64,000 nucleotides of DNA, from positions 62,001-126,000 of the forward strand of contig DATNPK010000111.1 of the NCBI GenBank assembly GCA_036703275.1, in the 5' to 3' direction. This stretch comes from Coleofasciculaceae cyanobacterium (lineage in GTDB: Bacteria > Cyanobacteriota > Cyanobacteriia > Cyanobacteriales > Xenococcaceae). Both the position numbers and the translations under genes were made by a program. Below, one piece after another: positions 1-64,000 of the stretch (positions are counted from its first letter, which is position 1; every line of letters begins with the position of its first letter). Below the pieces are notes generated by a model, which worked only from the letters and a program-made list of their open reading frames with translations, was not told where the DNA came from and searched no databases.

Positions 1-545
1 ATTCGTCCTGTTTGTTCGGGGGAGATATAGGCTAAAGTGCCTTCAAGAATGTTGGGACTTCTTAGACTTGGGCTTTCTCGCTGGGAGATAGTAGCAATGC
101 CAAAATCAATGATTTTGAGTTGTCCTGTTGTCTGGTTAAAGACTATATTGGCAGGGTTGATATCTTTGTGAATCACCTTGGCTGCATGAATTTTTCCTAA
201 ATGCTCCACGATCGCGATCGCAATCGGCAGAAATTCTGCTAAAGTCAAAGGCTTTGACTCGATCCATTTTTTTAAAGATACAGCCCCAAAATCTTCTAAA
301 ATAATGACTAAGGTTCTTCCATAAGGTTCTAAACCATAAGCCGCGATCGCCCCATCAAAGTTAAGACTGCGGATAATTTTGTATTCTTGCCTGTAGCGGG
401 TGAGTTCTTGAGCAGTAGGGTAATCCTGTTTTAGTACCTTAAAAATAATCGGCTGATTGTCCCAAGAGCGGATGCCTTGATAGAGTTCTGAGTTAAAGCT
501 TTCGTAGATTTTGGTAAAGATTTGATAGCCAGTCAAAGTTATCAT
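1..545 (-). CDS. Ser/Thr protein kinase, N-terminal part (runs off the window)
   Basis: This minus-strand reading frame starts at ATG 545-543 and stays open to the window edge, giving 181 residues. The protein begins MITLTGYQIF and shows the Hanks-type landmarks in order: the VAIK-equivalent lysine in IIFKVLKQD, the catalytic loop HKDINPANI, the metal-binding DFG in IIDFGIA, and the APE-equivalent ISPEQTGR at the edge. The TGY start and the EQTGR activation segment are typical of the large cyanobacterial and fungal-like sensors in which this kinase is followed by an AAA-type ATPase, GAF and often a histidine kinase module. Only the kinase domain is visible, so the downstream domains are inferred from the family. 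Confidence 0.85.
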   Translation of the reverse strand, partial: MITLTGYQIFTKIYESFNSELYQGIRSWDNQPIIFKVLKQDYPTAQELTRYRQEYKIIRSLNFDGAIAAYGLEPYGRTLVIILEDFGAVSLKKWIESKPLTLAEFLPIAIAIVEHLGKIHAAKVIHKDINPANIVFNQTTGQLKIIDFGIATISQRESPSLRSPNILEGTLAYISPEQTGR

Positions 546-627
546 AATAAATCACTCAAAATTAAGTCAAAAATACTTTACCCATTCGATCGTCAACAGA
601 TCTGTCATCCTAATTTAAGACGATAGA

Positions 628-2412
628 TCAATTTACTTTTCGGTTAAGAATATCACCGCGTCGATTGACAAAAAATTCGTAAGGAACTTTGATTACACTA
701 CGCATAGCAGATAAGTACCTATTCACATTGTAATTAGTTTGCCTGGGCGTAACTTGCTCAAAATAGTCCGAATGCAAGGTAAAGCCAAAATTAACTGTAT
801 CGGGTAAACAAAGTTTAGCAATAGGTCCTTGACTAAGATGTTCGGCAGCAAATAGCCAAACTTGAGAGCCTTGTGAACTCAAAACCGTAGCAAAAATATA
901 GCCTCGATCTTGAGGAATAAATTGAATACTGTCTAAAACATACTCTTGAGGACAGACATAAAAATCAAGCAGTTCTTTGCCTAAATCAAACACGAGAGCG
1001 TCAGGATTTTGCTCTTGTTCTGTTTTAATTTGCTGAGTAAGTTCTTGCCAATTTTTGTCTAAAGGAACTTTGGCTAAAACTGAAGGCAGATCCTCTTTGG
1101 GCAACTGTTCGTCTGTTAAAAGTCTATTTGCATGCTCGCGGAAACTGAGGTATTGACGGCGACAGATCAAATCTTGGTGATACCCTGCATAAACTTGATA
1201 GATAGCAGAGTAACCTTTAGAATCAAAAAGCTCGCGCGGATCGGCTGTGTGCAGCATGGTTGCAAACCAACCAGGATGGATAAAGACTTCTTGAGCAATT
1301 AATTGTGCGTTTTGAATTATTACTTTTCTGAGTACTCCAGGATCGAAAGCAAACATCCAAGGTATGCCATAATATTCTGAAGTATAGCGATCGCCACTAA
1401 AATGTTTAACATCATCGGGTTTGATTGCTTCAGTCAAGCTAATGGTTGCTTGCTGTACGGCAACGCAATAAATTTTTCTGTCGATATGACGATAGTTGCA
1501 TAAGAAGTGATAGCTATCACCAGCAAAAGTTATCAGACGTGATGGTACTGTTTGACGATCTGCTGTTAAATGTTGCCGCTCAATCAAATAAAATTGTGTT
1601 TTTGGATAAGCTAGGTGAGACGGAACTTTTAACCCCAACAACGTTGCTACCCCCATCTGAAACGGCATATCAGGAATCATAATTAATTCCTCAGTTACTA
1701 TAGCTGTATGGGGGCTACCGTCGAGGACTGTTCCTTCTAATTCCCAATGTCTTATACCTGTATTTTCTCGATCTTTTCGCTCCTTGTGTTTGCCATCCCA
1801 ACGAGTAATGTAAACTGCACTCAGCATATCAGTAACTAAACTTCCTGGACGGGGTTTAGACTTTAACTCGCAGCTAACTAGTTCTTGGGTATTAGGGTCA
1901 TAAAAAGGATGGGCTGTATTAGCAACTAACGGAAAAAAGGACAGGGGAACAGAAACAATATGTTCGTCAAAGTAACCTATTGGTGTAATGGTTTCGAGAG
2001 TATCTGGATCTACTTCCCAATAACGCCCTGCATCTGCGGTAAGAATTAGTCTACCGTCCATGTTAACAATGGCAGTATTAGCTATTTCAGCGATGCCAAT
2101 CAGACCAACCCTAGCGGGAAAAAAGGCTTCTGGCAGTAGTTCACTGAGTGGCGATTGTATTGAATGCCAGAAACTATCCCAAGTATTTAATTTTTTGCTG
2201 TGGACTTTAACTTTTCCTTCTTGGGGCTGGAGATCCCACCTGATGATTACACCTTCACCAGCAAATAAATGACGGTCATTTTTGCGGTGACAAGGAGCAA
2301 CAATAAAAACATGACCTGACAGATTCTCTGGCCATGTTTTGTCAATTTCCACATCTTCAGATAAACCAGTCAAACTGGCAAAACCGCGAAACTTACTGAC
2401 ATCGACTGCCAT
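628..2412 (-). CDS. carotenoid oxygenase (RPE65/CCD family)
   Basis: This 594-residue protein is predicted to cleave carotenoids or apocarotenoids oxidatively with a non-heme Fe(II) centre. Four candidate iron-ligand histidines sit at the expected family positions: H168 (NTAHPFYDP), H235 (DGSPHTAIVTEE), H302 (DSYHFLCNY) and H547 (FGFTLHSDYF). The blade-like repeats of the seven-bladed propeller are diffuse. It is longer than typical bacterial members of about 480 residues, with extra sequence in the second half. There is no signal peptide. The gene is monocistronic on the minus strand, about 80 bases upstream of the kinase start. The substrate cannot be read from the sequence, and it could be a divergent paralogue of retinal- or apocarotenal-forming enzymes. 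Confidence 0.82.
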   Translation of the reverse strand: MAVDVSKFRGFASLTGLSEDVEIDKTWPENLSGHVFIVAPCHRKNDRHLFAGEGVIIRWDLQPQEGKVKVHSKKLNTWDSFWHSIQSPLSELLPEAFFPARVGLIGIAEIANTAIVNMDGRLILTADAGRYWEVDPDTLETITPIGYFDEHIVSVPLSFFPLVANTAHPFYDPNTQELVSCELKSKPRPGSLVTDMLSAVYITRWDGKHKERKDRENTGIRHWELEGTVLDGSPHTAIVTEELIMIPDMPFQMGVATLLGLKVPSHLAYPKTQFYLIERQHLTADRQTVPSRLITFAGDSYHFLCNYRHIDRKIYCVAVQQATISLTEAIKPDDVKHFSGDRYTSEYYGIPWMFAFDPGVLRKVIIQNAQLIAQEVFIHPGWFATMLHTADPRELFDSKGYSAIYQVYAGYHQDLICRRQYLSFREHANRLLTDEQLPKEDLPSVLAKVPLDKNWQELTQQIKTEQEQNPDALVFDLGKELLDFYVCPQEYVLDSIQFIPQDRGYIFATVLSSQGSQVWLFAAEHLSQGPIAKLCLPDTVNFGFTLHSDYFEQVTPRQTNYNVNRYLSAMRSVIKVPYEFFVNRRGDILNRKVN

Positions 2413-2771
2413 CAGAGATACTCCTAAAGTCTATGAAATTTTAGCAGGAAAAAAATCTAATTATTTTTAATTACGTGCGTTAAACTTTTTTATGCTTTTT
2501 TGGTAATTCGTGACTCAATTGATACTTCTAGATTAATTTCTAAGTTTTATCTTAATTTTGCTTGTGGTTTTTTAATCTCATAAAGCTGATATAAAAACTC
2601 ATTAAAAAACTCATGTATGGCAAATGATACTAAATCTTGAGATACATGAGTTTAAAAATTGAGTGAAGGCAAGATATTAGTTAGAAAACAAGTTATTAGC
2701 TGTTAGCTCTTAGCTTTTGCTCAACGTATCTCCACCTTTGCTTCGAGTAGGGGATCGACTGATTGGTAACG
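2413..2771. other. intergenic region with heptamer repeat
   Basis: No gene is seen in this AT-rich stretch. It carries the promoter side of the carotenoid oxygenase gene and, at 2693-2718, a degenerate run of the TTAGCTN heptamer that recurs elsewhere in the window. Confidence 0.6.
2693..2718. repeat. TTAGCTN heptamer repeat
   Basis: Three to four imperfect copies of a 7-bp unit (TTAGCTG, TTAGCTC, TTAGCTT) lie in tandem. The same unit is found at 6389, 7589, 21414 and 43882. It resembles the short tandemly repeated repetitive (STRR) sequences described in cyanobacteria. Confidence 0.7.
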
Positions 2772-5174
2772 TTAAGCTTCAAAAAATACCCTGAGATTGC
2801 CACGTTTTTTGGCTACCCGACAAGCAGTAGTATTGCCCAGACGTTCAAATTCCAAATCAAGTATGGTCGAACCTACTTTAAGATTTTGCAATGAAAGACG
2901 ATTGAGAGAGTCGGGTAAAACTGGCTCGATCACACGCACGCGGTTGTTAGCTGCATCGGGAACGAGATTAATTGCCACCTGCAAAAGCTGAAATAGCGTA
3001 CCTGTTGCCCAAGCTTGGGGAGAACAAGCTACAGGATAGCGCACGGGGGTATTTTCGGCACTACGTTCGTAGCCGCAGAACAGTTCTGGCGGTCGTAAAT
3101 AGGGTTGTTGGAGAGTCATATCTATAATTCCCGTGGCGAGTTCGAGAGCTTGCTCGACTAAACTAGATGATTCTCCGGGAACTTCCGCAGCGGTAGCGCG
3201 TAAACCCAAAGCAGTAATGCTATTGTCGTGGGGCCAAACCGAACCGATATGATAGCCCATGGGATTGTAAGCTGGAGATAATTTGCTTAGAGTACGAATA
3301 CCCCAACCACTAAATAAATCTGGCGCGCGCAGTCTTTCAGCTACGTTCATCGCTTTATCAGGCTTTAAAATGCCCATAGCCAGACAGTGACCTGGATTAC
3401 TGGTAATGCTTTCGACTGGTTTTCCTTCTCCATCTAAAGCCAAAGCACAATAATCTAAATCGGGAAGCCAAAAGTCTCGATTAAAGCGGTTTTTCAGTTC
3501 TGAAGCCTCTCGATACCATCTTCCAGCTAGATCGGTTCTTTTCATGATCTCAGCGATCGCACATAGACGCATTTTTGCCCCATAAACGTAACCTTGAACC
3601 TCACATAAAGTGATCGATCCTGTTGCTAATTGACCTTGGCGGTTAACGATACAGTCTCCAGAATCTTTCCAACCCTGATTGAGCAAACCACTGGGAGAAT
3701 GACGAGCGTAAGATAGATAGCCCGTTTGGCTACAGTTGCGATCGATCCAGCTCATAGCGGCTAAAGCAGCTTCCCACAACTGTTCTAGCGTATCGCGATC
3801 GCCCGTCCAAGCATAATATTCAGCATAGAGAATCAGCCATAAAGGAGTTGCATCTACCGTACCGTAGTAAGGCGTATGAGGAATTTCGTCGCAGCGCGCC
3901 ATTTCCCCAAGACGTAATTCGTGAAGGATTTTTCCTGGCTCTTCTTCTCGCCATTGGTCTTCGGTTTTACCCTGATATTGAGCCAGGATGAATAAAGTAT
4001 CTTGGGCAATTTTGGGATCGAGGATTAGCGTTTGCCATGCTGCAATAATTGAATCTCGACCAAACAGGGTAGAAAACCAAGGGATTCCTGCCGATAAAAA
4101 TTTTCTGTCTTCAAAACTTTGGCGCAATAGATAAATATCTTGCTGCGCTCTTTCAATTAAACGGTTAAAAGTACTACTATCGGATTCAATTTTAGTTACT
4201 TGCTGTTGCCATTCTTGCAACTCCATTGATTCGGCTGCTTTTGCCTGCATCAGCGTCATTGGCGTACCTACTTTGGAAATAGAACGACTATGAAAAAGCA
4301 ACTGTACGCGGTAGCCTAAATGTATGGTTTGGTGAGGATTTAACTCTATGTGCCAAATAGCGGTGTGACCTTTAAAATAGTCAGGCTGACGAGAAGAAAA
4401 TTGAATGCGCGACGAGCTTACCGCCCCATCTAAACCTTGATAGGCTAAAACTAAATCTTCGGATGTTTGAGTTGCGCTCGATGGCTCTGGCTTAAGTTTA
4501 CTTGCTGAAAACTCGGAGCGAGATTCATAAATAAAAGGACTACGTGCCTGTTCGGGTTTTACTTCTGAGAGATCGGATTCTACATTTTCTATCGAACTAG
4601 CTTCTGCTTCTACTGTTTCTAACTCATTATTTTCGGCGATCGCCATCAAACGTAGCACTTTACCACGCTGTTTGCGCTCCCAGCCACGAATTTCAAATAA
4701 ATCGACAAAATCGGCATCAAAACTCAGACTAAGCTCAAAGCTGACAGCGCCGGTACTATAGTTGGTAATACCTAACTCTTCAAACAGTCCGCCATTAATC
4801 GCAATTTCTCTTTCAATTCCAATCGTTTCCGCCCCAATTTGCTGCTTTTCCAAATGCGGATTTGCACACAGAATCGACATAGCAAAGCCACGGCTAGCAT
4901 TACTGCTAAGCAGAATCGGTAACTGACCATCAATTTGCAATTCCAGACGACTCAAAAAGCGAGTATCTTGGCAAAATAGTCCGACACTTGTAGTTGCTTC
5001 TCCTGGCAAACAACCAGGAATATTACCCAAAGTGTCCGTAACTAAGAAAATGTCATCGTCTTTAAGAGTTAAAGTAGATAATCTCAACTCGTTTTTAACA
5101 CAAGGCCATTGAGGGATTGGAGCAATTTCGGCTGGGACATAGGTTTTGCCATCGAGTTTGAGAGGCTCTGTCAT
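2772..5174 (-). CDS. amylo-alpha-1,6-glucosidase / glycogen-debranching-like protein
   Basis: The 800-residue protein has the two-part architecture of bacterial 'amylo-alpha-1,6-glucosidase' proteins. An N-terminal beta-sandwich domain comes first (about residues 30-300, starting near DDIFLVTDTLGNI, with FCQDTRFLSRLEL). An (alpha/alpha)6-barrel glycosidase-like domain follows (about 330-790). Barrel landmarks include GIPWFSTLFGRDSII, VDATPLWLILYAEYY, NQGWKDSGD and YNPMGYHIGSVWPHDN, which contain the acidic residues expected in the active site. It probably hydrolyses alpha-glucosidic linkages in glycogen-like or compatible-solute glycans. It lies 54 bases downstream of a GT4 gene on the same strand, so the two may be an operon. 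An acidic low-complexity insertion is visible around residues 195-245. The true substrate is uncertain. Confidence 0.82.
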   Translation of the reverse strand: MTEPLKLDGKTYVPAEIAPIPQWPCVKNELRLSTLTLKDDDIFLVTDTLGNIPGCLPGEATTSVGLFCQDTRFLSRLELQIDGQLPILLSSNASRGFAMSILCANPHLEKQQIGAETIGIEREIAINGGLFEELGITNYSTGAVSFELSLSFDADFVDLFEIRGWERKQRGKVLRLMAIAENNELETVEAEASSIENVESDLSEVKPEQARSPFIYESRSEFSASKLKPEPSSATQTSEDLVLAYQGLDGAVSSSRIQFSSRQPDYFKGHTAIWHIELNPHQTIHLGYRVQLLFHSRSISKVGTPMTLMQAKAAESMELQEWQQQVTKIESDSSTFNRLIERAQQDIYLLRQSFEDRKFLSAGIPWFSTLFGRDSIIAAWQTLILDPKIAQDTLFILAQYQGKTEDQWREEEPGKILHELRLGEMARCDEIPHTPYYGTVDATPLWLILYAEYYAWTGDRDTLEQLWEAALAAMSWIDRNCSQTGYLSYARHSPSGLLNQGWKDSGDCIVNRQGQLATGSITLCEVQGYVYGAKMRLCAIAEIMKRTDLAGRWYREASELKNRFNRDFWLPDLDYCALALDGEGKPVESITSNPGHCLAMGILKPDKAMNVAERLRAPDLFSGWGIRTLSKLSPAYNPMGYHIGSVWPHDNSITALGLRATAAEVPGESSSLVEQALELATGIIDMTLQQPYLRPPELFCGYERSAENTPVRYPVACSPQAWATGTLFQLLQVAINLVPDAANNRVRVIEPVLPDSLNRLSLQNLKVGSTILDLEFERLGNTTACRVAKKRGNLRVFFEA

Positions 5175-5228
5175 AGCAACTTATAAATTAGTAATCTGGC
5201 TTAGTTAATTAATTTAGATTTTACGCCG

Positions 5229-6311
5229 TTAAGCGATTTTATTAATAACCAGGTTGGGAATGTGATTATTATTCAGGGACTTCTTCGTTAACAGTTTTTG
5301 ATAAATTGCTTCGTAGTCGTCAACCATGCGCTCGACACTAAATTTAGTGATGACGCGATCGCGACAGGCAATACGGTTTATTTCTTTAATGCGATCGAGC
5401 GCAGCGATACATTCCTCGACATTGTCAGCCAAAAATCCCGTTTGACCGTCTTGGATGACTTCTGGAGTCGAACCTAGTGCGATCGCAATTACGGGAGTAC
5501 CCAGTGCCATTGATTCTGCCATTACCAAGCCAAAAGGTTCGTTCCAGGTAATCGGAAACAGGGTTGCAACTGCACCACCGACGAGAAGACATTTTTGTTG
5601 GTGATTGGCTTCTCCTAAAAATTCAATCTGTTTACCGTCAATTTGAGGTTTTATTTGCTCCTCAAAAAACTCGCGATTGAAAAAATCTATCTTTCCTGCC
5701 ATTTTTAAATGCCAGCCAGTACGTTTGGCAATTTCAATTGCTAAATGCGGGCCTTTTTCTGGCGAGATTCGACCTAAAAAAGCCAGATAGGGATGATTGT
5801 CTGGCTGGGGATAGAAAGGATATTCGCTGGTATTAATTCCGTTGTAAACAGTAGCGACATAGTTTAGTTGCAGATCGCTGCGTCTTTGTGAATTAGAAAT
5901 ACTGATGAAATTTTGCTGCCTCGATGCTCGCCACAGCGGTTCAATATGAGACTGAATAGTATTGTGAACTGTATGTAGCGTTGGCGTTTCAACTAGCTTT
6001 GCCGAGGAAAATGTAACTTCGCCTACATGAGAGTGAATCAAATCGAACTCCGCAGCTTGAGTAAAAACTTGATCTAGCTGTAGATTTTGATAAACTGAAA
6101 TTTCTGCTGGACTTGCTTCTATCGCTCGCAAAGCTTTGGGACAAGAAGGCTCTAAATGGGCTAAGGTTTGGGAATCTCCCGAAGCGAAAAGAGTAACTTC
6201 ATGACCTCGGCGCACTAATTCATCTGTCAGCAGGCTAACTACAATTTCCGTACCGCCATAAGCAGGAGGAGGTACTCGTTCCCAAAGAGGGGCAATTTGA
6301 GCAATTTTCAT
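5229..6311 (-). CDS. GT4-family glycosyltransferase
   Basis: This GT-B fold glycosyltransferase of about 360 residues begins MKIAQIAPLWERVPPP. The N-terminal donor-independent domain includes YGGTEIVVSLL. The C-terminal GT4 signature has the nucleotide-sugar-binding E-x7-E motif in EPFGLVMAESMALGTPVIA (about residues 260-280), preceded by FLGRISPEKGPHLAIE. I place the start at ATG 6311-6309 because AGGAG at 6324-6320 stands 8 bases before it; a TTG six bases further upstream would leave only 2 bases. It probably transfers a sugar from a nucleotide donor in the cytoplasm. The downstream debranching-like gene suggests a role in storage or compatible-solute glycan metabolism (inference). Confidence 0.85.
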   Translation of the reverse strand: MKIAQIAPLWERVPPPAYGGTEIVVSLLTDELVRRGHEVTLFASGDSQTLAHLEPSCPKALRAIEASPAEISVYQNLQLDQVFTQAAEFDLIHSHVGEVTFSSAKLVETPTLHTVHNTIQSHIEPLWRASRQQNFISISNSQRRSDLQLNYVATVYNGINTSEYPFYPQPDNHPYLAFLGRISPEKGPHLAIEIAKRTGWHLKMAGKIDFFNREFFEEQIKPQIDGKQIEFLGEANHQQKCLLVGGAVATLFPITWNEPFGLVMAESMALGTPVIAIALGSTPEVIQDGQTGFLADNVEECIAALDRIKEINRIACRDRVITKFSVERMVDDYEAIYQKLLTKKSLNNNHIPNLVINKIA

Positions 6312-6317
6312 CTCCAA

Positions 6318-7094
6318 AACTCCTGAAAATTTGTTGTAATCTCAATTAAAAATGTTTGTATTAATACTTCTCAGTTAAGCTTTAGTAGTTATTAGCTTTT
6401 AGCTCTTAGAGCTTGTCTGAAAAATATAAATCGTTACTTTAAACCCCCTTAAATTCACGGTCCTCAATACAACGACGCAGGTTCGCCGTCCGTACCTCCC
6501 CAAATTTGAGCGTGGGGGATGCTGGTGTTTCGCGACTCTTATCCAACTACGCTGTTGGGCTGGGGGGCAAATCCAAACAATTGAATGTAAAACAACAACT
6601 TTTCAGATGTTCTCTTAGCTTCAGGGATTGCGCAAGCCAACTGGTTCGGCAAAGCCGCCGTAATTAATCAACAATTTTTAAGCGAGAAGTATTGTCTGCT
6701 GAATTATTTATTTTGGTAATAGATAATACAGTTTATTTATTGGGTTTAATTAATCAATTATTAACCTTAAATCCCAAGCTATCTTAACACTACTAACAAT
6801 TGCATCTTGCTGAAGGTAGAAATTAGTTGGCAACTGCGGACAACTCTAGCCAACGAATAGTACGTTTTACTGACTTAAAGCTTATTCAATAATTCTGATT
6901 AGAAATAGTTAGCACAATCTGTTGAGGAATTTCTTGACTTGAGAAAACTGTCTAACAAGAGATCGCTTAACTCATGATTATTTAAATTATTTCTACTGTT
7001 TGATGGATTAGATCGAAGGCTAATTTTCATTAAGATAATTTTCAAGTTAGAAATAAAGTTATTTCACACTGTCAAGTTAACTGCTGGAAAAATT
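6318..7094. other. long intergenic region; heptamers and a possible MITE-like block
   Basis: No convincing gene is seen. The block at about 6411-6617 is richer in GC and has imperfect inverted ends (GTCTGAAAA near 6416 and TTTTCAGAT near 6600), as in small non-autonomous transposable elements. A TTAGCTN heptamer run precedes it at 6389-6409. The remainder is AT-rich and probably contains the promoter of the DUF4079 gene. Confidence 0.5.
6389..6409. repeat. TTAGCTN heptamer repeat
   Basis: There are three tandem units of the 7-bp motif (ATTAGCT-TTTAGCT-CTTAG). This is the same STRR-like family as at 2693 and 7589. Confidence 0.65.
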
Positions 7095-7565
7095 ATGAGT
7101 TTGGCAATTCCAGAATCAGTAAAAGTTTGGTCGCAATTTATTCACCCTATTATCATGTGGGTGTTATTAGCAACAGCAATTTATGCTCTATATTTAGGGC
7201 TAAAAATTCGGCAAAGTCGGAATGTTGAAGGTGAAGCTAAGAAAGAATTAATTAAGGGGCGTTACAACGTTAAGCACTACCAAGTTGGTTCAGTGCTGTT
7301 AGCGGTACTTACGCTCAATGCTTTTTTAGGTATGGCTGTTACCTATATCAACAAAGGTAAAATCTTTTTTGGCTCTCACTTAATTGTAGGTTTAACCATG
7401 GTAAGCCTAATCGTTACCTCTGCTTCCCTCTCACCTTTTATGCAAAGAGGTAATATGTGGGCGCGCAACCTTCATTTGGCGCTAAATATTGGCGTTTTAG
7501 GGCTATTTGGCTGGCAAGCAATAACTGGTGTACAGGTAGTACAAAAGATGATCAGCCAACTCTAG
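7095..7565 (+). CDS. DUF4079 membrane protein
   Basis: This 156-residue integral membrane protein has four hydrophobic segments: about residues 15-36 (FIHPIIMWVLLATAIYALYL), 60-80, 88-110 and 128-148. Conserved histidines lie at the membrane faces (FIHPI, KHYQVG, GSHLIVG, NLHLALN). This pattern matches DUF4079, a family conserved in cyanobacteria and plastids and distantly like cytochrome b561-type four-helix proteins. Heme binding is possible from the paired histidines but is inferred. It is transcribed alone, with a clear ATG and only a weak Shine-Dalgarno. Its function is unknown. Confidence 0.8.
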   Translation: MSLAIPESVKVWSQFIHPIIMWVLLATAIYALYLGLKIRQSRNVEGEAKKELIKGRYNVKHYQVGSVLLAVLTLNAFLGMAVTYINKGKIFFGSHLIVGLTMVSLIVTSASLSPFMQRGNMWARNLHLALNIGVLGLFGWQAITGVQVVQKMISQL

Positions 7566-7588
7566 CTGATTTAGCTCATATTAAAAAA

Positions 7589-7619
7589 GCTAACAGCTAA
7601 TAGCTAATAGCTAATAGCT
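7589..7619. repeat. TTAGCTA heptamer repeat (inverted orientation)
   Basis: Four tandem units of GCTAATA/GCTAACA lie directly after the DUF4079 stop codon. They are the reverse complement of the TTAGCTA unit seen elsewhere and are nearly perfect. Confidence 0.75.
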
Positions 7620-7725
7620 CTAAACTTTCATATTTTTGCGTCATACCTCAAGTCACCAACACCGCTCTAGAGGTTTGGCTGCTTAAAAATTTACTTTTAT
7701 AACTTTTATATTAGGAGAAATCCCC

Positions 7726-8670
7726 ATGCAATTAAAACCAATCTCTGAACAAGTCGTCGCTATTATTGGAGCTTCCAGCGGTATTGGACGCGAAACGGCT
7801 CTTCAGTTTGCTCAAAAAGGAGCTAAGGTAGTTGTCTCAGCCCGAAATGAACTAGGGCTAAATTCTTTAGTCGCACAAATTGAGAATTTTAGAGGTGAGG
7901 CTAAAGCCTTTAAGGGCGATGTAGCCGACTTTGAACAAGTAAAGGCGATCGCCGATTACACGGTCGAGCAGTATGGGAGAATAGATACTTGGGTGCATTG
8001 TGCTGCGACTGGTATCCTCGCTCCCTTTGAGAAAATTACGCCAGAAGAATTTAAGCGCGTCATTGATGTTACTTTAATGGGACAGGTGTATGGAGCAATG
8101 GCAGCATTACCCTATCTCAAACAAGAAGGAAGAGGAGCGATGATTCATATTTCCTCAATGGAGGGCAGAAGAGCCTTACCTCTGCAAAGTCCTTACTCCA
8201 CTGCCAAACACGGTTTGGAAGGCCTTCTCGAATCTTTGCGTGTCGAACTGCAACATGACAAAATTCCTGTTAGCGTCACCAGTATCAAACCAGCGGTAAT
8301 TAATACTCCCTTTTATAACCACGTACTAACCAAGCTGGGCGTAAAACCTACGGGATTACCCCCTTACTATTCTCCCAAGCTGGTGGCTGAAGCGATTCTT
8401 TACACGGCAGAACATCCTACCCGTGACTTTATTGTCGGTGATGTGGGTAGAATATTAGACTTGGGTCAAAGACTCTCGCCAGAACTGATGGATGCTATAT
8501 TACTAGCTATTGGCTTTTCGGGACAGCATACCTCAGAACCAAAATCTGCCGATGGCCCCAATAATTTATATGCACCTATGGATGGTTATACCCAAGTCAA
8601 AGGGGATTTTGATAACTTAACCATTCCCAGTATTTCTGACTGGATCGTTAAAAAATTCACCTTCAAGTAG
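7726..8670 (+). CDS. SDR family oxidoreductase
   Basis: This 314-residue short-chain dehydrogenase/reductase has the nucleotide-binding motif GASSGIG (residues 16-22). A VHCAATG segment replaces the usual NNAG. The catalytic serine lies in ISSMEG (about 142) and the YSTAK active site at about 157-161. The C-terminal extension of about 60 residues after the Rossmann core is typical of the subgroup that acts on membrane-associated or bulky substrates. It has a good AGGAGA Shine-Dalgarno 8 bases before the ATG. The substrate is unknown. A strong hairpin pair lies downstream, between it and the convergent DUF2231 gene. Confidence 0.85.
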   Translation: MQLKPISEQVVAIIGASSGIGRETALQFAQKGAKVVVSARNELGLNSLVAQIENFRGEAKAFKGDVADFEQVKAIADYTVEQYGRIDTWVHCAATGILAPFEKITPEEFKRVIDVTLMGQVYGAMAALPYLKQEGRGAMIHISSMEGRRALPLQSPYSTAKHGLEGLLESLRVELQHDKIPVSVTSIKPAVINTPFYNHVLTKLGVKPTGLPPYYSPKLVAEAILYTAEHPTRDFIVGDVGRILDLGQRLSPELMDAILLAIGFSGQHTSEPKSADGPNNLYAPMDGYTQVKGDFDNLTIPSISDWIVKKFTFK

Positions 8671-8735
8671 TAGAAGCGTCTAGATTAATTTGTTGGGTAT
8701 TGAAAATTATTTTGGGTCCCCTAATCCCTTTCTCG

Positions 8736-8815
8736 CGCATTCACGGGCAAATGCTTTAGTATAAGCGGAGCGTCGTCGGTGATAGACGCGGGGTCGCTCC
8801 CCTTGGGGGGAATTA
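8736..8815. repeat. dispersed GC-rich palindromic repeat
   Basis: This block contains GCTTTAGTATAAGCGGAGCG followed by GACGCGGGGTCGCTCC. The first part also occurs at about 28377-28398 in the large repeat cluster. It belongs to the family of GC-rich palindromic modules scattered over the window. Confidence 0.6.
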
Positions 8816-8838
8816 GCCTAGTATTTTAGCCTAGACAC

Positions 8839-8897
8839 GCTATTAAAACCGCGATCGCACTTTTAATAGCGAGCGACTTGATGATTTAGTCGCTCGC
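8839..8897. terminator. two stacked hairpins between convergent genes
   Basis: Two perfect 10-bp inverted repeats adjoin. GCTATTAAAA at 8839-8848 pairs with TTTTAATAGC at 8861-8870, and GCGAGCGACT at 8869-8878 pairs with AGTCGCTCGC at 8888-8897 across a 9-base loop. They share two bases and are mutually exclusive at the junction. Lying between the convergent SDR and DUF2231 genes, they probably end transcription from both sides. Confidence 0.7.
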
Positions 8898-8904
8898 TGC
8901 TCAT

Positions 8905-9456
8905 TTAAGTTGGAATATTGTTAGAACCAATAACCCCAACTTTGTGCCGAAAAGAAAGTTCTCCACCATACCAACCTCCAAGTCCGAGGAGTGTTGCCAC
9001 TAACAAGGAGACAGCTAAACCAAGGGGAAGGATAAAAGCCTCGGGAGTATCTAGTCTATAGAAAAAATTAATTGTGGTTAAGACTAAAGCTGTAACGTTA
9101 AGAACCATATGCGCCCAACCAGCAGTACGCTTTCGCACTTTGGGGATTTTGATAAAGTCTGACATTCCGACCACAGCCGCCAAAAAGCCTGCTACTAAAC
9201 CCAGTCCAATTAACCAGGTTGAGGCACGCGCCCAAAAAAAGTCTTTGGTTAACCAATAGCCGATATCGCTAGCGGCAGCAGCAGTTAAAAAAGCAACAGG
9301 GAACACCACGATAATTGGATGAACAGGGTGTCCGGCAATGGCTACAGAACTAGTAACACCATTGCTTAAATACTCGCTGTCTAGGCTTTCAATAATCGGA
9401 GGAAGGTTGGGATAGGGATTTTGGGCGTATTCTGATTCAAATTCTGTGTTGGTCAT
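8905..9456 (-). CDS. DUF2231 membrane protein
   Basis: This 183-residue protein has a soluble N-terminus of about 35 residues followed by four hydrophobic segments. It carries the DUF2231 signature GHPVHPIIVVFPVAFL near residue 43 and FLAAVVGMSDFIKIP in the middle. Family members are small membrane proteins with paired histidines, sometimes linked to heme or redox electron transfer; that role is inferred. A GGAGAAAT Shine-Dalgarno lies just before the ATG. The gene is monocistronic and converges with the SDR gene. Confidence 0.82.
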   Translation of the reverse strand: MTNTEFESEYAQNPYPNLPPIIESLDSEYLSNGVTSSVAIAGHPVHPIIVVFPVAFLTAAAASDIGYWLTKDFFWARASTWLIGLGLVAGFLAAVVGMSDFIKIPKVRKRTAGWAHMVLNVTALVLTTINFFYRLDTPEAFILPLGLAVSLLVATLLGLGGWYGGELSFRHKVGVIGSNNIPT

Positions 9457-10035
9457 GATATTTCTCCTTAAAGCGACAGCTAAAAGAACCTGTTTTGTTG
9501 TTAATTAAGTTGTTAATTGAAGACTAATGATTTGAGTTAATACTTCAATTAGTAAACCGATCTCTCAATACCAACATCTGACTGAAGTTGTAGAGAGTTT
9601 AGCCAAGGAAGTTAAAGTAGTATTTCGATTGATAGATAAGCAGCAGTAGTGACAAGTTAAGAGACGGCTTTTTTTGTCAACTGGTTTTTAGCTTTTAGCT
9701 TCTTGCTCAGTAAGCTCAACGCTTCCCCGCGCTATTATCTGTTAGCTAGCCTAAGCAGGTTAGTTATGGTGAATCTGCGCTCGCTTTGGCTCAGACGTAC
9801 TAGGTTTTATCTCTATCTATAGAACGACAATAAAGTATGGCAACGCCTATAGCATAATAATCAAATACTTTGTTGTCGTACTGCCCGAAAACATGAAAAC
9901 ACTGCGATTCAGCGTATTTTTGGATTTTTTAACCGAAGTCTTTCCATAAACGCATCAAAGCAGGGAAGCAGAAAAACTAATAAATATTAACTACGTCCTC
10001 GAAGCAGCACAACTTAATAATTAAGAGTATTAACT
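9457..10035. other. intergenic region between divergent genes
   Basis: This region holds the promoters of the DUF2231 gene (minus) and the alcohol dehydrogenase gene (plus). A short startless frame near 9577-9649 ends in KVVFRLIDKQQ and could be a gene remnant, but it is too short to name. Degenerate TTAGCTN units lie at about 9687-9709. Confidence 0.5.
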
Positions 10036-11253
10036 ATGAAAGCAGTTGTTTTTCACGGAATTGGCGATATACGACTCGATGATGTTCCAGAACCTAAAAT
10101 TCAAGAGCCGATGGATGCGATTATTCGCCTGACCAAAAGTGCTATTTGCGGTACAGATCTACATATGATTCGGGGAACATTCACGGGAATGAAACCTGGC
10201 ACAATTCTGGGACATGAAGGAATTGGTATTGTCGAAGAGATTGGTTCTAATGTCAGAAATCTCAAAAAAGGCGATCGCGTAGTTGTTCCTTCAACGATTG
10301 CCTGCGGTTACTGTTCTTACTGTCGTAGCGGTTATCAGGCTCAGTGCGATAATGCTAATCCTCATGGCAAAACTGCTGGAACAGCTTTCTTTGGCGGGCC
10401 AGAAAATACTGGACCTTTTAATGGACTGCAAGCAGAATATGCGCGGATTCCTTATGCAAATGCTGGTTTAGTTAAGCTACCACAAGAGGTAACAGACGAC
10501 CAAGCGATTATGCTTTCCGATATTTTCCCGACAGGCTATTTTGGTGCTGACATTGCCGAAATCGAACCAGGAGATACAGTTGCCGTTTTTGGTTGTGGTC
10601 CAGTCGGTCTGTTTGCGATCGCTAGTGCTAAACTTTTGGGTGCGGGCAGGATTATTGCTGTTGATACAATTCCCTCGCGTCTGGAGATGGCGCGAGAACA
10701 AGGTGCAGAAGTTATTGACTATAATGCTGAAGATCCAGTGGAAATGATTCGCGAACTTACTGGTGGAATTGGTGTCGATCAGGCGATCGATGCCGTGGGT
10801 GTGGATGCGAATGCGCCCCTAAGCGGTCCAGCAGCCGAAAAATCCCAAAAACAGGCGCAACAGTTTCAGCAGGAGGTTCAACAGGTAGCCCCCCAAACCA
10901 ACCCACAGGGAGGAAACTGGCATCCAGGTAATGCTCCTTCTCAGGCATTGGAATGGGCCGTTCAAGGCTTAGCTAAAGCAGGTACGCTCTCAATTATTGG
11001 CGTTTATCCTCCATCTCACAAATTCTTTCCGATCGGGATGGCGATGAACAAAAATCTGACAATTAATATGGGTAACTGCAATCATCGCAACTATATTCCT
11101 TCTTTAGTGGATATGGTTCAACAGGGAACAGTCGATCCAGCCAAGGTTTTGACCCAGGTAGAACCATTAATGTCGGTTATTGATGCCTATAAAGCATTTG
11201 ATCGACGGCAACCAGGCTGGGTAAAAGTCGAGTTAGTGCCAGGTGCAGCGTAG
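10036..11253 (+). CDS. zinc-dependent alcohol dehydrogenase, formaldehyde-dehydrogenase-like
   Basis: This 405-residue medium-chain dehydrogenase has catalytic zinc ligands C38 (ICGTDLH) and H60-E61 (GHEG). The structural zinc lobe is made of C90, C93, C96 and C104. The Rossmann motif is VFGCGPVGLFA (about residue 189). A Gln/Pro-rich insertion at about 265-305 (SQKQAQQFQQEVQQV) before the last domain is characteristic of the glutathione-independent formaldehyde dehydrogenase-like subgroup. It probably oxidises an alcohol or aldehyde with NAD(P). The same-strand MDR gene lies 135 bases downstream, separated by a palindromic repeat. Confidence 0.87.
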   Translation: MKAVVFHGIGDIRLDDVPEPKIQEPMDAIIRLTKSAICGTDLHMIRGTFTGMKPGTILGHEGIGIVEEIGSNVRNLKKGDRVVVPSTIACGYCSYCRSGYQAQCDNANPHGKTAGTAFFGGPENTGPFNGLQAEYARIPYANAGLVKLPQEVTDDQAIMLSDIFPTGYFGADIAEIEPGDTVAVFGCGPVGLFAIASAKLLGAGRIIAVDTIPSRLEMAREQGAEVIDYNAEDPVEMIRELTGGIGVDQAIDAVGVDANAPLSGPAAEKSQKQAQQFQQEVQQVAPQTNPQGGNWHPGNAPSQALEWAVQGLAKAGTLSIIGVYPPSHKFFPIGMAMNKNLTINMGNCNHRNYIPSLVDMVQQGTVDPAKVLTQVEPLMSVIDAYKAFDRRQPGWVKVELVPGAA

Positions 11254-11257
11254 TAGG

Positions 11258-11335
11258 TAGAGGCGAACGCCCTAAAGGATTAGCCCTAAAGGATTAGCGC
11301 CTGGAGGCGCGTCCTTCGCGTCGCCGTTCGCCCTT
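11258..11335. repeat. dispersed GC-rich palindromic repeat
   Basis: Two direct copies of CCCTAAAGGATTAG are followed by GCGCGTCCTTCGCGTCGC. The whole block is bracketed by GGCGAACG and CGTTCGCC, which are inverted to each other, so it can fold into one long hairpin. The CCCTAAAGGA module is shared with the cluster at 28250-28460. Confidence 0.7.
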
Positions 11336-11388
11336 ACTAACGTTTGCCACTAATGTCTATCAATATTTTAATAACTGATATAACACCT

Positions 11389-12339
11389 ATGAAAGCAGCA
11401 ATCATCGATCGCTATGGCTCTCCTGAAGTTTTACAGATTAAAGAAATTGAAAAACCGCAGATCGAACCAGACCAAATGCTAGTTAAGGTTCATGCTAGCA
11501 GCGTTAACCCCATCGATTGGAAAATCAGAAAAGGTTTGCTGAAAAATCGTTCGGGTGACGAATTTCCCATGCTTTTAGGCTACGATCTTTCGGGGGAAGT
11601 TATGGAAGTTGGCGATCGCATTAACCAGTTCCATCCAGGCGATCTGATTTATGCTCGTCTCGACCAGTCAACGGGAGGCGCTTACGCCGAATATGCTGCG
11701 GTTTCTCAAGGGATTGCTGCTGCCAAACCGATTAATATGACTCATGCAGAGGCAGCAACTGTACCTCTAGCAGCAATGACTGCACTACAGGCTTTACAAA
11801 ATAAAGGCGACATAAAAGCGGGACAGAAGGTCTTAATTAATGGTGCTTCGGGGGGAGTTGGTATTTTTGCCGTTCAAATTGCTAAAGCATTTAAGACAGA
11901 AGTTACGGGCGTTTGTAGTGGTAGCAATGTAGAAATGGTGCAAAGTTTGGGTGCCGATCGCGTTATTGACTATAAACAGCAAGACTTTACCGAAGATAAC
12001 GTCAAATATGACATTATTTTTGATGTGGTTGGTAATCGCACGCCGTCTGAATGTAAATCCGTCTTAACACCCGATGGTGTCTATATTACGACTCAGCCAA
12101 CTCCTGATGAAAAGTTAGCCGAACTTCAACAAGATCTAATGCCCAATCAGAAAGCCGAAGTAATTATGCTCCAATCTAATGCACAGGATCTTGTCTATCT
12201 CACCAGGGAAATTGAAGCAGGTAAGATTAAAACCGTCATCGATTATATTTATCCACTTTCGGAAATAGCTGCTGCCCATACTTATAGCGAAACAGAACAC
12301 GCTTCGGGTAAAATTGCGATCGCTATTGTCACTAGTTAA
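11389..12339 (+). CDS. MDR family NADP-dependent oxidoreductase (quinone reductase type)
   Basis: The protein has about 316 residues starting MKAAIIDRYGSPEVLQ and is a zinc-independent medium-chain reductase. It shows the GroES-like N-terminal domain with VNPIDWKIRKG and the NADPH-binding motif NGASGGVGIFAVQIAK (about residues 150-165). It has no zinc-binding cysteine set. I chose ATG 11389 because family members start with MKA; upstream TTG 11344 and ATG 11353 are in frame but add non-conserved residues. It probably reduces quinones or alpha,beta-unsaturated carbonyls as part of detoxification. Confidence 0.85.
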   Translation: MKAAIIDRYGSPEVLQIKEIEKPQIEPDQMLVKVHASSVNPIDWKIRKGLLKNRSGDEFPMLLGYDLSGEVMEVGDRINQFHPGDLIYARLDQSTGGAYAEYAAVSQGIAAAKPINMTHAEAATVPLAAMTALQALQNKGDIKAGQKVLINGASGGVGIFAVQIAKAFKTEVTGVCSGSNVEMVQSLGADRVIDYKQQDFTEDNVKYDIIFDVVGNRTPSECKSVLTPDGVYITTQPTPDEKLAELQQDLMPNQKAEVIMLQSNAQDLVYLTREIEAGKIKTVIDYIYPLSEIAAAHTYSETEHASGKIAIAIVTS

Positions 12340-12367
12340 CCACTCACAAACGATTAGAAATAAAAGC

Positions 12368-13630
12368 TTAATTTAAATATTTATGGCGACTGCGATCCTT
12401 GCTATAAAGCTTGGTAAAAGGAACGGCACTAAAGCCATGAACAACAATTGAAGCGCAAATCATCAAGGAACAAACTAACCAAACTTCTTCTATGCCAGTT
12501 TCTCGTAAGCTGTAACCTGCGTAATAAATGGCAGCAACGCCAATCGGTCCAAACCAACCGACAAATAAAGTTTCTGGCATAGTTTTGGTAGATTTAATGA
12601 GCTGATGGCATAACCAAAGAGCGGGAATACGTCGCAGTAGTAATACCGTTACCACCAGAACTAGATTCGACCAGCCCAACCCTAACCATTGCTGCCAAGG
12701 AATAGTCAAACCGAGCAAAATAAAAATTGGTAGAGTAAAAAAGCGATTAATTGCCTCTTGAACGTTTTCTTCCTCTGCTCTTTCTTGCGCTTTAACCGCA
12801 TAGTTAAAAGCCAGTCCAGCAATAAATACGGACAAAAGACCATCAGTACCAATTAGGTTGGCGGCACCTACTACGGTAATGCTTAAGGCAATAGTATAAC
12901 CAAGAAAAGATTGTTGTTCGATCGTTTTTTTTCGTTCCGCCCATTCTAAAAGACTACCTGCTGCATAACCGAAGAATGCACCAAAGATAATTGCCCCACC
13001 GACTTCCCAAAGAACAACACGAGTCAACCAGTGTGATAGTGTAGCGATCGCGCTTGAATTTGTTTTAGTGCTTTGCTCTAACATCAAAATTGCTAGTAGC
13101 ATAAAGGGATAAGCCAAGCCATCATTAGCAGCCGACTCAGCCGAAATTAGATGTCGCAAGCGTCCTGGAAGATTTTCTTCGGCGACTACACCAGTTACAA
13201 TTGAAGTTGCCACAATAGGATCGGTTGGTGTAATTGCCGCTCCAATGACCATTGCTGACCAAAAGGGTAGGTTTAAAATCCAGTAAACTAGCAAACTGCT
13301 TACAACCCACATCATTGGCATTACCAAACCCAAGAGGACTGCTAACGATTTCCAGTTGCGAAGACAATATCCTTTAGGGAGTCGCAATGCTACCCCCATT
13401 AAGCCAATTGCTATACTAAAGCGAGCAGTTTGTTCTAAAAGTTGTGCCTGCCCTATTCCCCAAGTTTGTGGATTAACTAATCCTAGACAAACTGGACTGA
13501 GTAAAATTCCTAGCAGCATTGCGATAAAAGGATCTGATGTCCACCACTGCTGTCGTAAATAGTTTGATAAAAGTCCGAGAAATAAAACTATTGCACCAAT
13601 AGCCGTGACCAGAATATTAAGTTGATTCAT
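12368..13630 (-). CDS. cation/proton antiporter (CPA1-like)
   Basis: This integral membrane protein has about 420 residues and 11-12 hydrophobic segments. It carries the antiporter hallmarks AAITPTDPIVATSIVTG and ESAANDGLAYPFMLL, whose ND pair is the ion-binding site of CPA1 Na+(K+)/H+ exchangers. Its role would be Na+ or K+ export coupled to proton entry at the plasma membrane. The start is placed at ATG 13630 (MNQLNILVTAIGAI), which opens directly into the first membrane helix. A TTG at 13660 is in frame but adds a non-hydrophobic leader. There is no long cytoplasmic regulatory tail. It converges with the MDR gene. Confidence 0.85.
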   Translation of the reverse strand: MNQLNILVTAIGAIVLFLGLLSNYLRQQWWTSDPFIAMLLGILLSPVCLGLVNPQTWGIGQAQLLEQTARFSIAIGLMGVALRLPKGYCLRNWKSLAVLLGLVMPMMWVVSSLLVYWILNLPFWSAMVIGAAITPTDPIVATSIVTGVVAEENLPGRLRHLISAESAANDGLAYPFMLLAILMLEQSTKTNSSAIATLSHWLTRVVLWEVGGAIIFGAFFGYAAGSLLEWAERKKTIEQQSFLGYTIALSITVVGAANLIGTDGLLSVFIAGLAFNYAVKAQERAEEENVQEAINRFFTLPIFILLGLTIPWQQWLGLGWSNLVLVVTVLLLRRIPALWLCHQLIKSTKTMPETLFVGWFGPIGVAAIYYAGYSLRETGIEEVWLVCSLMICASIVVHGFSAVPFTKLYSKDRSRHKYLN

Positions 13631-13892
13631 GAGGGTTCGTACAATACAAACAACCTTCAACTTTCGTCGAAAGTCCCCTGAATAACTTTATAGACAATTG
13701 TTTAGAGAATTTAAATCTATCTTGAAGGTAAAAATTTTGTACGTTTTAATTAGTGTCAAGCGCAACTATGGATAGATGCGATCGCCTTTGACTAAAATTA
13801 AGATTAATATTTAACTTGTCCCTTACAATTGCTTTCTCATCCTTTTTGTCTCAACTCCCCCTCCCCTATCACTTTTTTTTAATGAGTACGAC

Positions 13893-14882
13893 ATGAAGAC
13901 TCGTCCGACGGTGCTAGTCACCCGTAAATTACCCACTGCTGTCGAAGATCGTTTGGCAAAAGATTATCTACCCTGTTTGAATCGAGACGATCATCCGTAT
14001 TCTACAGAAGAATTGTTGCTAGGTAGTCAAAAAGTAGACGCTTTAATCATCACTGGACAAGACTCCCTTGATGCTGAGGCGATCGCTCAATTACCAGCAG
14101 CAATCAAGGCGATCGCTACTTTTTCCGTGGGTTACGACCACATCGATCTAGAAGCAGCCAAGAAGCGTGACATTTACGTAATTAATACTCCCGATGTGTT
14201 AACTGATGCTACAGCAAATTTAACCTGGTTATTATTGTTAGGTGCTGCCCGTCGCGCTCACGAAGGAGAACAGCTAGTGCGTCAAGGCAAATGGACAGAC
14301 CCCTCCCCTACCGAACTACTGGGTACACAAGTGACGGGTAAACGTTTAGGTATTTTAGGCATGGGGCGAATTGGCAGAGCAGTTGCTCAAAGAGCCAAAG
14401 CGTTTGGCATGGAAGTTCATTACTGTAATCGTCACCAGCTTTCTCCAGAACAAGAGGCAGGGGCAATCTTTCACGAGGATCCAGAGGACTTGTTAAGCAT
14501 CAGCAATTTCTTTTCTTTTCACTGTCCCGCCACTCCCGAAACCGAACATTTTTTAAACGCTCGACGGATTGAATTATTACCTGAAGGAGCAATTATTGTT
14601 AACGCAGCCCGTGGTAGTTTGGTAGTAGATGAAGACCTAATTGCCGCACTGCGATCGCCAAGCGGAGGCGGAGCCTCATCGCGCAAAATCCAAGCAGCAG
14701 GATTAGATGTGTTTGAGGGAGAACCCAATCTCAACCCTGCTTATCGAACTTTACCTAACGTATTTTTGTTGCCACATCTTGGTAGTGCGACAATAGAAAC
14801 CCGAACTCAGATGGGTTTTCTGTTGCTGGATAATTTAGATGCTGTCTTTGCTGGTCAACAGCCCCCCAATTGCCTTGTTTGA
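13893..14882 (+). CDS. D-2-hydroxyacid (glycerate/glyoxylate-type) dehydrogenase with repeat-derived insertion
   Basis: This 329-residue NAD(P)-dependent D-2-hydroxyacid dehydrogenase of the GRHPR/glycerate dehydrogenase type interconverts hydroxyacids and ketoacids. It shows FSVGYDHIDLEAA, the Rossmann motif LGILGMGRIGRAVA (about 152-164), and the catalytic triad as Arg in NAARGSLV, Glu in DVFEGEP and His in LLPHLGSA. Between Arg and Glu, where relatives read like ALR-x-GKIQAAGLDV, the protein has the extra stretch SPSGGGASS. It is encoded by a 32-bp copy of a dispersed palindromic repeat (14651-14682) inserted in frame. The active site residues are intact, so function is likely retained. 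Confidence 0.88.
   Translation: MKTRPTVLVTRKLPTAVEDRLAKDYLPCLNRDDHPYSTEELLLGSQKVDALIITGQDSLDAEAIAQLPAAIKAIATFSVGYDHIDLEAAKKRDIYVINTPDVLTDATANLTWLLLLGAARRAHEGEQLVRQGKWTDPSPTELLGTQVTGKRLGILGMGRIGRAVAQRAKAFGMEVHYCNRHQLSPEQEAGAIFHEDPEDLLSISNFFSFHCPATPETEHFLNARRIELLPEGAIIVNAARGSLVVDEDLIAALRSPSGGGASSRKIQAAGLDVFEGEPNLNPAYRTLPNVFLLPHLGSATIETRTQMGFLLLDNLDAVFAGQQPPNCLV
14651..14682. repeat. palindromic repeat inserted in frame within a coding gene
   Basis: Read on the minus strand, the 32 bp start GCGATGAGGCTCCGCCTCCG. They match the intergenic copy at 21144-21175 at 29 of 32 positions (comparison by eye). Both copies end in the HIP1 palindrome. The insertion adds about eight Ser/Gly-rich residues to the dehydrogenase. 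Confidence 0.75.
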
Positions 14883-14884
14883 CT

Positions 14885-15772
14885 TTATACTTTAGTTTGA
14901 TTTGCGAGTTCGTTGTCAATATGTTCTACCTCTTCAGTAGAAAGTTCCAAATCGACGGCTTTAACTGAATCTTCGATACTAGAAATATGGCTAGCACCAG
15001 GAATTGGCACTATGCAAGAATATTTGGCTCGCAACCATCCCAGAACAATTTGATAGACCGAAACTTCCCTGTCTTGGGCTAATTCAGCAATAATTTGAAT
15101 ATCCTGTAAACGATTAACGCGACTGCTTCCCCCTAAAGGACTCCAGGGAAAAAAAATCAATCCTTCTTGTTGACAGTAATCCAATACCCCGTCAAATTCG
15201 GGTTGTCGATGCCAGGGATTATATTGATTTTGTATCGAAACAAGATCGACTATTTGACGAGCTTGTTTAATTTGCTCGACAGTAAAATTAGAAACGCCGA
15301 CATAGCGAATCCAGCCTCGTTCTACAGCATCTTTGACTGGAGTTAAAGCTTCTTTAATCGTATAGTTAGGATCTGGTGCATGGTATTGCCAAATATCGAT
15401 TGGTTTAGAACCGCCAAGAATTGCATAACTTTCGCGAATGGTTTTGTGCAAACGATCTGGATTGCCGTCACGAGTCCATCGTCCTTCTGGTCGAATTAAA
15501 CCGCCTTTGGTGGCAACCGTAACCGAACTTGTATCGCCTGGGTACTGTTGCAGTGCCTTGGCAATTAAGCTTTCGTTATGATGTTTGTCCAATTCATCGC
15601 GGCAATAAGCGTCAGCCGTATCGATTAAAGTTACGCCTAGATCGAGAGCTTTATGGATAACGGAGATCGCATCTGACTCGGAAGGACGATTTGATAATGA
15701 TAGCGGCATTGCGCCCAAGCCGATGGCACTGATCTGGCGATCGCTTCCTAGTTGTTTATATTTCACGGGCAA
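14885..15772 (-). CDS. aldo/keto reductase
   Basis: This 295-residue NADPH-dependent aldo/keto reductase with a TIM-barrel fold has its catalytic tetrad visible. Asp51 and Tyr56 lie in IDTADAYC, Lys89 in VATKGG and His131 in WQYHAPD. The coenzyme loop PIPGASHISSIEDSV near the C-terminus supports NADP binding. It is convergent with the hydroxyacid dehydrogenase, with stop codons only 2 bases apart. The subgroup resembles bacterial aldo/keto reductases of broad specificity; the substrate is unknown. Confidence 0.87.
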   Translation of the reverse strand: MPVKYKQLGSDRQISAIGLGAMPLSLSNRPSESDAISVIHKALDLGVTLIDTADAYCRDELDKHHNESLIAKALQQYPGDTSSVTVATKGGLIRPEGRWTRDGNPDRLHKTIRESYAILGGSKPIDIWQYHAPDPNYTIKEALTPVKDAVERGWIRYVGVSNFTVEQIKQARQIVDLVSIQNQYNPWHRQPEFDGVLDYCQQEGLIFFPWSPLGGSSRVNRLQDIQIIAELAQDREVSVYQIVLGWLRAKYSCIVPIPGASHISSIEDSVKAVDLELSTEEVEHIDNELANQTKV

Positions 15773-16022
15773 TCTTTAATTGAATTATTTACATTTACTC
15801 TTAGAGCAAGCAGAAATTTATCTATCCTAAGTATTAACAATCGGGTATTTAAAACAAATTTTCTTATAGTAATTCCCCATAAAAACCAGCTCAATAGTGC
15901 GGACTATAAATAAGTTACTGAAAAGCCTCTAACTTTTGACCGCGGAAGGCGGAGTACCGTTCACTTTTTTAGTTAGAAATATTGGTAATAGTTAAAATAT
16001 ATTCTTGGCGATCGCGTTATTC
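15773..16022. other. intergenic region with repeat module
   Basis: This is an AT-rich spacer holding the promoter of the aldo/keto reductase gene. It contains one copy of the module at 15941-15968 that recurs inverted at 60613-60640. No gene is seen. Confidence 0.5.
15941..15968. repeat. 28-bp dispersed repeat (inverted mate at 60613)
   Basis: The segment containing GGCGGAGTACCGTTCACTTT is present here. It recurs as its reverse complement at 60613-60640 with one mismatch over 28 bases. Confidence 0.7.
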
Positions 16023-16368
16023 TCAATCGGCTAAGGCAAAGATTTGTGCTGCTGTTAGGTCAAGTTCTGGAAACTGTGGCTATCGCACTTGCTCGGGATC
16101 CGAAAAGCTACCTACTTCAGTATAAGTATTGGCAACAAGTTCTAATACCAATACTGTTTGAGCATCAGGGTCAATAATTCAATATTCAGGAATACCGCAA
16201 TCTTGATACTGATATCGCTTGGCAATGTAATCGCGTAGCGAAGCCATGCCGTTATGCGGAGCGGTATCCGCGTCGTCTTTTAGGGCAGGCTTATCGCCTT
16301 GTAATTACACCAGGACTGACAACTTCTTGACAGAAGAGCGGAATAAGACCCGCAACCAAAACGTGATG
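16023..16368 (-). pseudogene. Uma2-family endonuclease remnant
   Basis: Read on the minus strand, the fragments CQEVVSPGVITR, DYIAKRYQYQDCGIPEY, IIDPDAQTVLVLELV and PQFPELDLTAAQIFAL match the C-terminal half of Uma2 (DUF820) proteins, which have a PD-(D/E)XK-like fold. The frame is broken by a GC-rich repeat at about 16231-16298 between the first two fragments. A TGA replaces the Trp of the usual EYWI motif and a TAG follows GSFSDPEQVR. The 5' half of the gene is not recognisable. It cannot encode an intact protein. Uma2 genes are commonly multicopy and decaying in cyanobacteria. Confidence 0.75.
16231..16298. repeat. dispersed palindromic repeat inside Uma2 remnant
   Basis: The block contains CGCGTAGCGAAGCCATGCCG (16232-16251), identical to the copy in the dynamin gene at 38298-38317. 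It goes on with GCGGAGCGGTATCCGCGTCG and ends in a segment resembling GGCTTATCGC. Its ends are inverted, so it folds into a long hairpin. Confidence 0.7.
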
Positions 16369-16407
16369 TTAGGATAGTCCTACCTCACAAAGTATGTAGT
16401 AAGTAGT

Positions 16408-17175
16408 TCATCGCCATTCTCCAGTGAAAAGAGGTTCAATTGGATGGCGACTTTTCCGCATCCGTAAGTCATTAAGTATTTCTGCGGTGTCTTCTGTCTC
16501 TGTGGCTGGGTTGAGTTCAATGTCTAATTCTTGAGAAATATCACTCGATGCACCGATTAAAATTAGTTCCACTCCTGCATAGTCTAAAAATTCAGGGGGT
16601 TCAGCAGAAACAAAACGTCGTTTTTCAAAGCGATTTTGCAGCTGTTTGGGTAGATCTGCTTTTTCCTGGGCTGGCAAGCCTATACCATTAGGAGAAGAGC
16701 TTTCGGGGTTTTTAATCGTAATGATATAGTTGGCTTCGGCTTGAATGCCAAGAGCTTTTTGTGCCTCACCCAAATCTTCGGGCAGTTCCAAGGCATAAAT
16801 TAGGTTAGTCTGGTTTTGATGTCGGACAATTTCATAAATGCCTTCACCCACAGGACGAGCAGCGGGTTGTTCTCTTTCGCCTCGCGTTTTAGTTTGATAG
16901 GTTTCTCGTCTCAGTGCCTGCTCTAGTTCTTTAGGATTATTACTAACACTTTCTACAAAGCACCAGCACTTGTTACCACTATCTTTAATTTGCGGTAATT
17001 GTTTTTGACCGATGACAATCAAACGGTAGCTTTTTTTGCCATTAGGACTGAGAACCAAGTAAAATCGCTGCACGTCATCTAATCCTTCCACATCGTGACG
17101 TTCGACTTTGGGAGTATAACAAAAATAAATATTACCTCGTTCTAAAACTTCCACTGGTTTTTGATTTTGTGCCAT
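16408..17175 (-). CDS. conserved protein of unknown function
   Basis: I do not recognise a named domain in this 255-residue soluble protein. It has two parts. The N-terminal half has RGNIYFCYTPKVERHDVEG and RFYLVLSPNGKKSYRLIVIG. The C-terminal half has ARPVGEGIYEIVRH, YALELPEDLG, YIITIKNPE and a segment FLDYAGVELILIGAS near residue 205. The composition is strand-rich and polar, with no membrane segment or signal peptide. The GEGIYEIVRH and LDYAGVELILIGA segments look conserved, so I take the gene as real. The ATG has GAGGAGCAAC just upstream as a Shine-Dalgarno. The Uma2 remnant lies downstream of it on the same strand. Confidence 0.6.
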   Translation of the reverse strand: MAQNQKPVEVLERGNIYFCYTPKVERHDVEGLDDVQRFYLVLSPNGKKSYRLIVIGQKQLPQIKDSGNKCWCFVESVSNNPKELEQALRRETYQTKTRGEREQPAARPVGEGIYEIVRHQNQTNLIYALELPEDLGEAQKALGIQAEANYIITIKNPESSSPNGIGLPAQEKADLPKQLQNRFEKRRFVSAEPPEFLDYAGVELILIGASSDISQELDIELNPATETEDTAEILNDLRMRKSRHPIEPLFTGEWR

Positions 17176-17344
17176 AAGTTGCTCCTCGCTGTGTATTCAC
17201 TGTGCTTTTCAGCCGTATTTTCCTCTTGGCGATCGCCTGTTATAATTTTTCTGATAACTAATGGACTTAGATATAAATAAATCTATTAGACAAAAGCTAG
17301 TCAACAGTTGCCAATCAATACTTCATACTTACTACCAAGCCAGA

Positions 17345-18529
17345 CTAACTAGACTGCATTTCAGTCACCTGCTGTTCGGGAGTAGAAGTTTTTCTCTTAG
17401 ATAATGAATTGCCAAACTCGTGTTGACGTTGTAACCAGTTAGAAATATCTGTAGAAGAGATAATGCCTTCTAAATTACCATTGGTAGTAACTAACAACCG
17501 ACGCGATCGCCCTGAATGCATTTGGGTTAAGGCTTTGACTATGTCTTGTTGCGGACTAACAGCAATTTCATCAATGGGAATCATGGTTTCTCTAACCGTG
17601 CGCTGTGACCAATCTTGTTTCCGTACTTGCTTAAGCTGATTTAAAGTAATCATCCCAATGGGGCGATCGTTTTCCATTACGGGAAAGGACTCGTAATAAC
17701 GATTAAAAAAGTAATTATCGATTAAATCTTGTAAGTTTAAATCGGCGGGTACTGTTTCAGGTTTGAGCGTCATTACTTCGCGGACGCGAGAACCTTCTAA
17801 CATAGTTCGTAAGACTAATTCTCGATAGCTTGCTGCTGCTGCATTGTTTAAAAACCAACCAATTAAGATTAACCACAGTCCACCGATAAAATTGGGAATA
17901 GGACTAAACAGTTGCCAAAAGCCAAAGGTAATTAAACTCAATCCTAACAGTCTCCCGCCAAAAGAGGCGATGCGGGTTGCAGTTTGCAGGTTGTTAGTAA
18001 ATTTCCAAATGGTAGAACGAAATAATCGTCCGCCATCGAGAGGAAATCCTGGTAAAAGATTAAAAATAGTGAGAATAAGATTTATCCAGGAAAGATACGC
18101 TGCAACACCAGTTATAACTACGTCCCATCCTGCACTTTTGCCAAAGTAGGAAATCAAGGCAAACAGTCCAGAGAGTGCCAAACTAGTTAAAGGTCCAACT
18201 ACGGCAATTTGAAATTCATCACCAGGAGTTTCAGCATCCATGCGAGTATGAGATACGCCCCCGAAAGCAAATAAGGTGATTCCTTCTACAGGAATATCTT
18301 TGGTTTTTGCTACTAGAGAATGGGAAATTTCGTGGAGTAATAAAGAAGTGAAAAATAAGATTGTTCCCGATACACCCATGACTAAATATGCAGTATTAGA
18401 AAGCCCTGGATAGTTAAACGGGAATAAATCTACCGTCAATGTCCACAAGATTAGCAAGAAAATTAGTAGCCACGACAGGTCAACCCGAATTTCAAACCCA
18501 AAAATCGAACCTAATTTAAAACTTTGCAT
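17345..18529 (-). CDS. site-2 protease (M50) family metalloprotease with CBS domains
   Basis: This 394-residue integral membrane zinc protease has the zinc motif HEISH in LLLHEISHSLVAK (about residue 65) and the third ligand in NLLPGFPLDGGRLF (about 157-170). Six hydrophobic segments surround these. A cytosolic pair of CBS domains (about 245-365) follows and probably binds adenine nucleotides and gates activity. It belongs to the SpoIVFB-like group III of intramembrane proteases, which cleave membrane-anchored regulators such as anti-sigma factors. The substrate is unknown. The start MQSFKLGSIFGFEIRV is standard for the family. Confidence 0.9.
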   Translation of the reverse strand: MQSFKLGSIFGFEIRVDLSWLLIFLLILWTLTVDLFPFNYPGLSNTAYLVMGVSGTILFFTSLLLHEISHSLVAKTKDIPVEGITLFAFGGVSHTRMDAETPGDEFQIAVVGPLTSLALSGLFALISYFGKSAGWDVVITGVAAYLSWINLILTIFNLLPGFPLDGGRLFRSTIWKFTNNLQTATRIASFGGRLLGLSLITFGFWQLFSPIPNFIGGLWLILIGWFLNNAAAASYRELVLRTMLEGSRVREVMTLKPETVPADLNLQDLIDNYFFNRYYESFPVMENDRPIGMITLNQLKQVRKQDWSQRTVRETMIPIDEIAVSPQQDIVKALTQMHSGRSRRLLVTTNGNLEGIISSTDISNWLQRQHEFGNSLSKRKTSTPEQQVTEMQSS

Positions 18530-18901
18530 AATTTCTTATTTAATTCTCCATTAAACATCTAGAAGAAAATCTCTCCAAAATCTTTCTTTTGAAATATTTT
18601 AAAGAAAAGTTTTCTCGATAATTATTTTCAGCTTAAAATCACTTCAGTATTTATTCCCTCTACCTAATGGAAGAGGTTGATTTTGCTTGAGCAAATATAT
18701 TGAGAGTAACTAAGATTAATTATTTATAATAATGTCAAGCGATCGCTTTGATTATCTATCCTAAAATAATCAAAAATTAGTCAAAAATTAACTTAAGTTA
18801 GCTAACTATCAAGTTTTGCTTCAGTTTTAATAAGTGAAATTCTCCAACTGTTTATCCAAAACTAATTTAAGAATACCATCGATATATTCGGCGAACGCTC
18901 C

Positions 18902-19081
18902 CTAAATTGTAATCCGAGCAGGTAAAGAAATAATACGTTGCCATTTACCATAGCGAAAGTCGCTAAAAATTTCTTCATCTTCAGCATCTTTTTCTATATC
19001 TAAAAAATGGTTGAGAAAATTATTAACTTTTTGTCGGCAAATGTCTAAATCTGGAAAATTATCCCAATTTTCTAAAGACAT
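18902..19081 (-). CDS. small hypothetical protein (59 aa)
   Basis: An ATG at 19081-19079 opens a 59-residue frame that begins MSLENWDNFPDLDICRQ and ends IISLPARITI. The composition is that of a real soluble protein: many Asp, Glu, Asn and aromatic residues, and an acidic centre KDAEDEEIF. The base usage also looks coding compared with the surrounding AT-rich DNA. There is no clear Shine-Dalgarno, and I do not recognise a family. It may be an intact small protein or the surviving end of a larger gene. Confidence 0.45.
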   Translation of the reverse strand: MSLENWDNFPDLDICRQKVNNFLNHFLDIEKDAEDEEIFSDFRYGKWQRIISLPARITI

Positions 19082-19689
19082 AATTTTAAAAGATTGAATG
19101 TAGTATTTGACCGTAAAAAAAAGGCTTTTAACCCGTAATAATTGCCAAATAATTGAATGACGCTGACTCTTTTATCTCATTTTATAAATCCGAGCTAAGC
19201 TTGCAGTCTTACTAAAGATATAAACAAAAACAATTTCCAAGTTATGTATGGTTCCAAACAAAACATCAATAAAACTTTAATTTAAAAAACTTGATATTTT
19301 AGACTCTGAAGCCGAAACCCAACTTTAAGATAATCAAGATAGCCCACTCATTTTTTGTGCTAGCTATACTCATAAATGTATTATGTCTGTGGTAAAAAAT
19401 GTGAATTAATTGTCTATCTTCAGTAGGAAGAAAAATTGCTGCTTTATTTTCTAAGATGGATATTTATTCTCGGTATCAACTAAAGCAAAATAAAATAATT
19501 AAGCTAATAAATAATTTTTAAATAGCTAAAGTTTTGTTAATTATGAGTGTAAGTCTATCTTTGGGAAGACACAGATTAGATATTTAAGAATTTAGAATTA
19601 TTCTAGAAAATTACCTAAAACTAATTAACAATACCATTGAGCAATGTCTGCAAATTATAAATTAGTTTATAATAGGAGAATAAAGTCAA

Positions 19690-19794
19690 ATGCTCAGTTT
19701 AAATTTTGACTGTCAAAGAATAAAAATCAAAAAAGATGGCGTTGCATCATTAGGAAATGGTTCAGGGGGACTGGAAGAATGGGCAAATTATTGA
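19690..19794 (+). CDS. possible 34-aa peptide upstream of transaldolase
   Basis: ATG 19690 follows AGGAG (19674-19678) by 11 bases and opens a 34-codon frame that starts MLSLNFDCQRIKIKKDG and ends GGLEEWANY. The C-terminal half is Gly/Ser/Asn-rich. A short inverted pair, GCGTTGC near 19739 and GCAACGC near 19826, brackets the second half of the frame. It could be a short peptide, a leader ORF or chance. I do not recognise it. Confidence 0.25.
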   Translation: MLSLNFDCQRIKIKKDGVASLGNGSGGLEEWANY

Positions 19795-19976
19795 TTTTTA
19801 TTTGTTATAAATTATCCCGCAGATAGGCAACGCAAAAAAGATTAAAATCAAAAAGATAACAAGTAAATCTGGTTTAATTTTAAGTATTAAATAGTAACTT
19901 TTCGACAATTAAAAACATTGTCATTTAAACAGCTTTTTGAAATTGACAAACACCTGAAAAAGAGATAAAAAAAGTT

Positions 19977-21131
19977 ATGACTAAGAATAATCCACTTTTA
20001 GAAATTGACAATTACGGACAAAGCGTTTGGATGGATAATCTCAATCGCAGTCTGATTAAGTCTGGCGAATTAGAACAGCAAATCGAAAATTATGGACTTA
20101 AAGGTATTACTTCCAATCCGACTATTTTTGAAAAGGCGATCGCGAATAATCAAGTTTACGATGCAGATATTGAAGCGGCAATTAAAGCAGGTAAACCAGT
20201 TAGCGAAATTTATGAATCTCTAATCTTTCAAGATATTCGTGATGTTTGCGATCGCTTTAAAGCGATTTACGAGCAAACTGGTGGACTTGATGGCTATGTG
20301 AGTATTGAAGTCTCACCTCATTTAGCCAGAGATACCGAAGGTACGGTAGAAGAAGCATTACGCTATTACCACGCGATTGAACGCGAAAACGTAATGATCA
20401 AAATTCCAGGAACACCTGAAGGATTTCCTGCCGTCGAACGAGTGATTGCTGAAGGAATTAACGTTAATATTACCCTGTTGTTTTCCGTAGAAAGTTACGA
20501 ACAGACGGCTTGGGCATATATTCGCGGTTTAGAACAAAGAGTAAAACAAGGTCAACCTATTGATAAGATTGCCTCGGTTGCTAGTTTTTTCCTCAGTCGT
20601 ATTGATACTAAAATCGACGCTCTCATGGATGAAAAACTAAAAAACATCGGTACGGAAAGTCTCAACGAAGAAGCCCGCTTGCGAACATTTCAAGGTAAAG
20701 TAGCGATCGCCAATGCTAAACTAGCCTATCAAAAATTTAAAGAGATTACGAAAAGCGATCGTTGGCAAGCTTTAGCCGATCGAGGTGCAAACATTCAAAG
20801 GCTTTTATGGGCTAGCACCAGCACTAAAAATCCCCAATACAACGATGTCATGTATGTCAATGAACTGATCGGGGAATATACCGTAAACACCTTACCACCT
20901 GAGACTCTCGACGCTTGCGCCGATCATTGCGAGATTACCGCTAATTCTATTGAAAGCAATGTCGAACAAGCTCAACAACTTATAGCTAGTCTGCAAGAAC
21001 CAGATATCAACATCGATCTCGACCGAGTGATGGAAGAATTATTAGAAGAGGGAATTGATAAATTCATTCAACCCTTTGATTCTCTGCAACAAACTTTGTC
21101 AGAAAAGGTAAAACAGCTTGCTGCTGCTTAG
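19977..21131 (+). CDS. tal: transaldolase
   Basis: The 384-residue enzyme transfers a dihydroxyacetone unit between sugar phosphates in the pentose phosphate pathway. Family motifs are GITSNPTIFEKAI (about 43-55), YVSIEVSPHLARDT, and the Schiff-base lysine K142 in VMIKIPGTPEG, followed by NVNITLLFSVESY and ASVASFFLSRID. This is the longer transaldolase form of about 380 residues used by cyanobacteria and actinobacteria. The ATG at 19977 starts MTKNNPLLEIDNYGQSVWMDN, which matches the family N-terminus. A palindromic repeat follows the stop codon. Confidence 0.93.
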   Translation: MTKNNPLLEIDNYGQSVWMDNLNRSLIKSGELEQQIENYGLKGITSNPTIFEKAIANNQVYDADIEAAIKAGKPVSEIYESLIFQDIRDVCDRFKAIYEQTGGLDGYVSIEVSPHLARDTEGTVEEALRYYHAIERENVMIKIPGTPEGFPAVERVIAEGINVNITLLFSVESYEQTAWAYIRGLEQRVKQGQPIDKIASVASFFLSRIDTKIDALMDEKLKNIGTESLNEEARLRTFQGKVAIANAKLAYQKFKEITKSDRWQALADRGANIQRLLWASTSTKNPQYNDVMYVNELIGEYTVNTLPPETLDACADHCEITANSIESNVEQAQQLIASLQEPDINIDLDRVMEELLEEGIDKFIQPFDSLQQTLSEKVKQLAAA

Positions 21132-21143
21132 ATTTTTCCTAAA

Positions 21144-21175
21144 GCGATGAGGCTGTGCCTCCGCTTCGCGATCGC
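21144..21175. repeat. dispersed palindromic repeat downstream of transaldolase
   Basis: This 32-bp copy begins GCGATGAGGCTGTGCCTCCG and ends in GCGATCGC. It is the near-identical mate (29 of 32) of the element inside the hydroxyacid dehydrogenase gene at 14651-14682. Placed 13 bases after the stop codon, it may also act as a terminator hairpin. Confidence 0.7.
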
Positions 21176-21217
21176 TCCTATCAAACTAACTAAAAACTAA
21201 CTAACTTAAAATTAATC

Positions 21218-21400
21218 ATGATTCAAACACCTCCAACCCGTCCCGATCCCAATCCTCAACCCGCTCCCGATCCTATCCCTCAACCCGTTCCCGATCCTAT
21301 TCCGCAGCCAGTACCTACACCTATCCCGCAGCCAGTGCCTACACCTATTCCGCAGCCAGTACCCACACCCGAACCCCAACCGATTCCCCAACCCCAGTAA
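21218..21400 (+). CDS. proline-rich repeat peptide (60 aa)
   Basis: The frame encodes [17 protein letters not shown] followed by about four copies of a nine-residue unit, PIPQPVPTP or PIPQPVPDP, and ends IPQPQ. The 27-bp DNA units differ mainly at third positions (for example TATCCC against TATTCC), which suggests selection on the protein. There is no signal peptide, membrane segment or recognisable domain. Such a chain would form an extended polyproline-type rod. A possible alternative is a non-translated minisatellite. Confidence 0.45.
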
Positions 21401-21413
21401 TTAATGAATTGAA

Positions 21414-21446
21414 GCTAATAGCTATTAGCTAATAGCTATTAGCTAA
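21414..21446. repeat. TTAGCTA heptamer repeat (palindromic array)
   Basis: About five tandem 7-bp units alternate in orientation (GCTAATA and GCTATTA) just downstream of the proline-rich frame. Because TAGCTA is itself palindromic, the array can form a hairpin. Confidence 0.7.
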
Positions 21447-21496
21447 CAATAGTCACACCTTCAGTTTTCTACCTCAAATAGCTACGCCATAGTTTT

Positions 21497-22744
21497 ATGC
21501 CACAGATTCCTCAAGACCGCAGTTTGGATAGCACTTTGGCATTGGCATTCAACGGCTATAAATTTATTTCCCAAAGATGCCGACGCTATCAGTCTGATAT
21601 TTTTCAAACTCGGCTTTTGTTCCAAAAAACAATCTGCTTTAAGGGAGAGGAAGCTGCCAAAGCTTTCTACGATCCTGAAAAATTCAGGCGAAAAAATGCT
21701 GCTCCTAAAAGGCTCAAAAAAACCTTGTTCGGTGAATCTGGCGTTCAAGGAATGGATGGGGCTGCTCATCGACATCGCAAGCAAATGTTTATGTCTTTGA
21801 TGAGTGATGAGGGCATTGAGCGATTAGCAGATTTGACTAGAAAACAGTGGTTGGCTTCTGCTCAAAAATGGTTGCAGATTGATAAAATTGTCCTATTTGA
21901 AGAAGCGCAAGCAGTTTTTTGTCGTGCTAGCTGTGCTTGGACTGGCATTCCCCTTAGCGAATCAGAAGTTAAACAAAGAACCGCCGATTTAGAGGCAATG
22001 ATTGATGCTTCGGGAGCAGTTGGGCCCAAACACTGGCGGGGAAGACAAGCCCGTCAACGAGCGGAGAAGTGGATTGAGGACATCATCGAACAGGTGCGTA
22101 ATAATCAACTAGAAATACCAGAAGATAGCGCAGCATATGCGATCGCCATGCACCGCGATTTAGAGGGGAAATTGCTGAATAAACATACTGCCGCAGTAGA
22201 GTTAATCAACATTTTACGACCTACTGTAGCGATCGCCCGATATGTTACTTTTGCTGCTTTGGCTTTACATCAACATCCTGAATGTCGGCAAAAATTACAA
22301 AACGGGTCAGAAGAATACTGTGAATGGTTTGTGCAAGAGGTGCGCAGATTTTATCCCTTTTTCCCGTTTGCGGCAGCTATAGTTAGTCAAGATTTTGATT
22401 GGCACGGATATCCTTTTGCTCGAGGAATCAGGGTGCTGCTCGATTTATATGGTACAAACCACAATTCTCAACTATGGTCAAACCCAGAAGATTTTGCTCC
22501 CGAACGATTTCGCGAGTGGAACGGCAGTCAGTTTAATTTAATCCCTCAAGGTGGTGGTGATTATTATACTAATCATCGTTGTCCAGGAGAATGGATCACA
22601 ATTGAACTAATGAAGGTTACGCTAAATTTCTTGACTCAATCTCTGCAATATGATGTACCCGAACAGAATTTAGAGATTAGCTTATCAAAAATGCCAACTA
22701 CTCCAAAAAGTGGCTTTGTAATGAGCAAGGTTAAGTTCGCTTAA
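21497..22744 (+). CDS. cytochrome P450, CYP152-type fatty-acid peroxygenase
   Basis: The 415-residue heme enzyme is predicted to use hydrogen peroxide directly to oxidise fatty acids. The heme-thiolate Cys362 lies in the CYP152-type loop GGGDYYTNHRCPGEW. Arg241 in ILRPTVAIAR replaces the usual I-helix Thr and is the residue that anchors the substrate carboxylate in this family. Position 84 is Gln (SGVQGMDG), as in the alpha/beta-hydroxylating P450-BSbeta; the terminal-alkene-forming OleT has His there. So hydroxylation is more likely than decarboxylation (inference). There is no membrane anchor, consistent with a soluble enzyme. No redox partner gene is nearby, as expected for a peroxygenase. 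Confidence 0.9.
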   Translation: MPQIPQDRSLDSTLALAFNGYKFISQRCRRYQSDIFQTRLLFQKTICFKGEEAAKAFYDPEKFRRKNAAPKRLKKTLFGESGVQGMDGAAHRHRKQMFMSLMSDEGIERLADLTRKQWLASAQKWLQIDKIVLFEEAQAVFCRASCAWTGIPLSESEVKQRTADLEAMIDASGAVGPKHWRGRQARQRAEKWIEDIIEQVRNNQLEIPEDSAAYAIAMHRDLEGKLLNKHTAAVELINILRPTVAIARYVTFAALALHQHPECRQKLQNGSEEYCEWFVQEVRRFYPFFPFAAAIVSQDFDWHGYPFARGIRVLLDLYGTNHNSQLWSNPEDFAPERFREWNGSQFNLIPQGGGDYYTNHRCPGEWITIELMKVTLNFLTQSLQYDVPEQNLEISLSKMPTTPKSGFVMSKVKFA

Positions 22745-22774
22745 TCGCCGTGCTGTTCAATTACCGCTTAAAAA

Positions 22775-23509
22775 ATGGATTCGCAAATTTCGATTATCAT
22801 TCCTACTTTAAATGAAGCAGATGTTTTGGAAAGAACTCTAAAACATCTAACTTTATTAAATCCTCCTCCCAAAGAAATTTTAATTGTAGATGGAGGAAGT
22901 CAAGATAATACTTTGAATATTGCTCGCCAAGCGGGTATTCCTTGGCTAATTTCGTCAAAAGCAAGTCGCTCGATCCAAATGAATCTAGGCGCAAAAGCAG
23001 CAAAGGGTGATATTCTCTGTTTTCTTCATGCTGATACCCTTGTACCTGACGATCTTACGGCAGTAATCGAGAAGACGCTAACCGATCGCAGCATTGCTGG
23101 AGGCGGATTTATTTCTTTGATGAGCGGAAAAGAGCGAACTCGTTGGGGAGTCTCCTTACATAATTACTTAAAAACTTATTACGGAGCATTAATTTTTCGA
23201 CCTCATTTATTTTTTAAAGGGTTGCGAATTTTATTTGGCGATCAGGTAATATTTTGTCGTCGCAGCAGTTTTAAGAATTGTGGTGGTTTTGACTCAGAAA
23301 TACCGATCATGGAAGATGCAGATATATGTATCAAATTAGTCCAATACGGGAGAATCTATCTGGTCAATCGCATCGTACAATCTAGCGATCGCCGTGTAGC
23401 CAAATTGGGTGTTTTCAAAGCTAATGCTATATATATTTATATTGGCAGTCTGTGGGCTCTTGGAGTTCGGGCAACCTATCTCAAACAATTTTACGACGAT
23501 ATTCGCTGA
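22775..23509 (+). CDS. TIGR04283-type glycosyltransferase (arsenosugar-associated GT2)
   Basis: This 244-residue GT2-fold glycosyltransferase has the nucleotide-sugar-binding start IIIPTLNEADVLERTL, the DXD-type loop FLHADT and the signature FGDQVIFCRRSSFKNCGGFD followed by IMEDADI. This pattern matches the TIGR04283 family, whose members are found with arsenosugar biosynthesis genes. No arsM or radical SAM partner is seen here, so the arsenic link is by family only. It lies 30 bases after the P450 and 5 bases before the rhodanese gene, so the three are probably co-transcribed. Confidence 0.82.
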   Translation: MDSQISIIIPTLNEADVLERTLKHLTLLNPPPKEILIVDGGSQDNTLNIARQAGIPWLISSKASRSIQMNLGAKAAKGDILCFLHADTLVPDDLTAVIEKTLTDRSIAGGGFISLMSGKERTRWGVSLHNYLKTYYGALIFRPHLFFKGLRILFGDQVIFCRRSSFKNCGGFDSEIPIMEDADICIKLVQYGRIYLVNRIVQSSDRRVAKLGVFKANAIYIYIGSLWALGVRATYLKQFYDDIR

Positions 23510-23514
23510 TTTCA

Positions 23515-24012
23515 ATGTTTCTTCTCAGAATATTAAGCTGGTGGCTGCTCAAATTGCTAATTCGACTGCAATTTTTAGAAATAAAGCAGTTGTCAACAGA
23601 AGATTTAGCCACTTGGTTGACAGGCGATCGCGTACAAAAACCGCTGCTATTAGATGCCAGGACGCAAGCAGAATATGAAGTCAGTCACTTAATAAATGCT
23701 AAATTAGCTCCTAGTAATCTTGAAGATTTGACCAAAATTACCGAGATAAATCTGGCAACTCCAATAGTTGTTTATTGTTCGGTTGGTTATCGTTCTGCGG
23801 CGATCGCTCGTCGTCTTCAATCTCAAGGATATGAAAATGTTTTTAATTTAAGTGGCTCGATTTTTCAATGGGTAAACGAAAGTCGTCTAGTTTATCGAGC
23901 AGGAAAACCAGTAAATAAAGTTCATTTTTACGAAAGATTTTGGCAATACTTGCTGATTGATATTGCTAATTCAACTCAATCAACTGACTGTCTTCCGCCA
24001 TCCAAGAACTGA
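23515..24012 (+). CDS. rhodanese-like domain protein
   Basis: This protein of about 165 residues has an N-terminal amphipathic or membrane-associated segment (MFLLRILSWWLLKLLIRLQF). A single rhodanese domain follows, with LLDARTQAEYEVSHLINA and the active-site loop CSVGYRSA, whose Cys would carry persulfide sulfur. I start it at ATG 23515, five bases after the glycosyltransferase stop, because this begins the hydrophobic N-terminus; a longer in-frame extension overlaps the upstream gene. Rhodanese partners are common next to TIGR04283 glycosyltransferases, which supports a shared pathway. Confidence 0.82.
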   Translation: MFLLRILSWWLLKLLIRLQFLEIKQLSTEDLATWLTGDRVQKPLLLDARTQAEYEVSHLINAKLAPSNLEDLTKITEINLATPIVVYCSVGYRSAAIARRLQSQGYENVFNLSGSIFQWVNESRLVYRAGKPVNKVHFYERFWQYLLIDIANSTQSTDCLPPSKN

Positions 24013-24037
24013 TTACTGATTATACGCAATGCCCAAT

Positions 24038-24778
24038 TCAAGATGCTACCCGAACTTGAATCAGATCTAACCAAGCGTGGCAAACTTTATGGCAAAAGTC
24101 ATTAGATTGATTTAAGTAAAACTCGGCTTGTTTTGATAATTGCTCTGGAAAGTTGGGATGGTTGCTTTGAATATAGTCTCTTCCATTAGCTAGCCAACCT
24201 TGTAATATTGACTGGGTTACTTCAAAATGGCATTGAAATCCATAAATATTATCGTGAATACGATATGCTTGGTTTTGGCAATTATCTCCCGTCATCAGCA
24301 GTTCTGCTTGCTCTGGTAGATCAAAAGTATCAAAGTGCCATTCCATGATGTGAATCGGCTCACAATTAGATGGCAACGCCGATTTTAATACTGGATCATC
24401 AGCGATCGCCGAATCGATCGGTCGCAACGGCGTAAAACCCAGTTCTACCTTATCGTGTTGATATACGCGCTGACCAAAAGCTTTGGCAATTAATTGCGCT
24501 CCCAGGCAAATGCCGAGAATAGGCTTTTCCGCTTGGGCAAATAGTTGTATTAAACGAACTACGTTTTTTAGGTGAGGATAGTGAGCATTATCTTCAGCAT
24601 TCATTGGCCCACCTAAAACAATTAAACCATCGTAAGACTTAGAAATATGAAATCTTTCGCCAGCAGAGGGAGCTACAATTTCTACCGTAATCCCGCGCTC
24701 GCGAATACATTCAGCTAAGACACCTAGAGGTGCGGTAGGAGAGTTTTGAATTACTAAAAGACTAATATTACTTATCAT
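24038..24778 (-). CDS. class I glutamine amidotransferase (GATase1-like)
   Basis: The protein has about 246 residues with the flavodoxin-like GATase1 fold. It shows GLIVLGGPMNAEDN, the nucleophile elbow GICLGAQLIAK, and the His-x-Glu pair in FQCHFEVT, so the Cys-His-Glu triad is complete. It resembles stand-alone GMP-synthase-like amidotransferases; no synthetase domain is attached. ATG 24778 (MISNISLLVIQNS) is taken as the start because the preceding in-frame TTG at 24787 adds only three residues. It converges with the rhodanese gene. Confidence 0.85.
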   Translation of the reverse strand: MISNISLLVIQNSPTAPLGVLAECIRERGITVEIVAPSAGERFHISKSYDGLIVLGGPMNAEDNAHYPHLKNVVRLIQLFAQAEKPILGICLGAQLIAKAFGQRVYQHDKVELGFTPLRPIDSAIADDPVLKSALPSNCEPIHIMEWHFDTFDLPEQAELLMTGDNCQNQAYRIHDNIYGFQCHFEVTQSILQGWLANGRDYIQSNHPNFPEQLSKQAEFYLNQSNDFCHKVCHAWLDLIQVRVAS

Positions 24779-24968
24779 TAATCGCAATGACTATAACTGC
24801 TGTGGTCACGCTGATATTTTAAGCTTTTAAGAGTTTCTTGGCGACCGTGAAGCGTCTTGTGCGGATAAATAAATTACTTTGTCTTGATGCGATGTCTTGA
24901 TACGAGCGCTCTCGATGATATCGTTCAGTAATATTAGTTCTTCCATTGTCAAAAGTTGAGGAGGGTTT

Positions 24969-25841
24969 ATGTCAAAGTTCAAACCAAATCTAGCATTACC
25001 GCCTCCTACTACACTGGTGTTGATCTCGATCGCCTCAACTCAGCTAGGTTCGGCGATCGCTAAAAATATAATTCAGGAATTAGGGCCAACTATTACAGTG
25101 CTTTTACGTGTTGGCTTGGGTGCGATCGCTTTGTTACTGATACAAAGACCTCAATTAAAAGGCTACACCCGTGCTGATTATTTACTTTTAATTGTGTTTG
25201 GCTTGGAGATGGCAGCCATGAACCTGAGTTTTTATGCAGCGATCGCTCGTATTCCTTTGGGTGTTGCCGTTACTTTGGAGTTTATCGGGCCTTTAGGGGT
25301 TGCTTGCGCCAATTCTCGCCAGATTCTCGATTTGCTCTGGATATTTCTGGCTGGTGTCGGCATCTTTTTATTAGCTCCCTTAGAAGGGTCATCTCTCGAT
25401 CCCATTGGTGTAGGCTTGGCTTTGTTAGCAGCCTTTTTTTGGGGAACTTATATTTTGCTTTCTGCTAGGGTGGGCAGGGTTTTTGCCAACATAAATGCAA
25501 TAGCGCTAATGTCAGCAGCATTGGCAGTAGGAACGTTAGGACTTTTACCGTTGGGCATATTATCCCCAGGTTTGACCAAACTTGAGCCCAGATTTTTGGC
25601 AGCAGGATTAGGGCTAGCAATTCTTTCCTCGGTAATTCCCTACACTTTTGAATTAGAAGCACTCAAAAAGTTACCCATCCGAGTGTTTGGGGTGCTGATG
25701 AGTTTAGAACCAGCGATCGCTACACTCCTGGGCTGGATTATTTTGCGAGAAAGATTAGAATTTCAAGCAATAGTTGCAGTTGCATTAATTACCCTAGCTT
25801 CGGTTGGTTCTTCCGCCTGGGAAAAACGCCAACCCGCGTAA
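24969..25841 (+). CDS. EamA-family transporter (RhtA-like exporter)
   Basis: The 290-residue membrane protein has ten hydrophobic segments in two EamA repeats, a DMT-superfamily arrangement. The segments IASTQLGSAIAKNII, FIGPLGVA and VFGVLMSLEPAIATLLGWIIL are characteristic of the RhtA/YddG-like threonine/homoserine exporter branch. It probably exports amino acids or related metabolites from the cytoplasm. A strong Shine-Dalgarno (GAGGAGG) lies 6 bases before the ATG. Confidence 0.85.
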   Translation: MSKFKPNLALPPPTTLVLISIASTQLGSAIAKNIIQELGPTITVLLRVGLGAIALLLIQRPQLKGYTRADYLLLIVFGLEMAAMNLSFYAAIARIPLGVAVTLEFIGPLGVACANSRQILDLLWIFLAGVGIFLLAPLEGSSLDPIGVGLALLAAFFWGTYILLSARVGRVFANINAIALMSAALAVGTLGLLPLGILSPGLTKLEPRFLAAGLGLAILSSVIPYTFELEALKKLPIRVFGVLMSLEPAIATLLGWIILRERLEFQAIVAVALITLASVGSSAWEKRQPA

Positions 25842-25880
25842 ATTAATTTGCTATTTACAGCGAATTTCAGTTGAGTAGAA

Positions 25881-25903
25881 CTTATTACTTATTACTTATT
25901 ACT
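25881..25903. repeat. TTATTAC heptamer repeat
   Basis: Three perfect tandem copies of TTATTAC lie between the convergent transporter and response regulator genes. The 7-bp period is the same as in the TTAGCTA arrays but the sequence differs. Confidence 0.7.
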
Positions 25904-25953
25904 CAGACAAATCAATCTGGTCTACCCAATCAAAAACTGCTGTAAGGCTGGTT

Positions 25954-27126
25954 TTAGGGCAAATATTCGATAATTTTTTGCAGTAGCTCATCAGCATCAA
26001 CTGTCTTTTTCAGAAAATCGGATGAACCAACCATTTTGGCCCTAATGCGATCGATTATTCCCGAATTACTGGTTAAGAAAATGATCGGTGTGTCAGTAAA
26101 TTCTGGATACCTTCGTAGTTGGGCGCAGAGATCGTAACCACTGATTTTTGGCATGACGACATCTAAAAAAATCAGATCGGGTTGACGGTTAATCAAAGTA
26201 GCTATAGCCGTCAAAGGATCGTTGATCGCAATAAATCGATAGCCCGCCAGGCTGATAATTTGCTCCATCATGTGAGAAATCATTAAGCTATCATCGATAC
26301 AGGCAACTAAGGGACGGTCTTGATGATTATAATCCTTATTCGAAGCGGAAATTAGCTCGAGTAAATCAGGAATATCAACTAAACCAAAAATTCCTGATTG
26401 AATATACGGTAAAAGAGAGCAAACCATTTGTAAAGGAGACGTTCTTAACTGTACCGCTAAATCTCTCAAAGTTCTATTGCCATTAAGTAGCTTACACAGA
26501 CTTGGATAGGCAGAAATTGAAGTTTTTTGCTGAAGTTGCTGAGGCTGCAAGATTATAGGGGCTTTATTTGGCGGTCGATCGGCTATCTGAGCCTCTGACC
26601 AACTTTGCCAAACTTGTTGAGTCTGACTAATTAACTCTTCAGATTCAATCGGTTCTATTTTTGGCGGCAAGATGTTGTCTTGATTGAGGCGACAAATTAT
26701 TTGTCTAGTCTGAGTAAGATCGAAGACAATTTCGCCTAGGGCAAAGGCGATCGCATTTCTTCCCTGTTGCGCGGTAATAATCTGCTGTTCTACCCAGTAA
26801 GATATTTGTTCGTATTCCCAGATATTATCTCTTAGGTCAGCTTTTCGTTCGGTGAGTTCTTCTTGCAGACTAGATAATTGAAACGGTATTTGAGGCAGGT
26901 TAGAAATTAAGTTTCTTTGCCAACGGCGAATTGGATGCGCTCCTCCGGTACCATAGACAATGCCACCTAAATAAAGGTATAAATGCCATTCATCTCCTTT
27001 AATTGGATCGCTAAAGGTCAATTTTCCGCTTACCTGCGCCTGTTGTAACGAGGTAAACAACTTAATTTGCTTTGGGGCAGTGAATTCTCTGATGATTAGG
27101 TTGTCAGAAATAGTCCTGGCACTCAT
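25954..27126 (-). CDS. PATAN (PatA N-terminal-like) response regulator
   Basis: The 390-residue protein has an N-terminal PATAN/DUF4388-type region (about 15-110, LFTSLQQAQVSGKLTF and HLYLYLGGIVYGTGG), a variable middle, and a C-terminal receiver domain (about 270-390). The receiver has its acidic pair in CIDDS, the phosphoacceptor Asp in LIFLDVVMP, Thr in IIFLTSN and Lys in FLKKT. The layout equals cyanobacterial PatA/PixG-type regulators of pili and phototaxis or of heterocyst pattern. No other pil or tax genes lie in the window. It overlaps the MutT gene by four bases (ATGA), so the two are translationally coupled. Confidence 0.87.
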   Translation of the reverse strand: MSARTISDNLIIREFTAPKQIKLFTSLQQAQVSGKLTFSDPIKGDEWHLYLYLGGIVYGTGGAHPIRRWQRNLISNLPQIPFQLSSLQEELTERKADLRDNIWEYEQISYWVEQQIITAQQGRNAIAFALGEIVFDLTQTRQIICRLNQDNILPPKIEPIESEELISQTQQVWQSWSEAQIADRPPNKAPIILQPQQLQQKTSISAYPSLCKLLNGNRTLRDLAVQLRTSPLQMVCSLLPYIQSGIFGLVDIPDLLELISASNKDYNHQDRPLVACIDDSLMISHMMEQIISLAGYRFIAINDPLTAIATLINRQPDLIFLDVVMPKISGYDLCAQLRRYPEFTDTPIIFLTSNSGIIDRIRAKMVGSSDFLKKTVDADELLQKIIEYLP

Positions 27127-27545
27127 TGGCTTATACTCCTTTGTTTGAGGAGATTGACGATTTGTGTATTAGCTTGAGGAAATTGATATCGATCCATTTG
27201 GGCTGGTTCTACCCAGTGAATTTCTTCAGATTCAAGTGGTTGTGGTTCTCCACTCACGTGCTGGCAGTCGTGAACATATATGGTCACGTTAAATGTTTTA
27301 TAGGCATGAGTAATGGTTGTCAAGCGTTCGCCTACAGATATTTCTATATCTAGCTCTTCTTTGATCTCTCTTTTAATACATTCTTCTATAGTTTCTCCTG
27401 CTTCGATTTTTCCGCCGGGAAACTCCCAAAGTCCTCCCATTTCTCCCTCAGATTTGCGGCGATCGATCAGAATTTTTCCCTGCTGATTGTTAATAACGGC
27501 TACTCCAATCTTCTTATGCACAATAGAAGATGATGTTGATGGCAT
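27123..27545 (-). CDS. mutT: 8-oxo-dGTP diphosphatase-like Nudix hydrolase
   Basis: This 140-residue Nudix hydrolase has the full Nudix box G-x5-E-x7-RE-x2-EE in GGKIEAGETIEECIKREIKE followed by ELDI. The N-terminal KIGVAVINNQQGKILIDRR and the following GLWEFPGGKI are typical of MutT, which removes oxidised dGTP from the nucleotide pool. It is the upstream gene of a two-gene unit with the PATAN regulator. Confidence 0.87.
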   Translation of the reverse strand: MPSTSSSIVHKKIGVAVINNQQGKILIDRRKSEGEMGGLWEFPGGKIEAGETIEECIKREIKEELDIEISVGERLTTITHAYKTFNVTIYVHDCQHVSGEPQPLESEEIHWVEPAQMDRYQFPQANTQIVNLLKQRSISQ

Positions 27546-27670
27546 AAATAGTTTTACGTTCGTATTGTCTTGTAGATTAATTTATATTGATGGCCATGGC
27601 AAAGCAACCCCATGTTATTTTGATGGAGGTTGCCCACATTAATAATTAGATTTGCCGTTAAGATTCTTAA

Positions 27671-28033
27671 TTATTTGTCGGATATTCCTAACCAAGATTC
27701 TTCAAAGCTCATTCTTTGCTCTGCATTACGGAGAAAATAACCGCTCATCATTGCCGATGCCAATAAACGTCCCAAGCTTTCACGATTGGTTTCGATCGCT
27801 ACATCAAAATTTTCTCTGGGCAAGTTACCTAATAACCCCGTAATGTTATGTTCGATAATTTGAAAAACCTCTTGAGATTCTGGCTTGGAGAGTTGAGCGA
27901 TAGTATCTGGACTGAGAGATTGAACATAATGCCATAGTGAATTATGATCTTGGCTGTGCTTAAAGGCGTTTTGGGAAATATTCTCGTTTTTCACTTTTTT
28001 ACCCTCTTGATTGGAATTATTTAAAGCTGCCAA
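27671..28033 (-). CDS. DUF760 protein
   Basis: This 120-residue soluble, helical protein has the DUF760 core LWHYVQSLSPDTIAQLSKPE, EVFQIIEHNI, GLLGNLP and the ending LLASAMMSGYFLRNAEQR. Proteins of this family occur in cyanobacteria and plastids; plant homologues are reported as chloroplast proteins regulated by proteolysis. A molecular role is not known. It stands alone on the minus strand, with a repeat cluster upstream. Confidence 0.82.
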   Translation of the reverse strand: MAALNNSNQEGKKVKNENISQNAFKHSQDHNSLWHYVQSLSPDTIAQLSKPESQEVFQIIEHNITGLLGNLPRENFDVAIETNRESLGRLLASAMMSGYFLRNAEQRMSFEESWLGISDK

Positions 28034-28596
28034 TCATAGTTGATTAACGCTCACAGATTACTCTATTTATTTAATCATTTTAAGATTAATTAGCGGTTAC
28101 GTAGAACCGAACTACTACCGCAGAGTTTTCCGCTCAATTCACTATTAACTAACTTTGCTGATGCAGTCGCCCCAGGCGTAAAACGTCACCCAAAGGTCTA
28201 TTTTCTTGGTTTTATGGTAACAAATTGCAGTCTTCAATGGTATATCCGTAGATGTATCCGCTATAGACACCTTCGGACGATGCCCTAAAGGATAAGCTTC
28301 GAGACCGAAGGGAATCCTTTAGGGCAAATGCTTTAGCATACCGCTCCGAGACCGAAGGGAATCCTTTAGGGCATATGCTTTAGTATAAGCGGAGCGTCCG
28401 TCCTACGCGTCGCGAAGCGGCTTGCCCTAAAGGACTCCTAAAGGATACACCTTCGGATATAACTTCGTGTCGCACTTATCGCATTGAGTGTACCCGATAT
28501 TGGCTGACTTTAGGCAGAGGTATTACTCATTACTCGGGAAATGGAGGCGGAATTCAACAGCAGCTTGCCTAATCGATCCCCAATGCACTCAAGATT
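28034..28596. other. intergenic region dominated by palindromic repeats
   Basis: Between the DUF760 and sigma factor genes there is no coding sequence. The central 210 bases (28250-28460) are a nested cluster of the dispersed repeat family, and the rest is AT-rich spacer. Confidence 0.6.
28250..28460. repeat. nested cluster of dispersed palindromic repeats
   Basis: A 39-bp unit beginning GAGACCGAAGGGAATCCTTT occurs at 28301-28339 and again at 28348-28386 with two changes, giving a 47-bp tandem period. Modules CCCTAAAGGA, AAGCTTC, GCTTTAGTATAAGCGGAGCG and GTCGCGAAGCGGCTTGCC recur here. Most are self-complementary with one another. Confidence 0.75.
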
Positions 28597-29553
28597 TTAG
28601 CTAGCAAGATACTCACGAATTGATATTTTCCGCTTACGCAATTTAGACAAAGCTTCTCGCTCAATTTGTCTAACTCGCTCACGACTGATACTAAGACATT
28701 CCCCTATTTTAGCCAAGGTCATTGGCTTACCATCAGCTAAACCAAATCTCAGACAAATTACCTCTCTTTGTTGAGGCGTTAAATCTGCCATCAGCTTTTC
28801 TAAGTCTCTTTTGAGAGAGGAAGTCGTGGCATAATCTTCAGGAGACTGTCCCGAATCTTCGAGCATATCGCCAAGCTCAGTATCGTTATTATCGCCGACT
28901 CTAACGTCTAAAGAAATTGGCTGACGAGATTTTTCTAGGTAATCTCGCACCTGCTTAGGCGTAAGCTCTAACTCTTGGGCTAACTCAGTGATAGTAGCAG
29001 TTCTACCTTTCTGTTGCGCGAGTTGTCTTTGAGCTTTCTTAATTTTGTTGAGCTTTTCTGTAATGTGAATTGGCAAGCGAATGGTACGACCTTTTTCGGC
29101 GATCGCTCTAGTGATTGCTTGGCGAATCCACCAGTAAGCATAGGTACTAAAACGATATCCTTTGGTAGGGTCAAATTTTTCTACTCCTCTTTGCATCCCA
29201 ATTGTTCCCTCTTGGATTAAATCCAATAGATCGAGGTTGCGCTTGAGATACTTTTTGGCAACGGAAACTACTAAACGCAAGTTTGCCTCTACCATTTTGC
29301 GTTTGGCTGAATCTCCTGCTTCAATTGCAGCAAGTAGCTTATTTGGGCTAATTTGAGCAGCTTTAGCCCATTCTTCAACAGTTGGTTCTTCGCCTAGTTC
29401 TTCGACTAGAGATTCTTTGACCTTGGTTAAAGCGATCGCTTTCTGCACTCTTTTGGAATATAGAATTTCTTCCTCATGAGTTAGTAAAGGAACGCGACCT
29501 ATTTCTTTAAGATAGCTTCTAACTAAATCGTTAGATTTTTGTGCTGTTTTCAT
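28597..29553 (-). CDS. group 2 RNA polymerase sigma factor (RpoD/SigA-like)
   Basis: The 318-residue protein of the sigma-70 family has region 1.2 ([21 protein letters not shown]), region 2 ([27 protein letters not shown] with the -10 recognition motif [19 protein letters not shown]), region 3 and region 4 ([16 protein letters not shown]). The lack of the long region 1.1 and the length of about 320 residues place it among non-essential group 2 sigma factors of the SigB-SigE type. It probably reprograms transcription under stress, light or nutrient change. It sits alone between two repeat-rich intergenic regions. Confidence 0.92.
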
Positions 29554-30506
29554 GACGCGGTTGGCTATGAGATGTTGATTGTGTAAGAAGAAAATTCTGT
29601 TTTGTCAAAACCCAGAGTTTTGTAAGGATCTGTGTGTACTTATATTAAAAAAAGTTAGCTATGTTTCAAAATGTTACGCTGTGGTGTAACTTAACTTCTG
29701 CTTACATCTTAGCTCCAATGGTCGATAACAGCTCGTTATTAAGCATTTTCATGGAATTAAACTAAACCCTTAATCTCACTCTTTAATCTTTACAATACAC
29801 GATTTTCGTTAACTTCTGTAAATTTTTATTAGATATCCGAGTTAATTTTTGATTTGGCTCTATCTGGTACGAAGCTTTGCTACTCAACATCATACAGACA
29901 AGACACGGTTCAAAATGCAACACTGATGACAAATTGACCAACGGTCCGTGCCGTCTCCGTCGTTTTATATGCCCGTGCATGATATGCCCGTGCATGATTC
30001 ACGGATAAACCGCACTCCGCCCTTCGGTCTCGAAGCTTATCATGCACGGACTAGCTTCGCGTGACGCGAACTTCTAATCCTTTAGGACGCGGAGCGGTAT
30101 TTTTTAGGACGGCGGAGTAATCTGTGACTCCGAGCGGATTTTTCAACTAATTTAAAGAGCGATTAGAGATTGGGACATTCAGACTGTTACTTTGACTTCA
30201 AACCGCAATTGAAAATACTCTTGAAAATACTGTTGATTTTTGGTTGGTCTCGATACCAACTTAAGCTTAAAATGTTTGTTATCCTAATTAATTTTGGTAA
30301 ATTGAAGTTGGTTTGTTTAGTCAACAGCCGCACTCAAGATCGAGCTGGTTTGAACCAAAAAAGCGATCGCTCGCCATCTGAAGGCAATTAAATTCATAGT
30401 TCAATTACATTCCTCTACTGAAAATATTACTATATCAATTGGGTTGATAAAGCTGTAAAAATAATTAAGCGGAGACGAGAACTCTTATTAAAGAGGATTA
30501 GAATCT
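29554..30506. other. long intergenic region with repeat cluster
   Basis: No gene that I accept is present. The first 400 bases are AT-rich upstream DNA of the sigma factor. The block 29950-30140 is a second cluster of GC-rich repeats. The last 350 bases lead to the S9 peptidase gene and contain a Lys/Leu-rich frame (30170-30391) with no conserved feature. Confidence 0.5.
29955..30140. repeat. repeat cluster with CCCGTGCATGATATG tandem units
   Basis: There are two direct copies of ATATGCCCGTGCATG, then inverted pieces TTCGGTCTCGAAGCTTATC and GCATGCACG-type segments. The modules GACGCGGAGCGGTATTTTT and GGACGGCGGAGTAATCTGTG follow. These modules also occur in the 28250 cluster. Confidence 0.65.
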
Positions 30507-32438
30507 ATGAAAACACCTCAAGTTGCTGCCTTTGGTTCTTGGAAATCTCCTATAACCTCAAATTTAATAGTTTCGCAAACTATCGGGATCGGTGGTATTG
30601 CAGTTGAGGGCGAAAAAATCTACTGGGTGGAAAACCGCCCTCAAGAACAAGGTAGAAATTTAATTGTTGGCTATCACAATCAGCATGAGCAAAATATCAC
30701 TCCTGCTCCCTTTAGCGTTCGTAGCAAAATACATGAATATGGCGGAGGGGCTTTTGTTGTCGAACAAAATACAATTTATTTTTCTAATTACCAAGACGGT
30801 AGAATTTATCAACAGGTAATAGGCAAACAGCCTAATCCACTAACTAACAAATTACACCAACGCTATGGGGACATAATAGTAGACCAAGACCGAAATCGCT
30901 TAATCTGTGTCTGTGAGGATCACCAGGCTGATGCTGAAGCTAATAATAATATTGTAACTATTAATATTAGTACTGGCAGAATCCAAAATTTAATCGCTGG
31001 CAGTGATTTTTATTCTTCTCCTCGTCTAAGTTCTGATGGTCAACAGCTAGCCTGGCTGAGTTGGGATCATCCTAATATGCCTTGGGACAGTACCTATTTA
31101 TGGTTAGCCAAGATCGACGCAAACGGCTTGCTCTTTGAACCCAAGATTGTTGCTGGGGGAAAGGCAGAATCGATTTGCGAACCAAAGTGGGGTAGCGACG
31201 GTACGCTATACTTCTGTAGCGATCGCACTAACTGGTGGAATATCTATCGACGCAATCGAGATGGTCAAGTCGAAATTTTACACGAAAAGGCGGCAGAATT
31301 CGCCTATCCTCATTGGGTGTTTGGCTTGTCTACCTATGCTTTAGTCGGAAATGAGCGTCTGGTGTGTGCTTATTCGTCGGAGGGTTGCTGGCATTTAGGC
31401 ATAATTGACCTCAAAACTAAACAGTTTAAAGAAATTAAAACCAGATTTACTAATCTTGGCGATCTTCAAAGTAGTAGTAGTGGTTTTGTTGTCTTCATCG
31501 GCGGTTCACCTACAGAAGCTACCGCAGTAATTAAGTTAAATTTGGATACGCAAACACAACAAGTACTGAAGCGGACAGGAGATCTTAAGATTGAACCTGG
31601 CTATCTGAGCTTGCCAGAAGCGATCGCCTTTCCCACAACAGATGATTTAACTGCTTATGCTTGGTACTATCCCCCTCAAAATCAAGACTATATTGCATCA
31701 CCTGGAGAGCTTCCCCCTTTGGTGGTCAAAAGTCATGGTGGACCGACAGCAGCAGCTTCAGTGGATTTAAACCTGCGAATTCAGTATTGGACTAGTCGGG
31801 GATTTGGCTATTTGGACGTTAATTATGGTGGCAGTATTGGTTATGGTCGTAAGTATCGTCAAAGACTAGATGGCAAGTGGGGCATTGTTGATGTGGATGA
31901 TTGCGTTAATGCTGCTAAATATTTGGTCGATCAAAGACGGGTAGATGGCGATCGCTTAGTAATTACAGGTAGCAGCGCAGGAGGATATACTACTCTGGCA
32001 GCTTTGACTTTTCGCGATACCTTTAAAGCAGGGGCAAGCTACTATGGCGTAAGCGATTTGGAGATTTTAGCCAGAGATACTCATAAATTTGAATCTCGTT
32101 ATCTGGATGGTTTAGTCGGCAAATATCCTGAACAGCGAGCTATTTATCAAGAGCGATCGCCAATTTACTTTACCGAACTTTTGGATTGTTCCGTAATTTT
32201 CTTTCAGGGTTTGGAGGACAAGGTAGTTCCGCCCAATCAGGCAGAGATGATGTTTCAAGCGATTAAACAGAAAGGTTTACCCGTGGCTTATATATCTTTT
32301 GAGGAAGAAGCTCATGGCTTTAGAATTGCGGACAATATCAAAAAGGCTCTAGATAGTGAATTTTATTTTTATGCTCGTATCTTTGGGTTTGAGCCAGCCG
32401 ATCCAATTGAACCAATAGAAATCATTAATTTAGCTTGA
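30507..32438 (+). CDS. S9 family serine peptidase (acylaminoacyl/dipeptidyl peptidase type)
   Basis: The 643-residue protein has an N-terminal beta-propeller (about residues 20-380) gating a C-terminal alpha/beta hydrolase domain (about 400-630). The catalytic Ser lies in TGSSAGGYT (about 489), Asp in GLEDKVVPP (about 571) and His in EEEAHGFR (about 602). PLVVKSHGGPTAAASVDLN marks the oxyanion-hole region. It would remove acylated amino acids or dipeptides from short peptides in the cytoplasm. There is no signal peptide. The ATG has GAGGA ten bases upstream. The next gene is 48 bases downstream on the same strand. Confidence 0.9.
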   Translation: MKTPQVAAFGSWKSPITSNLIVSQTIGIGGIAVEGEKIYWVENRPQEQGRNLIVGYHNQHEQNITPAPFSVRSKIHEYGGGAFVVEQNTIYFSNYQDGRIYQQVIGKQPNPLTNKLHQRYGDIIVDQDRNRLICVCEDHQADAEANNNIVTINISTGRIQNLIAGSDFYSSPRLSSDGQQLAWLSWDHPNMPWDSTYLWLAKIDANGLLFEPKIVAGGKAESICEPKWGSDGTLYFCSDRTNWWNIYRRNRDGQVEILHEKAAEFAYPHWVFGLSTYALVGNERLVCAYSSEGCWHLGIIDLKTKQFKEIKTRFTNLGDLQSSSSGFVVFIGGSPTEATAVIKLNLDTQTQQVLKRTGDLKIEPGYLSLPEAIAFPTTDDLTAYAWYYPPQNQDYIASPGELPPLVVKSHGGPTAAASVDLNLRIQYWTSRGFGYLDVNYGGSIGYGRKYRQRLDGKWGIVDVDDCVNAAKYLVDQRRVDGDRLVITGSSAGGYTTLAALTFRDTFKAGASYYGVSDLEILARDTHKFESRYLDGLVGKYPEQRAIYQERSPIYFTELLDCSVIFFQGLEDKVVPPNQAEMMFQAIKQKGLPVAYISFEEEAHGFRIADNIKKALDSEFYFYARIFGFEPADPIEPIEIINLA

Positions 32439-32486
32439 AAATTTTCAGCTCTCTTCTATTTAGCTCAAGTTAAAAATAGTTAAAAT

Positions 32487-33161
32487 ATGTCGATCAACCA
32501 GGTGTTTTTGTACGTACCAAATATTATTGGCTATCTTAGATTTGGGCTTTATTTAGGCAGCTTTATTGGTCATAGTTTAGGAAACTGGCAATTGTGTATT
32601 GGCCTATATGCGATCGCCTTTATTTTAGATGAATTCGATGGTCGTGCTGCTCGTGCCTATAACCAAAGCAGTAATTTTGGTGCAGCCTTAGATATGGTGG
32701 CCGATCGTTCTGCTACTGCGGGCTTGTGTTTGATTTTAGCCCAGCTATATCCGAATTATTTATTAGCTTTTATTGGCGCGATCGCTCTTGATATTAGCAG
32801 CCATTATTATCTAATTTACGCTACGGGAATGCTAGGGAGAGCCAGTCACAAGGATTCTGCCAAGTGGTCAACTAATGGGCTGCTTAAACTATATTACGGC
32901 AGTAAATCGTTTATGGGTTTATTAATTGCAGGTAATGAGCTTTTTTATATTTTGCTTTATCTTAATTTTTACCTGGTTGGACTGAGCTTTAGCTTAACTG
33001 GTTGGCATATAAATCTTTGGCAATTATTGCTTATATTTTGCTTACCTATTTACCTATTGAAACAAGCAACAAACGTTTTACAGTTGCAAGCTTCGGCTCA
33101 AGAAATAGCCAAATTAGATTTAATTCAGAGCCAAGAATATAAACCAGCGATCGACGAATAA
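32487..33161 (+). CDS. CDP-alcohol phosphatidyltransferase (phosphatidylinositol-synthase-like)
   Basis: This 224-residue membrane enzyme has the CDP-alcohol motif D-G-x2-A-R-x8-G-x3-D-x3-D complete in DGRAARAYNQSSNFGAALDM followed by VAD. Hydrophobic segments lie on both sides. It starts at VFLYVPNIIGYLRFGLYLG, and the N-terminal NIIGYLR together with SHKDSAKWSTNGLL are features shared with the eukaryotic-like phosphatidylinositol synthase branch. It would join a CDP-diacylglycerol to an alcohol such as inositol. The alcohol cannot be read from sequence alone. Confidence 0.85.
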   Translation: MSINQVFLYVPNIIGYLRFGLYLGSFIGHSLGNWQLCIGLYAIAFILDEFDGRAARAYNQSSNFGAALDMVADRSATAGLCLILAQLYPNYLLAFIGAIALDISSHYYLIYATGMLGRASHKDSAKWSTNGLLKLYYGSKSFMGLLIAGNELFYILLYLNFYLVGLSFSLTGWHINLWQLLLIFCLPIYLLKQATNVLQLQASAQEIAKLDLIQSQEYKPAIDE

Positions 33162-33180
33162 TCTTGGTATTTCGATGTGC

Positions 33181-33214
33181 GGGGTAAATAAGAAGTAGAC
33201 CTTCTATTTACTCC
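33181..33214. terminator. hairpin between convergent genes
   Basis: GGGGTAAATAAGAAG at 33181-33195 pairs with CTTCTATTTACTCC at 33201-33214, with one bulge and a 5-base loop. It lies between the convergent phosphatidyltransferase and expansin-like genes and could terminate either. Confidence 0.65.
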
Positions 33215-33266
33215 GCCTCGCTTAGTAGTTAATCCAGTGCTTCTAAATAGAAACCTTAGCGATCGA

Positions 33267-34304
33267 CTAAAGCATATTGAACTGCTCACCAGTGACAATA
33301 TCAGCACTACTGCCATTGGTAATATTGATATCGTTCAAGGTAACTTGTTGACCAAAAATATCTGTCACTAACAAATCTTGTTTCCCACTTATACCACTAC
33401 TATTGGTGACAAAACGGTTATCAGAGCCACGAGTTAATGGTTTGCTACCGCCGCCTTCTGTCAGCAAATCAACGCTTTCAATCGGGTGACGATGATTGTT
33501 TAGTCTGACAGCACCGTAATTAGGATTAGATTCGGCAATTCCTTCTACGACAATACCTTGACCAATAGTGTAGCCATAGGGAGTTTTAAAGTTATTGCCT
33601 GGACTAATCAATTCGTATTCGATATTTACTATGCCATCAACAGGATCGGCAACTTGAGCAAATGCTTCCCCGCTCAAATCCAAGCCATCGGCACGTTCAA
33701 CCAAATGGTCAGAAACCTGAACTACAATCGGAGCGTCTCCTGCTCTTTGTTCTGGTCCAGATACTTTTAAGAAAGCTCCACTAGCTTCCGAGCCATTCCA
33801 CTGCACATTGTTAATCGCAGTAATTCCTTCTAAAGCGGCTCCCGTAAGATTATCATACCCTGAGTTGCCTTTGCCACCAGCGGGGTTGGCTGCATCGTAG
33901 AAGGTAGCTCGTCCTTGATAAGTTTTATTTAAAGCTAGATTGTTATCTAAACTAGGATTTGAGTCGGTATAAATGCTGTCGCTACTGCTAGGGCTATCAG
34001 ACGATCCTTGGATATCAAAGTTTTTTGGAGCGGAGCCATCACCATTACTAGTAAAGTTGACGGTGACAGTTTCGCCAGCCTTGATTTCTCGATTCCAAGA
34101 TTCATGTTCAATAGTGTAGCGTCCGTTATCTTTTCCTACTATTTCAGCATTCGAAATTTCGGTGATTTGATCTGATAAATTGAACTTTAAATCCCAACTA
34201 TCTAAATTGCTGTCACTATTGTTGGTGATGTCAATTTTTCCTTGTTGAATATCACCCCAATCTTCTACGAGTGAATAATCAACATTTATATTTTCAATCG
34301 GCAT
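33267..34304 (-). CDS. CBM2-expansin-like protein
   Basis: The protein has about 345 residues. Residues 1-100 look like a CBM2 cellulose-binding module (VEDWGDIQQGKIDITNNSD, LDSWDLKFNLS, WNREIKAGETVTVNF). A Ser/Asp-rich linker follows (about 100-125). Next is a double-psi beta-barrel expansin-type domain (YQGRATFYDAANPAGGKGNS, ALEGITAINNVQWNGSEASG, VVQVSDHLVERADGLDLS). The C-terminal domain is less clear. It would loosen or bind polysaccharide without hydrolysis. I start it at ATG 34304 because GGGAG stands 9 bases before it; a GTG at 34340 lacks one. No signal peptide is present, so export, if any, would need another route such as type I secretion. Confidence 0.75.
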   Translation of the reverse strand: MPIENINVDYSLVEDWGDIQQGKIDITNNSDSNLDSWDLKFNLSDQITEISNAEIVGKDNGRYTIEHESWNREIKAGETVTVNFTSNGDGSAPKNFDIQGSSDSPSSSDSIYTDSNPSLDNNLALNKTYQGRATFYDAANPAGGKGNSGYDNLTGAALEGITAINNVQWNGSEASGAFLKVSGPEQRAGDAPIVVQVSDHLVERADGLDLSGEAFAQVADPVDGIVNIEYELISPGNNFKTPYGYTIGQGIVVEGIAESNPNYGAVRLNNHRHPIESVDLLTEGGGSKPLTRGSDNRFVTNSSGISGKQDLLVTDIFGQQVTLNDINITNGSSADIVTGEQFNML

Positions 34305-34882
34305 ATAGTCAAACTCCCATAGGAAAGTCAGTCGATACACTGCTAAAAACCTAAGGAACGGCCAAGTAACTTTAAGTTATTAGTTGCGAATCGAGTAACT
34401 TTTTTTACATAATCACAACGGTTACGTAAGTTAGCAAGAAGAAGTAAATTTACAGAAAAGCTACAAAATAAAGTATTTAATTTAATCTGTCTACTGATAT
34501 AAATGTTGTTAATTCAATAGTCAGATTTCTTTGTGCAGATTTTTCTTGGGCGATCGCTTAATGAACAGATCGAGATGTTCGATCTGGCTCCAGAAGACCA
34601 AAAGCATTGCTACTTCTGATAACTAGATTGAGAATTATTATCGAAACTCCCAAGAACCGAAAACATAACGGATCAAAACGATTAAGACATTTCTTCAAGA
34701 CTATGAGCAAGGTAAACAAACAGGTAGAGATCAGGGGTAATTCTTACCCAACTTAAGTTTGGGCGATCGCTCTTTCAATTTAGCCTTATGTTCTTATTGT
34801 TTATTTCGATATTCCAAACGATGCAATCAAACTACTTTGTGAGTTTCAACGAGGAAATAAGATGCTGGTAATTAAATATAAA
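34305..34882. other. intergenic region, no gene recognised
   Basis: Upstream DNA of the expansin-like gene with HIP1 sites at about 34550 and 34764. A startless frame near 34579-34756 is Arg/Lys-rich and unlike any family I know. Nothing is called. Confidence 0.4.
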
Positions 34883-35134
34883 TTAAATATAATCAATCAT
34901 AATACGTTGAAAACGAGAATCAAAATGATGCTTTTTCTTTTGGTTACACTTGCTACACAAGACTTGTAGGTTGCTGATATCGTTACTTCCTCCCTTGGCT
35001 AAAGGAATAATGTGGTCAATATTTAGTTGTGTTTCTAAGTTGCTTTTACCACAGCTTTGACACTGATAATTATCGCGTTGCAATACATATTCTCTAACGG
35101 ATTGAGGTAGGTTAATACGTGGTGTTTGAGACAT
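34883..35134 (-). CDS. HNH endonuclease domain protein
   Basis: The protein has about 83 residues starting MSQTPRINLPQSVREYVLQRD. It has a complete HNH fold: zinc cysteines in CQSCGKSN and VLCSKCNQKK, the catalytic His in NIDHIIPLAKGGSNDISNLQ, and Asn in the NLQ segment. It is the small stand-alone HNH type common in cyanobacteria. An ATG at 35161 in the same frame would add nine residues; neither start has a Shine-Dalgarno, and the shorter form matches the usual N-terminus. It lies immediately downstream of the KGK genes on the same strand, but whether it belongs to their unit is unclear. Confidence 0.8.
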   Translation of the reverse strand: MSQTPRINLPQSVREYVLQRDNYQCQSCGKSNLETQLNIDHIIPLAKGGSNDISNLQVLCSKCNQKKKHHFDSRFQRIMIDYI

Positions 35135-35214
35135 TGTTAAAGATACGTTGGAACATCGCATTTAAGGCAAGGGCAAATCGTGCGATCGCCCTTACGAGAT
35201 TTATCTATTTAAAC

Positions 35215-35490
35215 CTAAGATATGCTTTGACGAATATCATCTAAAGAGTTGTTATTTTGCAGTACATTGTCATTTTTGATTTCTTCTGGTTCATCAGGAC
35301 AAAACTCTAAGATTACTCTCATTCTCACCTTGCCTTTTTTCCATTCTCCAGACTGAGGTGTTAAAACTTCAGCTTCAACACCTTGATGCCAAGTACCATA
35401 ATGAGGTGGAGTTCCTAAACCAGCTTGTTTTAATTTTTCTGACAACTCATTAAGCACTAAATTTATAAAGAATCTGTTTAAACTTTCCAT
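35215..35490 (-). CDS. KGK-domain protein, copy 4 (start uncertain, N-terminus may extend to about 35589)
   Basis: The ATG-started frame has 91 residues with the KGK core EWKKGKVRMRVILEFCPDEPEE and the shared C-terminal tail NSLDDIRQSIS. Upstream of this ATG the same frame reads on without a stop for about 30 residues (for example SAVVSFNNGTTFRVSKF). This matches the N-terminal part of the other three copies (DVISLDSDKW, DEVISIYNKDD). No ATG, GTG or TTG precedes that segment before the TAG that ends the previous gene. Either a rare start (ATT or CTG near 35586) is used, or the gene lost its start codon and now makes a short form. Confidence 0.6.
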   Translation of the reverse strand: MESLNRFFINLVLNELSEKLKQAGLGTPPHYGTWHQGVEAEVLTPQSGEWKKGKVRMRVILEFCPDEPEEIKNDNVLQNNNSLDDIRQSIS

Positions 35491-35628
35491 AAACTTGCTG
35501 ACTCTAAATGTTGTCCCATTATTAAAAGAAACAACTGCACTAGAGTTTTCATGCTCTAACTGTTGAAAATTTATTTCTGAGTTCAGATTAATAATTAAGA
35601 TAAATTTGTGTAAATAGAAATAGTAGTT

Positions 35629-35916
35629 CTATTGATTTTCTTGTCTAATATCATCCAGAATAGATTCTGATCGATCGGGAACAAACTGTAAACAGATTTT
35701 GATTTTACCTTTTTGCCAGTTTTGATTGGGAGATAACATTTTACAAGGTACTCCTTTATCAATCCATTTTTCTTTTTTGTTGCGATCTATATAATCTCCT
35801 AAGCGGTCTAAAAATTCTTCTGCTTTATATGTATGATGATTGAGTAAAACATTATCATCTTTATTATAAATTGAAATTACTTCATCGCCATTAATAAATT
35901 TATTTCTTTCTTCCAT
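35629..35916 (-). CDS. KGK-domain protein, copy 3
   Basis: This is a 95-residue complete KGK-domain protein. The N-terminal GDEVISIYNKDDNVLLNHHT is followed by a helix, then WIDKGVPCKMLSPNQNW, the name-giving QKGKIKICLQFVPD and the tail ILDDIRQ. The KGK domain (PF08872) is a cyanobacterial family of unknown function. A GGGAG Shine-Dalgarno lies 8 bases before the ATG and overlaps the old stop codon of copy 2 (35930-35932). The stop codon is in the same reading frame as the extended copy 4. Confidence 0.8.
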   Translation of the reverse strand: MEERNKFINGDEVISIYNKDDNVLLNHHTYKAEEFLDRLGDYIDRNKKEKWIDKGVPCKMLSPNQNWQKGKIKICLQFVPDRSESILDDIRQENQ

Positions 35917-35929
35917 TATTAACTGCTCC

Positions 35930-36262
35930 CTAGTTTGTAGTATCTATTTGTTTACGGATGTCATCCAAAGAATTCGTGTTTTTATTATTTTCAACTGCAT
36001 CAGGTTAAAACTGAATTACGAATTTAATCTTTCTTTTTTGCCAACCTTGATATTCACCGTTTTGTCTTAATACCTCACAGTCAATATGCTGTTCAAAAAT
36101 CTCTTTATTACTTACGCTTGTATTGCTCTCATCAACATAAGTTTTGTAATCATTACATAGTTGCTCAACTCGTAATGTATCACCGCAGATAAACCTGCCT
36201 TCATCATGTTTAAATACAGAAATAACATCATCACGGTTTAAAATTTCTAAATCTTTACTCAT
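35930..36262 (-). pseudogene. KGK-domain gene, copy 2, truncated by in-frame TAA
   Basis: The present open frame (36005-36262, 85 residues) covers the KGK core through GWQKRKIKFVIQF and then meets TAA at 36005-36007. In the same frame beyond the stop, the sequence continues PDAVENNKNTNSLDDIRKQ and reaches TAG at 35930-35932. Its relatives read QF-V-PDRSE and EF-C-PDEPE at this point, so the TAA replaces one codon of a previously intact gene. The KGK motif itself is also changed to QKRKIK. A GAGG Shine-Dalgarno precedes the ATG. The truncated protein may still fold. Confidence 0.7.
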
Positions 36263-36283
36263 AGTTAACTTACCTCACTATTA

Positions 36284-36673
36284 TTAATAATTATCTCGAT
36301 CTAATTCTTGACGAACATCATCAAGAGGCGATTTTTCTTCAGCTTCATCGGGAATAAATTCTAAGGTAACGTTTATTTTTATTTTCCCTTTTTGCCACCC
36401 TTTAGAACCAGCTCTTAATATTTCACATTCTTCTCCTTCATGAAACCAGAGTTTAGTATTTCCCAAACCAGAAATAGAAGAAATATAATTGATAATTGAA
36501 GTTAATCCATTAGACTGATTAAAGGATTGTTCAATAACATCTTTTATTTTTTTTACACTAATCCATTTATCAGAGTCTAGGGAAATAACATCTTTTGAAT
36601 CACATTGATTTAAATGTTCATTAGCGTTTACTTGTAAGTCATATGTTATTTCGTATTGATGAGGTTTTGCCAT
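36284..36673 (-). CDS. KGK-domain protein, copy 1
   Basis: This is the longest of four tandem copies, with 129 residues. An extra N-terminal arm (MAKPHQYEITYDLQVNANEH) precedes the shared start DSKDVISLDSDKWISV. Then come LWFHEGEECEILRAGSKGW, the core QKGKIKINVTLEFIPDEAEE, and the tail SPLDDVRQELDRD. It follows the dynamin-like gene by 23 bases, and the other copies follow it at similar short distances, which indicates one transcript. Its function is unknown. Confidence 0.82.
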   Translation of the reverse strand: MAKPHQYEITYDLQVNANEHLNQCDSKDVISLDSDKWISVKKIKDVIEQSFNQSNGLTSIINYISSISGLGNTKLWFHEGEECEILRAGSKGWQKGKIKINVTLEFIPDEAEEKSPLDDVRQELDRDNY

Positions 36674-36696
36674 GATTTGTCTTATTTAATTATTAA

Positions 36697-38313
36697 CTAT
36701 ATATCTGTCGTAGCAGTTACCGAATCGGAATGACTGTGACTTCCGTTGTTGTTAGAAGTTTCGGCTTTGGATTCAATCTCGATCGCTATTTCTCGATTAA
36801 TAACGGGTAATTGATGTTGAGATAATTGCAGCGATCGCAAGCAATCATTTAACCCATTTACCGCCTGGTTATACTGCTTTATTTCTTGTTCTACCTCTAG
36901 CTGTAATTTTTGGTTGTGGGCAATTTTAGTAATAGCTTCTTGTTCTAAAGTTTGTTCTAAAAATGCTCTGGCTTGAGGATAATACTGTAAAATTTTATCT
37001 GCTTGTTGTTGTGCCATCGGCAGCAAATGTGTCTTGATTGTTTGGTTAATTGTCTGACGGAAATTACGGCGAATTGTCGTTGAAACTTTTGGTTCAAAAT
37101 CTAACTTTAATAGTTGACGGATAGCAGGTTCAGCTTCTACCATGCTGGCGCAGTCATATCCTTGAGAAGTTTGCTGTAGCGTCTGACGAAATTGATAGAT
37201 TGAAAATGTTCCTTCATCGTAGAAGCGGGGGCTTTCCCTAACGTATCGATCGCATTCTGTTTTGGCTTCACTAATCAAAGCATGAATTAACTTGGCTTCT
37301 AATTCATCAATCTGTTCTAAAATACCAGTGTCTTCACCCAGTAAGCGATCTAATTGACGATAATATTCTTGTTGTTTAAAGCGATCGCACAGACGCTGAC
37401 AAAAGTTTTTCACCAAAACTTCTGATGCTTCAACTAATGTCACCTCTAACTCATTAGCTAGGTGATACAAAGCCTCTACCAAGACAGCAATTAAAGGTGC
37501 AGTTGCATTACGGGGATGAGATAAAGTAGCGCGACTATAGGCATCCTGTACGGAAAAAGTTTGTAGCAGTTCATCAAGATGGCTTACCATCTGCGCTTTA
37601 AGTTTTTGGAAGTCTGATTCAAATTCAGAATCTTGATTATTTACTACCGAATTAACTTCTTGTTCTAAATGCTGCGAGAATTCTTTGCCTATTGTCTGTA
37701 ACTTCTGATTGAGTAGGGTCAACTCCTGAGTTTTCATTGCCTCAATCTCTTGGGGTTGATTAGTCAACTCTTGTAACTGCTTGAGGTAATGCTGTTTGAG
37801 ATCGCTACAGATAGGCTTGAGATCTTCAGCCAAGTTGGCAAATAGCTGAGGGCGTTTTTCCTGGGTTAGATAGCGGGTAATAGCACTACGAAATTCTTCT
37901 ATCCCACTATCAGCAATTAACTGTTCGATCAACGGCGTACCAAATTCACTTAGAATGCGAGTATAGTTTTCATTGGGTGTCTCGTAGCTATGAACTGATA
38001 CTCTAAAGCTAGTGCGAGTAAGCTTACCACCAGTACAGTATTTATTAAATTCACTCACAAACTGGGGCGTTTCTTCTTCACCACCAACTAATTTAACGCT
38101 GTCGGCAAATACGGAATCTAAACCAAAACGATCGCTACTACTGGTAGACTTAACCTGACTACCATAAAATCCTAATAAACCACTGGTTTTATATACTCGC
38201 TGACTATCTTTAAACTCAGTTTGAATTAGCCGATCCAATAGTTTACTTAATTGTCCGCCGTACCAAGTCTGATCGATGCGGTTGAAAACATAAAACACGC
38301 GTAGCGAAGCCAT
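36697..38313 (-). CDS. dynamin-like GTPase, C-terminal fragment
   Basis: The frame has 538 codons starting at an ATG that lies inside the inserted repeat. From VFYVFNRIDQTWYGGQL onward the sequence is the continuation of the GTPase domain and contains its G4 motif (NRID). The remainder is long and helical with coiled-coil-like stretches, as in dynamin stalks, and no clear membrane segment. It lacks G1-G3, which are on the upstream fragment, so alone it cannot bind GTP. Before the insertion the two parts formed one protein of about 820 residues. The first gene of the KGK array is 23 bases downstream. Confidence 0.7.
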   Translation of the reverse strand: MASLRVFYVFNRIDQTWYGGQLSKLLDRLIQTEFKDSQRVYKTSGLLGFYGSQVKSTSSSDRFGLDSVFADSVKLVGGEEETPQFVSEFNKYCTGGKLTRTSFRVSVHSYETPNENYTRILSEFGTPLIEQLIADSGIEEFRSAITRYLTQEKRPQLFANLAEDLKPICSDLKQHYLKQLQELTNQPQEIEAMKTQELTLLNQKLQTIGKEFSQHLEQEVNSVVNNQDSEFESDFQKLKAQMVSHLDELLQTFSVQDAYSRATLSHPRNATAPLIAVLVEALYHLANELEVTLVEASEVLVKNFCQRLCDRFKQQEYYRQLDRLLGEDTGILEQIDELEAKLIHALISEAKTECDRYVRESPRFYDEGTFSIYQFRQTLQQTSQGYDCASMVEAEPAIRQLLKLDFEPKVSTTIRRNFRQTINQTIKTHLLPMAQQQADKILQYYPQARAFLEQTLEQEAITKIAHNQKLQLEVEQEIKQYNQAVNGLNDCLRSLQLSQHQLPVINREIAIEIESKAETSNNNGSHSHSDSVTATTDI

Positions 38314-39173
38314 GCCGTAGGCTTATCGCGTATGCCCATGTGGGACTTCATCTTTTCTAGCAACTCGGTTTCTTCGGAAGTTATTTCTCCAGCCGAAGCT
38401 GCTTTAAGCACACAAATCACCGCCGAAGTATCGGGATGTTCGATTTTACTGTAGGTAAGTTCGGCATCTTTTTTAACAGGTGCATCAATACCTGGCATAT
38501 CAACCAGTACATTACCATCCTGTAGAAGGGGATGATGACAGTAATATTGAACCCTAGTTAGTACGGCACTATTACTACCCCGTCGGGCATAAGTAGCTGC
38601 TTGGGATAGATTAGAGAAATTAAATTCCTCCATTGAATAAGTATTATTTTTATTAGCATCGAGGCGATCGCGATTAGCTTCAAATCCCTGTAATAGCAAC
38701 GCCAAAGCATGAGCCTTTTTTGCCCGATCAGACTTACTCGCGCCACCCTCTTGTTCGATGATTGCCGCGCAGGCTTGATGAAGCAGATCGATGATTTGTG
38801 CTTGAGTAATATCATCGGCTGATAATCCTAAATGCTTACATAAGCTAGCAGCTTGTTGCTTAATCTCTGCTTCACTCAGGAAAGTTAGAACCACTCTTTC
38901 GGCTTCTGGTTCGGCATATTCAATGTAGCATTCTGTTCCTGTAGCGTGTCCTTCCGCACTGTAAAGCAATTCCCGTTCTAATAGTGCATTAATCAACATC
39001 GATTTTCCTGCACTAAACGCGCCTGCAAAAACTATTTCAAACTTTGGGGCGATCGCTTTGGCTAAAGATGCTTCTGCAACTCTAATCTGTTGATTTATAT
39101 TCGATTTTGGTACTAAATCTAAAATTGCGTTGACGTTATTTGACAACTCAGAACATTGATGAGGAAGGAGCAT
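38247..39173 (-). CDS. dynamin-like GTPase, N-terminal fragment
   Basis: The frame has 308 codons with the P-loop G1 motif FAGAFSAGKSMLINALL (residues 49-65), a probable G2 Thr in HATGTECYIEY, and G3 in LVDMPGID (about 225). Homology runs to EKMKSHMGIR. The frame then passes through an inserted repeat and ends in 25 unrelated residues (KPTAWLRYACFMFSTAS...). G4 is in the other frame. Dynamin-like proteins of bacteria remodel or tether membranes. Here the gene is probably inactivated, or the product is made only by frameshifting or as two chains. It is the first gene of a minus-strand unit with four KGK genes. Confidence 0.75.
   Translation of the reverse strand: MLLPHQCSELSNNVNAILDLVPKSNINQQIRVAEASLAKAIAPKFEIVFAGAFSAGKSMLINALLERELLYSAEGHATGTECYIEYAEPEAERVVLTFLSEAEIKQQAASLCKHLGLSADDITQAQIIDLLHQACAAIIEQEGGASKSDRAKKAHALALLLQGFEANRDRLDANKNNTYSMEEFNFSNLSQAATYARRGSNSAVLTRVQYYCHHPLLQDGNVLVDMPGIDAPVKKDAELTYSKIEHPDTSAVICVLKAASAGEITSEETELLEKMKSHMGIRDKPTAWLRYACFMFSTASIRLGTADN
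38297..38331. repeat. palindromic repeat inserted in the dynamin-like gene
   Basis: CGCGTAGCGAAGCCATGCCG at 38298-38317 is identical to 16232-16251, and ATCGCG/CGCG ends flank it. Between the homologous codons on either side (CGC at 38330-38328 and GTG at 38298-38296) there are 29 extra bases, not a multiple of three. The minus strand of the repeat contains GGCATGGCTTCG, whose ATG starts the downstream frame. Confidence 0.78.
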
Positions 39174-39394
39174 ATATCTAGATAAGTTAAACTACTAAAT
39201 CTAGAGTTCCCTGGTACTAATTTTAATGATCGATCGCATCGCTTATTTTTTATTTTGTTGAAGTAGCGATCGCATTAATCAACGGTTGCAAAATCATAAG
39301 TTTTTTCATGTATCAATGCGTTAAGACAACTGCAAAGTCAACTGGATATCTGACTAAGATCCGATTATAGACTTATTACTCCTCGCTATTAACT

Positions 39395-40291
39395 ATGACT
39401 ACGGTAACTAATCCGACTCAGCTTAACTCTGGTATTGGCGGTAAAAGCGATCGCTATAATTGGCATTGGCAAGGAAAAAAATATCAAGTCGTTTACGAAA
39501 CTATCGGACAAGGAAACCCTGTATTATTACTTCCTGCTTTTAGTACGGTTTCTAGTCGCACAGAAATGAAGGGTATTGCAAACATACTCGCTACTCAGTA
39601 TCAAGTTACGGTTTTAGATTGGTTGGGTTTTGGCGAGTCGGAATGCCCTCGTGTAGATTACAGTCCAGTTTTATTTCAGCAATTATTAGCAGATTTTGTC
39701 GAAGCAGTTTTTAATCGTCCAATTATCTTAATTGCTGCTGGTCATGCTTCAGGATACGCTTTAAAACTAGCAAAACTACCAGGTATTGTATCTAAAGTTA
39801 TTTTAATCGCTCCTACTTGGCAAGGCCCTTTAAGAGTTATGGGTTTACCCGATGGGATGAGAAATGGGGTTAAAAACTTAGTGCGATCGCCCTTATTAGG
39901 ACAAACTCTGTACTATCTCAACACTACTCCTTCTTTTCTGCGCCTAATGTATAAACGCCACGTCTATGTAGATGAGACGAAACTAACTCCCGAATTTATC
40001 GCCCAAAAACAGCAAATTACCTCGAAAAACGGTGCAAGATACGCCCCTGCTGCTTTTGTCACTGGTGCGATCGATCCTGTGACCAATAGAGAGGCATTTT
40101 TACATCTTTTATCCTCTGTATCTATTCCTGTATTAATCATTCTGGCGGAAAATGCACCACCTAAATCGAAAGCGGAAATGAGCTCCATGGCAGAATTAGA
40201 ACAGATGCAAACAGTTAGATTAAATGGAACTTTAGGTATTTATGAAGAATATTCTGAAGCAGTAAGTGAAGCGATTCAGAATTTTATTTAG
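39395..40291 (+). CDS. alpha/beta hydrolase fold protein lacking the canonical nucleophile
   Basis: This 298-residue protein of the alpha/beta hydrolase fold has the oxyanion strand region VLLLPAFSTVSSR and TVLDWLGFGESECP. At the nucleophile elbow, where GxSxG is expected, it reads AAGHASGYAL, that is G-H-A-S-G with Ala in the nucleophile position. A C-terminal acid and His are not obvious. It is probably a cyanobacterial family member with altered or no hydrolase activity. It is monocistronic on the plus strand and diverges from the dynamin-like gene. Confidence 0.75.
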   Translation: MTTVTNPTQLNSGIGGKSDRYNWHWQGKKYQVVYETIGQGNPVLLLPAFSTVSSRTEMKGIANILATQYQVTVLDWLGFGESECPRVDYSPVLFQQLLADFVEAVFNRPIILIAAGHASGYALKLAKLPGIVSKVILIAPTWQGPLRVMGLPDGMRNGVKNLVRSPLLGQTLYYLNTTPSFLRLMYKRHVYVDETKLTPEFIAQKQQITSKNGARYAPAAFVTGAIDPVTNREAFLHLLSSVSIPVLIILAENAPPKSKAEMSSMAELEQMQTVRLNGTLGIYEEYSEAVSEAIQNFI

Positions 40292-40373
40292 CGATCGCCC
40301 TTGGTCTTCCTACGGTTTTGCATATAGTGTAGTGATTAAAATGGATCGATCATTTACATTTCTCTTTTGACGT

Positions 40374-40976
40374 TTAAGAAGTAAACTCAGCCAACTTGTC
40401 TTCTAATTCCTTAATCTTGGCTAATAAAGGACTAGTTATTGCTGCTACTTCTGCTTCGGAATACTTGAGCGGAATATGTTGAGGACAATTCCAACTCATT
40501 GCCTCAATGGTAATTATTATGCCTCGCTCGACTTGGGCAGGATAATCTGGCATGGTTAATTGAGCTAGCAATTGTGGATCTTGATCTACTATTTTGGCTC
40601 GTCCCCAAATCTTTAAACGACGACGGTGAGCATAATCCATTAAGAATAAAAAGACGCGATCGCATTCAATGAGATTACCAACACTAATATATTGCAAATT
40701 GCCTTTAAAATCGGCAAAACCCAAAGTCTTTTTATCAATAATCTTTAAAAACCCTTTTGCTCCTCCTCGAAACTGAATATAAGGATAGTTATTACTACCA
40801 ATAGTTCCTAAATAAAATCCATCTCTTGCTTGGATAAATTCGCTTTCTAGCTCTGTTAAAATATCTTCGCTAATATCTTGTTGAGCAAAGTTTTCATAAA
40901 TTTTGCGCGACCCATAACGAGTTTGGGCAGTTTTTACTCCTGGAGTAAAAGCAATTTCCGTAAATTTTTTCCTCAT
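40374..40976 (-). CDS. pyridoxamine 5'-phosphate oxidase family protein
   Basis: The 200-residue protein has the split-barrel FMN-binding fold: ARDGFYLGTIGSNNYPYIQFRGGAKGFLKIID, then LGFADFKGNLQYISVGNL and VFLFLMDYAHRRRLKIWGRA. It resembles flavin-binding PPOX-class proteins that reduce or oxidise small substrates; true pyridoxamine oxidase is unlikely. The C-terminal helix KIKELEDKLAEF is coiled-coil-like. It lies 20 bases downstream of the GST gene on the same strand, probably co-transcribed and under the same regulator. Confidence 0.83.
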   Translation of the reverse strand: MRKKFTEIAFTPGVKTAQTRYGSRKIYENFAQQDISEDILTELESEFIQARDGFYLGTIGSNNYPYIQFRGGAKGFLKIIDKKTLGFADFKGNLQYISVGNLIECDRVFLFLMDYAHRRRLKIWGRAKIVDQDPQLLAQLTMPDYPAQVERGIIITIEAMSWNCPQHIPLKYSEAEVAAITSPLLAKIKELEDKLAEFTS

Positions 40977-40996
40977 AATATTATCCCATTGATTTT

Positions 40997-41605
40997 TTAG
41001 GCTGTAATTCCAGGCATAGCTATAAATCTCGGTAATTGTTTAAGGCGATCGCACCAAGCTAAGATATTTGAATAGGGTTCGAGAGAAATTTTGCCATCGG
41101 CTGCCAAAGCTACATAAGGAAATACGGCAATATCTGCAATCGTCGGATGTCCTAATTCTAACCACTCTCTATCTGTTAGATGCTGCTCTAGTTGCTGAAG
41201 CATAAAAGTAGCTTGTTGGGTGGCAAATTCAATATTGACGTATTGAGCGTTAAATAGATGAAACCTGCGAGCAAATTCTACTCCCTGACGAATTTCACCT
41301 GCACTTGTTGACAGCCAGCGCACAATTCGACTCCAAGATTCTGCTTCGGTGGGTAGCCAGGTTCGATCTCCATATTGCCGTGCTAGATAAACTAAAATTG
41401 CTTGAGCATCAGGAATTATTTTATCGCCGTCAATTAAAACAGGAATTTGTCCTAAGGGATTGAGTTGTAAAAATTCAGCAGATTTATGTTCCTCTGCCAT
41501 CAAGTCTACAGGTACAAGCTCATACTCTAAACCAAGTAAAGCTAGCAACAGTCTGACTTTATAACAGTTGCCAGATAATTCCAGGTTAAAAAGTTTAATT
41601 GTCAT
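40997..41605 (-). CDS. glutathione S-transferase
   Basis: This soluble GST of about 202 residues has an N-terminal thioredoxin-like domain (MTIKLFNLELSGNCYKVRLLLALLG, with the cis-Pro loop LGQIPVLIDGD and the glutathione-binding DAQAILVYLARQYG) and an all-helical C-terminal domain. ATG 41605 is preferred to a frame extension to 41683, which crosses the operator and the TetR promoter. It is divergent from a TetR regulator with a palindrome between them, so it is likely induced by a xenobiotic or electrophile. Confidence 0.87.
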   Translation of the reverse strand: MTIKLFNLELSGNCYKVRLLLALLGLEYELVPVDLMAEEHKSAEFLQLNPLGQIPVLIDGDKIIPDAQAILVYLARQYGDRTWLPTEAESWSRIVRWLSTSAGEIRQGVEFARRFHLFNAQYVNIEFATQQATFMLQQLEQHLTDREWLELGHPTIADIAVFPYVALAADGKISLEPYSNILAWCDRLKQLPRFIAMPGITA

Positions 41606-41618
41606 GATTAAATTTTGT

Positions 41619-41632
41619 ACCGAACGTTTGGT
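41619..41632. promoter_or_regulatory. probable TetR operator
   Basis: ACCGAACGTTTGGT is a near-perfect 14-bp palindrome with one mismatched pair (its reverse complement is ACCAAACGTTCGGT). It is 14 bases upstream of the GST start codon and 33 bases before the divergent TetR start. A related half-site, TACCGATTGTTCGATA, lies at about 41647. This spacing is typical of a TetR repressor blocking both promoters. Confidence 0.6.
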
Positions 41633-41664
41633 CAATAAATTAACTGTACCGATTGTTCGATAAA

Positions 41665-42258
41665 ATGTCAACAGTAACCTCAAATATTGATTTATGTCCC
41701 AGTATGTCTAAAGAACAAGCTATCGCTAAACTGATTCCCATTTTTAGACAATATGGTTATGAAGGAACTACCCTGTCAATGCTGGCTAAAGCCACAGGTT
41801 TAGGGAAAGCCAGTTTGTATCATCATTTTCCCCAAGGCAAAGAAGGGATGGCTGCTGCGGTAATCGACTACATTAATTGTTGCTTTAGGGATACAGTCTT
41901 AAAACCCTTAAAAAATCAGGATAAACCTGCCAAGAAAATTCATAAGATGTGTCACAGTCTGAAAGAGTTTTATCGCAATGGCAGAGATGGTTGTTTCTTA
42001 GCAATTATGTCTTTTGGAGAAGCTGACAATTTATTTCATGCTCAAGTCAAGCAGCGACTTCAAACTTGGCTCGATACTTTAGCTCAGGTACTAATTGAAG
42101 GAGGTATTGAGCCAGAAATAGCCAAGTTGCGATCGCAAAATGCGATTATGCAGATTCAAGGAGCATTAATTTTAGTCAGAATTTTAGATGATACCGCACC
42201 ATTTGAACGAGTAATTGCCAATCTTCCAGAGGAATTGCTTTCTGTTTCTAAGCTTTGA
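41665..42258 (+). CDS. TetR/AcrR family transcriptional regulator
   Basis: The regulator has about 197 residues. Its N-terminal helix-turn-helix (QYGYEGTTLSMLAKATGLGKASLYHHFPQGKEGM) is the TetR DNA-binding signature. The C-terminal ligand-binding domain is divergent but includes DGCFLAIMSFGEADN, as in the YcdC/LmrA-like subgroup. Three in-frame starts exist: TTG 41653, ATG 41665 and ATG 41704. I take 41665; the last would start at MSKEQAIAKL and is also plausible. It probably represses the divergent GST-PPOX unit and itself. Confidence 0.85.
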   Translation: MSTVTSNIDLCPSMSKEQAIAKLIPIFRQYGYEGTTLSMLAKATGLGKASLYHHFPQGKEGMAAAVIDYINCCFRDTVLKPLKNQDKPAKKIHKMCHSLKEFYRNGRDGCFLAIMSFGEADNLFHAQVKQRLQTWLDTLAQVLIEGGIEPEIAKLRSQNAIMQIQGALILVRILDDTAPFERVIANLPEELLSVSKL

Positions 42259-42577
42259 ATTTTTTTGGACGACGGTTTTCAACTATACGTCCGTAATCTA
42301 ATCCAATAGATAAATTGGCCGATCTTCTAAATAAGCTGTCAATAAAACAAGTCTTTTCTCTGCCCTTAGGATAATTTAATAACAGAAGAGAAAAAAGTAA
42401 TTGTAAAATTACGTAGGCGATCGCCGCAATTGTAATACTATTTATATAGCCTATTAAAAAAGGTTAAAATTGATTTACTAATAAGTTTAAAAGTGGAAAC
42501 TTTTCCCAAATTCCTCCTTGCTCAAACCAAAATAAAATTTCTCCCCCCTCATAGTTGAGGGGATAGAGAGAGCAAAA
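42259..42577. other. intergenic region
   Basis: AT-rich sequence between the convergent TetR and dapL genes. It has a HIP1-like GGCGATCGCC at about 42417. No gene or clear hairpin is seen. Confidence 0.4.
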
Positions 42578-43810
42578 TTAAGCTTTAAACTTCTCGGTAA
42601 TCCGTTTCATTGCCTCGTTAACGTTTTCCCGACTATTAAAAGCAGAGATACGAAAATAGCCTTCCCCTGCTGCACCAAAGCCCGATCCAGGTGTCCCGAC
42701 TACGTTACAGCTAAACAGCAATTTATCAAAGAAGTCCCAGCTAGATAAACCATTGGGAGTTTTTACCCAAACATAAGGTGCATTTGTGCCACCATATACG
42801 TCAATTCCTGCTGTGGTAAGCTGTTCGCGGATAATTTTGCCATTTTCTAAATAAAAGCTAATTAACTCTTTAATTTGTGACTGTCCCGCTTGAGAATAAA
42901 CCGCCTCTGCACCTCGTTGGACGATATAAGACACACCATTAAATTTAGTCGCCTGACGACGATTCCAGAGTTGCCACAGCTTCACATCGGAACCATCAGT
43001 TGCTTTACCCATTAAGTTTTGGGGAACTACGGTAAAGGCGCAACGAGTTCCTGTAAAGCCAGCATTTTTCGAGAAAGAACGAAACTCGATCGCACAGTCT
43101 TTTGCCCCTTCGATCTCATAGATGGAGTGAGGTAAATCTGGATCGGTAATATAGGCTTCGTAAGCTGCATCATACAGAATTAATGAGCCATGTTGTTTAG
43201 CGTAATCTACCCAGGCTTGGAGGTGTTCTTTGGTAGCGGTTGCACCTGTAGGGTTGTTAGGAAAACAGAGATAGATTAAATCTACTTTTTCACTGGGAAT
43301 TTCCGCAGTAAAGTTATTATCCGCACTGATCGGTAAATAAACTAAACCTTCATACTTACCGTCTTTGGCTTCCCCTGTATGTCCTGCCATCACGTTAGTA
43401 TCGACATATACGGGATATACAGGATCGGTAACAGCAATCTTGTTATCATTGCCAAAAATATCGAGAATATTACCGCAATCGCACTTAGAACCGTCTGAGA
43501 TAAAGATTTCGGACGCATCTATCTCACAACCGCGGGATTGAAAGTCATGTTGAGCAATTTTGTCTCTTAACCAGAGATATCCCTGTTCTGGGCCATATCC
43601 TTTAAAGGTGGCGCGATCGCCCATTTCTTGTGTTGCTTTAATTATCGCATCACGACAGGCAGCAGGTAAGGGTTCGGTGACATCTCCAATCCCTAGCTTA
43701 ATGATTGGTGCATCAGGATGATCTGCCGCAAAAGCACTGACTCGACGGGCAATTTCAGGGAACAAATACCCTGCTTTGAGTTTGAGATAATTATCGTTTA
43801 TGGTTACCAT
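42578..43810 (-). CDS. dapL: LL-diaminopimelate aminotransferase
   Basis: This 410-residue PLP enzyme converts tetrahydrodipicolinate and glutamate to LL-diaminopimelate in lysine and peptidoglycan synthesis, the single-step route used by cyanobacteria and plants. Signatures are [42 protein letters not shown] and the PLP lysine in [16 protein letters not shown]. The length and N-terminus ([20 protein letters not shown]) match the family. The gene is monocistronic with heptamer repeats upstream. Confidence 0.95.
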
Positions 43811-43881
43811 TGATTCTTTGCTACAAACGCCACTTATAAAGCTTACTGTTATCTGGCAAGTTTGGATCGCGTTTTTTTTGC

Positions 43882-43903
43882 AGCTATTAGCTATTAGCTT
43901 TAG
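43882..43903. repeat. TTAGCTA heptamer repeat
   Basis: Three tandem AGCTATT/AGCTTTA units lie upstream of dapL. They belong to the same family as at 2693, 7589 and 21414. Confidence 0.65.
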
Positions 43904-43969
43904 ATTTCCTCACAAGCTTAGATAGATCTTTTGTTTAGAAATTTGAATTTAATTTGTTTCAGAAAAATC

Positions 43970-44629
43970 TTATTCGCTATTTCTTCTTCTTCGCCACATT
44001 TTATCAAGCGTCATTGGAAGCCAAATAGGCGAAGATATGATTGCTAATATGAATGATAGAATTGCCACAATTAACCAGACTATAACAAATAGGTAAGATT
44101 GTGGTTTTCCCCTGGTTGCATAGCCCATTAATTTGCCCATCAAACCGAATTTATCCCAAGGTGGAATAGAGGTTATATTTTGTAGTGTAGATTCCATTCG
44201 ATCTAAACCTTCATCAGACATTTGAGCAGCATGAGAAATATACGAATATAAAGGATCGTTCTCTGTTATATCTAATTCTTTCGCTAGTCTAAATGATTGC
44301 TGCTGCGCTAAAAATCCTTCACGAACTTTACCGTTAAAAGGATAGACAAAAGCAAGTTCAAACAAAGTATATATTTGATATTTTTTATCTTATGTTTCTC
44401 GATAGATAATTAGGGCTGTTTCATAATTAGTTAGTGCTGGTTTGTACTCTTTTAACTGAGCATAAGCTTTTCCTCTTAAAAAGAAAGCATAACCATCGCG
44501 ATCGCTATTTTCAATAATATAGTCTAAATTATTGATTGCTTCTCAATATTGCTGTTGCTCGATCTGCACTTTAGCTTCCTGAATTAAGCGATTATATTCT
44601 TCTGAAAAATAGTTGTTTTGTTGAGACAT
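43970..44629 (-). pseudogene. TPR membrane protein gene with two in-frame stops
   Basis: ATG 44629 opens a frame reading MSQQNNYFSEEYNRLIQEAK, which is interrupted by TGA at 44543-44545 and TAA at 44390-44392, both in the same frame. Between and after the stops the protein continues with TPR-like helices (DGYAFFLRGKAYAQLKEYKP, ALTNYETALIIYR). It ends in a hydrophobic segment of about 25 residues (PQSYLFVIVWLIVAILSFIL) and a basic tail RRRRNSE. Removal of the stops gives a protein of about 219 residues with tetratricopeptide repeats and a C-terminal anchor. The open piece 43970-44365 is probably just the remnant after the last stop. Confidence 0.72.
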
Positions 44630-44729
44630 AGTTTCTTAAACTTTAAAATAAAACGCGCAAATTAGCCTACGCGAGTGCATCTTATAACTCAATTATAAAT
44701 ATCGATTAAATTTAATCTATGTTTGGATA

Positions 44730-45872
44730 TTAACTCAGTAAAACTTCGCTGATCTTTCCTGCTTCTACTGCTAAAATTTGCGAGTCTTTAATCCAATCGT
44801 GATTAAAGGTATCGATATGGGTAGTAGTAATAATAGTTTGAAAGCGATCGCCAATTACTTCTAAAAGCTGTTTCTGACGATTAGGATCTAGTTCTGCTAA
44901 CACGTCGTCTAGCAGCAATAGGGGTGATTCTCCCACGACTTCTTCAATTAGTTTTAATTCGGCTAACTTTAAAGCTAATACTAGGGTGCGCTGTTGTCCT
45001 TGAGAGCCATAATAACGAGCAGGGGTTTGGTTAATCGTAAACTCAATCTCATCGCGATGCGTCCCCACGACGGTTTTTCCCTGGTATTGTTCGATCGTAC
45101 GACGCTCTTCGATTTTATTTAAAAAAGCCTGCTGTACTTTAAGGGGATCGTCTTCTGTCCACTCTACATTAGGAAGATAGTTAATTTCTAACAATTCCGT
45201 TTCGCCACTGATGCGCTTGTGCCAAAATTGAGCAACAGGAGCTAGTCTAGCTATTATTCTGGCACGCCGACGCGCCACTCTAGAACCCGCTGCTGCTAGC
45301 TGTTCGTCCCATAATCTTAGCTCTGGTTCATCGTCTTTTGATTCTGTCGAATTCTCTTGATTCTGTCGAATCTTCTTGAGCAAAGCATTGCGCTGTTTTA
45401 ATACTTGGTTGTACTGCTGCAAAATACTGGAATATACAGGCTCTAATTGAATTAATAAGCCATCAATCCAGCTACGCCGCGAGTCTGGCGCACCTCTAAC
45501 TAAATCTAAATCTAAGCTGGAAAACTGTACTGCATTGAGTATCCCCAAAAAATCTAATTGACGGCGCAGATTTTCTCGGTTTACTGCTACAGTACGTCTT
45601 CCCTGCTTACGGAATACTATACTTAATTCGCTAGTCCCATAAGTACGTTCAACTGTTGCTCCAACTTGACCTATACTGGCAGAATCTAAGACCAATTCGC
45701 GATCGCGAGTAGCACGATGACTTTTAAGACTAGCAAGTAGCTCTACTGCTTCTAATAGGTTCGATTTTCCTTGAGCATTATTACCAACTAAAATTGTTTT
45801 CTGAGCTGTAAACTCTATCTGGCGATCGACATAATTGCGAAATGAGCGCAGATGCAAACTTTTTAAATACAT
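44730..45872 (-). CDS. recF: DNA replication/repair protein RecF
   Basis: This 380-residue SMC-like ATPase acts in recombination and gap repair with RecO and RecR. It has the RecF start MYLKSLHLRSFRNY, Walker A GNNAQGKSNLLEAVELLAS, FSSLDLDLVRGAPDSRR, the signature motif YGSQGQQRTLVLALKLAE and Walker B LLLLDDVLAELD. A short charged insertion (NSTESKDDEPE) at about residue 170 is unusual but lies in a variable region. It is followed upstream by hemJ on the same strand. Confidence 0.95.
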   Translation of the reverse strand: MYLKSLHLRSFRNYVDRQIEFTAQKTILVGNNAQGKSNLLEAVELLASLKSHRATRDRELVLDSASIGQVGATVERTYGTSELSIVFRKQGRRTVAVNRENLRRQLDFLGILNAVQFSSLDLDLVRGAPDSRRSWIDGLLIQLEPVYSSILQQYNQVLKQRNALLKKIRQNQENSTESKDDEPELRLWDEQLAAAGSRVARRRARIIARLAPVAQFWHKRISGETELLEINYLPNVEWTEDDPLKVQQAFLNKIEERRTIEQYQGKTVVGTHRDEIEFTINQTPARYYGSQGQQRTLVLALKLAELKLIEEVVGESPLLLLDDVLAELDPNRQKQLLEVIGDRFQTIITTTHIDTFNHDWIKDSQILAVEAGKISEVLLS

Positions 45873-45954
45873 TTATTAGCCAAGATGAAGAACAGAATTT
45901 CAGTTACTTAGTTACCAGCGAATAACAGACTTATCTTCCCTCATCCTTTTAAGA

Positions 45955-46548
45955 CTACTCTCCTACAGAACTAGAGGCAAATGTTTGTTTATCTACCTCA
46001 GCTAGCTTTTCTTTATCCTTACGACGTTTTTTTGCATAAAGCTGGATACTTGCGACCATGGTTAAAACTAAGCCTGCTACCAGCCAAGTAGTGGCATCTA
46101 AGGGTAAATTATTTTTAAATACTGCCAACAGTACTATTAATACTAGTAAAATTGTTGGTGCTTCATTTAAAGCTCGAAACTGTTGTCCTGTCCACTGACA
46201 TTCCCCCGCAGCCAGTTTTTTCATGATGCTTTTGCAAAAATGATGGTAGCCAATCAGCAAAATGACAAAAGCTAACTTGATATGTAGCCAGGTAGATTTG
46301 AGAATTTCTGGTTCAGTAGAAATCAAACCAATTGCCATCGCCACCGTCAAGATCATTCCTGGAGTGGTAATAATACTATAGAGACGTTGCTCCATTATTT
46401 CATACTGCTTTTTAAGAATGCTGCGTGCAGGTTCGGGTTCTTGTTCTGCTTCTGCATGATAGACAAACAGTCGCACTAGGTAAAACAGTCCTGCAAACCA
46501 AACTACAATTCCGATTAAGTGAAACGCTTTATACCAGTAATAAGCCAT
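45955..46548 (-). CDS. hemJ: protoporphyrinogen IX oxidase HemJ
   Basis: The 197-residue membrane protein is the cyanobacterial protoporphyrinogen oxidase that makes protoporphyrin IX for heme and chlorophyll. It has the HemJ hallmarks: the N-terminal His in KAFHLIGIVVWFAGLFYLVRLFVYHAEA, MEQRLYSIITTPGMILTVAMAIGL, and the conserved WLHIKLAFV with YHHFCK. Five or so membrane segments are seen, and the tail is charged. It lies between recF and the tRNA-Arg gene on the minus strand. Confidence 0.9.
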   Translation of the reverse strand: MAYYWYKAFHLIGIVVWFAGLFYLVRLFVYHAEAEQEPEPARSILKKQYEIMEQRLYSIITTPGMILTVAMAIGLISTEPEILKSTWLHIKLAFVILLIGYHHFCKSIMKKLAAGECQWTGQQFRALNEAPTILLVLIVLLAVFKNNLPLDATTWLVAGLVLTMVASIQLYAKKRRKDKEKLAEVDKQTFASSSVGE

Positions 46549-46680
46549 AAAAAAATATCTTGATTCAAAAATTCTTCCTTATGTAAATGAAGTGTATATT
46601 TTCTCGCGTCACGCATTACAACTACGCAATAAAATTTTAAGGAATTGTCTGACTTTTGGGCAGAGCGAGCAATGAGATAA

Positions 46681-47030
46681 CGGGACTGGCCAGATTTGAA
46701 CTGGCGACCTAGCGCTTCAGATTGGTGTGAGTTTCCCCACTCTCTGGACTATTCCTTCACCCTAGGTAATTTACCTTTAGGTGGTGGCCGTTATGTTGCA
46801 GACAGTTATGAATGCCGATTAGATTTGGCTAGTTCTGTTCCTGTTTTTAAATCTGCAACCAGTCTCTGCACCTTCTCTACCAGGAATTATAGAGCTTGGC
46901 TCAAGATTACCTTGATTGCGTCCTGCAACTTTAGGCTTCCTTGAATTTGACCACATTCATCCATGAAGTTTCCCTCATGATGCCCGATGCTTCAGGAGGC
47001 GCTTGCTCTATCCTACTGAGCCACAGCCCC
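46681..47030 (-). tRNA. tRNA-Arg(CCU) interrupted by a group I intron
   Basis: Two 37-nt exons (46994-47030 and 46681-46717) join to a 74-nt tRNA. The acceptor GGGGCTG pairs with CAGTCCC (one G-U), the D stem is GCTC/GAGC, the anticodon stem is AGCGC/GCGCT with loop C-T-CCT-A-A, and the T stem is GCCAG/CTGGC with TTCAAAT. The discriminator base is G; CCA is not encoded. The intron sits directly after anticodon base 36. Confidence 0.9.
46718..46993 (-). ncRNA. group I intron (IC3-like) in tRNA-Arg(CCU)
   Basis: The intron is 276 nt. On the minus strand it contains the conserved core strings CTTGAGCCAAGC (Q/P4 region, near 46904-46893), GGTGCAGAGACT (R/P7, 46872-46861) and GGAATAGTCC (S/P7', 46755-46746). 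It ends in the terminal G required for splicing. These strings closely follow the IC3 introns of bacterial tRNA genes, such as the Azoarcus tRNA-Ile intron. It has no ORF for a homing endonuclease. Confidence 0.88.
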
Positions 47031-47220
47031 TTGTTTATCTCAAAGACACTCCATCACTAACATAAACTAAGACTACAAAGCCAAAACGAGCCGTGATATT
47101 TATGTATATAAAACTTTACTAGATTAATAAATATTGCAACATCGTTTCATACTTCTATTATCTAAAAGAAATAAATTTATCATCGATCCAGACAAATACA
47201 TCAAAAATTCAGGAGAAAAA

Positions 47221-47487
47221 ATGACTTATTTAACTTTATTAGCTGCTGCTCAACTACCTCATACCGTATCTTGGAGTCCCAAAGTAGCTATTGTAATGAT
47301 TGCCTGCAATATTTTCGCGATCGCCTTGGGTAAACTTACAATTAAATATCAGAATGCTGGTCCTCAATTGCCTTCTCCCGCTTTATTTGGTGGGATGGGA
47401 GTGCCTGCTTTGTTAGGTACTACTAGTCTTGGTCATCTTTTGGGTGCTGGGGTAATTTTAGGACTAGCTAATGCTGGCGCACTGTAA
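47221..47487 (+). CDS. psaK: photosystem I reaction centre subunit PsaK
   Basis: The 88-residue peripheral PSI subunit has two membrane helices. The first is LSWSPKV-like (HTVSWSPKVAIVMIACNIFAIALG) and the second is in SLGHLLGAGVILGLANAGAL. The loop GKLTIKYQNAGPQLPSPALFGGMG matches PsaK. I chose ATG 47221 because AGGAG lies 6 bases upstream and the product then has the family N-terminus; an in-frame extension to 47134 adds an unrelated leader. PsaK binds at the rim of PSI, near antenna complexes. Confidence 0.95.
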   Translation: MTYLTLLAAAQLPHTVSWSPKVAIVMIACNIFAIALGKLTIKYQNAGPQLPSPALFGGMGVPALLGTTSLGHLLGAGVILGLANAGAL

Positions 47488-48065
47488 TATCTAATATTTT
47501 TAAAGTTAGTTATCAAGGATTAGTTGTTTGGCTTGGTCTTCTAGCAAAACAATCGATTAATTGCTAGTCTGAACTACAAACTTCTAATCCACTTATTTAA
47601 TCTTGTAAGCAATATCGTTGTCTGAACTATCTCTTCAGCTTCAGGCACATAGACGCTATTTATAAGGTTTTGTCTTCTTGGTAATTTGCAATTAATCGAT
47701 TGTTTCGCTCAAAAACGTCTATCCCTTCAATTTCCATATTGCCCAGAATAGCTTAAAACTCTACTGTTTTCAGACGGAATGTAAATTAGATATTTTCGGG
47801 GATTATCATCAATACTAAACAAGAAAAGTGGTTTTCAGGGATTTCTCGTATTTACAGGCTGGAAAAACAAGAGTTATTTTGTAGGTTAGTTTGTTATGTA
47901 AATTACAGCTAACACGTACTTGTCTAGTTAAATAAATTAATTTATTAATAGCTCTATTGAATTACATCTCTTTTAAAAAAACTTAAATTAAACTTATATT
48001 CGCCAAATTGATCAAAGTCGTACGAACTAAGATGATATTTTTAGCTACCAGCTGAGGAAACAGTT
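47488..48065. other. intergenic region
   Basis: AT-rich spacer between psaK and the hybrid kinase. No gene or repeat is seen. The last 60 bases hold the kinase Shine-Dalgarno (GAGGAAA before the TTG at 48066). Confidence 0.5.
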
Positions 48066-50498
48066 TTGAGTTTATTTTCTCAAGAAAAAGCCAATAATTC
48101 ACTATCAATATATTGGTACATAATTGCTGGTGGATTAAGCAGTTTTGTGATGGTATTTTTGATCCACAAAAGTTTGCCGCTTAACAGTCAAAAAGCTCAA
48201 AAATATCATCGTGATATTCAAACAGCTCAACAGGAAGTATTTGAGTTAGAAAAGTATATCATTAGAAGCCCGTCTTCATTTTCAGAAGAGCTAGGGGATA
48301 GTATTAGTTCACAAATTGATACTGTCGATGCAGCTACTCAAGCTTTGCAAGAAATACCTGACTTTTTGACTCGACAAAAACAAAATAGTTTAAAAAGTCA
48401 GTTAGAAACCCAAAAGGAATTATTAATTTCTCAGCTTCAATCTATAAATCTGCTAAAAAATGCCAAATCAACATTCAATCAATCTTGTTTACGTATACCT
48501 AAGCTGAAAAATAAAATAGTTGAAAATCCTGAAATATTTGGTAGTAATATTGTTGCAGGAAGTGAATTGTTGGTGTTGAGCGATGATTTATTGGCTAATT
48601 CTCTTAAATATTGCCAAAATTCTGAGGAAGATTTAAAACTAGCTATTGAAAACAATCTTGAGCAAATCGAGCTGATTTTTCGACAACAGCCAATCAGAAA
48701 AAATAAACTTATTATTACCGAATTGATTAATTATAGTACAAAGATTTTAAACCAAAATCAAGTAATTGATGCTATCTACGCTCAAATTCAATTAGAATCG
48801 ATAAATAAACAGCTGCAAGCAATAGAAATAGACTATCTCGACCAGTATCAAAAACAATTACAAAAAATCAATAATTATCGTTTAATAGGTTTCTTATTAT
48901 TTTTGTTGATTGTCGTATTTATCGCTTATAAAATTATCGGCAATTTAACCCGAACTAATCGTAATATTGTCAAAATACTCGAAGGTTTTACCAAGGAACT
49001 AGAAACCAAAGTAGAGGAAAGAACTGCTCAGTTGGAAGAAAGTATCGAAAATACAGAAATTTCTCTGGCGCAGGCGCAGAATGCTAACAAAGCTAAAAGC
49101 AGATTTTTAGCAAACATGAGTCATGAATTACGGACACCTCTTAATGCTATTTTAGGGTTTACTCAATTAATGACTCGTGATGCCTCTATTGGTCTTGAAC
49201 AACAAGAAAATCTCAATATTATTAACCGTAGCGGAGAACATTTATTGAGATTGATTAATGACATCTTAGAAATGTCAAAAATAGAAGTAGGACAAATAAC
49301 TCTCAATGAAAGTCAGTTTGATTTGCATCTAATGCTAAAAAGCATTGAAGAAATGTTGCGTTTAAAAGCAGAGTTCAAAAGTTTAAATCTGTCCTTTAAT
49401 ATAGCTAGCAATGTACCTAAGCAGATTTATACAGATGAAGGAAAACTGCGTCAGATCGCGATCAACTTGCTAGGTAATGCGCTTAAATTTACCGACAAGG
49501 GGACAGTTACTTTAACGGTTGAAGTAGAAGATAACCTCGAATTTCTATTTTCTGATACTTGTTCTTTATTTTTCTCCGTTGAAGATACTGGGCTTGGCAT
49601 TGAGTCAGAAGAGATGGAGAAATTGTTTACTCCTTTTGAGCAGACCAAAATCGGGCGTGTTTCTAATGAAGGAACAGGTCTAGGTTTATCGATCTGCTAT
49701 AAATTTGTCGAGCTAATGGGTGGAGAACTGAAAGCAAAAAGTACTGTCGGTCAAGGCAGCGTTTTCTTCTTTAATATTTTAGTTAGAGTACAGGATACGT
49801 CTGCTGCCCAAATAGTTAGACCAGCTGAAATCCAACAGCGAAAAATTATTGGTTTGGCGACAAATCAGGATAAGTATCGTATTTTGGCGGTGGATGATGT
49901 AGAAGTTAGCCGTTTGTTACTAAAAAAACTATTAACAGGAATTGGTTTTCTGGTAGAGGAAGCGGGAGATGGTCAACAAGCTTTAGATCTCTGGCAGACA
50001 TGGCATCCTGACTTGATTCTAATGGACATGAGAATGCCGATCCTTGATGGTTATGAAGCAACCAAAAGGATTAAATCTCAAGCCCAAGGCAAAGAAACGG
50101 TGATTATTGCTCTGACAGCAAGTGCATTTGAAGAAGAGAGAGTCGTAATTTTATCGGCTGGCTGTGATGACTTTATGCGTAAGCCGTTTCACGAAGCTGA
50201 ACTATTGGAAAAAATCGGTCAGTATTTAAATGTTGATTACCTTTACGAAGATACAGTTGATGTGTCTTTAGAACAGGAATTGCTGCTAGAAGAATTGACC
50301 AGAGAAAGTCTGTCTGTTATGCCATCACATTGGCGATCGCAGTTATACGAAGCAGCAGCTCAAGTTGATAATCAGGAGATATTCCAGCTTTTAACCGAAA
50401 TTCCCGATGAATACGAATCTTTGGCTAAGAGATTAGAAGACTTGGCAGAACAATTTCGCTGTGACAAAATTATTGACTTAGCTAAATCTTCTGATTAA
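48066..50498 (+). CDS. hybrid histidine kinase (sensor-HisKA-HATPase-REC)
   Basis: The 810-residue membrane-bound sensor kinase has a first membrane segment at about 15-33, an extracytoplasmic helical region of about 235 residues, and a second membrane segment at about 273-292. Then follow a coiled coil, HisKA with the H-box FLANMSHELRTPLNAIL (about 352), and HATPase with NLLGNALKFTDKG, DTGLGIE and GTGLGLS. The receiver domain has its Asp in LILMDMRMP (about 654) and the Lys in KPF. A C-terminal helical tail follows (about 730-810). The start is TTG with a good GAGGAAA 9 bases upstream. Its stop overlaps the start of the next gene. Confidence 0.87.
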   Translation: MSLFSQEKANNSLSIYWYIIAGGLSSFVMVFLIHKSLPLNSQKAQKYHRDIQTAQQEVFELEKYIIRSPSSFSEELGDSISSQIDTVDAATQALQEIPDFLTRQKQNSLKSQLETQKELLISQLQSINLLKNAKSTFNQSCLRIPKLKNKIVENPEIFGSNIVAGSELLVLSDDLLANSLKYCQNSEEDLKLAIENNLEQIELIFRQQPIRKNKLIITELINYSTKILNQNQVIDAIYAQIQLESINKQLQAIEIDYLDQYQKQLQKINNYRLIGFLLFLLIVVFIAYKIIGNLTRTNRNIVKILEGFTKELETKVEERTAQLEESIENTEISLAQAQNANKAKSRFLANMSHELRTPLNAILGFTQLMTRDASIGLEQQENLNIINRSGEHLLRLINDILEMSKIEVGQITLNESQFDLHLMLKSIEEMLRLKAEFKSLNLSFNIASNVPKQIYTDEGKLRQIAINLLGNALKFTDKGTVTLTVEVEDNLEFLFSDTCSLFFSVEDTGLGIESEEMEKLFTPFEQTKIGRVSNEGTGLGLSICYKFVELMGGELKAKSTVGQGSVFFFNILVRVQDTSAAQIVRPAEIQQRKIIGLATNQDKYRILAVDDVEVSRLLLKKLLTGIGFLVEEAGDGQQALDLWQTWHPDLILMDMRMPILDGYEATKRIKSQAQGKETVIIALTASAFEEERVVILSAGCDDFMRKPFHEAELLEKIGQYLNVDYLYEDTVDVSLEQELLLEELTRESLSVMPSHWRSQLYEAAAQVDNQEIFQLLTEIPDEYESLAKRLEDLAEQFRCDKIIDLAKSSD

Positions 50499-52702
50499 TG
50501 AACATATTCCCTTTGGAACAAACCAAAGCCAAAATTTTAGTGGTAGATGACAAACCTGAAAATATTCATCTACTTTCTGATGCCTTGAGCAATCAGGGAT
50601 ACGATATCAAAGGGGTGGTTAACGGAACAATGGCTTTGATAGTAGCTAATACGGTAATCCCAGATTTAATCCTCTTAGATGTTGTGATGCCTGGCTTAGA
50701 CGGCTATCAAGTTTGTGAACAGCTAAAGGCAAATGAAGCAACCCACAACATTCCCATTATCTTTTTGAGTGCTAGTAACAACTCAGTAGATCGCATCAAG
50801 GCATTAAGTGCTGGTGGAGTCGATTACATCAACAAGCCATTTCAAATCGATGAAGTACTGCTGCGAATTAGAAACCAGTTAAAGCTCCAGGCTGCTCAAA
50901 CAAAGATCTTAAAGTTCAATACTGAATTAGAGCTGCGAATCCGAGAGCGCACGGCTCAGCTAGAAGCAGCTAATCAAGAATTAAAACAGGAAGTAAAAGA
51001 GCGTCGGGAAGTCACGAAGCTGCTGCAAGAAAGCGAAGAGAAACTAGAGAGTATTCTTAACTCTTTAGAAGAGGTGGTATGGTCAGCCGATGTAGTGACT
51101 AGCAACCTGCTGTTTCTCAATCCAGCAGCCCAAAAAGTTTATGGTCGTCCAGTTGAAGAGTTATTGGATAATCCTGACTTACGTTTAGAGTCAATTCATC
51201 CTGAAGATCGCGATAGCGTCAAATCATCCTTAGCTAATTCCTTAAACCAGCTCAGCGATCTTGAATATAGAATTTTGCAGCCTAACGGTGAAATTCGCTG
51301 GGTATGGGAACGCAGTCGCTTAATTTTCGACGATACAGGAGCAGCCAGCCGTAGAGATGGCATTATCAGCGATGTTACCGAACGCAAGAAAATTGAATCA
51401 GAACTAAGTTACGAAGCCAAGCATGATTCGTTAACCCATTTGCCCAACCGTTCTGCTTTTGTCGAGCGAGTCGAACAGGCACTCTGGCAAAGCCAAAAAG
51501 ATCCTGAATATTTATTTGCGGTTTTATTTATCGATTTAGATCGCTTCAAAATTGTCAACGATAGTTTGGGTCATTTAGTTGGTGACGAACTATTAATTAC
51601 CGTAGCTCAAATCTTGTCTGACTGTTCTCGCGATCGCGATTTTGTCGCTCGTCTGGGAGGTGATGAATTTACCATTTTGCTCCACCAAATTCAAGCTGTC
51701 GCAGAAGCTAATGCGATCGCTCAAAGAATTAAAGAACAGCTAGCTATACCCTTCTATTTGCAAGGTCATACTGTTTTTACTAGTGCCAGCATCGGTATTG
51801 TGGTGGCTGACTACAAATATCAAGACAGTGCTGAAATTTTACGAGACGCAGATCTGGCAATGTATCGTGCCAAATCTCTGGGGAAAGCAAGACATGAAGT
51901 ATTTCATCAACAGATGTATGCTGAGACAAAACAACTATTAGAAACCGAAAACGACTTACATAAAGCAATTTTACAAGATCAGTTTGTGCTACACTACCAG
52001 CCAATCGTCTCTTTAAAAACTGATACGCTACACGGCTTTGAAGCCTTATTGCGCTGGAATCATCCCACTAAAGGTTTAGTTTATCCTAACAAATTTATTC
52101 ATGTTGCTGAAGAAACAGGATTAATTGTCGCGATCGGCGAATGGGTCTTGAAAGAAGCTTGTCATCAAATGTGTCTGTGGCAAAGCAAATATTCTGGTGC
52201 AGCTAACTTAAAAATTAACGTGAATATTGCCAGCCAACAAATTAAAGATCTTAATTTTTTAGATATTTTAGATCAAACTATGGCCAATACAGGATTCTCA
52301 GGTCGCTCTTTGCATTTGGAAATTACTGAAACTACTTTGATGGATTACAAACCAGAGACAATTTATTTGTTCCAACAAATTAGGGAAAGAGAAATCAAAT
52401 TAAACATTGATGATTTTGGCACTGGTTATTCCTCTCTACAATATTTAAAACGCTTTCCGATTAATGTGCTGAAAATCGATCGTTCATTTATTCATGGAAT
52501 GTTAAACGAACGGGAAAACTTGGAAATCGTTAAGATGATTGTTACTTTGTCTCGAACTTTAAAAATAGATATTGTCGCTGAAGGAATAGAAAATTTAAAC
52601 CAGCTTAAGGTGTTAAAGGCTTTGAATTGCAAACTCGGTCAAGGATATCTTTTTTCTAAGCCACTAGATCGAGAGTCTGCCGAGCTACTAATTGAGCAAT
52701 AA
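50498..52702 (+). CDS. REC-PAS-GGDEF-EAL protein
   Basis: The 734-residue protein has a receiver domain (about 12-130, phosphoacceptor in LILLDVVMP), a coiled coil, a PAS domain (about 178-300), a GGDEF cyclase domain with intact RLGGDEF, and an EAL phosphodiesterase domain with FEALLRWNHP, EITETTLMD and DDFGTGYSSL. All key residues for c-di-GMP synthesis and breakdown are present, so either activity is possible. It shares a TAATG stop-start junction with the upstream hybrid kinase, so the kinase probably phosphorylates its receiver domain to tune c-di-GMP. Confidence 0.9.
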   Translation: MNIFPLEQTKAKILVVDDKPENIHLLSDALSNQGYDIKGVVNGTMALIVANTVIPDLILLDVVMPGLDGYQVCEQLKANEATHNIPIIFLSASNNSVDRIKALSAGGVDYINKPFQIDEVLLRIRNQLKLQAAQTKILKFNTELELRIRERTAQLEAANQELKQEVKERREVTKLLQESEEKLESILNSLEEVVWSADVVTSNLLFLNPAAQKVYGRPVEELLDNPDLRLESIHPEDRDSVKSSLANSLNQLSDLEYRILQPNGEIRWVWERSRLIFDDTGAASRRDGIISDVTERKKIESELSYEAKHDSLTHLPNRSAFVERVEQALWQSQKDPEYLFAVLFIDLDRFKIVNDSLGHLVGDELLITVAQILSDCSRDRDFVARLGGDEFTILLHQIQAVAEANAIAQRIKEQLAIPFYLQGHTVFTSASIGIVVADYKYQDSAEILRDADLAMYRAKSLGKARHEVFHQQMYAETKQLLETENDLHKAILQDQFVLHYQPIVSLKTDTLHGFEALLRWNHPTKGLVYPNKFIHVAEETGLIVAIGEWVLKEACHQMCLWQSKYSGAANLKINVNIASQQIKDLNFLDILDQTMANTGFSGRSLHLEITETTLMDYKPETIYLFQQIREREIKLNIDDFGTGYSSLQYLKRFPINVLKIDRSFIHGMLNERENLEIVKMIVTLSRTLKIDIVAEGIENLNQLKVLKALNCKLGQGYLFSKPLDRESAELLIEQ

Positions 52703-52718
52703 TCTACAGTACCGCGAA

Positions 52719-53942
52719 TTAGCGAGCTTCAAATTTAGCGGTTTGCTGCTTGTCTGATTGATTAAATATCCTTGGTAGCCGATGCTTAAAACCACAGAGA
52801 ATTTCCCAAGAAATAGTATCCAGTTTATTTGCCCAATCATCAGCGGTAACTCTTAGATTATTTTCTTGACCGATTAGAGTTACAATCTCACCTGGCTCGA
52901 GATCGTGAAGCGAATCTACCTTGAGCATTAGCTGATCCATGGTAATTGAACCAATCTGAGGTACTAACTGACCACAGACGATCGCCTGTAACCGATTTGA
53001 TAAATTACGGGGAACACCATCTGCATAACCAATACCAACTACAGCAACTTTAGTATCTTGGGAGGCAATAAACTTATGACCATAGCTGACTCCTTCTCCT
53101 GCAAGAATGGTTTTGACTTGAGTTATTTTGGCTTTGACCTGTAAAACGGGCTTAAGAGGGATTGTCTGGCGCAAATGAATTGCTGGATATAGCCCATAAA
53201 GAGCCAGTCCGACTCTTACCATGTCATAGTGACAGGCGCGATCGCTTAACGTGGCGGCGGAATTGGCTAAATGTAGCTGTGGAGGAACAAAACCAGTATT
53301 TTTTAACTGAGCGATCGCCTGGTTGAAGCGTTGATGCTGCAAGTTCATTATGGTGCGATCGCTTTCGTCGGCAGTAGAAAAATGAGAATAAATACTAGCA
53401 ATCTTTAAATTGGCTCGAGTACAAACTAGCTGCACCAAAGAAGTAGCTTCTTGCCAGTTAGTTCCTAAGCGAGACATTCCCGTATCTAACTTAAGATGTA
53501 CTGGCAGCGACTTTCCTACCGTGGCTAAGGTAGCATCAAAAGCCAATGCCTGAGCTAAATTACAAATAGTCGGTTCTAATTTCCAGGCTGCTACAGCTTT
53601 AATATCTTCAACGGCGTTGATTGCGCCTAAAATTAAAATAGCACTGGTTATTCCTGCTTGGCGTAATTCTACTCCCTCGGCTAAGGTAGCGATCGCTAAA
53701 CAGTCAGCGCCATTAGCTAAGGCGGTTTTAGCGACAGTAACTGCACCGTGACCATAGGCATCGGCTTTAACTACTGCCATCAATTTTGTCTGAGGCGCAA
53801 GATAGTTTTTGAGAGTTTTTACATTATGAGCCAAAGCGGTTAAATCTATTTCGATCCAGGCACGTTGACGGCTTACCAAGAGAGACAAATCATCTTGATG
53901 TTCCTGCCCTAAATTTATTTGCTGCTGTTGCCAACCCACCAT
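52719..53942 (-). CDS. alr: alanine racemase
   Basis: The PLP enzyme of about 407 residues makes D-alanine for peptidoglycan. The PLP lysine lies in MAVVKADAYGHGAV, the second-base Tyr in GVSYGHKFIA, and other family motifs are LKLDTGMSRLG, IYSHFSTAD and MDQLMLKV. An N-terminal extension of about 30 residues (MVGWQQQQINLGQEHQ) precedes the barrel. I start at ATG 53942; a TTG at 53966 is also in frame. It is convergent with the c-di-GMP gene. Confidence 0.93.
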   Translation of the reverse strand: MVGWQQQQINLGQEHQDDLSLLVSRQRAWIEIDLTALAHNVKTLKNYLAPQTKLMAVVKADAYGHGAVTVAKTALANGADCLAIATLAEGVELRQAGITSAILILGAINAVEDIKAVAAWKLEPTICNLAQALAFDATLATVGKSLPVHLKLDTGMSRLGTNWQEATSLVQLVCTRANLKIASIYSHFSTADESDRTIMNLQHQRFNQAIAQLKNTGFVPPQLHLANSAATLSDRACHYDMVRVGLALYGLYPAIHLRQTIPLKPVLQVKAKITQVKTILAGEGVSYGHKFIASQDTKVAVVGIGYADGVPRNLSNRLQAIVCGQLVPQIGSITMDQLMLKVDSLHDLEPGEIVTLIGQENNLRVTADDWANKLDTISWEILCGFKHRLPRIFNQSDKQQTAKFEAR

Positions 53943-54132
53943 AGCTAAATTTATTTTCTGTCCCAACTTAAGTAAATATGATTCACAAATTCTAGTCCAG
54001 AAATAGATAAGGTCAAGGATGCTGCCAAAATATTGCGCGCATAGTAAACAACAAGCCTAATCAACGTTTCCTAAGTTACATCAATTAGTTCCCCTGTGTT
54101 ACCATCTCATGTAAATCATCTAAGTCTTTATT

Positions 54133-54630
54133 ATGGGTAAGGTTTTAGTATTGAATGCTTCCTATGAACCCCTTAATATCACTAGTTGGCGTAGAGCAGT
54201 GGTATTACTGATTAAAGGTAAAGCAGAACAACTCGAACATCGGGGTCAAATTATCTATAGTGATTTCCCCTTACCAACGGTAATTCGTCTGCGATATTAT
54301 GTCAGAGTTCCCTATAAAGAAATTCCTTTGACTCGTCGCAATGTACTAGAAAGAGACGCTAATACTTGTCAATATTGTACAGCAAAAGGCGACCAGTTGA
54401 CGATCGATCATGTTATACCGCGATCTCGCGGAGGCAGTGATACCTGGGAAAACTTAGTTGCAGCTTGTGTCAGGTGCAATGTAAAAAAAGGCAACCGCAC
54501 CCCAAAAGAGTCAGAAATGACTTTACAGACTAAACCTCGCCGTCCCTATAGTAGCCTACATTTTGAACTAGTCAAGTATACTCAGGGAAACTCTAACCAA
54601 GAGTGGAAAAAATATGTGATCGGGATTTAG
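54133..54630 (+). CDS. HNH endonuclease family protein
   Basis: This 165-residue protein belongs to a family widely conserved in cyanobacteria. An N-terminal segment VLVLNASYEPLNITSWRRAV is followed by the HNH motif: CQYC, LTIDHVIPRSRGGSDTWENL and ACVRCNVKKGNRTP, with zinc Cys pairs and the catalytic His intact. No phage or restriction context is seen. The strict conservation suggests a housekeeping DNA or RNA function (inference). Confidence 0.87.
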   Translation: MGKVLVLNASYEPLNITSWRRAVVLLIKGKAEQLEHRGQIIYSDFPLPTVIRLRYYVRVPYKEIPLTRRNVLERDANTCQYCTAKGDQLTIDHVIPRSRGGSDTWENLVAACVRCNVKKGNRTPKESEMTLQTKPRRPYSSLHFELVKYTQGNSNQEWKKYVIGI

Positions 54631-54750
54631 TTCTCTAGACAGTCACAGAAAATAATTAGTTGATGATAAACTTTAAACTCTAAATAAAAAAATCAATATT
54701 ATACTTACTCTTTCACTCGGTAATTTTAAAATTACCAACAACATTATCGT

Positions 54751-55974
54751 ATGTCGTCAAACCTTAACATTTCTCTAGAAAGTCGCCTGGCTCACAAACA
54801 AACTACCTCTAAAAAACAGTTAGAAGCTATTAACAACAAATTTGGCACAGAAATTCAACCAGACGGGGATTTAGCTAAAATAGTCAATCGGCTAGGCACA
54901 ATTTTAGAGCAGCATCGAGGAGAAAACCAAATTATAGTCATTCAGGATTTCCCCGATCCTGATGCCTTGTCTAGTGCTTGGGCTTATCAACTAATTGCTG
55001 CCAACTACGATATTAGCTGTGATATTGTCTATGGTGGTACTCTGTCTCATCAAGAAAATATTACCTTAGTTAGGCTAACAGCTTTACCTGCCAAAAAATA
55101 CGTTAATACTACCCTGCAAGATGAAGATTTATCAGTCTATCAAGGCTGCGTTTTGGTAGATAGCCAGGGAACAAACAGTCAGCTTTATTCAGTTGTTAAA
55201 GAAGCTGGTATACCCCTAATTGTGGCGATCGATCATCACAGTAAACAGGGGGATTTGGGGGCAGAATTTATCGATTTACGCCCCCAAACCAGAGCAACAG
55301 CGACGATTTTAACTCAGTATATTCAGTCAGGAATGCTGGAGTTCGATACCAGTAACGAAAATCATGTTAAATGCGCCACGGCTTTAATGCACGGCTTACG
55401 TTCTGATACTAATCGCTTAATGCAGGCGAAGGAAGAAGACTTTATGGCTGCGGCTTACTTAAGCCGCTTTTATGATTCTCAGTTACTGAATGCAGTCTTA
55501 CAGTCAGCGCGATCGCATCGCGTCATGAACGTAGTCGAACGGGCATTGAGAAACCGCATGATTAAAAAGAACTTCTCCATCTCTGGCGTAGGCTATCTAC
55601 GCTATGACGATCGCGATGCTATTCCCCAAGCAGCAGATTTCTTAGTAACTGAAGAAGATATCCATACCGCAGTGGTATATGGCATCGTCCACAACGAAGA
55701 TGACGATAAGGAATTAGTTATTGGTTCGCTACGGACTACTAAAATAACTCTAGACCCTGACGAATTTATTAAAGACACGCTGGGTAAAGACGCTCAAGGA
55801 AGATTCTTTGGTGGTGGTCGTTACATGGCTGGGGGCTTTGAGATTCCCGTCGGCTTCTTAAACGGTTTTAATGATAATTCGGAATTTACCAAGCTTAAGT
55901 GGGAAGCATTTGACACTCAGCTAAAGCAAAAGCTGATGCGGTTAGTCGAACCTGAAGATAATGTCATTGCTTAA
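54751..55974 (+). CDS. DHH-family phosphoesterase (NrnA/RecJ-like)
   Basis: The 407-residue protein has the DHH domain in its first half (IQDFPDPDALSSAWAYQL, VLVDSQG, VAIDHHSKQGDLG) and a DHHA1-type domain later (GRFFGGGRYMAGGFEIPVG). It would hydrolyse oligonucleotides or PAP with manganese. Metal-binding residues (DxD, DHH) are complete. The C-terminus is altered: a 76-bp tandem duplication covers its 3' end, so it now ends NVIA, whereas the duplicated sequence suggests it used to end NVIATD. Confidence 0.85.
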   Translation: MSSNLNISLESRLAHKQTTSKKQLEAINNKFGTEIQPDGDLAKIVNRLGTILEQHRGENQIIVIQDFPDPDALSSAWAYQLIAANYDISCDIVYGGTLSHQENITLVRLTALPAKKYVNTTLQDEDLSVYQGCVLVDSQGTNSQLYSVVKEAGIPLIVAIDHHSKQGDLGAEFIDLRPQTRATATILTQYIQSGMLEFDTSNENHVKCATALMHGLRSDTNRLMQAKEEDFMAAAYLSRFYDSQLLNAVLQSARSHRVMNVVERALRNRMIKKNFSISGVGYLRYDDRDAIPQAADFLVTEEDIHTAVVYGIVHNEDDDKELVIGSLRTTKITLDPDEFIKDTLGKDAQGRFFGGGRYMAGGFEIPVGFLNGFNDNSEFTKLKWEAFDTQLKQKLMRLVEPEDNVIA

Positions 55975-56046
55975 GTGGAAAGCATTTGACACTCAGCTAA
56001 AGCAAAAGCTGATGCGGTTAGTCGAACCTGAAAATATATGTCATTG
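55894..56046. repeat. 76-bp tandem duplication over the 3' end of the DHH gene
   Basis: Copy 1 (55894-55969) and copy 2 (55970-56046) start CTTAAGTGGGAAGC and CTTAAGTGGAAAGC. They are almost identical over the unit, with only a G-to-A change and a small change near the end. The stop codon TAA is created at the junction (GCT-TAA). Confidence 0.9.
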
Positions 56047-56167
56047 CTACTGATTAAAATTTCGACTTTGCATCATGATGAAATGGTTTGGGGTGACTGG
56101 GTGAATAATTAATCTTCAACCATTTGCTCAATAAAGATTGTTGTTTATTAGTCATTCCTAGCCAATC

Positions 56168-56665
56168 ATGGAAGTATATTTAATTCGTCATGGGATAGCT
56201 GCTAAACGTGGGACTTATACTAATGATGAGCAACGCCCATTAATCGATCGGGGTCGTGAGAAAACGCTCGAGGTAGCCAAGCGTTTATTGGCTGCTGGAC
56301 TCAAATTCGATGTGCTTCTAAGCAGTCCTTTAGTTAGAGCTTATCAAACAGCAGAGATCTTGCAACATGAAGGTTTAGCTGAAGATATTCAAAGCTTTGC
56401 CCCTCTCAAACCCGACGGAGAAATTGAGCAATGGCTGGAGTGGCTACAGACGTGGCAAGTTAAAAACCCTAAGGGAAAACTAGCCTTAGTTGGACATCAA
56501 CCAGATTTAGGCGACTGGGCAGAAATGCTAATTTGGGGAAGTATTAAAGGACAGATAATAGTTAAAAAAGCAGGAGTGATTGGTATAGAGATTCCTAGTA
56601 TTGGTACGCCAATTTCTCGCAGTACTTTATTTCTGCTTACCTCTCCAAAGTGGATCGTGTTCTAA
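56168..56665 (+). CDS. sixA: phosphohistidine phosphatase SixA
   Basis: The 165-residue histidine phosphatase begins with the RHG motif (MEVYLIRHGIAAKRG) and has the second catalytic block SSPLVRAYQTAEIL and the His in LALVGHQPDLG. SixA removes phosphate from phosphohistidine on HPt domains or other proteins. The length and start match the family. The gene stands alone on the plus strand. Confidence 0.9.
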   Translation: MEVYLIRHGIAAKRGTYTNDEQRPLIDRGREKTLEVAKRLLAAGLKFDVLLSSPLVRAYQTAEILQHEGLAEDIQSFAPLKPDGEIEQWLEWLQTWQVKNPKGKLALVGHQPDLGDWAEMLIWGSIKGQIIVKKAGVIGIEIPSIGTPISRSTLFLLTSPKWIVF

Positions 56666-56759
56666 ATTAGATATTGTACTAGGGGCAATTTGCTAAAAAC
56701 CCCCATACAAGAGTTAGAACCAAATTTTGAGCTTAACAAGTATAAGTAATCGGTAATAA

Positions 56760-57836
56760 TTAGGAAAAGTAATTAGAGATTTCTTGCGCGATCGCTGTTG
56801 CACCGTCTTTATTTAAACGTTCTGTTTTACGGGGAGAAACTAGATCCTGTCTTAAAAAATTCCAGCTGTCCTCAAAAAATTCTTCAGTGGAAATAATCTG
56901 ATGTTGAGAATAATTTTGAATGCCATTTAGTAATACTGGTGCTTCAGCAAAGTCCTCACGGGTTAAGGAGATAATCGGAACATCGCAACACAAGGCTTCA
57001 CAAAAAGTGCTGTATCCAGGTTTAGAAACTATTCGTCCACAAAGAGACATAAAATCTAAAGGGCGTAGAGTATGGTCGGCAATCTTCAATAGATTGGGCA
57101 AATCTGGCGCAGCACGGTCAAAAGTAATAAATTGCCAATTGGGAAAATGCTGGAGGTTGTGGTAGGGAATCGCCTGTAGTCCTAGTCCGCCAAAAGTCAG
57201 TAAAATAGTTGTTTCAGTTGATGCCGTTAGGTTAAACTTCTGGCGTAATTCTTGGTTGCTATAGTTAGGCTTGTCTCCTGTCAGTCCGACATCGGTAATA
57301 TGGGCAAAGGCTGACATTGGCTCGGCTAAAGGAAGACGAAATAGGCGATCGCTTTGCTGATAATGATTTTCAATCCAGTTGACTACGGGTTCAAAGCTTT
57401 CTCCCCAGTGACGGTAGATAAAGTCCCAACCAAAGTTGCTCATCATCCAACAAGGAATACCCGCAGCCTTGGCAATAGGAGCAGCCAAAGCAGGAATATC
57501 GGCTAAAATCAAGCCAATATTGTTGTCGCGAATATATCTAGCTTCTTCGGCAATAATCGTATCTTGCTGGATCATAATTTCCTGCATTTTGCTCAAAGTT
57601 GCTGGCTTATTCATGGTCAAACTATCGCTTTGAATTACGCCTAGATCAAAAACTCGTTGACGATAGTTAAAATCTCCTTTTACATAAGACTTGAGTAACC
57701 ATTCTGGAGCAACAGTTACAAAAGTCAGCGTAATATCAGGACGTAACTGCTGTAATTTTGCTGCCACCGTTGCTGCCCGTACAGCATGACCAAAGCCGTG
57801 ACTAGTTACCGCAATATAGATGCTTAATTGAGTCAT
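56760..57836 (-). CDS. GT-B glycosyltransferase-like protein (MurG-like)
   Basis: The 358-residue protein has a GT-B fold. The N-terminal segment IAVTSHGFGHAVRAATVAAKL is the glycine-rich loop, and LTFGGLGLQAIPYHNL and IVSKPGYSTFCEALCCDVPII contain the nucleotide-sugar-binding part typical of GT28/MurG-like enzymes. It may transfer a sugar to a lipid or small acceptor. A similar N-terminal half is found in bacterial and plant sugar kinases of the arabinokinase type, but no kinase domain is attached here. Confidence 0.78.
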   Translation of the reverse strand: MTQLSIYIAVTSHGFGHAVRAATVAAKLQQLRPDITLTFVTVAPEWLLKSYVKGDFNYRQRVFDLGVIQSDSLTMNKPATLSKMQEIMIQQDTIIAEEARYIRDNNIGLILADIPALAAPIAKAAGIPCWMMSNFGWDFIYRHWGESFEPVVNWIENHYQQSDRLFRLPLAEPMSAFAHITDVGLTGDKPNYSNQELRQKFNLTASTETTILLTFGGLGLQAIPYHNLQHFPNWQFITFDRAAPDLPNLLKIADHTLRPLDFMSLCGRIVSKPGYSTFCEALCCDVPIISLTREDFAEAPVLLNGIQNYSQHQIISTEEFFEDSWNFLRQDLVSPRKTERLNKDGATAIAQEISNYFS

Positions 57837-57997
57837 AAAGACACTTGATAAGATTTATTCAAGGTCATTAAATCACATCTAGTTTAGAACTGGGGTTTTA
57901 ACCAAGCCTCATCATGCTCGATCGATTACAGTTAACTTAGAAGCAAAACAGCCAAAATTAGTTTGCCGACTAAAATTGACGCTCAACCAGCAATTTG

Positions 57998-58870
57998 TTA
58001 ATGTCCAACGTAACGACGCAAAAAACTTTCTAAAGATTCCAGCTTCAGATTGAAGGTAGATTCTAGACGGGCAATTTCATCTCGAGTACAGAAAAACTCG
58101 TGAGCTAATAGAGTTCGCAGCGTACTCAAAGATTTGTTTAACTGAGGATTAAATAGACCAATACCCACTCGTAAGCCATCAAACAGTTGCAGGGGTGGAT
58201 TGATTACAATTGGCTCTCGATCGAATAAACGAGCGAAAATCCGAGCAATATCTTCTCTTTTAATGATATCTGGGCCACCGACGGCAAATATTTGGTTTTT
58301 GGCTGCTTCAATTTGAGTCGAAGCAATCGCAATTTGGGCTAGATCGTCAGTACTAACAATCGACGAGCGATTTTGCTGTTCGCCAATAGAAAAGTAAATT
58401 CCTGTATCCCTAAATCTTTCCGCCAGAGGAATTAGATTATTAGCAAACCCCGAAGGACGGAGAATAGTGTAGTTTAAGCCACTAGTAATCAAATATTTTT
58501 CTACTTCTCGCTTAGCTTTAAAAGTGGCTGAGTCTTGATAGCCTCGATCTGCCCCTAAGACGGAAATAAACACAAAATGCTCGACGTTATTAGCGATCGC
58601 CTGGTCGATTAAATCTATATTAGCTCTGTAATCTACAGTCTGAGCATCGTTTCCCCCGTGACTACTAATAATGTATTTAACATCACGACAGGCTTTAACG
58701 ATATCTTTTTCTAACTTCAAATCTCCGATAAAGATTTCTGCCCCACGATCTTCAAGTTCGCTAAAACTTGATGATAAACGAACAAAAGCTCTAACTGACT
58801 GCTCATCTTCTCTCAATTGTCTAACAATTCTGCGTCCCAGTGATCCTGTTGCGCCAGTGACTAAATACAT
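57998..58870 (-). CDS. NAD(P)-binding SDR (NmrA/Ycf39-like)
   Basis: This atypical SDR has about 290 residues starting MYLVTGATGSLGRRIVRQL. Besides the glycine-rich loop it has YIISSHGGND, FVFISVLGADRGY and YTILRPSGFANN, as in NmrA-type proteins related to plastid Ycf39. The usual YxxxK is not evident, so a binding or regulatory role is as likely as catalysis. I start at ATG 58870; a frame extension to 58918 adds residues before the conserved Rossmann start. Confidence 0.83.
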   Translation of the reverse strand: MYLVTGATGSLGRRIVRQLREDEQSVRAFVRLSSSFSELEDRGAEIFIGDLKLEKDIVKACRDVKYIISSHGGNDAQTVDYRANIDLIDQAIANNVEHFVFISVLGADRGYQDSATFKAKREVEKYLITSGLNYTILRPSGFANNLIPLAERFRDTGIYFSIGEQQNRSSIVSTDDLAQIAIASTQIEAAKNQIFAVGGPDIIKREDIARIFARLFDREPIVINPPLQLFDGLRVGIGLFNPQLNKSLSTLRTLLAHEFFCTRDEIARLESTFNLKLESLESFLRRYVGH

Positions 58871-59058
58871 TACTGCACCTATTTTTCTATCTCGATAATA
58901 AATTAATGAGCGGGGCAATCAAATTGTTTGATCTACTAGTAGAATTCTAAGAAAAAACTAATTGCCCTGACAATCTGTAGATTGATAGAAAACAGTCGCA
59001 AAATTGATGACAATTAATTAACAACCATACTACTAAGTTATTAATTCGCAATAAAGAA

Positions 59059-59841
59059 TTAAATATTTTTAAACTGTTTCCCTACTACATTGACTAATAA
59101 ATCTCTAGGAATTAATCGTGGTAGGTTGACGATTAGATGATTATAAAAGCCTCCAGTCACCAGGGTAGATTGTCCTTTATCAAGTGCTTTTAGAGCGTCT
59201 CGAACAATTTTTGCGGCAGAAGCCATCGTCATAGAGTTTAATACTATAGCTGAATCGGGAAAATCGGCACGGTCATAAAAATTAGATTCGGTTGGACCAG
59301 GACAAACGGCTAAAATTTTAACCCCACGGTCTTTGTTTTCTGCCCATAGTGCTTCGCTAAAGTTGAGAGTAAAAGCTTTGCTTGCAGCATAAACTGACAT
59401 ATAGGGAATGGGTTGAAAACCCGCAATTGAAGAGAGGTTAATAATTGCTCCACTGCTTCTCTGCTGCATTAGGGGCAAAAATAATCCTGTCATTTCAACT
59501 ACTGTGGCAATGTTAAGCTGCACCATGTTCATTTGCTTGCTTAAAGAGCGATCGCTAAACGCGCCATAGTCGCCAAATCCTGCATTATTAATTAAAAGGT
59601 CGATGCTTAAGCCTTTAGCTTGAACTGCATCAAATACTTCTTTTCTTGCGGTGGCTTCAGTTAAATCCTTGACGATCACCTCAGTTTTTACCTGATATGT
59701 ATTGCTCAATTCTGTAGCCAGCTGTTCTAGCTTGTCTTGCGATCGCGCTACTAAAACCAGGTCAATTTTTCTTGATGCTAATTCTCTGGCAAATTTTTCG
59801 CCAATTCCCGAAGATGCCCCGGTAATTAAAGCCGTTTTCAT
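59059..59841 (-). CDS. SDR family short-chain dehydrogenase
   Basis: The 260-residue classical SDR has TGASSGIG (residues 7-14), NNAGFGDYG, the catalytic Ser in INLSSIAGF, the YAASK motif and CPGPTES. It resembles the DltE/YdfG-like group acting on acyl or hydroxyl substrates. The C-terminal tail is helical. The ATG start gives the family N-terminus MKTALITGASSG. It is not closely coupled with the neighbouring SDR gene. Confidence 0.87.
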   Translation of the reverse strand: MKTALITGASSGIGEKFARELASRKIDLVLVARSQDKLEQLATELSNTYQVKTEVIVKDLTEATARKEVFDAVQAKGLSIDLLINNAGFGDYGAFSDRSLSKQMNMVQLNIATVVEMTGLFLPLMQQRSSGAIINLSSIAGFQPIPYMSVYAASKAFTLNFSEALWAENKDRGVKILAVCPGPTESNFYDRADFPDSAIVLNSMTMASAAKIVRDALKALDKGQSTLVTGGFYNHLIVNLPRLIPRDLLVNVVGKQFKNI

Positions 59842-59985
59842 ATCTCCAACTCAATTATTACGTTTGTTACGGATTGTAACGCAATTTTGCATCGTAACTA
59901 GCAACCTATGGTCTGATCTTTGCCTGACAGCAATTAAAAATTTAATAAATTACTTAGTGTCGCTCATTGGTAGCTGTTGACTAAT

Positions 59986-60522
<537 letters not shown>

Positions 60523-60612
60523 TTACTGATTTATGGTTTTTAATACGATATGTTTGTTATATTAGTCTATTTTCTGACGCAAAATCATTTTCAAGTACAA
60601 AAACTATTAAAT

Positions 60613-60640
60613 AAAAGTGAACGGTACTCCGCCTTTCGCG
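60613..60640. repeat. 28-bp dispersed repeat (inverted mate of 15941)
   Basis: The segment AAAAGTGAACGGTACTCCGC is continued by CTTTCGCG. It is the reverse complement of 15941-15968 with one mismatch. It lies between the GNAT and alpha/beta hydrolase genes. Confidence 0.7.
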
Positions 60641-60754
60641 CTCAGAGATTACTCTGGATTCTTTTATTTTAGGTTAGGGCTTGCTCTGGCTTAGAAAAAA
60701 TTGACACAATATTAAATTAGCAGTCTCTGTAGACCGTAATGATACGATAAGAAA

Positions 60755-61708
60755 ATGCCATCGATAAATATACTGGAAACGCCTCATATCTATGAGCTAA
60801 CCGCCCCTGTCGCCGACCCAAAACTACCAGTATTGGTATTTGTTCATGGTTGGCTTCTCAGCCGTCATTACTGGCAACCTTTAGTACAGCTTTTAAAATC
60901 TGAATATCAGTGTTTAATTTATGATGCTAGGGGTTTTGGCGAGTCTCAAATTGTTTCACATTCAAGTAAAGCAAGTTTGACACTAACCCCCGTTCAATCT
61001 TCAATAACTTCTGACCATGGTGTTTCAGCAATAGATACTCAAAATGGTCTGAATAATTCTAGGAACTATAGTCTTAATGCTTATGCTAATGATTTGGGGT
61101 GTTTGCTTAGAAGTCTAGAAATTAACGAAGCGTGGATAGTTGGACATTCTTTGGGTGGAAGCGTTGCTCTTTGGGCGGCAGATCTCTGTCCAGAAGTAAT
61201 TAAAGGTGTTATTTGTCTTAATGCTGGAGGCGGTATTTATCTCAAAGAAGAATTTGAACGTTTTCGCAATGCCGGTCAACAGCTAGTCAAATTTCGTCCG
61301 CGCTGGTTGTCTTGTGTTCCTTTTTTAAGCGTTTTGTTTTCTAGAATGATGGTAGCTCGCCCTTTATCATTAAGATGGGGACGACAGAGAGTGCTTGATT
61401 TTGTTCAAGCCGACGAGAAAGCCGCTTTGGGTGCATTGTTAGAATCGACCACTGAAGCTGAAGTACATTTATTGCCCCAGTTAGTTTCGCGTCTGCAACA
61501 GCCTGTTTACTTTGTTGCAGGAGATAAAGACAAGGTGATGGAAATTAAATATGTCAATCATCTTGCCAGTTTCCATAGTTCATTTGCTTCAGAAGAAAGC
61601 AACGTATTTCAAATTAGCAACTGTGGTCATTTAGGCATGATCGAAGCACCCGATGAAGTTGCCTCGATCATTAGCCAAGTTTTAGATAATCATCGAGTTC
61701 AAGTATAA
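60755..61708 (+). CDS. alpha/beta hydrolase
   Basis: This 317-residue serine hydrolase of the alpha/beta fold has the HG motif in VFVHGWLLSRHYW, YDARGFGES, the nucleophile elbow VGHSLGGS (Ser about 130), the Asp in AGDKDKVME and the His in SNCGHLGMIEAP. A low-complexity Ser/Thr-rich insertion of about 35 residues (SKASLTLTPVQSS) lies between the HG and nucleophile motifs. No signal peptide is present. The substrate is not predictable. Confidence 0.83.
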   Translation: MPSINILETPHIYELTAPVADPKLPVLVFVHGWLLSRHYWQPLVQLLKSEYQCLIYDARGFGESQIVSHSSKASLTLTPVQSSITSDHGVSAIDTQNGLNNSRNYSLNAYANDLGCLLRSLEINEAWIVGHSLGGSVALWAADLCPEVIKGVICLNAGGGIYLKEEFERFRNAGQQLVKFRPRWLSCVPFLSVLFSRMMVARPLSLRWGRQRVLDFVQADEKAALGALLESTTEAEVHLLPQLVSRLQQPVYFVAGDKDKVMEIKYVNHLASFHSSFASEESNVFQISNCGHLGMIEAPDEVASIISQVLDNHRVQV

Positions 61709-61807
61709 GGAAAAAAATTATAGATATTGCTTGCTATGAGACTTTTCCTTTAACCTTTTCTCTTTTACCTATCTTCAATAATCAGTATGCCAGTATGCTA
61801 GTTTCAC

Positions 61808-64000
61808 CTATTCTTGGTAAGTATCCATTCCCACACAAGAGCAAACCAAATTGCGATCGCCATAAGCATTATCAATTCTGCCCACCGTCGTCCAAAACTT
61901 ATGTTCTTTTGTCCAAGGCGCAGGATAAGCTGCTTGTTCACGACTATAGGGGTGTGACCATTCACCACAGATAATTGATTCTGCTGTATGGGGTGCGTTT
62001 TTCAAAGGATTATCTTCAGGATCCATGTCTTTATTGGCGATCGCTTCGGCCTCTTGATAAATAGCCAGCATCGCATCGCAATAGCGATCTAGCTGTTCTT
62101 TAGATTCACTTTCGGTAGGCTCGATCATCACTGTACCAATCACGGGCCAAGATACCGTTGGCGCATGAAAACCAAAATCCATCAATCTTTTGGCTACGTC
62201 ATCAACTTCAATCCGCGCTCGTTTTTTCAGAGGGCGCAGATCGATGATACATTCGTGAGCGACAAAACCAGATTCTCCTTTAAATAACACCGAGTAACAG
62301 GGTTCAAGACGCTTTGCCATATAGTTAGCGTTGAGAATTGCCACCTTGGTTGCCTGGGTCAAACCAGCTTCTCCCATCATGGCAATATACATCCAGGAAA
62401 TAGTCAAAATACTGGCACTTCCCCAGGGAGCGGCCGAAATAGCACCGATAGGTTGGGCATCTTGAGCAGTTTTGGGTGTGGCAGGTAAAAAAGGTACTAA
62501 ATGAGACATTACTCCGATGGGACCAACCCCTGGACCACCACCACCATGAGGAATACAGAAGGTTTTGTGGAGATTAAGGTGACAGACGTCTGCGCCAAAA
62601 TCGCCAGGACGACATAAACCAACTTGAGCATTCATATTTGCTCCATCCATATAAACTTGTCCTGCGTACTGATGCACAATGGCACAGATGCTTTTAATTT
62701 CCGCTTCAAACACCCCATGAGTTGAGGGATATGTCACCATCAGTGCCGCTAAATTAGCTTGATGCTTTTCGGCTTTGGTTTGTAAATCTTGCAGGTCAAT
62801 ATTGCCAAAGCGATCGCATTTTACTGCCACCACCTTCATGCCACACATTACCGCACTGGCAGGGTTAGTGCCGTGAGCCGATTCAGGAATTAAACAAATA
62901 TTACGATGTCCTTCTCCTCTGGATTGATGATATTGGCGAATTACCTGTAGTCCTGCATATTCTCCCTGCGAACCCGCATTAGGTTGTAAAGAGATACCTG
63001 CAAAACCCGTAATTTCTGCCAGCCATTCTTCTAGTTCAGCAAAAAGTTTTTGATAACCTTGAGCTTGTTCTAAAGGAGCAAAAGGATGAATATTGCCAAA
63101 TTCTGCCCAAGTCACGGGAATCATTTCCGCTGTAGCATTGAGCTTCATAGTGCAAGAACCCAGCGGAATCATCGAGGTAGTCAGGGATAAATCCTTGGTT
63201 TCTAGCTGATGTAAATAACGCAGAAGTTTAGTTTCTGAATGATAGCGATTAAATACTTCGTCTGTTAAATATTGACTAGTACGTAACTGCTGCTGAGCGA
63301 TAGTTGGCGATTGGTTAACCAGCAATTGTGCACAGTCAAAAGGTAAATCTGTATCTCCGGCAAAGATTTGCCACAGCTGAATAATATCTTGTTCGGTGGT
63401 AGTTTCATCTACAGAGATGCCGATCGCCTTGGTATCAAGCCAACGCAAATTTATTTGATTGTTGGCAGCAATTTTAAGAATATCCGCAGCGTTTTTAGCT
63501 CCTGTCTCGATTTCAATCGTGTCAAAGAAAGATTGGTTAACAACTTGATAACCTAGTTTTTCTAACCCAGTTGCCAAACTCGCTGTAAGTTGGTGTATTC
63601 TTTGAGCGATCGCTTTTATCCCAGCTGCACCATGATATACGGCGTACATAGACGCTATTACCGCCAATAGAACCTGAGCCGTACAAATATTGCTGGTGGC
63701 TTTTTCTCGACGAATATGCTGCTCTCTGGTTTGTAGTGCTAATCGCAAAGCAGGTTTCCCATGAACATCTTTGGAAACCCCCACGATACGTCCAGGAACT
63801 TGCCGTTGATATTTTTCCTTAGTAGCAAAATAGGCTGCATGAGGACCACCATAACCCAAGGGAACACCAAACCTTTGTGTGTTTCCTACCGCAATATCTG
63901 CCCCAAATTCTCCAGGAGGAGTTAAAAGCGTTAAGCTGAGAATATCTGCTGCTACAGTGGCTAAAGCTTTGGCTTCGTGTACCTGTTTAATAAAGGCACG
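61808..64000 (-). CDS. gcvP: glycine dehydrogenase (decarboxylating), P-protein, partial
   Basis: The frame runs from its stop at 61808 through 64000, so the N-terminal part is outside the window; about 730 residues are visible. This is the P-protein of the glycine cleavage system, which decarboxylates glycine on PLP. The PLP lysine lies in [20 protein letters not shown], and [19 protein letters not shown] and [19 protein letters not shown] are invariant. The sequence up to the window edge ([14 protein letters not shown]) is in frame, so the ATG-less beginning is only a window effect. Confidence 0.95.

Follow-up and report, generated by a model that had tools for sequence, protein, structure and literature searches.

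The window, a 64,000-nucleotide stretch of one contig of a Coleofasciculaceae cyanobacterium (GCA_036703275.1, contig DATNPK010000111.1), comes from a draft genome of 5.62 Mb in 116 contigs (G000). On its minus strand lies a gene that its sequence identifies as the orthologue of SynDLP (Slr0869), a membrane-remodelling, dynamin-like GTPase of Synechocystis. The initial annotation had described the GTPase domain of this gene as divided between two overlapping frames, and this description holds (Table 1). When compared with proteins of solved structure, the two open reading frames (ORFs) proved to be consecutive parts of SynDLP, corresponding to residues 6–290 and 290–793, which abut at the split; together the matches span the GTPase domain and the stalk. 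The G motifs do not lie in one open frame. Instead, the translation of the upstream ORF contains AGAFSAGKS (G1) and DMPGID (G3) and that of the downstream ORF contains NRID (G4), as was first reported, placing the break between G3 and G4. A Pfam search matched Dynamin_N (PF00350) to the upstream ORF and no family to the downstream ORF. The final 25 residues of the upstream ORF are out of the original frame and lead to a stop codon at 38247–38249. The closest named relatives of the upstream half were Myxosarcina, Pleurocapsales and Xenococcus records. Downstream of the gene, four KGK-type ORFs follow in a row (35215–36673), three of them above the Pfam cut-off; according to a passage of PMC10104851, the KGK clade of cyanobacterial dynamin-like proteins is named after such a downstream KGK gene.

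Table 1. Features of the divided gene, of the inserted repeat and of its second copy (positions count from the first base of the window)
Feature	Position	Strand	Basis
Second HIP1-embedded copy: GCG + TAGCGAAGCCATGCCGT (16236–16252) + nested 34-base piece (16253–16286) + AGGCTT + ATCGC	16233–16297	+	
Three more KGK-type ORFs (35215–35490, 35629–35916, 36005–36262)	35215–36262	-	Pfam; 36005–36262 below cut-off
KGK-domain gene directly downstream of the predicted SynDLP orthologue	36284–36673	-	PF08872, E = 1.6e-24
Downstream fragment of the predicted SynDLP orthologue (G4 and rest), 538 aa from the ATG within the repeat	36697–38313	-	ORF list; SynDLP residues 290–793, E = 5.5e-206
Upstream fragment of the predicted SynDLP orthologue (G1–G3), 308 aa	38247–39173	-	ORF list; PF00350, E = 1.2e-17; SynDLP residues 6–290
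GCG, left part of the HIP1 site GCGATCGC broken by the insert	38299–38301	.	29 of 73 distinct relative loci with GCGATCGC at the site
Inserted repeat TAGCGAAGCCATGCCGTAGGCTT, 23 bases, SDR5-like; frameshifts the minus-strand gene	38302–38324	+	Orthologous site lacks it in relatives; family dispersed across the genus
ATG brought by the repeat, in the downstream frame	38311–38313	-	ORF list and codon listing
ATCGC, right part of the HIP1 site broken by the insert	38325–38329	.	DNA alignment with relatives

Exactly between the two homologous parts, as had been claimed, lie extra bases. Their number had been put at about 29; the insert proper is 23 bases, and its neighbours, GCG and ATCGC, are the two halves of a site for HIP1, a common DNA word, so that the insert sits between bases 3 and 4 of GCGATCGC. 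Comparison of the insert ends with the flanks revealed no target duplication. The length is not a multiple of three, in agreement with the initial annotation, and the insert therefore shifts the reading frame; the in-frame ATG that had been assigned to the repeat is also present. The reported second occurrence of the repeat was borne out by a 20-mer, CGCGTAGCGAAGCCATGCCG, that is exact at 16232–16251 and 38298–38317 (0.00 expected from 100 shuffles). This second copy is itself interrupted by a nested 34-base insertion and sits in an apparently decayed Uma2-type gene, for which the Uma2 match is weak (E = 0.11, below the cut-off).

The repeat had further been called palindromic, which is true of it only to the extent of a 5-bp stem (AAGCC/GGCTT). 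A single copy folds no better than shuffled sequences (z = -0.42 on one strand and -0.15 on the other) and no inverted repeat of at least 8 bases was found in 38200–38420, which led us to reject a strong palindrome. Across 23 distinct cores the five stem pairs are kept in 17, 21, 23, 21 and 20, and the changes among these cores are wobbles or breaks, none of them compensatory.

The uninterrupted gene in relatives

Matches to the gene were found in 42 genomes besides its own, 29 of which supplied loci. We examined 80 relative loci (L006–L085), 29 from the genome-set search and 51 from a second search, in two of which, L047 and L085, the match is confined to the upstream half. In all 78 loci that hold both junction ends, the halves continue in one frame with no extra codons, and none is naturally split at this point. 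The comparison with intact homologues that the initial annotation had proposed thus gives good support to its view of a GTPase domain divided by the insertion of a small repeat, and we rejected an ancestrally split gene on the same count. The 13 genomes that matched and supplied no loci include three (G036, G043 and G047) in which the gene matches are split or contain stops, either true or derived from sequencing. Frame changes of the same uncertain origin are present elsewhere in the SynDLP-type gene of L013 and L024, near codons 205–208 and 75–81.

Five loci represent the same contigs from two collections, and leaving these out along with L047 and L085 gives 73 distinct loci, all of which span the site in the DNA alignment. 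Relative to the window, 60 of them lack exactly 23 bases. The remaining 13 differ by -28 (five loci), -24 (four), -12 (two), -25 (one) and 0 (one), which we ascribe to the placing of gaps where DNA identity is low, since no extra codons appear in the protein alignments. Of the 73, 29 carry an intact HIP1 at this position, including the six same-genus genomes that hold the gene (G002, G004, G007, G009, G011 and G012).

Apart from the insertion, the gene appears undamaged. Relative to the closest relative, L035, dN/dS was 0.074 over 282 upstream codons and 0.101 over 356 downstream codons, at which point the match on the L035 contig ends, and both values are in the range of other pairs. The 817 codons of the two halves contain no stops, where approximately 27–34 would be expected under free drift over half the pairwise dS (about 0.22–0.29). 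Polarised changes were few in number: 17 nonsynonymous and 20 synonymous fell on the window lineage and 8 and 6 on that of L035. The nonsynonymous ratio is thus no higher on the window lineage, though the larger number of changes assigned to it in all (37 versus 14, with L035 reaching over just 356 downstream codons) counts against the reading that we favour. Either the insertion is young, it would seem, or the pieces are still under selection. Since both halves are otherwise undamaged, we infer a recent insertion, although purifying selection on both halves would also be expected if two separate chains still worked.

Loss of the gene is plausible, given that the downstream chain has no match in six of 12 same-genus genomes (two of the six being only 81–82% complete) and that the Synechocystis SynDLP gene appears non-essential under standard growth in the account given in part of PMC10104851. 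A Dynamin_N profile search of the window's own genome matched 22 stretches, of which many are likely to be P-loop GTPases of other kinds, and neither identified nor ruled out replacement by a paralogue.

Spread of the repeat and other genes that it enters

Allowing up to three mismatches, we found the 23-base core at 32 places in nine of 13 genus genomes, the window's own included, while the backward-read control gave 0 matches. Of 30 genus places that were fetched, 17 have exact GCG and ATCGC flanks, another two, L137 (own genome) and L146, stand in HIP1 as variants of 24 bases, and 11 lie outside the exact HIP1 frame, being off by at least one base or in another context. CATG is present within the repeat in 27 of the 30 copies read. 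More broadly, the core was found in 32 of 291 sampled genomes of the class and in 20 of 130 genera, with a single control match (in G109); among 28 loci read from this sample, six are 25-base inserts in HIP1 and one (L179) is a 24-base insert. Thirty-two plasmid records also match the core. The match is exact over 31 bases in a plasmid record of Stanieria cyanosphaera PCC 7437. Seven other plasmid records were read: two Nostoc sp. C057 plasmids and one Halotia plasmid carry 25–26-base versions in HIP1, the copy on a Calothrix plasmid has a right HIP1 half that is one base off, and three copies lie outside HIP1.

One genome, G331, has 248 matches (approximately 250 copies; L192–L221) to a close variant of the core, mostly in a TCTA...TACGC context, and none of the 38 copies read lies in HIP1. 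We dropped these copies as material for statistics on account of this different repeat context. Together with the 11 of 30 genus places that lack an exact HIP1 frame, they indicate that the core is also present in other repeats.

Besides the site in the SynDLP-type gene, three others form filled and empty pairs of exactly 23 bases at HIP1, in the own genome, in G012 and in G005. The own-genome copy (contig C67; L003 1135–1165, one mismatch) lies, as judged by eye, close to where a coding frame starts, and G002 and G004 have GCGATCGC in its place, without the 23 bases. In G012 (L127 1039–1904) a core with one mismatch splits an ABC-transporter ATPase within its SGGQKQRVAIARAL stretch, and in G005 (L142 1267–2099) a core with two mismatches splits a short-chain dehydrogenase, whose Pfam match breaks off at profile position 170 and is taken up again by the following ORF, likewise at 170. 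For each of these two genes, 13 matching loci were fetched; every one is shorter by exactly 23 bases, and 11 have HIP1 there. Each set includes one locus from the own genome and the ABC set may include paralogues. By reading, further copies were placed in G004 within a gene for a LuxR-type regulator and in G001 between repeats of the RTX type.

The 24-base copy in G005 (L146 1497–1528) is in frame within an AraC-type regulator gene. The HTH_18 match of this gene has 87 residues for 79 profile positions, and the eight extra residues are those expected from a 24-base insert, which appears to lengthen the DNA-binding domain of the predicted regulator by that number.

Across the genus and family genomes, when the copy itself is left out, an open frame of at least 150 codons surrounds five of 26 HIP1-embedded copies (up to one HIP1 mismatch), as compared with 121 of 170 native HIP1 sites (Fisher p = 6e-7; L131 left out), a control that is biased upward by 28 loci fetched for their genes.

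Consequences for the divided gene

We consider it highly probable that a small dispersed repeat of the SDR5 type, 23 bases long and targeted to HIP1, inserted recently between bases 3 and 4 of GCGATCGC in this SynDLP-type gene, with a null allele as the inferred effect. The resulting frameshift falls between G3 and G4, so that the upstream ORF would run on for 25 codons before it ends, while the downstream ORF would have no P-loop. The most likely reading is that a dispensable gene has recently been turned into a null allele. The initial annotation had left inactivation, expression as two chains and rescue by frameshifting side by side. Inactivation is the likeliest of these effects and fits best, there is no positive evidence for two chains, and frameshifting is unlikely.

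If the repeat supplied the start of a C-terminal chain that paired with the N-terminal chain as a split GTPase, then the in-frame ATG within the repeat, the openness of both ORFs and the low dN/dS in both halves would all be accounted for. However, CATG belongs to the repeat in most genus copies, and the frame of the ATG here would thus be a matter of luck; by eye, no Shine-Dalgarno-like run is present in the 27 bases before it; and the upstream stop lies approximately 60 bases beyond the ATG, meaning that reinitiation would need to go backwards. Moreover, the break falls within the nucleotide-binding fold and leaves each piece without motifs needed for GTP binding, and none of the 78 relative loci with both junction ends is split at this site. 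We regard two working chains as improbable. Restoration of some full-length protein by -1 frameshifting or transcriptional slippage is very improbable: the downstream frame is indeed -1 relative to the upstream frame and the two overlap, yet within the overlap neither a zero-frame X XXY YYZ heptamer nor a homopolymer of at least five bases is present, and the 91 bases around it fold only modestly better than shuffles (z = -1.33). It was the lack of a slippery heptamer that led us to drop programmed frameshifting. An error of assembly or sequencing might be suspected in a draft of this many contigs, but the inserted letters are exactly those of a dispersed family, they stand at the word which that family targets, and parallel cases exist at three other places. 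We dropped sequencing error on these grounds and give an artefact of either kind almost no weight.

Alternatively, inactivation might be temporary, as exact excision would re-create both HIP1 and the full frame and would allow a population to switch between broken and whole genes. The absence of a target duplication means that such excision would be scarless, the gene is otherwise undamaged, and passages of PMC4390886, along with a title cited there, connect HIP1 with excision and site-specific recombination. Against this, the window is one assembled sequence in which no mixed site was seen, and the literature searched, from which Elhai et al. 2008 stood apart, contained no report that such a repeat is excised. 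A reversible insertion is therefore quite improbable. Were it true, broken and whole copies of the SynDLP gene could coexist in a population, as could those of the ABC ATPase and the dehydrogenase in the sister genomes, and HIP1 words would be docking sites for some of the smallest known mobile DNA.

The significance of the locus lies in the four clean filled and empty pairs from closely related genomes, which pin down the insertion points exactly and demonstrate that repeats of this sort disrupt coding sequences. Having no gene of its own, the 23-base repeat might have moved by way of cutting at HIP1, as a published suggestion has it. The strains that supply these pairs are material in which to seek the machinery of movement and any reversal.

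Comparison with known systems

The host gene resembles the KGK-clade dynamin-like protein SynDLP of Synechocystis PCC 6803 (PDB 7zw6) in matching it over nearly its whole length and in having KGK genes downstream. Unlike SynDLP, it is broken between G3 and G4, at the point that corresponds to residue 290.

The insert resembles SDR5 in entering HIP1 between bases 3 and 4, here and at the three further places arranged as GCG, 23 nt and ATCGC, with HIP1 empty in relatives. SDR5 of Nostoc punctiforme (Elhai et al. 2008, Genome Res. 18:1484) is reported to belong to a size class of 21–27 nt with recent mobility, to be found exclusively in HIP1 and to have a conserved hairpin supported by compensatory changes. 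Passages of PMC4390886 state that Nostoc SDR5 inserts exactly between nucleotides 3 and 4 of HIP1, the role of which they describe as not settled. The core is shared, moreover, with the two Nostoc sp. C057 plasmids and the Halotia plasmid. In contrast to SDR5, the insert here is 23 bases long and resides in kin of the Pleurocapsales, and its core, as matched by a loose 23-base pattern that may mix in other families, also occurs outside HIP1, in the genus as well as in G331. As the exclusivity in HIP1 does not hold for this core, we call the repeat SDR5-like and not SDR5 itself; it would be of a kind already known in related bacteria, judging from the description of SDR5. REPINs and REP elements are likewise short, dispersed, hairpin-type repeats that are thought to be mobile, as outlined in part of PMC3116915, whereas the target of the repeat described here is HIP1.
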